Shown here piece by piece: positions 1-32,028 of a stretch of DNA of 32,028 bases. Each line of letters opens with the position of its first letter. Position 1 is the first letter of the stretch. The notes beneath the pieces are model-generated. The model saw only the letters and a list, made by a program, of their open reading frames with translations, searched no databases and had not been told where the DNA came from. The DNA is from Bacteriovoracaceae bacterium. GTDB lineage: Bacteria > Bdellovibrionota > Bacteriovoracia > Bacteriovoracales > Bacteriovoracaceae. The position numbers and the translations under genes are program-made. The DNA is taken from contig CANHJD010000015.1 of the NCBI GenBank assembly GCA_947461145.1, positions 1 through 32,028 of the forward strand. Direction: 5' to 3'.

Positions 1-117
1 AGACCAAGACTATTTTCAATTCTTATGATGAATATTGCTAGAATGCTCGCTCAGAGGCTGAAAAAAACTACAATTGAGATGACGACTCTTTCTGAAAAAG
101 TTAAGAAAACGGCCTAA
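1..117 (+). CDS. C-terminal end of a probable cyclic-nucleotide-binding domain protein (partial)
   Basis: The window opens inside an open frame that reads 38 codons and stops at TAA 115-117. The visible tail contains a segment NIARMLAQRLKK followed by a short polar helix. That pattern (a final amphipathic helix with N-x-AR-x-L-A-x-R-L) is typical of the C-terminal helix of Crp-type cyclic-nucleotide-binding modules in signalling proteins. Only this helix is visible, so the identification rests on a short motif and could be wrong. The gene lies 18 bases upstream of the fabZ-like gene on the same strand and may be co-transcribed with it. Confidence 0.5.
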   Translation, partial: RPRLFSILMMNIARMLAQRLKKTTIEMTTLSEKVKKTA

Positions 118-135
118 GTCTCCGATAATTTTTAA

Positions 136-603
136 ATGAATATAAATATCAAGAAAAGACTCCACCATCGTCCCCCTTACCTCCTTATAGATAAAATTAT
201 TGATGTTTCAAAAGAGACAATTCATGCTCAGATAATACCACGGCAAGAAGACTTTTATCTCCAAGGACACTTTCCTGGCACTCCAATTGTCCCAGGGGCG
301 ATGATGCAAGAAATGACCACCCAAGCAGCTGGTTTACTCATCACCGAGTTTTATTCTCCCGTCGAAGATTACGACTCAGAATCTACCAAGGGTCACGCTT
401 TAGGTGTCTTACGAGCTATCCATTACGCCAAGTATAAGAAATTTGCTAGGCCTGATGATGTTCTAGATATTAAGGTTACCCTCTTGTTGAGAATTGAAAA
501 ATCCTTTCGCTTTAAGGCCGTAATTGAAATAGATGGTGAAAAAATCATGAGCAATGAATTCACGCTAATCAACATTTCTGAGGATGCTCTGAATGGCAAA
601 TGA
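136..603 (+). CDS. fabZ: 3-hydroxyacyl-ACP dehydratase, FabZ-type hotdog protein
   Basis: The product is 155 residues, the usual length of FabZ, which dehydrates 3-hydroxyacyl-ACP to trans-2-enoyl-ACP in fatty-acid elongation in the cytoplasm. The N-terminus has the family signature HHRPPYLLIDKI (residues 10-21). The catalytic loop GHFPGTPIVPG follows, with His45, and the active-site Glu59 lies in PGAMMQEM, 14 residues later, which is the normal FabZ spacing. The active site therefore looks intact. The start at 136 has only a weak ribosome site but places the signature at the expected distance from the N-terminus. The gene is not next to lpxD, lpxA or other fatty-acid genes. Instead its end overlaps an HD-GYP gene by 11 bases, so it may be a paralogue serving a specialised lipid rather than the housekeeping enzyme. 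Confidence 0.85.
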   Translation: MNINIKKRLHHRPPYLLIDKIIDVSKETIHAQIIPRQEDFYLQGHFPGTPIVPGAMMQEMTTQAAGLLITEFYSPVEDYDSESTKGHALGVLRAIHYAKYKKFARPDDVLDIKVTLLLRIEKSFRFKAVIEIDGEKIMSNEFTLINISEDALNGK

Positions 604-1567
604 TTTTCTTCCTGTTACAACCAAGTTTATTTACTATTTTACTGGTCCCCTTCCTTTTGATGTCTACATTCAACTCGCTGATGATAAATACACCAAGATT
701 TATCACAAGAATTCAGAGCATGATCCAAATCAAATTTATCGTTATGAAAATAAAGATCTTAAAATTTTATATGTCTCAAATGAGGAAAAAAATTTATTTG
801 GCTCGTTTTTATGCGAGCTAATTGATCAATTCAATACTGGTAAAGGAACAATCGACAAAGCAAAAATGATCGACATTATGAAAACTAGCCTTGAACTCAC
901 TTATGAAAAGATCATAAGTGAGAATGATGAGCTTGAAACAAATATGCAATGGGCGACTCATCAAGTTAAGGGTGCTCTACACTTACTTGAAGATGATATT
1001 AGTTCTGCCATTGAAGTTTTCAAGGCCCTTGCTGGTGACATACAACTACTGAAGCACTCCTATATGGTCTCGCTTTTCTCTCTAGTTCTGGCAAAAAAAT
1101 TAGGGATAAATAATCCAAAAAATTTGATGAACATAGGACTTGGAGCTCTTCTTCATGACGTGGGACATACCCGAGTGAATAAAGAACTTTTCACCAAGCA
1201 GAATCTGACCCCTAAAGAGTGGGAAGAAATTAAAGATCATCCTCAAATCGGTCTTAAGATTGTAGACTTCACCAAGGGGATCAGTTCAGATATCAGATCG
1301 ATTATTATGCAACATCATGAGCAATACAATGGACGTGGATACCCAAATAGGCTTAATAACAGCCTTATTTTTCCACCCGCAAAAATTGTTGCGATTGCAG
1401 ATGGTTTTTGCTCACTTCTCTCAAAAGCTTCTTACGGGGATACTCAATACTCGGCTGACCAGGCAATTAAAATGATGAAGGACGACATTGGTCACTATGA
1501 CCCTGAATTCCTAAATACGTTTGAGATGATAATTATTGGGGACAAAAAGAAATCTGCAAGGAAATAA
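593..1567 (+). CDS. HD-GYP domain cyclic-di-nucleotide phosphodiesterase
   Basis: This 324-residue cytoplasmic protein has an N-terminal module (about residues 20-70, FDVYIQLADDKYTKIYHKN and on) of a type often seen in front of HD-GYP domains in Bdellovibrio-like bacteria. A C-terminal HD-GYP domain follows (about 140-315). Visible metal-site residues are His155, His188-Asp189, His216, His241, His242 and Asp270. The signature HHEQYNGRGYP (241-251) is complete. HD-GYP proteins hydrolyse c-di-GMP or related cyclic dinucleotides. One oddity is that the usual HDxGK lysine is a histidine here (HDVGH, 188-192). The ATG at 593 has a good ribosome site (TGAGGA, 579-584) inside the fabZ coding end, so the two genes are translationally linked. 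A strong hairpin terminator follows directly. The domain call is firm; substrate and activity are inferred. Confidence 0.9.
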   Translation: MANDFLPVTTKFIYYFTGPLPFDVYIQLADDKYTKIYHKNSEHDPNQIYRYENKDLKILYVSNEEKNLFGSFLCELIDQFNTGKGTIDKAKMIDIMKTSLELTYEKIISENDELETNMQWATHQVKGALHLLEDDISSAIEVFKALAGDIQLLKHSYMVSLFSLVLAKKLGINNPKNLMNIGLGALLHDVGHTRVNKELFTKQNLTPKEWEEIKDHPQIGLKIVDFTKGISSDIRSIIMQHHEQYNGRGYPNRLNNSLIFPPAKIVAIADGFCSLLSKASYGDTQYSADQAIKMMKDDIGHYDPEFLNTFEMIIIGDKKKSARK

Positions 1568-1596
1568 AATATCCCGCCATTCGGCGGGATATTTTA
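1565..1596. terminator. Bidirectional hairpin terminator between convergent genes
   Basis: A perfect 14-base-pair inverted repeat (1565-1578 with 1583-1596) encloses the four-base loop ATTC. The stem has a GC-rich core (CCCGCC/GGCGGG) flanked by A-runs on one side and T-runs on the other. On either strand the hairpin therefore ends in a T-rich tract. It overlaps the stop of the HD-GYP gene (plus) and lies 4 bases from the stop of the minus-strand membrane-protein gene, so it can terminate both transcripts. Confidence 0.9.
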
Positions 1597-1600
1597 ATCT

Positions 1601-2548
1601 TTAAGCTTTAGAAGGGGTCATTCCACCCACAGTCTCAGCCTCACTTATGTTCACTTTTGCTTGGGGTTGAGGGTGAAGATATTCTAATACTTCATTTACA
1701 GCGGCTGCAGCCTCACGGCCAGGGTCCTCAGAACGAGGTGATAATCTTCGCTTAGTATTTCCTTTTGCAACTTCACACACATCTCTTACGTACGCGTACG
1801 TCACTCCTTGAATTTTTGAAATGATGACTCTTGCTATCACAAAATAAAGAACTCCTCCCAAAATACTCGGAACGAGAACAATCAGATCAAAAACTTTTTC
1901 TTGGGAGGCAAGGAATGTGGACATCCCCTTAGGTGCTCTTAAAACTTCTATTGCAGTCTGTACAATTGATGAGTGTAGTTGATTTGTAAAAAGATAAATA
2001 GAGCCTATTGCAATAGACATCAGGATGAGAATGATACAAGAAAACTGGAAGTAGAATACATAATCCATAACTGGTTTATGGACTTTCTGAAGTTCTGCAG
2101 GAATTTCAATTGTTTTTTGATTTTTCTTAGCTTCTGCATATGAACAAATAAAATCCCCTAGTTTGATAAGTAGTTTACTTTTTTCAAGCCCAACGATCTT
2201 AATTTTTTCACCTTTGGCATTTTTAATTTCATTACACATTAAGATGAGTTCATTGAAAGGTCTTAGAATGATGTGTGATAAAAATAGGCCTATGAAAAAG
2301 ACCAAAATAAAAAACACCCCTACATAAGGGAGATAATCAATCTGAGTTTGAATCAGATAATTCAAAAAGACATCGGTATTCTCTTCATTTAGAGGAACTC
2401 CACTAGCAAGGAAATATGAAAAATTCAGTGAGATCAATAACCATACAGAATAAACCACAAGAGCAATCATAAGTGCTGGTACGAGGGTAACTAGAAGTGC
2501 TGTCCGAATGGCGAACTTTGAATCTTGGGATGAAAATAGCCCTTTCAT
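1601..2548 (-). CDS. Membrane protein with two TM-hairpin plus HAMP-like units, function unknown
   Basis: I do not recognise this 315-residue protein as a named family. Four hydrophobic segments are visible, at about residues 15-40, 73-95, 165-188 and 220-243. Segments 2 and 4 are each followed by a polar amphipathic stretch resembling a HAMP linker (about 92-137 and 241-292). The whole looks like two copies of a TM, extracytoplasmic loop, TM, HAMP-like unit. No kinase, cyclase, GGDEF or methyl-accepting domain follows; the C-terminus is a short polar tail. The ATG at 2548 has a reasonable ribosome site (AAAAGGAT) and a hydrophobic N-terminus. A role in membrane signal transduction as a sensor subunit is possible but unsupported by any catalytic motif. 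It is transcribed alone and ends at the shared terminator. Confidence 0.8.
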   Translation of the reverse strand: MKGLFSSQDSKFAIRTALLVTLVPALMIALVVYSVWLLISLNFSYFLASGVPLNEENTDVFLNYLIQTQIDYLPYVGVFFILVFFIGLFLSHIILRPFNELILMCNEIKNAKGEKIKIVGLEKSKLLIKLGDFICSYAEAKKNQKTIEIPAELQKVHKPVMDYVFYFQFSCIILILMSIAIGSIYLFTNQLHSSIVQTAIEVLRAPKGMSTFLASQEKVFDLIVLVPSILGGVLYFVIARVIISKIQGVTYAYVRDVCEVAKGNTKRRLSPRSEDPGREAAAAVNEVLEYLHPQPQAKVNISEAETVGGMTPSKA

Positions 2549-2614
2549 AAGGATCCTTTTAATAAATTAGAGATCACAACATTTTATGCGACTGGACTTT
2601 AGACTCAACCTAAT

Positions 2615-2644
2615 TTGCAAAAAAATGTGAAAATGGGCTAAACT
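2615..2644 (+). promoter_or_regulatory. Candidate sigma-70-type promoter for the small secreted protein gene
   Basis: TTGCAA (2615-2620) and TAAACT (2639-2644) are separated by 18 bases and lie in the divergent intergenic region upstream of the gene at 2822. This would leave a leader of roughly 170 bases that includes the hairpin at 2734-2768. AT-rich DNA yields such matches by chance, so this is a weak call. Confidence 0.25.
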
Positions 2645-2733
2645 CTTGAAAAGAAGTGGACTCAAGAAGTCTGGTTTCACCTTCAAAACTTATCAAACTC
2701 ATAAAATTGGCGCTTATGTCTAAAAGATAGACA

Positions 2734-2768
2734 GCACCGGCTAACATTTTCAAGTTAGCACTTGGTGC
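2734..2768 (+). promoter_or_regulatory. Interrupted hairpin upstream of the small secreted protein gene
   Basis: GCACC (2734-2738) can pair with GGTGC (2764-2768), and GCTAAC (2740-2745) with GTTAGC (2754-2759). The loop is 8 bases, with a one-base bulge on one side and a four-base bulge on the other. It lies about 54 bases before the TTG start at 2822. It may be a leader structure influencing translation or RNA stability; no riboswitch class is recognised and no T-tract follows. Confidence 0.35.
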
Positions 2769-2821
2769 CTGAAAATTGTTTTAGGATTACGACATCCAAA
2801 TCTATCAAATGGGAGTTCATC

Positions 2822-3184
2822 TTGAAAAAAATTATTTTTATCGCCTTATCACTCCTCTCACTAAGCGCATTTGCGAAGGAAAAGGTTTTGCTTCAATGTA
2901 CAACTTATGGGGACGCACTAAGTGAAGTTCAGATTACTGCTGATTCTAAAGGTGACGAGTTTGTTAAAGTGGTTGAAATGGACATGAGATCTACAAAGTA
3001 TATGCTTACGACAAAATTTGAAAAAACAACTATTGGAGATAAAACTTACGTGGGCGCAGTTTATATTGACAGTGCTTCTGGCGGCGAGGTTGATCAGGCC
3101 GTTATGTTTCAATTTCATGCAAATAAAACCTCTGCCACTCTTGCTCACAGAGGCTCAGTCTTTTTTCTAGACTGTCGTAATTAA
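2822..3184 (+). CDS. Small secreted protein of unknown function
   Basis: The product is 120 residues. It starts with a clear signal peptide (Met-Lys-Lys, then a hydrophobic run ending SLSAFA, cleavage after about residue 18). The mature part is about 100 residues, mostly predicted strand-like, with cysteines at 26 and 118 that could bridge the two ends. The start is TTG at 2822: it is preceded at the right distance by GGGAG (2811-2815), and it puts the signal peptide exactly at the N-terminus, whereas an upstream in-frame TTG at 2762 would bury the signal. I recognise no family. It is a single gene with its own terminator at 3194-3219. Periplasmic or extracellular location is inferred from the signal peptide; no lipobox cysteine is present at the cleavage site. 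Confidence 0.75.
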   Translation: MKKIIFIALSLLSLSAFAKEKVLLQCTTYGDALSEVQITADSKGDEFVKVVEMDMRSTKYMLTTKFEKTTIGDKTYVGAVYIDSASGGEVDQAVMFQFHANKTSATLAHRGSVFFLDCRN

Positions 3185-3193
3185 TTCATCCTA

Positions 3194-3219
3194 GGGCGAG
3201 GAAACCCTCGCCCGTTTTA
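3194..3219. terminator. Hairpin terminator after the small secreted protein gene
   Basis: GGGCGAGG (3194-3201) pairs with CCTCGCCC (3206-3213) around the loop AAAC, and is followed by GTTTT (3214-3218). It sits 10 bases after the plus-strand stop. The same hairpin lies just beyond the stop of the broken minus-strand gene (3217-3448), but that side has no T-tract. Confidence 0.85.
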
Positions 3220-3448
3220 AACCTTTTGAATATCTTTCATCGTAAATTGGCCTGGGTCTTCGTAGTCACAAGAATAAGTGACAGCAAGAATAAAGAAGAA
3301 AAACCAAACTAATAAGCTTCTGGCATTACTTGACCAGAAAGGTCTAGAAATCTCCCCCTAGCATTTTTAGATTACGATTGGCTTTTTGCAAGTCATACTG
3401 AAGCACAGCATTGATTGCCAACGTCTCTTTACGAGCTAAATCAAGCAA
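3217..3448 (-). pseudogene. Small membrane-protein gene split by a +1-base frameshift at a G5 run
   Basis: Two adjacent minus-strand frames read like one gene. The first (3448 to 3344, TTG start with AAAGAG about 10 bases upstream) encodes 34 residues, an amphipathic helix-like stretch with core ARKETLAINAVLQYDLQKAN, and stops at TAG 3346-3344. The second frame continues through the same place, has no ordinary start codon, and encodes a hydrophobic segment (SLLVWFFFFILAVTY) followed by a polar tail ending at TAA 3219-3217. Removing one G from the run of five G (plus strand CCCCC, 3354-3358) joins them into one open frame of about 76 residues with a helix, one membrane segment and a polar C-terminus. 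The cause may be an assembly error in the homopolymer, a recent inactivating mutation, or programmed frameshifting. The family is unknown. The break accounts for most of an otherwise empty 311-base gap. Confidence 0.55.
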
Positions 3449-3495
3449 GTTAGGATTACTCTTTTTAAAAATTCAAACTTCCAAGGATTTATTGC

Positions 3496-4974
3496 ATGAT
3501 TTCGGTGAACTTACCCAAAGAAGTCATTTCTGTTCAAAATTTCGTTGGTGGCCAATGGGTTAAAGGCTCTGGCCAAAAAGGCGAAGTTATTAGCCCCTAT
3601 AATCATGAAGTCATCGGAGAATTTTATAACTCCACCTCTCAAGATGTTGAAGCAGCAGTCAAGCTAGCGGTAAAAGCACAAAAAGACTGGGCCAACACTC
3701 CAATCAAAGAACGAACAAAAGTGATGTTTAATTTTCGCAATATTCTTCTTCGTGACCAGGAAGCAATTGCGCACCTGAAGTCTGCAGAGTCTGGAAAAAC
3801 TTTTAGTGAAGGTCTCGCTGGACTCATGAAAGGTATTGAAGTCTTAGAGTACGCCATCTCTCTTCAAAATTTAGACCTCGGTGGAAAGCTTGAAGTTTCT
3901 CGCGGTGTTCAGTGTGAATATCGTCGTGAAGCTCTAGGAATTGTTGCCAATATTACACCTTTTAATTTTCCTGCAATGGTTCCAATGTGGACGATCCCAA
4001 TAGCCTTGACTCTAGGTAATGCTTATATTTGGAAGCCTTCAGAGAAAACACCACTAACATCTCTTAAAATTGCAAATGCGCTGAAAGAAGCTGGTCTTCC
4101 TGATGGACTCTTTAGCGTTATTCAAGGTGGGCGTGAAGCAGTAGAAGCAATTATTGATCATCCATCTATCAAAGCTATTGGATTTGTCGGATCAACTAAA
4201 ATTGCAAAACTTGTTTATGAGCGTGGAAGTCAGCACGGAAAACGTGTGCTTGCGCTTGGTGGAGCAAAAAACCATATTGTACTTCTTCCCGATGCAAATC
4301 TAGATCTAAGCGGAATGGGTATTTCAGACTCTTTTACTGGATGTGCTGGTCAAAGATGTATGGCCGCATCAGTGTTATTAGCTGTTGGTGATGTTGATAA
4401 GCATATTCAAAAAATTATTGAACGTGCTAGTTCATTAAAGCTCGGCCAAGACATGGGAGCCATCATCACGAAAGAACAGGTCGAGTTCCTAAAAAATGCG
4501 ATTGATCGCGCTGAAAAGGCTGGTGCAAAAGTTCTTCTAGATGGAAGGAAAGCCAAGGCACCTGCTGGTTTTGAGGGTGGTCATTGGATAGGCCCAACAA
4601 TTCTAGACAATATACAACCAGGGTCTGAAGCTGCTTCAGTAGAACTTTTTGGACCGGTGATTTCAATAGTCCGTTGTAAAGATATCACAGAAGCCATGGC
4701 AATTGAGAATTCAGTCGATTATGGGAATGCCTGCTCGGTTTTCACTTCTAGTGGGATTCATGCTGAAAGAGTGATTAGAGAGGCTTCAACAGGAATGGTT
4801 GGAGTTAATATTGGTGTTCCTGTTCCTCGTGAACCATTCTCTTTTGGCGGAATAAACGCCTCCAAGTTTGGTCATGGAGATATCACCGGACAACACAGTC
4901 TTGATTTTTGGAGTAACGTTAAAAAAATTACTCTTAAATGGGAAAAACAAGTCGATTCAAATTGGATGTCATAA
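3496..4974 (+). CDS. mmsA: (Methyl)malonate-semialdehyde dehydrogenase, CoA-acylating
   Basis: This 492-residue aldehyde dehydrogenase converts malonate or methylmalonate semialdehyde plus CoA and NAD+ to acetyl-CoA or propionyl-CoA with loss of CO2. Visible landmarks are the Asn157 motif TPFNFP, the cofactor motif GFVGST (229-234), and the catalytic cysteine Cys288 in GQRCMA. The segment LGGAKNH (254-260) takes the place of the general-base ELGGK of ordinary aldehyde dehydrogenases; absence of that glutamate is the hallmark of the CoA-dependent branch. The start at 3496 has AAGGA (3483-3487) 8 bases upstream. It is the first gene of a tight plus-strand operon, 9 bases before URC1. In this setting its likely substrate is the malonate semialdehyde or 3-hydroxypropionate-derived fragment of the uracil ring, rather than valine or inositol breakdown products. 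Family assignment is firm; the specific substrate is inferred. Confidence 0.9.
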   Translation: MISVNLPKEVISVQNFVGGQWVKGSGQKGEVISPYNHEVIGEFYNSTSQDVEAAVKLAVKAQKDWANTPIKERTKVMFNFRNILLRDQEAIAHLKSAESGKTFSEGLAGLMKGIEVLEYAISLQNLDLGGKLEVSRGVQCEYRREALGIVANITPFNFPAMVPMWTIPIALTLGNAYIWKPSEKTPLTSLKIANALKEAGLPDGLFSVIQGGREAVEAIIDHPSIKAIGFVGSTKIAKLVYERGSQHGKRVLALGGAKNHIVLLPDANLDLSGMGISDSFTGCAGQRCMAASVLLAVGDVDKHIQKIIERASSLKLGQDMGAIITKEQVEFLKNAIDRAEKAGAKVLLDGRKAKAPAGFEGGHWIGPTILDNIQPGSEAASVELFGPVISIVRCKDITEAMAIENSVDYGNACSVFTSSGIHAERVIREASTGMVGVNIGVPVPREPFSFGGINASKFGHGDITGQHSLDFWSNVKKITLKWEKQVDSNWMS

Positions 4975-4983
4975 GGAAGAAAT

Positions 4984-6246
4984 ATGCAAAACGAAACTAA
5001 ACCTCACCATGTCATTTTGGCGACTCACTCAAATCTTAAATATAAAGAGAGTCTTCCAATTCACTGGGGAGCAAAAAATCCGATGGAGCGTGGCCCTGTA
5101 GTCGCTTCGCAAACAAACCCAACTCGCCGAAACGCGATTGGAACCCACTCTGGATCTTATACTGTATATCGTGCGCTCTCCATCGCTAGTGGAAAATTTC
5201 CCTCGCAACACAAACCAGATCTCACGAATACTGAGAGCCCAATAAAAATTGGGCCCCATGATTCTTGGTTTGATCCACTTAAAATCGTTTCAATTGATCC
5301 TTGGGGATTAGATCCTCTTGAGAATTTCAAACCTCTCTTTGATAAGGGCTATGATATACGTCCAACGATAGCGGTAACTCAGGCCCGCTTACAGATCCCA
5401 GAAATTTATCAGGCCATTGAAAAAGGCAGACTCAAGCCAGACGGGAAAATCATTCTTGAAAATGGTGATATAAAAATCACTAAAGTTGCTCTTGATCCTG
5501 TATGGTTTCTTCCAGGCATTGCTAAGAGGCTTGGTGTAGAGGAAGGTGATCTTCGTCGCACTCTTTTTCAAGAAACTGGAGGTATGTATCCAGAACTCAT
5601 CACTCGCCCTGACCTAAAAACTTGGCTTCCTCCTATTGGCTCGTCAACAGCGTACATTTTTGGGAATCCTCAAGATCTTGCTAATCCAAAGGTCGAACTT
5701 ACCTGTCGAGTGCATGATGAATGTAATGGTTCAGACGTTTTTGGGTCTGATATTTGTACATGCCGACCGTACCTTATGTGGGGAATTGAGCATGCAGCTG
5801 AAACCGCCCAAAAGGGTGGCGTAGGAATTATTATTTACTACCGGAAGGAAGGCCGTGCACTTGGAGAAGTGACAAAATTTCTCGTCTACAACGCTCGTAA
5901 ACGTCAAACAGGCGGAGATTCTGCTGCAACATATTTCCAACGAACAGAATGTGTAGCAGGTGTTGAAGATGCTCGTTTCCAAGAATTTATGCCAGACCCT
6001 CTCCACTTTTTTGGAATTAAGAAAATCCATAATCTCCATTCAATGTCGAATATGAAGTACGACGCAATCGTAGGCAGTGGAATTGAAGTGGTCAATCGAA
6101 TATCTATTCCTGATGATCTCATCCCGCCTGATGCACAGGTTGAAATGGAAGCAAAAAAAGCAGCTGGCTATTTTACAGTGGACGGTGCGAAATCCAAAGA
6201 AGAGCTGATTAAAGTTAAAGGCCGTGAGATTGAGGAGAAAAAATGA
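4984..6246 (+). CDS. URC1: URC1-type GTP cyclohydrolase II homologue (uracil catabolism)
   Basis: This 420-residue protein has a long N-terminal domain (about 1-225) that riboflavin-pathway RibA lacks, then a GTP cyclohydrolase II core (about 226-375). The core keeps three probable zinc cysteines: Cys247 in HDEC, and Cys258 and Cys260 in DICTC. It also has the RKEGRALG motif (287-294), equivalent to RQEGRGIG in RibA, and a C-terminal substrate segment ending GSGIEVVNRI. This architecture matches URC1 of the URC uracil-degradation pathway known from the yeast Lachancea kluyveri and from many bacteria, where it works with URC4 and uracil phosphoribosyltransferase. All these partners are in this operon, so ring opening of a UMP-derived substrate is more likely than riboflavin synthesis. 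No other rib gene is present. Its last four bases (ATGA) overlap the start of URC4, a sign of translational coupling. Confidence 0.9.
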   Translation: MQNETKPHHVILATHSNLKYKESLPIHWGAKNPMERGPVVASQTNPTRRNAIGTHSGSYTVYRALSIASGKFPSQHKPDLTNTESPIKIGPHDSWFDPLKIVSIDPWGLDPLENFKPLFDKGYDIRPTIAVTQARLQIPEIYQAIEKGRLKPDGKIILENGDIKITKVALDPVWFLPGIAKRLGVEEGDLRRTLFQETGGMYPELITRPDLKTWLPPIGSSTAYIFGNPQDLANPKVELTCRVHDECNGSDVFGSDICTCRPYLMWGIEHAAETAQKGGVGIIIYYRKEGRALGEVTKFLVYNARKRQTGGDSAATYFQRTECVAGVEDARFQEFMPDPLHFFGIKKIHNLHSMSNMKYDAIVGSGIEVVNRISIPDDLIPPDAQVEMEAKKAAGYFTVDGAKSKEELIKVKGREIEEKK

Positions 6247-7460
6247 AGGCAACAGAGGCTGATTTAAATTATATTCTTTCTCCAAAAGCAATCAGGGAAA
6301 AATCTAATTTGCTTTTTGATCTTACACTTAAAGGTAAAACTCATTTTGAGTATCACGAATCTCAACTTTTACCTGTTGTCGATTTTGTTATTGAGGTGAT
6401 TAAGAAAAATTATCCTGATCTAAATATTCCTTTTCACTCACGTTGGGGACACTTCAAGGTGGGAGGAATTGATAGACTTAAGTCACTAAATGATAAAATC
6501 GCCTCTCTCCCAAAGGCAGAGCAAGCAAGAATCAAGCTTGATCTTGTTGTGGTTTCAGTTCTGTTGGATGCTGGAGCTGGGGAAAAGTGGAGCTTCTTTG
6601 AAGAGCAGTCAAAGCAAAGTTTCGGTCGATCTGAAGGGCTTGCTGTCGCAAGTCTTTATATGTTCCTTAATGGTGACTTCTCACATGATCCAAAGCAGCC
6701 TTGGCAGGTAACGGCCCAAGGATTAATGAATCTGACCAAAGAAAAATTAGAAAAAGGGTTTCAAGTAACGGCTTTAAACCCACTCATTGGTGTTGAGGGG
6801 CGTCTGAGTCTTTTAAAAACTTTAGGGGAGACGTTAGCTAAAAATGGCACACATTTTAAGCACTCTAGACCAGGATTTATTTTTGATTTCATGCAATCCA
6901 AGGGCAGCCTCGTTGAGGCCGTAGATCTTTTAAGGGCCGTCCTTGATGGACTTGGCCCAATTTGGCCTGGCCGAATTTCTCTTAACGGAATCAATCTTGG
7001 AGATGTTTGGCATCATTCACTACTCGGATCAAAAGAGGACTTCAACTCACTCGTTCCTTTTCATAAACTTTCTCAATGGATGACTTACTCTCTAATTGAG
7101 CCAATTGAAGAAGCTGGAGTGAAAGTTCAGAATGTTCATTTAATGACAGGTCTTCCTGAATATAGAAATGGAGGCCTGTTACTTGATAAAGGAATCCTGA
7201 CCCTCAAGAATCCAGAACTTTTAACTAAGGCACACAAACCAGACTCGGACCTTATTGTGGAATGGCGTGCTCTTACAATTGTTTTATTAGATAAAATTGG
7301 CGAGCTTGTTCGTCAAAAACTTCACAAATCAGAAGCCGACTTCCCTCTTGCAAAAGTACTGGAAGGCGGAACATGGTGGGCCGGAAGAATTGCGGCGAAA
7401 GAAAAAAGAGCGGACGGCACACCTCCCCTTAAACTTGACTCTGACGGAACTGTCTTTTAG
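6243..7460 (+). CDS. URC4: URC4-type protein (DUF1688), uracil catabolism
   Basis: The 405-residue product shows the features of the DUF1688/URC4 family. The N-terminal part reads AIREKSNLLFDLTLKGKTHF and then HSRWGHFKVGG. Near residue 110 comes DLVVVSVLLDAGAGEKW, and a conserved C-terminal WRALTIVLLDKIGE and GGTWWAGRIAA follow. URC4 is essential for uracil use in the yeast pathway; its exact reaction is not something the sequence reveals. It is thought to act after or together with URC1 in breaking down the opened UMP ring. The gene starts inside the stop of URC1 (ATGA), and upp follows 8 bases after its stop, with the ribosome site AGGAGA at the junction. Length is normal for the family, no frameshift is visible, and no signal peptide is present, so the protein is cytoplasmic. 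Confidence 0.88.
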   Translation: MKATEADLNYILSPKAIREKSNLLFDLTLKGKTHFEYHESQLLPVVDFVIEVIKKNYPDLNIPFHSRWGHFKVGGIDRLKSLNDKIASLPKAEQARIKLDLVVVSVLLDAGAGEKWSFFEEQSKQSFGRSEGLAVASLYMFLNGDFSHDPKQPWQVTAQGLMNLTKEKLEKGFQVTALNPLIGVEGRLSLLKTLGETLAKNGTHFKHSRPGFIFDFMQSKGSLVEAVDLLRAVLDGLGPIWPGRISLNGINLGDVWHHSLLGSKEDFNSLVPFHKLSQWMTYSLIEPIEEAGVKVQNVHLMTGLPEYRNGGLLLDKGILTLKNPELLTKAHKPDSDLIVEWRALTIVLLDKIGELVRQKLHKSEADFPLAKVLEGGTWWAGRIAAKEKRADGTPPLKLDSDGTVF

Positions 7461-7468
7461 GAGAATTT

Positions 7469-8098
7469 ATGACGAAGTTACATATCATTGAGCACCCACT
7501 TCTCAAACACAAACTGGGTTATCTAAGAGATAAGACAACAAACTCAAACGAATTTCGTGCACTAGTTACTGAAATATCAAAAGTTTTAGCTTATGAAGTG
7601 ATGAGGGATTGGAAGGATTTTGATCATCCACAGATTGAAACTCCTCTCGCAAAGATGAAAGTTGATCGTATTGTAAATGTTCCTGTAGTCGTTTCCATTA
7701 TGCGCGCTGGTAACGGGATGCTTGAGGGGGCCCTTTCGATGATCCCTTTTGCCTCTGCAGGATTTATTGGTATTTATCGAGATAAATTCGTGAATACGAC
7801 GGTTGAATATTATTTTAAAATGCCTACTGATATTAAAGGACGGACTGCAATTCTTTGCGACCCTTTAATTGCAACGGGTGATACCATATCGGCAGCAATC
7901 GAGCGCCTGAAAGGTTATGAAGTCAAAAAGATTCAAATCATGTCTATCCTTGTTAGTAGACACGCTCTCAATCGTTTAAATAGTGAACACCCTGACGTTG
8001 AGATTTTTGCGCTTAATATTGAAGAAGAAATGAATAGTGATGGTTATCTTGTTCCAGGTCTTGGAGATGCTGGCGATCGATTATTTCAAACCAAGTAG
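7469..8098 (+). CDS. upp: Uracil phosphoribosyltransferase
   Basis: The 209-residue enzyme converts uracil and PRPP to UMP. The PRPP-binding loop is visible as CDPLIATGDT (130-139), together with the upstream IMRAGNGML segment (77-85) and a C-terminal uracil-binding region around YLVPGLGDAGDR. Length and order of motifs match the Upp family. The gene sits between URC4 and uridine kinase with spacings of 8 and 5 bases. In URC gene clusters upp (URC6 in yeast) supplies the nucleotide substrate. Here it probably feeds catabolism rather than only salvage, though a dual role is possible. The ATG at 7469 has AGGAGA (7460-7465) just upstream. Confidence 0.95.
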   Translation: MTKLHIIEHPLLKHKLGYLRDKTTNSNEFRALVTEISKVLAYEVMRDWKDFDHPQIETPLAKMKVDRIVNVPVVVSIMRAGNGMLEGALSMIPFASAGFIGIYRDKFVNTTVEYYFKMPTDIKGRTAILCDPLIATGDTISAAIERLKGYEVKKIQIMSILVSRHALNRLNSEHPDVEIFALNIEEEMNSDGYLVPGLGDAGDRLFQTK

Positions 8099-8103
8099 TA
8101 TAA

Positions 8104-8730
8104 ATGGATAAAATTAAAATTATTGGTATTGCTGGTGGGAGTGGCTCAGGAAAAACTTATTTTGCCAGAGCGCTTTTTAATAATATAGGCCAAGAGAATT
8201 GTGCCCTGGTTTATCAAGATAATTTCTACATTGATCAATCTTCAAAGTTTGATTTTGATGGAGGCTCAGTCAATTTTGACCACCCATCGTCTTTGGATTT
8301 TGATCTCTTGGCCGAAAAACTGGCCCAGTTAAAATCAGGTAAAGATGCCGACATTCCGATTTACGATTTCGCTACACATTCTCGTAAGTCGGAGACTTAC
8401 CATCAACCAACCAAGAAAATTATCCTAGTTGATGGAATTCTTATTTTTCACCCGGAAAACGTACGTTGCCTTTTCGATGAAATGATCTTTTTTGATACCC
8501 ACCAGGACTTACGATTTAAACGTCGTCTTGATCGGGATGTACATGAGCGTGGAAGAACTCCTGAGGGTGTTCATAATCAATTCTTTAAGCAAGTTAAACC
8601 TATGCATGATCAGTTTGTGGAGCCTTCAAAGGAATTTGCAGACTATATTGTTAAGGACTCTGGTGATTACGAAAAAGTACTAGAAACCTTTTCTGCAAAA
8701 TTTAAATACTTACTAGAAAGTAAGCCATAG
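8104..8730 (+). CDS. udk: Uridine kinase family protein
   Basis: The 208-residue cytoplasmic kinase carries a P-loop GGSGSGKT (11-18) and the uridine-kinase pattern YQDNFYID near residue 40. An acidic nucleoside-binding stretch with FDHPSSLDFDLL follows, and later RRLDRDVHERGRTPE. It phosphorylates uridine (and usually cytidine) to the monophosphate with ATP or GTP. It follows upp by 5 bases, which places a second entry route to UMP in the same operon. That supports UMP, rather than free uracil, as the substrate of the downstream catabolic steps. After its stop there is an 86-base gap without a convincing terminator before the next plus-strand gene. The family is clear; separating it from phosphoribulokinase-like relatives relies on the nucleoside motifs and the neighbours. 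Confidence 0.88.
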   Translation: MDKIKIIGIAGGSGSGKTYFARALFNNIGQENCALVYQDNFYIDQSSKFDFDGGSVNFDHPSSLDFDLLAEKLAQLKSGKDADIPIYDFATHSRKSETYHQPTKKIILVDGILIFHPENVRCLFDEMIFFDTHQDLRFKRRLDRDVHERGRTPEGVHNQFFKQVKPMHDQFVEPSKEFADYIVKDSGDYEKVLETFSAKFKYLLESKP

Positions 8731-8816
8731 TCCGACTCAAAAAGTCTTTCATTTAAAATCTCCGCTATTCAATGAATAGGCCCTTAGATAAAGTTAATCT
8801 ATCTAGGAGAATATAG

Positions 8817-9323
8817 ATGAAACTTTTGCTAATTTTCTGTGTGGCTTCCCTTAGTCTGTTCGCCTCTGAGTCTTCCCAATTTGATATTTTGCCCGGCAAA
8901 TTACACAAGGGTGGATTTCTTAGTGCCATTTCTAAAATCCAGCCCAATTCTGATCAAATTTTAATTGATATGGTCTATGAAATTAAGAAAAAAGATCTCG
9001 TTCCTGTTCCTAGTCAATTCCTTAAAGGGAATTATCAACAAAAATTACCTTCCATTTTTTTAGATGAAAGAGGTTATTTGGAACTCGAGAAAGTAAAATC
9101 CATGAGACTTGAAGAAGCAAAAATTGTCTACTTGGGACGTGTTACTTTAGGAACGCTCAATGATGCGCATAGAATTCATATCATTCCAGACAATAAAAAA
9201 TCTGAAATGTTTTTAACTTATCACCCAACTGCCCCAGGTCTTGGCTGGGATCAATTGAAACTCGTTCTTCACACGAATCTGCCCATTCTTGGAGATTATG
9301 TCATAGAAGGAAAAGGTAAGTAG
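8817..9323 (+). CDS. Secreted protein of unknown function
   Basis: This 168-residue product begins with a signal peptide (LLLIFCVASLSLFA, cleavage near residue 16). A mature region of about 150 residues with no cysteine follows. The mature part contains alternating hydrophobic and polar stretches suggesting a beta-rich fold, and a conserved-looking HPTAPGLGWDQL segment near residue 140. I do not recognise a family. The ATG at 8817 has AGGAGA (8805-8810) at the proper distance. It lies 86 bases after udk and only 2 bases before the MFS transporter, so it is almost certainly co-transcribed with the transporter and possibly with the uracil-catabolism genes. A periplasmic accessory or binding role for the transporter is a guess from position only. 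Confidence 0.7.
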   Translation: MKLLLIFCVASLSLFASESSQFDILPGKLHKGGFLSAISKIQPNSDQILIDMVYEIKKKDLVPVPSQFLKGNYQQKLPSIFLDERGYLELEKVKSMRLEEAKIVYLGRVTLGTLNDAHRIHIIPDNKKSEMFLTYHPTAPGLGWDQLKLVLHTNLPILGDYVIEGKGK

Positions 9324-9325
9324 AA

Positions 9326-10669
9326 ATGAGTAAAGAAATCCCCCGCAATAGTATATGGACAGTTATTGGTGCTTCCTCGGCCGGAACTCTTATTGAGTGG
9401 TATGACTTTTATATCTTCGGAAGCCTTGCAACGATTATTTCAAATCAATTTTTTCCACAAGGTGACGAGGTTGTAAATTTACTGCTCACTCTTGCCACGT
9501 TTGCCACTGGATTTGTTGTGCGTCCTTTTGGAGCACTCTTCTTTGGTCATTTAGGGGATTTAATCGGAAGAAAATATACCTTCATGGTGACACTTCTTAT
9601 CATGGGGACATCCACTACCCTTATTGGTCTTTTACCAAATTATCAAAGTATTGGTATTTTTGCTCCGATCCTTTTACTTCTTCTAAGACTTCTTCAAGGA
9701 CTTGCTCTTGGTGGCGAATATGGTGGAGCTGCAACTTACGTGGCGGAGCATTCACCAAACAACAAAAGAGGCTTTTATACCAGTTTCATCCAAACAACTG
9801 CAACTCTTGGGCTTTTTGTTTCTTTAGGAGTGATCCTAGCGACAAGACTTACCTTGGGTGAGGATAGTTTTTCAACTTGGGGTTGGCGCGTGCCTTTCCT
9901 CCTTTCAATTTTACTTGTCATCATATCTGTTGTGATTCGTAAAAAATTACATGAATCGCCAGTGTTTCAAGAGATGAAGGCAAATGGTAAAGCTTCAAAA
10001 TCCCCACTAAGAGATAGCTTTTTAAATCCGGAGAATCGGAGAATGGTTATCATTGCACTTTTAGGCGCAACTGCAGGGCAGGGAGTAATCTGGTATACTG
10101 GTCAGTTTTATGCTCTCTTCTATCTTCAAACTGTTTTAAAAATAAACTTCGTTGATGCTAACTATATTATTGCTGCTGCACTTTTTGCAGGAACTCCATT
10201 TTTCATTTTCTTTGGTTGGTTAAGTGACAAAATTGGTAGAAAAAAAATCATGATGACTGGCTGTTTAGTAGCGTCCATTAGTTATATCCCTATCTATAAG
10301 GCCATGGCCTATTATGCTGGATATAATGCTGCGGATCCAGGAATGCCTCTAATGGAAGCAAATCATGTAGCACTGACGATACTTATCTTCATTCAAGTGC
10401 TATTTGTGACAATGGTCTATGGCCCAATCGCAGCATTTTTGGTCGAACTATTTCCAACTAAGATCCGTTACACTTCGATGTCCCTACCCTATCATATTGG
10501 AAATGGCGTGTTTGGAGGCGTGGTGCCCTTAATTGGAACCTACCTTGTCGACAAAACAGGTGATATTCTAGCGGGGCTGTATTTTCCCATAACAATCGCT
10601 GTACTTACACTTATTGTTGGAACGCTTTTTATCAAAGAACAAAAAGAAGTTGATTTAAATTCTAATTAA
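9326..10669 (+). CDS. MFS transporter of the metabolite:H+ symporter type
   Basis: This 447-residue inner-membrane protein has about 12 hydrophobic segments. Its N-terminus reads SSAGTLIEWYDFYIFG, the signature of the metabolite:H+ symporter (MHS) branch, which includes transporters for proline, alpha-ketoglutarate and shikimate. The MFS loop motif GHLGDLIGRK (residues about 74-83) and its second-half counterpart GWLSDKIGRKK are both present. The ATG lies 2 bases after the secreted-protein stop. The substrate cannot be read from the sequence. The location behind the URC genes suggests a pyrimidine, uridine or a small acid product such as 3-hydroxypropionate. Known MHS substrates are mostly organic acids, which slightly favours the product or a related acid. 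The family call is strong, the substrate weak. Confidence 0.9.
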   Translation: MSKEIPRNSIWTVIGASSAGTLIEWYDFYIFGSLATIISNQFFPQGDEVVNLLLTLATFATGFVVRPFGALFFGHLGDLIGRKYTFMVTLLIMGTSTTLIGLLPNYQSIGIFAPILLLLLRLLQGLALGGEYGGAATYVAEHSPNNKRGFYTSFIQTTATLGLFVSLGVILATRLTLGEDSFSTWGWRVPFLLSILLVIISVVIRKKLHESPVFQEMKANGKASKSPLRDSFLNPENRRMVIIALLGATAGQGVIWYTGQFYALFYLQTVLKINFVDANYIIAAALFAGTPFFIFFGWLSDKIGRKKIMMTGCLVASISYIPIYKAMAYYAGYNAADPGMPLMEANHVALTILIFIQVLFVTMVYGPIAAFLVELFPTKIRYTSMSLPYHIGNGVFGGVVPLIGTYLVDKTGDILAGLYFPITIAVLTLIVGTLFIKEQKEVDLNSN

Positions 10670-10678
10670 AATGGATGA

Positions 10679-12031
10679 ATGATAACAAACCTTTTAAAAA
10701 TTCCTTATCTTAGGCTCAAATATAAGTTCCTTCCAAGTAAGGAGCAGCAATTCTGGGCCCAGGAACTTTTAAATTCACAGGGACTTAGTGCTAAAATTGG
10801 TCAGATTCTTGGCCAGGGTAAAGTCACCCAACTACCAAAATCATCCATCACTAGCAAGGAAGCAAAAAAACTTTTCCAAGAAGCTTTTGGAAAAGAAATT
10901 CAAATAAGTGATGAAGTTCTTGCGGCCTCAATGGGGCAAGTTTTTTTCATTAAAATTGAAAATCAAAAATACGCATTAAAGATTCTCCATCCGGGAATAA
11001 AAAAGAAATTACAGAAAGAAATTGAAAATATTCTTCTCCTTGGAGGTTACTTCTCAAAGGCAAAGGGATTTTCATTCAACAAAGATATTTTTAAAAATTT
11101 TCTTACTGAAGTTTTTGAAGAAGAAACTGATCTCGTCAGAGAAGCTCATTTTCAACAGAGATTTTTTGAGATTTTTGAAGCAGATGAAAGGTTCACGGTC
11201 CCTAGAGTGATCAAAGATTACTCAACTAGCTCTTTTTTAACACAAGAAGAAGTCATTTCAAATCTCGCCAAAGACTTAAAAAGTTTTTCACATTTTAATA
11301 TTTTTGACTTTTTCTTGAACTCTCTACTTCAACATGGACTCCTTCATGGAGATCTAAATGATCGTAACTGGGGATTAAGAGAGTCTGGGCAAGTTGCAGT
11401 GTATGACTATGGCTGCTCACAAATTGTCTCAGAAAGAAGAATTAATGGGTTTAAAAAGCTATTAAGTAATAAAGATGTGAAAGAGGGATTCAAGGAATTT
11501 GGAATCAGATTAGAAGCAAGCTCTTTCAAAAATAAGGATCAAGAACTGAGGGATGCACTTTTTGGGCCTCTCTTAAATGCTCCTATATCTCCTTCATGGA
11601 ATTATTCCGAAGAACTCAAAACACTGTATGGAGAAAAGATTAAGGAGCTTAGAGAGTTCACCGATCCATGGGTTTTACTTATGATGAGAAGCCTTTTTTC
11701 ACTTATAAGAGTCTATCAAGATCGAAATATATCGATCCCCTTTAATGATCTTATTGCTCCTTATCTAATACAAAAGGAAGCCTCAATGAAGGCAACACAA
11801 ATTAAGATTAATGTTCTTGAAGATAAAAGTTCTGTTATCTCAATGACCTTACCAATGACGGCCCTAGAGAACCTTGATACTCTTATGCCCCCGAAAGTTT
11901 CTGATAAGATTGAAGAATCGGGCATAAACATAAAAGAAATCATTCAAAAAGTTTATGCCAGTGACTTTGCTCCACAGGACCTATTTAATCTATCAATTGA
12001 GGCAAGAAACTACAGGGTCTGGATTGAGTGA
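10679..12031 (+). CDS. ABC1/AarF (UbiB-like) atypical kinase-fold protein
   Basis: The 450-residue protein shows the ABC1-family landmarks in order. They are the KxGQ motif KIGQ (39-42), the altered P-loop AASMGQV (82-88), a lysine in YALKIL (101) and the EETDLVREA element (148-156). The catalytic loop HGDLNDRN (223-230) and the metal-binding DYG (243-245) complete the set. Family members are ADK/COQ8-like ATPases tied to ubiquinone and other isoprenoid lipid metabolism. A C-terminal region (about 385-450) after the kinase fold has no family I recognise. No membrane anchor is obvious. It begins 9 bases after the transporter stop and is the last gene of the plus-strand run. Its 3' end overlaps the convergent HExxH gene by 22 bases, and no terminator hairpin is visible. 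A link to uracil catabolism is only positional. Confidence 0.85.
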   Translation: MITNLLKIPYLRLKYKFLPSKEQQFWAQELLNSQGLSAKIGQILGQGKVTQLPKSSITSKEAKKLFQEAFGKEIQISDEVLAASMGQVFFIKIENQKYALKILHPGIKKKLQKEIENILLLGGYFSKAKGFSFNKDIFKNFLTEVFEEETDLVREAHFQQRFFEIFEADERFTVPRVIKDYSTSSFLTQEEVISNLAKDLKSFSHFNIFDFFLNSLLQHGLLHGDLNDRNWGLRESGQVAVYDYGCSQIVSERRINGFKKLLSNKDVKEGFKEFGIRLEASSFKNKDQELRDALFGPLLNAPISPSWNYSEELKTLYGEKIKELREFTDPWVLLMMRSLFSLIRVYQDRNISIPFNDLIAPYLIQKEASMKATQIKINVLEDKSSVISMTLPMTALENLDTLMPPKVSDKIEESGINIKEIIQKVYASDFAPQDLFNLSIEARNYRVWIE

Positions 12032-12528
12032 CAAACTTGTGGTTCAATTTTTTTAAATTCCGACACAACAACCTGATATACCTTTTCTACAGTCTCAGCA
12101 AACTCTTCCTCATTAGAATCATCAATTATAATATATGGATCCTTATATAAATCGACATTAGGATTATATTTAATTGTCATAAGAGTACGCGCCATATGAA
12201 CAGTTTCATGAACTAGAACTGAGTGATCTGGACGAACTCTCTTCAAGTTTAAAAAAATGAATTTTCGGTGCTGGAAAATATTTGATAACCCCGCGATAAA
12301 TGCACTCGTTGTTGAATCAACTTTCTTTAAAGCGTCAGCGCGATATAAACCCGCAACTTCTTCGGTTTTAAGAAAATCAAAAAGAGCAACAGAATTTTCA
12401 CCAAGGATTAATTCAAAATCTAATTCTGTTTTAACACTTAGAGCTTTTGCACAATTATTATCCATAATTGGCATGGCGATCGCCTGAAAACATAAAAAAG
12501 CAAAAAGAAGAAAGAATACAAATTTCAT
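12010..12528 (-). CDS. Small secreted protein with HExxH metalloprotease-like motif
   Basis: This 172-residue product has a strong signal peptide (FVFFLLFAFLCFQAIA, cleavage near 18). A helical segment HETVHMART (107-115) then supplies HExxH zinc ligands, and about 30 residues later an acidic cluster NEEEFAE (139-145) could supply the third, gluzincin-type glutamate. It is far shorter than most known secreted zinc peptidases, and two cysteines (26 and 166) could form a bridge. It is likely a minimal zinc metallopeptidase acting in the periplasm or prey, but a structural or non-catalytic role is possible. The start overlaps the stop of the upstream phosphoesterase gene by 4 bases, so the two are one transcription unit. 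Its 3' end overlaps the ABC1 gene on the other strand. Confidence 0.75.
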   Translation of the reverse strand: MKFVFFLLFAFLCFQAIAMPIMDNNCAKALSVKTELDFELILGENSVALFDFLKTEEVAGLYRADALKKVDSTTSAFIAGLSNIFQHRKFIFLNLKRVRPDHSVLVHETVHMARTLMTIKYNPNVDLYKDPYIIIDDSNEEEFAETVEKVYQVVVSEFKKIEPQVCHSIQTL

Positions 12529-13457
12529 AAAAGCACCTCAGATTTATCTTTTAAAATTAAAATTTTATTTTTTGATTCGATACTTGCTGGCAACTCTAGG
12601 TGATTGATACGTTCCGTATAATTAGGTCCTTTAAGGGCGAAAACCTCAAAGTGATTTTCAAAAATCTCTATCATTGTCATCGAGCGCGGAGAAACCTCGG
12701 TTTTACCTACTAATTTTGTCGCTCCAGCCCCAAGGCACCCCTGAGAGACATAATGAATCCCGTTATAAAAACCTGGATAATACGAGTGATGATGACCACT
12801 CAGATACAAATTCACACCATGCCTTTCGAGAAGGCTTACTAGATTCAAATCAAAAAAAGATTCATTCTCATTAACTTGAGCAAAATGAAAAAGTGGCACA
12901 TGAGTGAAAACAACTTTAACTTTTTTGGATGCATGTAAGTTAAGTTCCTTTTCAAGCATATTCATTTGAAGCAGTCCCAGAGGCCCCACTAATGTTGAAT
13001 CAATAGAAAGAAAGAGCACTTCTGCAATTTCAAAAGAATAGAATAACGGATAATTTGAATCGTCAGAAAAGTTCAAATTGGGCTTAAAAGATTTAAATTC
13101 TTCGGCATAAATCGACCTTTCATTAGCAAATTTTGCATATGCCGAACCATCATGGTTCCCAACCGTAACAGCAAAAGGAATATTACTCTTCCTAAGCGGA
13201 ATAGTGACAACTTCATGAAAAGCACTCCACATGGCTTTATAATCAAGCCCCGCTTTTTGACCAGCCACCATATCGCCCGTGCTTAGGACTACATCAGGTT
13301 GTAACTTAATGAGAGAAGTAATTGCATTTTTTACATCTAATCCATATTGAGTTGAACCATAGGAATTATTTAAATCAGAAATTACAGCGATTCTCTGAAG
13401 TGGAGTGAAAGAAAATGCTTTAAATGAAAGGCAGATGAATAAAAATATGAACCTCAT
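12525..13457 (-). CDS. Secreted calcineurin-like metallophosphoesterase
   Basis: The 310-residue protein starts with a signal peptide (FIFLFICLSFKAFS). It then shows the five metallophosphoesterase blocks: SDLN (27-30), GD in LSTGDMV (61-62), GNHD (100-103), TH in VVFTHVP (185-186) and GHHH (221-224). The first block has D-x-N in place of the usual D-x-H, a variant seen in a subset of the superfamily. The enzyme would hydrolyse phosphomono- or diesters outside the cytoplasm using a two-metal centre; the substrate is unknown. Its downstream neighbour, overlapping by 4 bases, is the small HExxH protein, so the two secreted enzymes are co-expressed. The start at 13457 puts the signal peptide at the N-terminus. 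Confidence 0.88.
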   Translation of the reverse strand: MRFIFLFICLSFKAFSFTPLQRIAVISDLNNSYGSTQYGLDVKNAITSLIKLQPDVVLSTGDMVAGQKAGLDYKAMWSAFHEVVTIPLRKSNIPFAVTVGNHDGSAYAKFANERSIYAEEFKSFKPNLNFSDDSNYPLFYSFEIAEVLFLSIDSTLVGPLGLLQMNMLEKELNLHASKKVKVVFTHVPLFHFAQVNENESFFDLNLVSLLERHGVNLYLSGHHHSYYPGFYNGIHYVSQGCLGAGATKLVGKTEVSPRSMTMIEIFENHFEVFALKGPNYTERINHLELPASIESKNKILILKDKSEVLL

Positions 13458-13530
13458 TCAATCTCCAAATTACACTTGATTTATTAGAACTCTTTCATAA
13501 CCTACGAAGAGATCATTATCAAAATGTAAG

Positions 13531-13542
13531 TTCAATATTGAA
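13531..13542. promoter_or_regulatory. Palindromic candidate operator between divergent genes
   Basis: TTCAATATTGAA is a perfect 12-base palindrome in the 180-base gap between the phosphoesterase gene (minus, start 13457) and the secreted unknown (plus, start 13638). Its position suits a shared operator. No regulator is identified and AT-rich palindromes arise by chance. Confidence 0.25.
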
Positions 13543-13559
13543 GAATTTTCAGTCTACAA

Positions 13560-13576
13560 GGGTACCTTAAGTACCC
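13560..13576 (+). other. Short hairpin in the leader of the 433-residue secreted protein
   Basis: GGGTAC (13560-13565) and GTACCC (13571-13576) form a 6-base-pair stem with a 5-base loop, about 60 bases before the ATG at 13638. A strong ribosome-site-like AAGGAGG (13601-13607) follows but has no suitable start codon near it. The hairpin might shape the leader; no function can be assigned. Confidence 0.3.
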
Positions 13577-13637
13577 GAAATGACGCTGCTTAAAGAATAA
13601 AAGGAGGTTAATTCCGTTAAACCGTCGATAAGGGATC

Positions 13638-14939
13638 ATGCCAAGCCATAAATTATGGATCTTTCTTTTTATAACTCTCGCAAGCAATGCCAAATCGCAA
13701 CCTGTTTGTGACAAAGATATAAATGTTGATGAAAAAGTTGAAAGACTTGCTGAAGCCTTTATCACTCCAAAATGTTCAATCGATCAGATCGAGGAATTTA
13801 ATTCTCTTAACCCAAATCAGCGCAACTTTGAAACACAAAGACTCACAACACGTTGTGGGAATTACTGGACAGTTAAAACAGATAACGGTGAGTTGAAAGT
13901 TCCAGCTGGCCTTAGAGTGATCAAAATTGAAGATAAAATTGTGTTTCATTTAAATGGAGAACTCTATCAAGGGAAGGTCGACCCTGTGGCGTTTATTGGA
14001 AATGAAAAATGCTCCGAAAAAGAAGAGCGCCCAAGTCTAGAAGCCTTCTATGAAGAATCATTATTTCAATTAATGCTCGCAAAAAATCTTAATCCGAATT
14101 CGAATCCTTTTTTTAACACTTCAAACAATGCTTTAATTGCAAAACTTAAAAATAGAGTTCTTGATCAAAAAGAATTTATAAAACTTGAAAAAAAATGGCA
14201 GCAGCAACTCTCAATCGGTAATCTTGATAAAACGGCGCAAATCAAACTTCTCAAATCGATGATTACCTCCGCTTATGATCCAATGTCTTCTAAGAAGAAA
14301 AAAACTTCAGAGACAACTCTTATTGTTCCCCTTTCTAAAGAATGGTTTGAATCAGATCCTGAATTGAAAGAATTTTTTAAAGATGTCTGGATTAATTCCC
14401 ATTACGATATCAGAATCATAAGCGGAGGATCTGGTGAGGGAGTGAGCTATTATTCAGGCAAGTCAGATGAGACAAATTCAAGTTTCCTAGAAATGAAGTC
14501 CCTTATGGTGAAAACAAATGACTTTATCCAGAACAAGGCGAAGAATAAAAAACTAAAAAAACATCCCGAAGCACAATGGCTTTCAAATGTTTTAAGAAAT
14601 GATTTAACACAATTTGAAAGAATGATATTTTTCTCACCGGACACTTGGAAGAATGATCCAAAAGTTGTTTCATGGGCAGACTATGTGCCAGTTGACCAAG
14701 GACTAGGTGGACTTGAATCAAATTATCTTTTAAGTGTGATGATTCACGAAATAAATGTGAATTCACCCAATTTTTTGAGTGCTGATACTCACGGTCCAAA
14801 AGATGAAACGATGACCCTTAGAAATTGCGTGATGAAAAATGGCCTAGAGCAGTTAAAAAAAGACCCGAAAACCATTGAAAGGTTGTTCGGGTATAATTCT
14901 CAGATTGCATCTATTTATCTTAAAATGATTCTAGATTAG
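13638..14939 (+). CDS. Large secreted protein of unknown function
   Basis: The 433-residue protein starts with a signal peptide (LWIFLFITLASNA, cleavage near 20). A cysteine-containing N-terminal part (about 22-130) with several beta-like segments follows, including the stretch VPAGLRVIKIEDKIVFHLNGELY. The longer C-terminal part is mostly helical, with lysine-rich segments around 215-225 and 295-310. I recognise no catalytic motif and no family. The ATG at 13638 has a close AAGGG (13630-13634), and a much stronger AAGGAGG lies 30 bases upstream without a start codon. It is a single gene, divergent from the phosphoesterase operon, and ends 6 bases before the end of the convergent pntB with no visible hairpin between. 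Export is supported; role in predation or cell-wall work is speculation. Confidence 0.75.
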   Translation: MPSHKLWIFLFITLASNAKSQPVCDKDINVDEKVERLAEAFITPKCSIDQIEEFNSLNPNQRNFETQRLTTRCGNYWTVKTDNGELKVPAGLRVIKIEDKIVFHLNGELYQGKVDPVAFIGNEKCSEKEERPSLEAFYEESLFQLMLAKNLNPNSNPFFNTSNNALIAKLKNRVLDQKEFIKLEKKWQQQLSIGNLDKTAQIKLLKSMITSAYDPMSSKKKKTSETTLIVPLSKEWFESDPELKEFFKDVWINSHYDIRIISGGSGEGVSYYSGKSDETNSSFLEMKSLMVKTNDFIQNKAKNKKLKKHPEAQWLSNVLRNDLTQFERMIFFSPDTWKNDPKVVSWADYVPVDQGLGGLESNYLLSVMIHEINVNSPNFLSADTHGPKDETMTLRNCVMKNGLEQLKKDPKTIERLFGYNSQIASIYLKMILD

Positions 14940-14944
14940 TTAAC

Positions 14945-16342
14945 TTAGATCCCCTGCACGAGAGCATCAACAGTTTTCTTCGCATCTCCATAAAGCATGC
15001 GAGTGTTATCTTTGAAGAACAATGGGTTTTCAATTCCCGCATATCCTGCGGCCATTGAACGTTTTGAAACAATGACATGCTTCGCTTTCCATACCTCAAT
15101 CACTGGCATTCCATAAATTGGGCTTCCAGCATCTTCAAGGGCCGAAGGGTTTACAATGTCATTTGCACCAACAACAAGTACAACGTCAGTTTCAGGGAGT
15201 TCTGGATTCACTTCATCCATTTCGTGAACAATGTCATAGGAGATATTTGCTTCGGCCAAAAGGACGTTCATATGTCCCGGTAATCGACCCGCAACAGGAT
15301 GAATCGCAAAAGTGACCTCTCTTCCACCCTCTTGTAATTTTTTTACTAGCTCAAAAATAGCATGCTGGGCTTTCGCTGTGGCCATCCCATATCCTGGAAC
15401 GATCACAATCTTTCTTGCATCTTTAAGAAGATCACAGGTTTCATCAGAGGTGATTGATTTCACTTCACCAGTAATTGCTACGGCTTCACTTTTTTTACCA
15501 GCGGCATTGCCCATACCGCCAAAAATAACGCTGAAAAACGAGCGGTTCATGGCCTTACACATAATATAAGAAAGAATCGCACCAGAGCTCCCCACAAGGG
15601 CACCAGTAACAATAAGAAGATCGTTTGAAAGCATAAAGCCTGCAGCTGCTGCGGCCCATCCCGAGTACGAATTCAGCATAGAGACAACGACTGGCATATC
15701 GGCTCCGCCAATGGCCATAACGAGTAAAATCCCTAACAGCGATGAAAGCCCAGTCATGATCAATAGATATTGCATTCCCTGAGCAGCATCGTCTGCACTT
15801 AAAAATCGCAAAAGGAAAAAAGCAGATACTGCGATAAGAGACATATTAAAAAAGTGTCTTCCGGGATACATTAAGGGATTACTCTTAATTGTCCCTTGAA
15901 GTTTTCCCCAGGCAACGATTGAACCAGTAAAAGTTAAAGCCCCAATAAAGATTCCCAAGTACACCTCAACAAGATGAATCGAATGGGCCGCACCAGTTAA
16001 GGACTGAGTCTGTTCATCTAAATAACTACCAAATCCAACAAGAACTGCTGCAAGACCAACAAAACTATGTAGAATGGCAACGAGTTGAGGCATGGAAGTC
16101 ATTTCAACTTTTTGCGCAACAACGATTCCAATCAGAGAAGCGATAATCATGACCGCAATTAATATCCCATGTCCTTGAGTGGATTCACCTAAAGCGGCCG
16201 CAAGAATGGCAATGCCCATTCCGACAATTCCAAAGAGGTTGCCTCTTTTTGCACTCTCTTGGTTGGATAGTCCACCAAGACTGAGAATAAAAAGAATACT
16301 TGATGCGATATAAGAAACTGTTTGTAATCCTTGAGTCATCAT
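14945..16342 (-). CDS. pntB: NAD(P) transhydrogenase subunit beta
   Basis: The 465-residue inner-membrane protein has about eight or nine membrane segments in its first 280 residues. A soluble NADP(H)-binding domain III follows (about 300-465), with [14 protein letters not shown], then [17 protein letters not shown] and the terminal [10 protein letters not shown]. Length is close to the E. coli protein. Together with PntA it couples proton entry to hydride transfer from NADH to NADP+, supplying NADPH. The ATG at 16342 lies 8 bases after the pntA stop and uses a ribosome site (AGAAGG) within the pntA end. A second ATG directly follows and could serve as an alternative start. It ends 6 bases from the convergent secreted-protein gene. 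Confidence 0.96.
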
Positions 16343-16350
16343 AAAAATAT

Positions 16351-17871
16351 CTACCTTCTGAACATTTTAAGCATACGGTGAGTAATAAAAAATCCACCCG
16401 CAATATTTATGGTGGCAACTAAAACTGCAAAAAGCGAAAGTATCGTTATGGGAGCAGAAACATCGCTTTTTATTTGAAGGATACCACCAATAATGATGAT
16501 TCCTGAAATAGCATTTGTCACACTCATAAGTGGCGTATGAAGAGAATGTGATACATTCCAAACTACCTGCCATCCGATAAAGCAAGAAAGAACAAAAACT
16601 GTAAAATGCGAAAGAAATTCTGGTGGAGCAACTCTTCCAATAAGAAATAGTGCAATTCCAATTCCAGCGAGAGCGAACACACCTGCAAAAGATTTTTTCT
16701 CTGGTTGTTTTTCTGCTTTTATATCAGTCGTTGGCTTTTTAGCTGCTGGTGCGGCACTCACACTCACAGGTTTAGGAGGCCAATTAATTTTTCCATCATA
16801 AACAACCATCGCTCGTCCTACGATGTCGTCATTCATATCGATTTTAAAATTGGCATTCTTTCCCATGTCATCCAAAAGGTGGCAAAGATTATTACCATAG
16901 AGTCCTGAAGCCTGAGTTGGAAGTTGATCAACCTTCCCAACAATTGTAACTCCACGATACTGATAAATTTCTCCAGGGCGAGTCAGCTCACAATTTCCTC
17001 CAGAGGATGCAGCGAGATCGACGATGACTGACCCTGGCTTCATCATCTCAACCATATCTTTGAGAATGAGCTTTGGAGCTGCCTTACCCGGAATTTGCGC
17101 CGTCGTAATGATAATATCGACTTCTTTGGCCTGAGCTCTGAAGAGGGCCATCTCTGCATCGATAAACGCCTGACTCATCTCTTTTGAGTAACCTGAAGAC
17201 GTTGCCCCATCTTCATCAATTTCAACTGTGATAAACTGTGCACCCATACTTTGGATTTGCTCTCTCACCTCTTTACGAGTATCAAAAGCTCGAACAATAG
17301 CACCTAGGCTATTGGCCGTTCCTATTGCTGCCAGACCAGCAACTCCAGCACCAATCACTAACACTTTTGCAGGATCAACTTTACCTGCAGCCGTGATTTG
17401 ACCATTTAGGAAGCGCCCAAAATAATTCGCACTTTCAATCACGGAACGGTAGCCAGCGATATTTGCCATGGAAGAAAGTACATCCATTTTCTGTGCTCGT
17501 GAGATTCGAGGTATTGCATCCATCGCCACTGCATTAATTTTTTTCTCTGCAAGAATTTTAAGTAAATCTGTATTCTGTGCCGGCCATAAGTAAGAGGCAA
17601 CCAGTGCTCCAGGGTTAACAAAATTAATCTCTTCAACAGTAAGAGGCTGAACTTTTAAAATGATCTCTGCTGTTTTATAAAGTGAGGCTGCATCCGCAAC
17701 GATCTCGGCTCCAGCTTCAATATAATCTTGATCAGAGAAAAGTGCTTTAGCACCGGCATTCTTTTGAATAAAGACATCAAAGCCTTGCTTTTTTAGTCGA
17801 ACAACTGTTTTTGGTGTTGCGGCCACGCGAGTTTCTGAGGTCATGACCTCAGAAGGAATTCCAACTTTCAT
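16351..17871 (-). CDS. pntA: NAD(P) transhydrogenase subunit alpha
   Basis: The 506-residue subunit has the NAD(H)-binding domain I (about 1-370). It begins [19 protein letters not shown] and contains the Rossmann motif [19 protein letters not shown] proline- and lysine-rich linker follows (about 370-395), then roughly four membrane segments to the end ([12 protein letters not shown] and on). It is a single-chain alpha subunit of the E. coli type, not the split PntAA/PntAB type. It forms an operon with pntB, 8 bases apart. The ATG at 17871 has GGAG six bases upstream. The 106-base region upstream separates it from the GH5 gene, which ends just before and shares the strand, so pntAB may have its own promoter here. 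Confidence 0.96.
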
Positions 17872-17977
17872 TTAAGCTCCAGAAAATCAAAAATAATGTA
17901 AGTACTTAATTTTTCCATCATTAGGTATGAATCTCAATGAGGTAAATTCATTCCTAATTCCCGACCAGTCTAGTATC

Positions 17978-20137
17978 TCAATTGATGGGCACGCAGGTAC
18001 TAGAAGGTGATCCAGTAATGGTAGTTGCGGGAGTCAATTCATCCGAGGAACCGGCTTTTAATTCTAGGCGAACCTTTATTGTCTTCCCTGATTGAGAGAT
18101 GGAATCGAGATAAGAAACCTGATTTCCATTGTAAGGGAGATGGCCAAACTGAGTTGCAGTCACTGCAAAAAGTTTATTTGGAGAATAAAGCGTGAACTTA
18201 CCATTCTCATCTGTAACAAATACCTTCATATCAGAATAGTCGCTCTTATAATCCCACCTCAAAAGTGCTCGAGGTAAGGGTGTTTTTTTGGCTAAAATAC
18301 CACTCCCTTCAACTTTTACAACTTCTACTTCATACCCATAATCGCCTCTCCCATTTGAGGACTTCAAAAAGGTTAGAGGCATGGTGCAAGGCCCCTGAGC
18401 CGAAAAAGGAAATCTATCCTTCATCCACTCACCTGATGGACGCATCCGCTGACCATCAAAATCCTGACCAAAATAAGTCATTAGCCCTAAATTGTTATCA
18501 CTACTTCCCCAGTGAACATCCCCAAGCTCCCACCACTGCAGTCCCTGGAGACCACAATCAAGTGCTCTTTGAGAATATTGCATGAGATAGGCCTTCTGCT
18601 GATTTTCATCTCCCATTCCAGCACTTATAGAATTATCAACAGAGACCCCTGTTTCACCAATTATAGAAGGCTTCATTCCTCTGTCGCATTTGTGGGCAGA
18701 AACATAGTAATGTGGCTTTGGTAAAATAAAGGGAGACCAAGAAGCGGGAATCTCACTCTCATAACACCGACTTGCAAAGCGAAAACCTGGGCATTCTGAT
18801 TTCAATCTTTTGGTTGTGAAGTAACGCTTCCAACCAATACGACGAACATCTGCATCCACTCCAATAGGTAGAGAGTAGAGAAAACAGTTGGCACCATCAA
18901 ATGTATAACCTGAAGGGCATTTTGCCGATTTCGCAGACACATACAAAAAGGTTTTATTCAAAATAAATGGTTTATCCCAGCCATTATGATAAGAAGATAT
19001 TTCACATCCCTTCGCTGTTAAAACTCCTTCAGAGCACGAATTATTGCTAGAAGAAAAATAAAATTTTCCTCCTTCACTCCTCGCTCCTGTGGCCCCAAGA
19101 GGACCAGTTTTCACAAGGCAATTTGCTCCATCAAAAACTCCAGAAAATGGGCATGGGTTATTATGGCAAGAACCTCGCCCAGCATGATAGATGGCTTGGT
19201 CAACGTCATCCGTAGTTAAAGGAATTGCTTTATTAAAAATTCGCGGATGATAAATGTGCCAAGAGACAAAATCAATTGGAAGAAAGAAGGGATCAAAACT
19301 CCATACGGCATTGACCGGCTCTCCCAATCCTAGAGTGATGAGACTCGTCTTATCATTTGCGCCAACTCTAATTGCGTTGACCCACGATTGCACAAGTGAC
19401 TTAGATTCTAATTTTGAGGGATATCTTCCTTCTGTTTGTAAATCAAGCTCATTGGCCAAATCAAAACCAATCAAAGAAGTATTACCCTTAAGCTGCAAAG
19501 AAAGAGCTGTGACAAAATCAGTAAACATTTTATTTCTATCAGAACGATCAACGAAATATCTGCGGCCATTTAATAAAAGAATAGTCTTCATTCCGTGTGA
19601 GCCAAAAATATTAATTGCATCTTTAATGTGAGAGATGACTCTATTTCTTTCAGTCGGGATATCTAAACGTAGCCAGGCCTTATTAAAAGAATTTGTGCTC
19701 GCATTAAAACTATCTATCAAACCGACATAAAAAACTGGTCGCTCAATTCCTTCGATAGTTTCAAATCCAAAATAATCCAGGAGCAGACGAATATTATTCA
19801 CTTTCAGCTCTTTTAGGCGCGTTAACTGATTGGCTTCCCATTGGGTTCGGCATTCTAATTCTGAGCGACAACATTGCATCGGTCCCCAGTTTTGAGGATC
19901 ACGACAATAAGAATTATTATCCTTATCATAGGAACCATGATGAGCAAGAAAAGTCTGTAGCTCTTTACCCACCTTTAAAGCAGCGATATCCAGATGAACG
20001 TTTACACCCTTAAATACAAAAGGCTTGTTTCCAACTTTAAAACCTTGTGGCGTAAGACTGACCCCCTGAGTACATTCAGCAGAGAAAGCAGAAGTGGTGG
20101 CAAAAAGAATAAAGAGGATAAATCTAAATAAAATCAT
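17978..20137 (-). CDS. Secreted GH5-like glycoside hydrolase with cysteine-rich insert
   Basis: This 719-residue protein has a signal peptide (cleavage near 20) and a (beta/alpha)8 barrel that resembles glycoside hydrolase family 5. The acid/base Glu230 sits in GFDLANE. The WHIYH motif (293-297) carries the usual His-x-Tyr, and the nucleophile Glu495 is in SIIGETG. WW at 535-536 fits the barrel end. Between the His-x-Tyr strand and the nucleophile strand, a segment of about 165 residues (322-486) is inserted that contains two tandem cysteine-rich units. A C-terminal domain (about 590-695) looks like a carboxypeptidase-regulatory or Ig-like sandwich. GH5 enzymes cut beta-glucans, mannans and related polymers; the substrate here is unknown. 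The start lacks a good ribosome site. A long Cys-containing loop also sits near residues 78-96. Confidence 0.85.
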   Translation of the reverse strand: MILFRFILFILFATTSAFSAECTQGVSLTPQGFKVGNKPFVFKGVNVHLDIAALKVGKELQTFLAHHGSYDKDNNSYCRDPQNWGPMQCCRSELECRTQWEANQLTRLKELKVNNIRLLLDYFGFETIEGIERPVFYVGLIDSFNASTNSFNKAWLRLDIPTERNRVISHIKDAINIFGSHGMKTILLLNGRRYFVDRSDRNKMFTDFVTALSLQLKGNTSLIGFDLANELDLQTEGRYPSKLESKSLVQSWVNAIRVGANDKTSLITLGLGEPVNAVWSFDPFFLPIDFVSWHIYHPRIFNKAIPLTTDDVDQAIYHAGRGSCHNNPCPFSGVFDGANCLVKTGPLGATGARSEGGKFYFSSSNNSCSEGVLTAKGCEISSYHNGWDKPFILNKTFLYVSAKSAKCPSGYTFDGANCFLYSLPIGVDADVRRIGWKRYFTTKRLKSECPGFRFASRCYESEIPASWSPFILPKPHYYVSAHKCDRGMKPSIIGETGVSVDNSISAGMGDENQQKAYLMQYSQRALDCGLQGLQWWELGDVHWGSSDNNLGLMTYFGQDFDGQRMRPSGEWMKDRFPFSAQGPCTMPLTFLKSSNGRGDYGYEVEVVKVEGSGILAKKTPLPRALLRWDYKSDYSDMKVFVTDENGKFTLYSPNKLFAVTATQFGHLPYNGNQVSYLDSISQSGKTIKVRLELKAGSSDELTPATTITGSPSSTCVPIN
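18689..19153 (-). repeat. Tandem 77-78-residue cysteine-rich protein repeat inside the GH5 gene
   Basis: Residues 329-406 and 407-483 of the GH5-like protein are two copies of one unit. Both start with CP, followed by FDGANC about 7-8 residues later (335-340 and 413-418), then a P-x-G turn. Both have an aromatic segment with FYF or RYF, a C-x(7-8)-C pair near 368-378 and 449-458, and the ending PFIL-x(2-3)-K-x(4)-YVSA-K. The copies are diverged at DNA level, so this is an old domain duplication. The unit is probably a carbohydrate- or surface-binding module that projects from the barrel between strands 6 and 7; this function is inferred. Confidence 0.8.
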
Positions 20138-20287
20138 CGAAATGTAATCGGAAATTTAACTATTTTATTTAGACAATTAATCAAATCAAATACGATTCAT
20201 TTAATGTCAGATTTTTTGAAGTTCTTTTACCTGACTTTCTCGATCGGTCACCCCAATATACACCCATCAAATATTTTAGGAGCAAGA

Positions 20288-21163
20288 ATGGAAATGAGAA
20301 AGCTTAATGAGCTTAAGGCCACTAACCCTTACTTACGTTTAGGTACTGATGTTTCTGAGCTTGAAAAATCTATTAAAACTTTGGGTTTAATAGCTCCCCT
20401 CGTTATATCTAAAGATAATGTTATTCTTGCAGGGGCCCGTCGTTATCAGGCCATGCTGAACTTAGGCTTCACTGAAACCCCAGTTATGGTTGTTGATGGC
20501 AATGCGCTTGAAAAAGAACTTGTTTCCATTGATGAAAATCTTGTGCGTAAAGATCTTTCAAAAATTGAAATTGAGTCTCATCTTCGAAGAGCGAAGGAAA
20601 TTTACCAAGATTTATTTCCAGAGCCAGAAGTAGAAGACACTAAAATAGAAGATACGAATGTAGAAAAAGTCACTCTGCCTGCTGAGAAATTTCTTACGAT
20701 GGTTTCTGAAAAGACAGGACTTTCTCCAAAGCAAATCCATGAAGCTATTAACCGCGATGAAATGGCGGCTCCAGAAGTAAAAGAGGCGAGAAAGAATGGT
20801 GAACTCTCTTTAAGTCAAACAAATGAAATCGTGAAACTCAAAAAAGAAGATCAGCAAGCAGCGATTGAACATATTAAGGAACTACCAGTTCGCGAGATCA
20901 AAAAATTCGTAAAAATTGCAAAGGTAAAAGGTGTTGAAGAGGCAATTGAAGCCACACCAAGCCTTCCCTATCAAAGAGAATATCAAGAGATTGATCAGGC
21001 GCTAAAAAAGCTCATTAAGAAAATTAAACAACTAAGACTTGAAGGAATATTTCAAACAGATTTTCCCGAAGAGACTCAAAAACTTTTAGAAACGTTTATG
21101 CTTGAAACAAATGAAAACTATATCAATCATGGTTCAAGTCATACTGAAAGTTCTTACCAATAA
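20288..21163 (+). CDS. Orphan ParB/Spo0J-like DNA-binding protein
   Basis: The 291-residue product has a ParB N-terminal nuclease-like domain (about 8-95). It carries ELEKSIKTLGLIAPLVI, then VILAGARRYQAM (the GxRR box) and DENLVRKDLSKIEIE. A helix-turn-helix region follows (about 125-195, KTGLSPKQIHEAINRDEMA), then a lysine-rich coiled-coil-like C-terminus. ParB-like proteins bind DNA and hydrolyse CTP; chromosomal ParB works with ParA. No ParA, parS-like repeats or gidA/rnpA neighbours are seen, so this is probably an orphan regulator or nucleoid protein rather than the main partition protein. I chose ATG 20288 because AGGAG (20278-20282) precedes it and the ParB domain begins there; an in-frame upstream ATG at 20204 has no ribosome site. 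Its 3' end overlaps the convergent protease gene by 41 bases. Confidence 0.85.
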   Translation: MEMRKLNELKATNPYLRLGTDVSELEKSIKTLGLIAPLVISKDNVILAGARRYQAMLNLGFTETPVMVVDGNALEKELVSIDENLVRKDLSKIEIESHLRRAKEIYQDLFPEPEVEDTKIEDTNVEKVTLPAEKFLTMVSEKTGLSPKQIHEAINRDEMAAPEVKEARKNGELSLSQTNEIVKLKKEDQQAAIEHIKELPVREIKKFVKIAKVKGVEEAIEATPSLPYQREYQEIDQALKKLIKKIKQLRLEGIFQTDFPEETQKLLETFMLETNENYINHGSSHTESSYQ

Positions 21164-21971
21164 GACCAACCTCATCAATTACCCACATGATGCAATACAT
21201 GTCTTCACGTGAGCAGTAATTGAAAGGAACGTATTGGTAACCATGATCCCCGCAATCTGCTGACCAGCTATTTTTGATGATGAAATAGCCTCCGCCAGGA
21301 ATCGATTGGTTTAGCCCGTAACCAACTACGCTAACCGCATGTCCCCCACCGTTAGGTGGGGACTTCGGATCTACAACCTTATGACAAGCATAAAGAGAAT
21401 CAGTAACACTCAACCCTAAGTATACAGGTTTATTTTGATCCAAAGCTTTAATCGCTAAATCAACCTTGGTATCAATATAGGGAGCGTTCTTAAGAACTGC
21501 TTTAGCAGATTTCTTGTAACCGTAGTTTGGAAAAATATCACTCATCGGCCAGAATTCTTCATCTGTAATGGCGCCTTTTTTTAGGGCAGCTTTAATGGCC
21601 GATTTTGAGCTGTATTTGCGATACTTATTCCAAAGATGGCGCTCAGACAAATCTGTCGGTCTAATTTGAAAAAGAGCATTTTCCATCGAAGCCGCCAATC
21701 CAAAAGCGGAGCAAGTACTACCAAACTGTCTCTTAGTTGGAGTATCTCTATATCTTAAATCAACTTTAGTTTTTACTGTCGATGGGATGTTATAAACCTG
21801 AATTCTATCTGCATGAGGTCTAACTTCCATCCTCATCATACGATGACGTAGTGGTTGAGAGTTTGTGGTAAAAACTTTAGTTTCAAAGCGCCTTATAATT
21901 TCTTTATGATTAAGAAAATTTTCATCACCAGCAAAAACATTTGCCAGCATAATTGCAGCGAAAAAAACCAT
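21123..21971 (-). CDS. Secreted papain-family (C1A) cysteine protease
   Basis: The 282-residue protein has a short signal peptide (VFFAAIMLANVFA) and a propeptide-like stretch of about 50 residues. The catalytic domain follows: RQFGSTCSAFG with Gln82 and Cys87, the histidine box GGGHAVSVVGYG with His201, and FIIKNSWS with Asn224. The oxyanion glutamine and the Cys-His-Asn triad are thus all present. It would be an exported endopeptidase. I chose ATG 21971 because AAGGAG precedes it with 6 bases between and the signal peptide then starts directly; an upstream TTG at 22007 adds 12 residues and lacks a ribosome site. The gene is single on its strand, with 50 bases between its upstream end and chrA, and its last 41 bases overlap the parB-like gene. 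Confidence 0.9.
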   Translation of the reverse strand: MVFFAAIMLANVFAGDENFLNHKEIIRRFETKVFTTNSQPLRHRMMRMEVRPHADRIQVYNIPSTVKTKVDLRYRDTPTKRQFGSTCSAFGLAASMENALFQIRPTDLSERHLWNKYRKYSSKSAIKAALKKGAITDEEFWPMSDIFPNYGYKKSAKAVLKNAPYIDTKVDLAIKALDQNKPVYLGLSVTDSLYACHKVVDPKSPPNGGGHAVSVVGYGLNQSIPGGGYFIIKNSWSADCGDHGYQYVPFNYCSREDMYCIMWVIDEVGLIGKNFQYDLNHD

Positions 21972-22057
21972 CACAATCTCCTTAAAAGTGAAACTAAATG
22001 TTAACAAAAGATATGTCTTAAAAAAATTAGCATCAACAAATGTAAGAGAAGGTTATT

Positions 22058-23347
22058 CTACAAATGAGAAAAAAGCTGGATTAACGCTCCAAGTAAAGCT
22101 GATATACTGAGAATGGTGAAAAGATTTTTATTATATCTGAACCTAAGAACACAAGCCAATAGACAAATTAACACAGCCCAAAGATCAATCGAATTCAAAA
22201 TTGGAAGGTCTAGGCTTAAATACTTAAACTCAAGTCGATGGGAATTTTTAAAAATTGTCTTCAATATAAACCAAAGTGATAAATTAAGAATAACTCCAAC
22301 TACTGAAGCCGTGATCGCATTTAAGGCTTCAGAAAAAATCTTTTTCCCTCGGATAAATTCTACATAAGGAGCAAAAGTAAAAATCCAAAGAAAACAGGGA
22401 GCAAAAGTCATCCATGTAACTAGGATTGATGCCAGAAAAGCCGAAAGCATAGGAGATGCAAAGTCATGAAATCGGTAGGCGCCCAAAAAACCAACAAACT
22501 GCACAGACTGAATCAAGGGGCCAGGTGTGGACTCGGCCATAGCGAGAGCATCAAGCATTTCACCACTACTTACCCAGCCATAAGTTGCCACTGCCTCTTG
22601 GGCGACATAGGACAATGCCGCGTAAGCCCCACCAAAAGTCACCATCGACATTTTACTAAAGAATATATTCATCGTGTGTAATGTCGATTTCTCTCCCAAG
22701 ATAGAGTGAGTCAGAAATATCGGAAAAATCCACACAAAACTCCAGAGCGAAAACGTCTTAAAGGTTTGATAGAGTTGAGGCATTTGTTGAGGTTTAGTGG
22801 AGCTTGAAACTCCACTAAATCGAGCATAAATAATTCCAGATAAACCAGCAAAAATAACAACGACTGGGAATGCGAGATTAAAAAAGAAAAGTGCAATAAA
22901 TGCACCAATTGCCAAAAATAAATGGAAAGTGTTTTTTAATACTCTTTGAGAGATTTTAAATAAAGCAGCAGTTACGAAAACAACAATAGCAGGCTTTAAT
23001 CCATAAAAAAACCCCTGAACAAGGGCGAGGTGATAAAATAAAACATAAAAATAAGAGAGTGTCAGGATAGAAAGAAAGCCGGGTAAGATGAAAAGGAGCC
23101 CTGCAATCAAGCCGCCTTTTGTTTTATGAATAAGCCAGCCAATGTAGGTTGCTAATTGCTGTGCCTCAGGCCCTGGGAGCAGCATACAAAAATTAAGGGC
23201 ATGGAGAAATTTCTCTTCTGAGATAAGTTTCTTTTCTTCAACGACTAATCTATGAATCACGGCAATTTGACCTGCTGGCCCTCCAAAACTCTGGAGAGCT
23301 ACCGAAGTCCAAAGCTTGAATTGTTGTTTAAGTGAAAGATTTTCCAT
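22058..23347 (-). CDS. chrA: ChrA-family (CHR) chromate/anion transporter
   Basis: The 429-residue inner-membrane protein shows the two-domain long form of the chromate ion transporter family. The first half has VALQSFGGPAGQIAVIH and LLPGPEAQQLATYIGW. The second has a matching VTFGGAYAALSYVAQEAV with AESTPGPLIQSVQFVG. About ten to twelve hydrophobic segments are spread over both halves. CHR proteins export chromate in resistant bacteria, but many members serve sulfate or another anion, and the physiological substrate here is unknown. No chrB regulator is nearby. It is a single gene divergent from the phosphatase-superfamily gene at 23475, with 127 bases between the two starts. The 5' side lacks a strong ribosome site. 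Confidence 0.9.
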   Translation of the reverse strand: MENLSLKQQFKLWTSVALQSFGGPAGQIAVIHRLVVEEKKLISEEKFLHALNFCMLLPGPEAQQLATYIGWLIHKTKGGLIAGLLFILPGFLSILTLSYFYVLFYHLALVQGFFYGLKPAIVVFVTAALFKISQRVLKNTFHLFLAIGAFIALFFFNLAFPVVVIFAGLSGIIYARFSGVSSSTKPQQMPQLYQTFKTFSLWSFVWIFPIFLTHSILGEKSTLHTMNIFFSKMSMVTFGGAYAALSYVAQEAVATYGWVSSGEMLDALAMAESTPGPLIQSVQFVGFLGAYRFHDFASPMLSAFLASILVTWMTFAPCFLWIFTFAPYVEFIRGKKIFSEALNAITASVVGVILNLSLWFILKTIFKNSHRLEFKYLSLDLPILNSIDLWAVLICLLACVLRFRYNKNLFTILSISALLGALIQLFSHL

Positions 23348-23474
23348 AAGAATATTTAAAGAATACCTTCATAGCATCAAGAAGAAAACCGACAAAAGTG
23401 CTTCGAATTATCATCTAAAAAATGCACCTTTTAACCCGATAAGAATTTATCAAACTCTGGGAGAGATCGTTCTT

Positions 23475-24488
23475 ATGAAATATTTCTTATTTTCAATTTT
23501 GTCATTCATTACCCTAAAAGCTATGGCCCAAAGTTGTGAGAATAAAGGTCCAAACGTCATTCTTTTTACCTGGGATGGTGTAAGAAATAAGGAATTTTTT
23601 GAGGGAACGGATTTTTTCCATCGTAGGAAAATTCCTATCCTTGAAAGAGGAAAAATTTTAAAAAAATTTTGGTCGGCTCATGCCAAAGATGGTGTCGTTT
23701 TAGGTGAAAAAGGGAATTACCAAATTGCTAGCTCCGTTGCAATAAGCTTGCCTTCTTATCAAGCGATTATGACTGGACATGCGACAGACTGTAGAAATAA
23801 TCATTGTGGAACAGTAAAAGAAGAAACCGTTCTTGAAAAAGTAAAAAGAAAACTTAATTTAAATCCCTCAGAGGTTGCGGCTTTTGCCTCATGGGAAGGA
23901 ATGATGTCATCTGTAGCGATGGATTCAACTCAAATCACTCGCGCGATATATCCAGAGGTTCGTGAGGATGAGTTATTTGATAAAGAGATGATTCGAATTC
24001 AGCAAAAGGCCATGGGGGACTTACCCATCTGGAAGGAATCAAGAAAGGATGAGTATACATTTAGATTAGGAATGGATTATCTAAAAAAGAATTGTCCCCG
24101 TCTCATGTATATTTCTCTTGTGGACTCTGATGAATATGGCCATGCAAACGATTACCCTGGCTACGTCAAAAGCATTAAGACTTATGATAAATATCTCGAT
24201 CAAATAATTACAACATTAGAATCAATGGGTGAATATGGAAAGCAGACAACACTCATTGTTACAACAGATCACTCAAGAGGTGAGAAAACACAATGGACAT
24301 CTCATGGCTATGACGATGTCTCAAATAAAAATGTTTTCTTATACATGCGTGGACGTGGAGTCAAATCCACAAAGAATAAAAAACTTGGCGGTCATCATGG
24401 TCTTATTCGCCCAACAATTGAATACCTTATGGGGGTTGAATCTCCAGCAGAGATTCTTCCAGGCATTAATCTGGATGTTAGGAAATAA
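23475..24488 (+). CDS. Secreted alkaline-phosphatase-superfamily hydrolase
   Basis: The 337-residue protein has a signal peptide (FLFSILSFITLKAMA, cleavage near 19) and a catalytic core of the alkaline phosphatase, sulfatase and nucleotide pyrophosphatase superfamily. The first metal aspartate lies in TWDGVR near residue 34. The nucleophile region is ISLPSYQAIMTGHAT, with serine as candidate nucleophile. The other metal ligands are in VDSDEYGHA, TTDHSRG and TSHGYDD. All ligand positions look intact. It would hydrolyse a phosphate ester, phosphodiester or sulfate ester outside the cytoplasm; the substrate cannot be told. The ATG at 23475 has GGGAGAGA upstream (23459-23466) and exactly starts the signal peptide; in-frame codons upstream to 23316 lack such support. 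The 3' end overlaps the lysR-type gene by 11 bases. Confidence 0.85.
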   Translation: MKYFLFSILSFITLKAMAQSCENKGPNVILFTWDGVRNKEFFEGTDFFHRRKIPILERGKILKKFWSAHAKDGVVLGEKGNYQIASSVAISLPSYQAIMTGHATDCRNNHCGTVKEETVLEKVKRKLNLNPSEVAAFASWEGMMSSVAMDSTQITRAIYPEVREDELFDKEMIRIQQKAMGDLPIWKESRKDEYTFRLGMDYLKKNCPRLMYISLVDSDEYGHANDYPGYVKSIKTYDKYLDQIITTLESMGEYGKQTTLIVTTDHSRGEKTQWTSHGYDDVSNKNVFLYMRGRGVKSTKNKKLGGHHGLIRPTIEYLMGVESPAEILPGINLDVRK

Positions 24489-25314
24489 AGCTCTGCTTTA
24501 ATGCCTCGATTGTTATGTTTTCAAATTCCTGCTTACCAAACTCAGGGCGGTAAATAAGACATATTTCATCTTTATAGCTTGGAGAATTCTCAAGTTTGTA
24601 AAGTTTGAGTCCACTTAACTGCACGGCCCGATCAGGAATAATTCCATATCCAATATGCTCATAAGCTAATCTTGCTATAAGATCAAGCTGAGTGGTCGAA
24701 ATCAATTTTTGAGGTCTTTCTTTCCATTTTTTTAAAATTGACTGTGTCTGAAATAAATCTGAATCACAAATAATAGTATCAAACGGTTTACTTCTATTTG
24801 CAGTCCAAATAGAAACATAATCAAAGGCCAATCGTTTAATAACGAGATCGGGTACAGAAACAGGATTAATAACAAGACCTACATCAATAACTCCACTCTG
24901 CACAGCACTCTGAATATTTCGAGACAAATCATGTCTAAGTTCCACTTTAAAATCAGAGGCTTCTTGCTTCAAGTAGCTTAAGGTCTTCGGTAATGAGTAA
25001 GATGCCACTGTAGGGTGACAGCCAATAACAATAGATCGACCAGCAAAAACTTGATCACTCTCTGCACGAAGATTTAAATTTTTTAAAGAAGAGGTTACGT
25101 TCTTTGCCTTCTCTAAAAATAAGCGTCCGGTAGCCGTAAGTTTAATCCCAGAGCGTGAGCGAAAAAAAAGAATCGCCCCAATATCTGTTTCAAGACGTTT
25201 TAAAGACTCTGAAAGTGCAGGTTGGCTTATTTCTAGTTTTGTTGCGGCCTGTCCCATGGTAATGCAACTGCTTGCTTCAATAAAATTCTTTAAATCAGTT
25301 AATCTAACATCCAT
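24478..25314 (-). CDS. LysR-type transcriptional regulator
   Basis: The 278-residue regulator has an N-terminal winged helix-turn-helix (about 1-65). It reads LTDLKNFIEASSCITMGQAA, then SQPALSESLKRLE, then FFRSRSGIKLTATGRLFLEKA. A periplasmic-binding-like effector domain follows (about 90-275). It is slightly short for the family, at the C-terminal side. LysR proteins usually regulate a divergent neighbour; here that is the 100-residue secreted protein starting at 25403, with 88 bases between starts. The ATG at 25314 has AGGTGA upstream. The effector is unknown. The gene ends inside the end of the convergent phosphatase-superfamily gene without a visible terminator. Confidence 0.92.
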   Translation of the reverse strand: MDVRLTDLKNFIEASSCITMGQAATKLEISQPALSESLKRLETDIGAILFFRSRSGIKLTATGRLFLEKAKNVTSSLKNLNLRAESDQVFAGRSIVIGCHPTVASYSLPKTLSYLKQEASDFKVELRHDLSRNIQSAVQSGVIDVGLVINPVSVPDLVIKRLAFDYVSIWTANRSKPFDTIICDSDLFQTQSILKKWKERPQKLISTTQLDLIARLAYEHIGYGIIPDRAVQLSGLKLYKLENSPSYKDEICLIYRPEFGKQEFENITIEALKQSFIS

Positions 25315-25360
25315 AAGTAATCACCTATTAAACATATATATATATTCATATTTTACTTAT
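25313..25360. promoter_or_regulatory. Inverted repeat between lysR-type gene and its divergent neighbour
   Basis: ATAAGTAA (25313-25320) and TTACTTAT (25353-25360) are perfect inverted repeats 32 bases apart. They flank an AT run (ATATATATATAT) in the 88-base divergent intergenic region. The left half overlaps the lysR start codon, which suits autorepression by a LysR protein. It does not match the T-N11-A consensus exactly, so this is only a candidate. Confidence 0.3.
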
Positions 25361-25402
25361 ATACAGATATCAAATAATCTTCTTTCTATCAAAGGAGCAA
25401 TT

Positions 25403-25705
25403 ATGAAAAATCTTTTACTTGTAGGTTTGTTAGTAACATCATCTACTTACGCAGACACTTTCCTCATTAAGGGTTATGGTGAAAGCAAGAATAATTCTGA
25501 AGACATCGCTAGAGAAGCTGCCATTAAGTCCGCCAAAAGAGAGGCGCAATCTTATGCTAACTGGTCTTGCTGGAGTAGACAGGGAAAAGGTGAACGGACT
25601 GAAGATTTTAAAATTGAAGTGATTTCACAAGATATGGCAAATCACTTTTACGCTCAAGCAACAGCATTGGGTGAGTTTCGTTGTATATCAGTTAACCCCC
25701 TTTAA
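25403..25705 (+). CDS. Small secreted protein, candidate LysR target
   Basis: The 100-residue product begins with a signal peptide (LLLVGLLVTSSTYA, cleavage near 17). An 80-residue mature part follows, with an alanine- and lysine-rich helix (SEDIAREAAIKSAKREAQ) and two cysteines near 56 and 94. No family is recognised. The ATG at 25403 has AAAGGAGC (25391-25398) just upstream, so the start is secure; a longer in-frame reading from 25256 runs through lysR promoter DNA and is unlikely. It is divergent from the LysR-type gene, so regulation by that protein is likely but not shown. Its last five codons form the left arm and part of the loop of the terminator hairpin. Confidence 0.7.
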   Translation: MKNLLLVGLLVTSSTYADTFLIKGYGESKNNSEDIAREAAIKSAKREAQSYANWSCWSRQGKGERTEDFKIEVISQDMANHFYAQATALGEFRCISVNPL

Positions 25706-25719
25706 AAGAGGGGGTTAAC
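25691..25719. terminator. Terminator hairpin shared by convergent genes
   Basis: GTTAACCCCC (25691-25700) and GGGGGTTAAC (25710-25719) form a perfect 10-base-pair stem with a 9-base loop that includes part of the stop codon (25703-25705). A T-run follows a short distance on the plus side (25730-25734). It separates the secreted-protein gene from the ceramidase-like gene that ends at 25722. Confidence 0.8.
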
Positions 25720-25721
25720 AC

Positions 25722-27041
25722 TTAAAACTTTTTTGAAAGCTGACTATGAGCTTCAATAACTTTTAAACCGCCCTGTTCACCAAAGAAGTTGGTGCAAGCT
25801 TCATAGCCACCGGCCGAATACTCTTCTGGGGTAACAAAATAGGCCAAATGATCATTGGATAAACCAAGAACCCATGCGCTTTCAGCACCCTTTTCTCTGG
25901 CCTGCTCTCTAAGCATCATACCAAGCTCGGTTGTTGCCTCACCAGGCCATGTAAGAAACCAAATGTTTTTAAAATGGATCTGACTAATAATAGTTTTTGA
26001 ACTGATCCACCTCTTAATACCTAGATTAATCGTTTTTGGCATCCATTTCTGCTCAACGCATTTAGAGAGATTAATCTTGGGCTTACCAAGTTCAATTTCT
26101 TTTTGAATCACTTCCCATTCAGGAACAAGGGGCTCCATGCTCGGCCAAAAACTTGAGGCTTGTTTCGCAAAAAGATTACCAAGTTCATGATACTCGACGT
26201 GCGGAGCAATATCCCCTTCTGCACCATTGATAAAAAGAAAATCAGCATCTCTTTTAAGACGAACAAAACTATTTTTTTCTGTTAACAGATCCTGCATTGA
26301 TTTCTCAATGGCACCTGGAACATCAGAGCTAAAATACATATTAGAGGCTCCATGCCAAGTTCCGTGGACAGCAAAGTTTACAATCCCACCACGCCACTCT
26401 CCATCCATTGACCTCGCAAGGAGAAGGTTAGCATCTGGATAAACTGGACGCTCACTTCCTCTTCTATTTCTTACAAGTTCATGAGTTGGAAATGAAATTG
26501 TAAAGAGTTCAGACTCTTGAGCTTTAGACATAGCTTCAGTAACTGTGCTTATGACCTGATCTAAAAAGTGATCATAATAAGCTCTTTGAAAACGATCCAT
26601 GGCCATGATTTCCCAAACAGGATTATTTGCAAGGGCCCCTGGACCAGAGTGTGTGTGGGTGCCTGAGACAATGACACTTGCAGACTCAAATCCCATGGCC
26701 TTAAGACGAGTCATCAAATCACGGTGCATCTCTTTTGTTACACCAATAACATCTAAACTTATAAAGAGTAATTTCTGAGAAGTTTCTCTACGATCTAGAA
26801 ACATCACTTTCGCACGAATAGGATCAATTACACCCTTTGCAGGACGAAACATTCTCCAGTGAGGACGACGTCTAAAAAAATTAAACCATTCTCTTCTCTC
26901 CATACTTCCATACCCGCCAAGAGGAATAAGTTCTTCCTCTTTGGGTGTAATATCTTTTGATGCCAATCCTACCATTAGTGAATTCGCCGCGAAGGCAACA
27001 TGCATTTGTGAAAGGAGTATTAAAAAAATTAATGCCTTCAT
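25722..27041 (-). CDS. Neutral-ceramidase-like secreted protein (short form)
   Basis: The 439-residue protein has a signal peptide (LIFLILLSQMHVAFA) and the N-terminal catalytic fold of neutral/alkaline ceramidases. Visible features are VGLASKDITP near 24, the zinc motif GTHTHSGPG (127-135, His129 and His131) and NFAVHGTWHG (222-231). Further on are PGEATTELG (Glu368) and SNDHLAYFVTPEEY (395-408) with a YE motif at 413. These match the zinc ligands of the family. The loop that in well-studied ceramidases holds the serine proposed as catalytic (GDVSPN) reads GDIAPH (276-281), so that serine is alanine here. The C-terminal Ig-like domain of classic ceramidases is absent. It is the second gene of an operon, 8 bases after the C45-type hydrolase. 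Hydrolysis of an N-acyl sphingoid or other N-acyl lipid is inferred; the Ser-to-Ala change leaves activity uncertain. Confidence 0.8.
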   Translation of the reverse strand: MKALIFLILLSQMHVAFAANSLMVGLASKDITPKEEELIPLGGYGSMERREWFNFFRRRPHWRMFRPAKGVIDPIRAKVMFLDRRETSQKLLFISLDVIGVTKEMHRDLMTRLKAMGFESASVIVSGTHTHSGPGALANNPVWEIMAMDRFQRAYYDHFLDQVISTVTEAMSKAQESELFTISFPTHELVRNRRGSERPVYPDANLLLARSMDGEWRGGIVNFAVHGTWHGASNMYFSSDVPGAIEKSMQDLLTEKNSFVRLKRDADFLFINGAEGDIAPHVEYHELGNLFAKQASSFWPSMEPLVPEWEVIQKEIELGKPKINLSKCVEQKWMPKTINLGIKRWISSKTIISQIHFKNIWFLTWPGEATTELGMMLREQAREKGAESAWVLGLSNDHLAYFVTPEEYSAGGYEACTNFFGEQGGLKVIEAHSQLSKKF

Positions 27042-27049
27042 CAGGGTCC

Positions 27050-28639
27050 TTATTTAACTAAACGATCAATCAGTTTATTATTCTCGAGAAGTTCGACGAC
27101 ATCCCCTTTCATTAAATTAATTCCTGTCATCAAGGTCGACTTCGCTTTAAGATTAATTTTCTCTTCAAACATTTTTGAGTTTGTGAGATGACGTAGAGTT
27201 AGTCCTTGTTTTTCCTTAAACCAGTTTCTAATTCTCAATTCACCATCCACGATTTTGAGATCCGCCAAATAATCTTTAAAAGGAATATTTACATACTCCT
27301 GCTCATAGGCCTGAACGCTCGTCCCATCCTCTAAAATCTTGGCATAAGAAACCCACATATCCCGATCGGTATTTGCATAGACAGCAGTTTGCAGGCTTGT
27401 TCCACGCATTGCCGTCTCTCTTGAAACTGATTCTGCTTGCTCTTTACCAATAAGAACACCTTTCTCTTCAAACGCTACAATCCTATCGTGCTGACCTTTA
27501 TAACGTTGGCCATAAGAGCCTGTTCCTCTTGGATCACCATCTGGGCCATTTGCCGAAAGCTGGTGAGCACGAACGATTGGATCAAAAGAGACGTCTCCAC
27601 GGAAAACAGCATTTTCAATTGGATATCCGTATGGCTCTCCGTTGTAGTTTACAACTAATTCACCTGGATCATTCTCTGTAAACGAGGCAAAGTTTTTTCC
27701 TGACATTTCAATTGAATAACCTGTTTCAGAATCATCTGCATGTCCGCCAGCATCTGCAACAACAAAATTATTTCCATAAGTCGTCGTTCTCATTTGCTTA
27801 AACTTATAAAGCGCTTCCTTTGCTGTAGCAGTTTCAGAGAAAATTTTTCTGACAGATAAATGCCAAGGTGTCGTTACTTTAACGTCTTTTGAAAATGCCC
27901 AAACCTGACCGAGGGCCAATCCGTGTGCATTCATACCTGTGAAAATGCCAACCATACCTGCGAATGCCGCAGTTACAAATGGAATTTTTCCTTCTGGTTT
28001 ATAGACAACAACTAATGGATAGCGCTCCATTCCGACACCAGTAGTAATATCCGTATTTCTAGTTTGAAATGTTTTTCCATCAACAGTTCTATCACCCCAT
28101 ACGGCCATAGAATCACAGTTATGATTAACCCAACTTAAGCCCAGGACTTTTAGAAGAAAAGATTCCTCCGATTTATCACTCTTTTTCCCTGGAAGCTCTC
28201 CAATATTGGCCTTTGCAATTCCCACGACATCAATGAGAGCATTGATGAATGAAACATCATATCTATTTAAGGAAACTTTTGCTTCTTTAGCACCGTCGAC
28301 AATACCTTTGATATGAGTTTTTACATTTGCTGGATATGTTAACCAAAAAACCCAACCCACAGTTTTTCTTAACCAAGTGAAAACAAAGTTTGGAAGTAAT
28401 TTCACTTTAGGCTCTTGGGCCTCACCAATTGCCTTTAAATTAACGACATTCGCTGCAATTTTATCACCGGCAAGATAGCCGTATTGTTTTCCCATTTCAT
28501 ATTCACTGCCTTTCACATGTAGAACGGGTAAGTCTCCGATCATTTCTAAAAATCCATTGCCATAGACTTTTGTGACGGCAGCAGAAGACTGAGAAATGAA
28601 AAATAGGGAAAGGAAAAACGTTAAGAATGTCTTATTCAT
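27050..28639 (-). CDS. Secreted C45-type (acyl-CoA:6-APA acyltransferase-like) Ntn hydrolase
   Basis: The 529-residue protein has a signal peptide (TFLTFFLSLFFISQSSA, cleavage near 20). It shows the N-terminal-nucleophile hydrolase pattern NHNCDSMAVWGDRTVDGKTF (172-191), with Cys175 as candidate nucleophile, followed by RNTDI (194-198). The preceding residues (about 21-174) would form a propeptide removed by self-cleavage before Cys175, as in C45 acyltransferases. Downstream blocks such as FAGMVGIFTGMNAHGLALG also fit the family. At 529 residues it is longer than typical C45 members. Ntn hydrolases of this kind hydrolyse or transfer N-acyl amide bonds. It is the first gene of an operon with the ceramidase-like gene 8 bases later. 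The start at 28639 has no clear ribosome site. Confidence 0.8.
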   Translation of the reverse strand: MNKTFLTFFLSLFFISQSSAAVTKVYGNGFLEMIGDLPVLHVKGSEYEMGKQYGYLAGDKIAANVVNLKAIGEAQEPKVKLLPNFVFTWLRKTVGWVFWLTYPANVKTHIKGIVDGAKEAKVSLNRYDVSFINALIDVVGIAKANIGELPGKKSDKSEESFLLKVLGLSWVNHNCDSMAVWGDRTVDGKTFQTRNTDITTGVGMERYPLVVVYKPEGKIPFVTAAFAGMVGIFTGMNAHGLALGQVWAFSKDVKVTTPWHLSVRKIFSETATAKEALYKFKQMRTTTYGNNFVVADAGGHADDSETGYSIEMSGKNFASFTENDPGELVVNYNGEPYGYPIENAVFRGDVSFDPIVRAHQLSANGPDGDPRGTGSYGQRYKGQHDRIVAFEEKGVLIGKEQAESVSRETAMRGTSLQTAVYANTDRDMWVSYAKILEDGTSVQAYEQEYVNIPFKDYLADLKIVDGELRIRNWFKEKQGLTLRHLTNSKMFEEKINLKAKSTLMTGINLMKGDVVELLENNKLIDRLVK

Positions 28640-28643
28640 GGAA

Positions 28644-28687
28644 CCGACTTTGAAAAAAAAGTTAGTAATATAAGTATTTTAAGTCGG
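28644..28687 (-). other. Inverted repeat in the leader of the N-acyl hydrolase operon
   Basis: CCGACTT (28644-28650) and AAGTCGG (28681-28687) are perfect 7-base arms 30 bases apart, directly upstream of the minus-strand start at 28639, which itself has no clear ribosome site. It may act as an RNA hairpin affecting translation or as a regulator site. A chance match cannot be excluded. Confidence 0.3.
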
Positions 28688-28713
28688 GACCTAATAGGAT
28701 CAAGGACAGCAAA

Positions 28714-28739
28714 ATGTGCCAGAAAACGGCATGACACAT
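28714..28739 (-). terminator. Weak terminator-like hairpin after lon
   Basis: On the minus strand ATGT plus GCC can pair with GGC plus ACAT, with a 5-base bulge, followed by TTT. It sits about 28 bases past the lon stop (28767) and before the C45 leader. The stem is short and bulged, so termination would be weak or partial. Confidence 0.3.
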
Positions 28740-28766
28740 ATCGCAAAACTTGAATGATAGGGTTGA

Positions 28767-31130
28767 TTATTCGAGAGCGAATCCAGGAATGGCAATTGAA
28801 AGAATATCTTTAATCTCATTGGCAAAGATAAATTTGGTGCAGTCCCTAATTTCTTTTGGAATTTCATCAAGATCTTTTTCATTAGTTGAAGGAAGAATAA
28901 TTTCATGGATTCCAGCACGGTGTGCGGCCAGAACTTTTTCTTTTATTCCACCAACTGGAAGAATTAATCCACTTAAGGTGATCTCCCCAGTCATCGCAAG
29001 ATCTTTTCTTACTGATTTTTTTGAATAAAGTGAAGCTAGGGCAATCGCAATAGCGATACCTGCAGAAGGACCATCTTTTGGAATCGCCCCTGCAGGGATA
29101 TGAATATGAACACCAGACTCCTTTACTTCCTCAGTATCAAAATTTAAATTCTTTTGACCCCAAATATAGCTTAAAGCACAGGTTACAGACTCTCGCATGA
29201 TGTCTCCTACATTACCTGTTATCTTGAGCTCATTTTTTCGATGAGGTAAAATTCCTGTTTCAATATAAATGAGATCCCCTCCCGCTTCAGTCCATGCCAT
29301 TCCAGTTGAAATTCCAAATCCCCAAGTCTGCCTTACTTTTTCTAGAAATACTTTTTCATGTCCAAGAACGTCTTTAAGGTTCAAAGAACTTACTTCAAAA
29401 GGCAAATTCTCGCCTTTTGCAATTTTAATCGCGACTTTCCTTAAGATATGAGCAATTGATCTCTGCAGCTCTCTCACTCCGGCCTCTCTTGTATAGTCTC
29501 GAATAATTTTAAGTAGAGCTCCTTCTTGAATGACAAGTTGATTTTCTTTAATACCCGTTTCAGTTAATTCCCGTTTGATGAGATGTCTTTTTGCAATTTC
29601 TAATTTCTCAAAGTCTGTATACCCAGAAAGCTCTAACAGTTCCATACGATCCAAAAGTGGTTTTGGTATATTATTTGTTGTATTCGCTGTTGTGATAAAA
29701 AAGACATGTGAAAGATCAAAAGGCACGTCCAAATAATTATCATGAAAAGCAAAATTTTGAGCAGGATCTAAAATCTCCATCAATGCCGCTGAAGGGTCTC
29801 CATGAAAATCCATGCCTAATTTATCCACCTCATCAAGCATAATAAGGGGATTGTTTACTTGCGCACGCCTGATGGCCTCCATAATTCGTCCCGGCATCGC
29901 TCCAATATAAGTTCTTCGATGCCCACGAAGTTCCGCTTCGTCATGCATCCCACCAAGACTCATTCGTTCAAATTTTCTCCCGAGAGCTTTAGCAATGGAC
30001 TGACCAAGCGAAGTTTTCCCTACACCTGGTGGCCCAACAAAGCATAATATGGGAGCTTTCGCAGAAGGATTTAATTTCAAAACCGCTAGTTGTTCTATAA
30101 TCCTTTCTTTCACTTCTTTTAGATCATAATGATCTTCATTAAGGATCGTTTCTGCTCTGATGAGATCAAGATTATCTTCTGTCCTTTTATTCCACGGTAA
30201 ATCCAAAAGACTTTTTACATAAGAATAAATCACTTGATACTCTGGTGAAGCTTCAGTTAGTGAGCTCAAACGCTTAAACTGTTTTTTTGCTTCTTCCTGA
30301 ACTTTTTCTGGCATATCCGCCTTCAGTGTTTGCTCCTCAAGCGCCCTAATAGTTTCCTTGCCATTTTCCTCACCTAACTCCCTTTGTATTTCACTGAGCT
30401 GCCGACGAAGGACATAATCCCGCTGCTCTTTCCCAAGATCTTGAGAGACTTGATCAGAAATTTTCTCTCTCAGTCTTTGAACATTATTCTCATAAGAGGT
30501 GAAATCAAATAACAGCCTGCACGCCTCCCTCCGAGACTTGGCTTCAAGAAGAGACTGACTCTTCTCCACCTCAAGCTCCATCATGATGGCCATCAAATAG
30601 GTCTGCTGAAGGGGGTTTGGCACATTTCTAATGAGGTCAGAGATTGGAAATCCTTCCTTTGTTCTAAATTTCTTTTTCATTTGATCAAATATTTTTAGGG
30701 ACTCCCTATGTAAAGCTTCTGTTTCTGGATCAGAATCTTCTTCAACCGGATAAATTATAGATTCAACCAATAAGTAAGGTTTTTTACCTAAATATTGATT
30801 CACTTTAATCCTTTCAAGACCAGTTAAAGAGAGACCTACCCCGTCCTCGAATCGATTTACATGACTAATCATTGCCTTAGTTCCAATCTTATATAAATCT
30901 GGCTCATCAACTTCAAGCTTTTCACTTGAAATTGGTTTTTGAGTTAATACGATAAGAGTTTTTTCTTTTGTCTTTAGAGCTGCATTTACCGCCTCAACTC
31001 CTTGGGCCCCCATGACCACGACGGGTAAAAGAATGCCGGGAAATAGCACAACATCACTCAAGGTAAGAACAGGTCCAGACCAAGACTTTTCTTCGATATT
31101 TTCTTTTAAAGAACTCTTTTCTAATTTCAT
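28767..31130 (-). CDS. lon: ATP-dependent Lon protease
   Basis: The 787-residue protein has an N-terminal LON domain (about 20-215, [16 protein letters not shown]) and a middle helical part. The AAA+ module has Walker A GPPGVGKT (366-373) and Walker [10 protein letters not shown] (429-437). The C-terminal peptidase domain shows PKDGPSAG with catalytic Ser689 and GGIKEK with catalytic Lys730. Length matches the E. coli type. Lon degrades misfolded and regulatory proteins in the cytoplasm. I chose ATG 31130, which has GAGGG (minus strand, 31139-31135) upstream; an in-frame ATG at 31199 would add a hydrophobic 23-residue leader but has no ribosome site. It is divergent from the gene at 31244. 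Confidence 0.97.
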
Positions 31131-31243
31131 TAAGCCCTCATTTAATGACCAACAAAATCTTAAGAAGATGCCAAGCACCAAAGAAATGATGAAAATCATT
31201 CAATTTTTGTTATTATTAGGTACCACTCAATCTAGGATAAAAT

Positions 31244-32028
31244 ATGTGGATTCTGTTTCGATTAGTTCTTGTGCTTATCGGTATAATGTATCGACTCATA
31301 GGGCATAAATTTAGAAAAGTTCAATTAGTAGAGGCCAAGAATGGTCTGATGTACCAATTTAAATTATCACGAGATAAAAAGAAAAATATTTATAAAACCG
31401 AAATTCTAATTCCCGTGAAGACTGGACTTTTCTTCCGTCTCGTCCCCGAAAAAAAATGGCTACGATTTTGCAAAAAGATCGGACTCGGAAGTGAAATTCA
31501 GACTGGTGACACTGAATTTGATAATTTGTTTTATGTTGAATCGGATCATCCGGCATTCCTAAAGAAACTTCGATCTGAAACTAACCTCATCGAGCTATTA
31601 AAAAGATTCTCTGAGAAAGGTTATAAGAAAATAACAAGTGATGGGCGTGGATATCTACGTTTGGTAAGTGAAACAAACTCTGAGGAAAACCTCGACGAAA
31701 AAATCTTCATTCAATTATTAGAACTTAAGCAGCAAATAGATTCAATAAAAGTCAGCTTTACAGATATCGATATTTATTCCATTCGCTACTTCTTGCTTGA
31801 ACTCTTTTTCTTCATTTGCGCTGGGTATGCTTTCGGAATGTACATAGAGTTTAATTTTGATGACAGATTAGTTCATTTGGATCCATGGGACTTGGCCCAA
31901 AAAGGAATAATGATTGGATTGGCTATTTTTTTAGGCTGGATCTTGACCGCAATTATCATCTTGAAAAATTCATCACGAGCACCGAAGCTTTTATCTGAGT
32001 TTATTGTCCTCCTACTTCTAAGCCTCAT
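31244..32028 (+). CDS. Membrane protein of unknown function, cut by the window end (partial)
   Basis: From ATG 31244 (AGGA at 31234-31237) an open frame runs without a stop to the window edge, about 261 codons. It has a hydrophobic N-terminal segment (LFRLVLVLIGIMYRLIG). A soluble part of about 160 residues with mixed charge follows (including KTGLFFRLVPEKKW). Then come two hydrophobic segments near 185-205 and 222-242, and a third begins at the edge. No family is recognised. The frame is divergent from lon with 113 bases between starts. It is missed by searches that require a stop codon, but codon composition and ribosome site support it. Confidence 0.75.
   Translation, partial: MWILFRLVLVLIGIMYRLIGHKFRKVQLVEAKNGLMYQFKLSRDKKKNIYKTEILIPVKTGLFFRLVPEKKWLRFCKKIGLGSEIQTGDTEFDNLFYVESDHPAFLKKLRSETNLIELLKRFSEKGYKKITSDGRGYLRLVSETNSEENLDEKIFIQLLELKQQIDSIKVSFTDIDIYSIRYFLLELFFFICAGYAFGMYIEFNFDDRLVHLDPWDLAQKGIMIGLAIFLGWILTAIIILKNSSRAPKLLSEFIVLLLLSL

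What the first reader, a model, noticed from the sequence alone, without database searches (positions are those of the whole stretch)
3496..8730. Compact URC uracil-catabolism operon with its own three-carbon oxidation step and two entry kinases
Seen: mmsA-type dehydrogenase, URC1, URC4, upp and udk in one strand with spacings of 4-base overlap to 9 bases. Known: URC1, URC4 and uracil phosphoribosyltransferase are the core of the URC uracil-degradation route first described in Lachancea kluyveri, which starts from a UMP-level substrate. Inference: udk adds uridine, and mmsA would turn a malonate-semialdehyde-type fragment into acetyl-CoA, making a complete carbon-and-nitrogen route from nucleic-acid bases. 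In a predator-like lineage this would let the cell eat prey pyrimidines. The chemistry of URC4 remains poorly understood, and this gene set points to a CoA-dependent end step.
Basis: partly seen in the sequence, partly recalled or inferred. Interest (0 to 1): 0.75.

Follow-up and report, generated by a model that had tools for sequence, protein, structure and literature searches.

The report
Predator-lineage operon turning uracil into acetyl-CoA
Five neighbouring genes, kept together in most of the related Bdellovibrio-lineage stretches examined, look like a way to burn the uracil of RNA for carbon and energy, and the predicted fold of one of them suggests how a poorly understood step of that pathway works.

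Summary
In detail: mmsA, URC1, URC4 (DUF1688), upp and udk lie head to tail at 3496-8730. Among 99 related loci, mmsA directly precedes URC1 in 75 of 83 with enough sequence, and all five genes are together in 69 of 82. Six of 6 Myxococcota loci also carry mmsA first; 0 of 36 judged loci from cyanobacteria and alpha-/gammaproteobacteria do. The URC-linked MmsA form one clade, grouped with MmsA from reductive uracil operons, two of them in same-genus genomes lacking URC. This favours malonate semialdehyde as substrate. Corrections: upp is not a kinase, and the 'complete nitrogen route' fails. Urease was found in 1 of 368 genomes of the phylum and in none of the 150 with URC4; no urea carboxylase passed its cut-off. 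Nitrogen probably leaves as urea. New lead: two URC4 models from separate alignments match only Qng1/DUF2419, a queuosine-5'-phosphate nucleosidase, in the PDB (E about 1e-8; next hit 0.15 or worse). URC4 is therefore probably an N-ribosyl hydrolase giving urea and ribose-5-phosphate. A new variant of the known URC pathway; no reaction was assayed.

The parts
3496..4974 (+). mmsA: CoA-acylating (methyl)malonate-semialdehyde dehydrogenase, URC-linked clade; proposed malonate semialdehyde + CoA + NAD+ -> acetyl-CoA + CO2 + NADH
   Evidence: TIGR01722 458.6 bits; the ten best PDB matches are MMSDH/MSDH; GQRCMA motif in 76 of 76 URC-linked sequences of the phylum set; tree
4984..6246 (+). URC1: uridine-nucleotide ring-opening cyclohydrolase (GTP cyclohydrolase II superfamily)
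   Evidence: NF005536 717.5 bits; 7eev/7ej3 E 3.3e-173; C247, C258, C260 invariant in 157 URC1 sequences (some genomes twice) and aligned to the cysteines of the own RibBA
6243..7460 (+). URC4/DUF1688: proposed N-ribosyl hydrolase acting on N-(5-phosphoribosyl)urea
   Evidence: PF07958 507.3 bits; AF2 model pLDDT 95.2; the 11 PDB chains with E <= 0.001 are all DUF2419/Qng1; repeated with a second model from a separate alignment
7469..8098 (+). upp: uracil phosphoribosyltransferase (URC6 role), uracil entry
   Evidence: TIGR01091 223.4 bits over cut-off 208.35
8104..8730 (+). udk: uridine/cytidine kinase, nucleoside entry
   Evidence: NF004018 230.7 bits over cut-off 180; follows upp in 90 of 98 loci with room

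Best explanation
The operon is a URC-type pyrimidine-catabolic unit that runs uracil and uridine to acetyl-CoA, ribose-5-phosphate and urea. Upp and Udk bring uracil and uridine to UMP. URC1, a cyclohydrolase related to RibA, hydrolyses the ring of a uridine nucleotide (probably UTP) at its C4-N3 and C6-N1 bonds, giving malonate semialdehyde (C4-C5-C6) and N-(5-phosphoribosyl)urea. URC4, with the fold of the queuosine-5'-phosphate nucleosidase Qng1, hydrolyses the N-ribosyl bond and releases urea and ribose-5-phosphate, which can be recycled to PRPP. MmsA oxidises malonate semialdehyde with CoA and NAD+ to acetyl-CoA, CO2 and NADH. As no known urea-degrading enzyme was found in this genome or in the other URC4 genomes of the phylum, the unit here serves carbon, energy and ribose recovery and discards nitrogen as urea, unlike the yeast pathway. 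SHOWN by computation: gene identities, linkage, clade structure, URC4 fold match, no urease or urea carboxylase at the sensitivity used. INFERRED: every reaction, which bonds are cut, the substrate of URC1, urea loss, prey RNA as source.
For: Gene identities. mmsA directly before URC1 in 75 of 83 phylum loci with room, all five genes in 69 of 82; 6 of 6 Myxococcota loci. URC4 and MMSDH co-occur: 138 of 150 URC4 genomes against 46 of 218 without URC4; by genus 53 of 56 against 21 of 125. URC-linked MmsA are one clade (100/99) that groups with a six-row clade of MmsA, four of which lie in reductive uracil operons (joint 100/100, midpoint root); in the same genus, G083 has mmsA-dihydropyrimidinase-PreA and G085 NCS1 permease-mmsA-dihydropyrimidinase, and both lack URC4. 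No HIBADH in 26 of 26 genomes of the genus. Urease 1 of 368, urea carboxylase 0 of 368 over cut-off, while urease rang in 32 of 40 URC genomes reached through. URC4 fold match twice. Literature seen as passages: URC1 and URC6 give 3-hydroxypropionate and ribosylurea, URC4 turns ribosylurea into urea (PMC7530994).
Against: No enzyme was assayed, and MmsA enzymes can take both substrates (PMC6572756, passages). mmsA is not beside URC1 in 8 of 83 loci. 12 of 150 URC4 genomes gave no MMSDH match, only part of them explained by contig ends. Two genomes without URC4 carry URC-clade mmsA (G069 in an ABC-transporter setting, L241; G333, 56% complete, L252). Other reductive-operon MmsA fall outside the clade, near the valine type. 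The URC4-Qng1 match is by fold at 14-16% identity; catalytic residues were not mapped and PF10343 does not match. The urea-carboxylase search scored only two candidates per genome. The genome is an 86%-complete assembly of 212 contigs.
Confidence: 0.72

Rival explanations
1. MmsA in this operon works on methylmalonate semialdehyde from valine (or on an inositol-derived fragment) and its place beside URC genes is incidental.
For: TIGR01722 is named for methylmalonate semialdehyde, and characterised MmsA accept both substrates (PMC6572756 passages).
Against: Linkage in 75 of 83 loci and in a second phylum; no HIBADH match in 26 of 26 genomes of the genus; the tree separates it from the rows I labelled valine-type, of which one (L246) was checked: acyl-CoA dehydrogenase and HIBADH-type domains beside mmsA.
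Confidence: 0.08
2. The operon is a nitrogen-scavenging URC pathway as in yeast, with urea broken down by an enzyme not recognised here or missed in the assemblies.
For: Canonical URC serves nitrogen nutrition (PMC7530994 passages and one section); urease rang in 32 of 40 other URC genomes.
Against: Urease in 0 of 150 URC4 genomes of the phylum, 93 of which are at least 90% complete and at most 5% contaminated, and no urea carboxylase over cut-off.
Confidence: 0.12
3. The unit mainly controls pyrimidine nucleotide pools and salvage (upp, udk); URC1, URC4 and MmsA drain excess uridine nucleotides and detoxify malonate semialdehyde rather than feed the cell.
For: upp and udk are salvage enzymes; malonate semialdehyde is reactive (general knowledge).
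Against: Does not exclude feeding; a same-genus genome without URC4 carries mmsA in a reductive uracil operon with a nucleobase permease (G085), which looks catabolic.
Confidence: 0.15
4. URC4 shares the Qng1 fold but acts on another bond or substrate, for example a queuosine-like nucleotide.
For: Fold match only; substrate pockets not compared.
Against: Beside URC1 in 98 of 99 loci; yeast work places URC4 at ribosylurea to urea (PMC7530994 passage).
Confidence: 0.15

Closest known systems
URC pathway of Lachancea kluyveri (URC1, URC4, URC6, URC3/5 urea amidolyase, URC8)
   Same: URC1, URC4 and uracil phosphoribosyltransferase homologues; proposed three-carbon fragment plus ribosylurea
   Different: mmsA in the operon where yeast ends in 3-hydroxypropionate; udk added; no urease or urea carboxylase found
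Bacterial reductive pyrimidine (Pyd) clusters with MSDH (PMC7332683, figure legend seen)
   Same: malonic semialdehyde dehydrogenase in a uracil operon; such operons also occur in same-genus genomes without URC4
   Different: there the ring is reduced first and opened via beta-alanine; here hydrolytic opening at the nucleotide level is proposed
UTP cyclohydrolase (PDB 7eev, 7ej3, labelled GTP cyclohydrolase II; the link to the 2021 ACS Catal paper is recalled)
   Same: URC1 matches over residues 7-417 at E 3.3e-173
   Different: substrate of the window's URC1 not tested
Qng1/DUF2419 queuosine-5'-monophosphate nucleosidase
   Same: fold of URC4 over nearly its whole length, TM 0.60-0.65 by query, 0.74-0.79 by target
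   Different: 14-16% identity, no PF10343 match, another leaving group proposed (urea)
MmsA/IolA (methyl)malonate semialdehyde dehydrogenases
   Same: family score over cut-off, GQRC motif
   Different: a clade of its own tied to URC operons

Membership tests
URC pathway | URC1 homologue distinct from RibA | tested here: met
   717.5 bits to NF005536, 44 bits to ribA; separate RibA match of 252 bits elsewhere in the genome
URC pathway | URC4 (DUF1688) next to URC1 | tested here: met
   PF07958 507.3 bits; adjacent in 98 of 99 loci
URC pathway | uracil phosphoribosyltransferase (URC6) | tested here: met
   TIGR01091 223.4 bits
URC pathway | urea-degrading step (urea amidolyase, or urease in its place) | tested here: not met
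   urease 0 of 150 URC4 genomes, 1 of 368 in all; urea carboxylase 0 of 368 over cut-off. So the URC core is claimed, not its nitrogen-releasing end
URC pathway | ribosylurea and three-carbon products | not testable with these tools
   needs assay
CoA-acylating MMSDH (TIGR01722) | score over curated cut-off | tested here: met
   458.6 against 448.5
CoA-acylating MMSDH (TIGR01722) | GQRC active-site motif (its role is recalled) | tested here: met
   GQRCMA in 76 of 76 URC-linked and 7 of 7 other URC-linked sequences; also in 5 of 5 rows labelled valine-type and only 5 of 13 labelled reductive-operon, so it does not tell the substrate
CoA-acylating MMSDH (TIGR01722) | preference for malonate semialdehyde | not testable with these tools
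   needs kinetics
GTP cyclohydrolase II superfamily | three zinc-ligand cysteines | tested here: met
   C247, C258, C260 invariant in 157 URC1 sequences and aligned to the own RibBA; their role as zinc ligands is recalled
Qng1/DUF2419 | overall fold | tested here: met
   all 11 PDB chains with E <= 0.001 are DUF2419, in two models from separate alignments
Qng1/DUF2419 | match to sequence family PF10343 | tested here: not met
   hmmscan of the window's URC4 gave DUF1688 only; so it is not filed as a Qng1 member, only as likely to work like one
Qng1/DUF2419 | catalytic residues | not tested
   no residue-level superposition was available; pdb_via was not on the machine

The most novel reading that the evidence does not exclude
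In Bdellovibrionota, uracil is burned through a carbon-and-energy form of URC that discards nitrogen as urea: URC1 cuts UTP into malonate semialdehyde and phosphoribosylurea, URC4 is a Qng1-fold phosphoribosylurea N-ribosylhydrolase that regenerates ribose-5-phosphate, and a dedicated MmsA clade makes acetyl-CoA. Hydrolytic (URC) and reductive routes, each with its own MmsA, replace each other even within one genus.
Probability: 0.5. Interest if true: 0.72.

Novelty: new variant of a known kind. Interest (0 to 1): 0.6.

Why it matters
A fold match to one enzyme family only, itself a 5'-nucleotide N-ribosyl hydrolase, turns the question into a single assay: phosphoribosylurea in, urea and ribose-5-phosphate out. 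The conserved mmsA and the lack of known urea enzymes change the likely meaning of URC in this phylum from nitrogen supply to carbon and energy supply, which would fit cells that live on the RNA and protein of prey and have nitrogen to spare. It would also give a better name to proteins now labelled 'GTP cyclohydrolase II' (NF005536) and 'DUF1688'.

Tried and rejected
Downstream genes as part of the unit: the small gene 8817-9323, the MFS transporter 9326-10669 and the ABC1 kinase 10679-12031 are not conserved right after udk (relatives of the small gene stand one gene further on in L043 and L048), so they were left out. Regulatory RNA and tRNA in the window: none. Promoter and terminator patterns did not exceed shuffles (13 against 13.3, 6 against 5.5). 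A shared upstream motif: in several same-genus loci, not in the window. Mutual exclusion of URC and dihydropyrimidinase: 5 genomes of 368 have both (odds ratio 0.12, p 6e-8), but by genus it is not significant (7 of 56 against 30 of 125, p 0.11), so only replacement within a genus is used. Sequence link of URC4 to Qng1: none among PDB sequences at E <= 10; PF10343 in 0 of 40 URC genomes, where no control rang either, so that call shows nothing by itself. The 27%-identical 'mmsA' hit downstream of some loci is, in the one checked (L079), a PutA-like proline enzyme followed by a pyrroline-5-carboxylate-reductase-like gene, not a second MmsA.

Literature. No held paper with the term queuosine also has DUF1688 or URC4 among the 6 listed; PMC11130926 holds DUF1688 0 times; one search listed 20 of 39 papers with DUF2419 or Qng1, of which I looked at passages of two. 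A link of URC genes to mmsA was not seen in the listings (20 of 120 shown). The library is open-access only, so this does not show that either point is unpublished. The 2008 URC paper, the 2021 UTP cyclohydrolase paper and the Qng1 structure paper were not read; look-ups of 10.1093/nar/gkac1231, PMC6816092, 10.1039/D2CP01740G and PMID 18550080 found them not held.
Full report
WHAT IS THERE. Five genes on one strand, 3496-8730, with spacings of 9, minus 4, 8 and 5 bases: mmsA (TIGR01722 458.6 bits, cut-off 448.5), URC1 (NF005536 717.5 bits), URC4/DUF1688 (PF07958 507.3 bits), upp (TIGR01091 223.4 bits) and udk (NF004018 230.7 bits). NF005536 is labelled 'GTP cyclohydrolase II', but the own genome has a separate RibA match (252 bits, contig C180) while URC1 scores only 44 bits. 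The genome is an assembly of 2.65 Mb in 212 contigs, 86% complete, presumably a MAG. A same-genus genome (G099) has a contig of the same number and length as the Bacteriovoracaceae contig of L137, so the organism very probably lies in or near Bacteriovoracaceae, phylum Bdellovibrionota.

CONSERVATION. DUF1688 is in 150 of 368 genomes of the phylum, 93 of them at least 90% complete and at most 5% contaminated. I took stretches from 98 of the other 149 such genomes, 99 loci, chosen by me to cover genera: 52 of the 56 genera with a match by my count, and all 16 other same-genus genomes. URC1 is beside URC4 in 98 of 99; mmsA (over 45% identity) is directly upstream of URC1 in 75 of the 83 loci with at least 1.6 kb before URC1; upp follows in 97 of 98 and udk in 90 of 98 with room; all five are together in 69 of 82 with room on both sides. 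The eight without linked mmsA are L072, L079, L085, L106, L109, L110, L121 and L123; all eight genomes have an MMSDH elsewhere, of URC-clade type in three (L234, L235, L236). The genes after udk are not conserved.

BEYOND THE PHYLUM. mmsA precedes URC1 in 6 of 6 Myxococcota loci (Archangium, Corallococcus, two Myxococcus, two MAGs), without udk; it does so in 0 of 36 others with room, and 9 could not be judged. The sample is biased to the closest relatives. In 40 genomes behind these 80 loci, MMSDH is present somewhere in 35, so presence is general and linkage is what sets the two phyla apart; that both are rich in predators is general knowledge.

WHICH SUBSTRATE FOR MmsA. In the phylum URC4 and MMSDH (E <= 1e-115, at most four candidates scored per genome) co-occur: 138 genomes have both, 12 URC4 only, 46 MMSDH only, 172 neither. 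Of the 12, at least five (G084, G101, G215, G323, G324) are cut by a contig end at or before mmsA. By genus: 53 of 56 against 21 of 125. Of the 46 with MMSDH but no URC4, 30 have a dihydropyrimidinase; one more, G314, has URC1 right after mmsA at a contig end (L251). In four same-genus genomes without URC4 (G083, G085, G092, G095) the mmsA is 51-52% identical to the window's. In G083 it is followed by dihydropyrimidinase and a PreA-type protein; in G085 it is preceded by an NCS1-type permease (Pfam over cut-off, TIGR00800 below) and followed by dihydropyrimidinase; G092 has a dihydropyrimidinase on another contig, none was found in G095, and in these two the contig ends soon after mmsA.

TREE. 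A maximum-likelihood tree of 68 MMSDH (76 URC-linked sequences thinned to 26, other groups whole) puts all 26 URC-linked rows of the phylum, the 6 Myxococcota rows, Fluviispira (L164, a long branch) and ten unlinked rows in one clade of 43 (100/99). It groups with a six-row clade (G040, G063, G083, G085, G092, G095; joint 100/100, midpoint root), four of whose members lie in reductive uracil operons by coordinates. The rows I labelled valine-type (L246 checked: acyl-CoA dehydrogenase and HIBADH-type domains beside mmsA) and the other reductive-operon MmsA lie on the other side of the tree. HIBADH gave no match at E <= 1e-20 in 26 of 26 genomes of the genus, while 9 of 14 control genomes rang, 1 over cut-off. 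A uracil-derived C3 fragment, malonate semialdehyde, is therefore the best substrate. Against: two of the ten unlinked rows are from genomes without URC4 (G069, in an ABC-transporter setting; G333, 56% complete), reductive-operon MmsA are not one clade, and known MmsA take both substrates (PMC6572756, passages).

NITROGEN. Urease alpha was found in 1 of 368 genomes of the phylum (G356, not a URC4 genome), and urea carboxylase over its cut-off in 0 of 368; 359 had weaker matches, the listed ones covering only the first 422-461 of 1201 positions, as biotin carboxylases would (two candidates scored per genome). The urease search works: it rang in 32 of 40 URC genomes reached through (17 of 17 cyanobacteria, 5 of 6 Myxococcota, 9 of 12 alphaproteobacteria, 1 of 1 Cellvibrionaceae, 0 of 3 Legionella, 0 of 1 Fluviispira). 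Yeast URC ends in urea amidolyase (PMC7530994, passages and section 16).

URC4. An AlphaFold2 model of the window's URC4 on 45 phylum sequences (mean pLDDT 95.2) finds 11 PDB chains at E <= 0.001, all of the queuine salvage enzyme family DUF2419 (Qng1), E 1e-8 to 1e-7, probability 1.00, TM 0.60-0.65 by query; the next hit has E 0.15 and probability 0.05. A second model, of Planktothrix URC4 on 19 sequences, none from Bdellovibrionota (mean pLDDT 92.1), gives the same 11 chains (E 1e-8 to 4e-7) and then nothing below E 0.77. Sequence searches do not see it. Qng1 acts on queuosine-5'-monophosphate and frees the base (PMC11592518, PMC11130926, passages). By analogy URC4 should cut the N-ribosyl bond of phosphoribosylurea, which fits its reported place, ribosylurea to urea (PMC7530994, passage). 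Invariant acidic residues in the 45-sequence alignment are E131, D254, E306, D315 and D401; their match to Qng1's catalytic residues was not tested.

URC1. C247, C258 and C260 are invariant in 157 URC1 sequences (both locus sets, some genomes twice) and align with the cysteines of the own RibBA; C323 is invariant and specific to URC1. The only close solved relatives are 7eev and 7ej3, deposited as GTP cyclohydrolase II. I recall them as UTP cyclohydrolase; [quoted passage not shown] If the substrate is UTP, loss of pyrophosphate as in RibA (recalled) would leave the 5'-monophosphate that a Qng1-like URC4 would accept. That is inference.

MECHANISM AND VERDICT. Uracil/uridine -> UMP (upp, udk) -> UTP (other kinases, assumed) -> malonate semialdehyde + phosphoribosylurea (URC1) -> urea + ribose-5-phosphate (URC4); malonate semialdehyde -> acetyl-CoA (MmsA). 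The operon and its conservation are shown; all reactions are inferred. It is a new variant of the URC pathway, with a URC4 mechanism that can be tested directly. MSDH in reductive pyrimidine clusters is already in print (PMC7332683, figure legend), so MSDH as a uracil-pathway end step is not new in itself; its conserved tie to URC was not seen in my listings, which cover open-access papers only.

Noticed in passing
L104:4515-5759 (genome G222): A second, divergent DUF1688 protein (about 40% to the window's) stands without URC1 or upp, between an RF3-like gene and CheX/HD-domain genes.
   Followed up: partly
L079:10382-15431; by length and position also L062, L063, L069, L084, L085: A PutA-like proline dehydrogenase/aldehyde dehydrogenase and a pyrroline-5-carboxylate-reductase-like gene (named by Pfam in L079 only) follow the URC operon in several loci.
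   Followed up: partly
L200:6397-14047 (Cellvibrionaceae MAG): Nucleoside transporter, URC1, URC4, upp, udk, an aldehyde dehydrogenase 37% identical to the window's MmsA (not among the MMSDH matches) and an aldose-epimerase-family gene in one row: perhaps another way to build a nucleoside-to-C3 URC unit.
   Followed up: partly
L162:6445-7485 (Planktothrix) and L208:6080-7318 (Microvirga): A CobW-type GTPase next to URC1, and a metalloenzyme-superfamily protein (possibly phosphopentomutase) upstream of URC1.
   Followed up: no
upstream of mmsA in L037, L039, L040, L046, L050, L052: A shared stretch around TGTA(A/T)TAGCGTTA lies shortly before mmsA in these same-genus loci but not in the window.
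   Followed up: no
window 8817-9323 and 9326-10669: A small gene without family match and an MFS metabolite/H+ symporter-like gene (385.9 bits to TIGR00883, below its 443.45 cut-off) after udk, not conserved right there.
   Followed up: yes
window 21123-22007 (-), 25722-27041 (-), 27050-28639 (-): Papain-family protease, neutral-ceramidase-like and AAT-family proteins, all with signal-like N-ends by eye; possible secreted hydrolases.
   Followed up: no
window 20204-21163 (+): ParB N-terminal-domain protein with no parA noticed by eye among the neighbouring ORFs.
   Followed up: no
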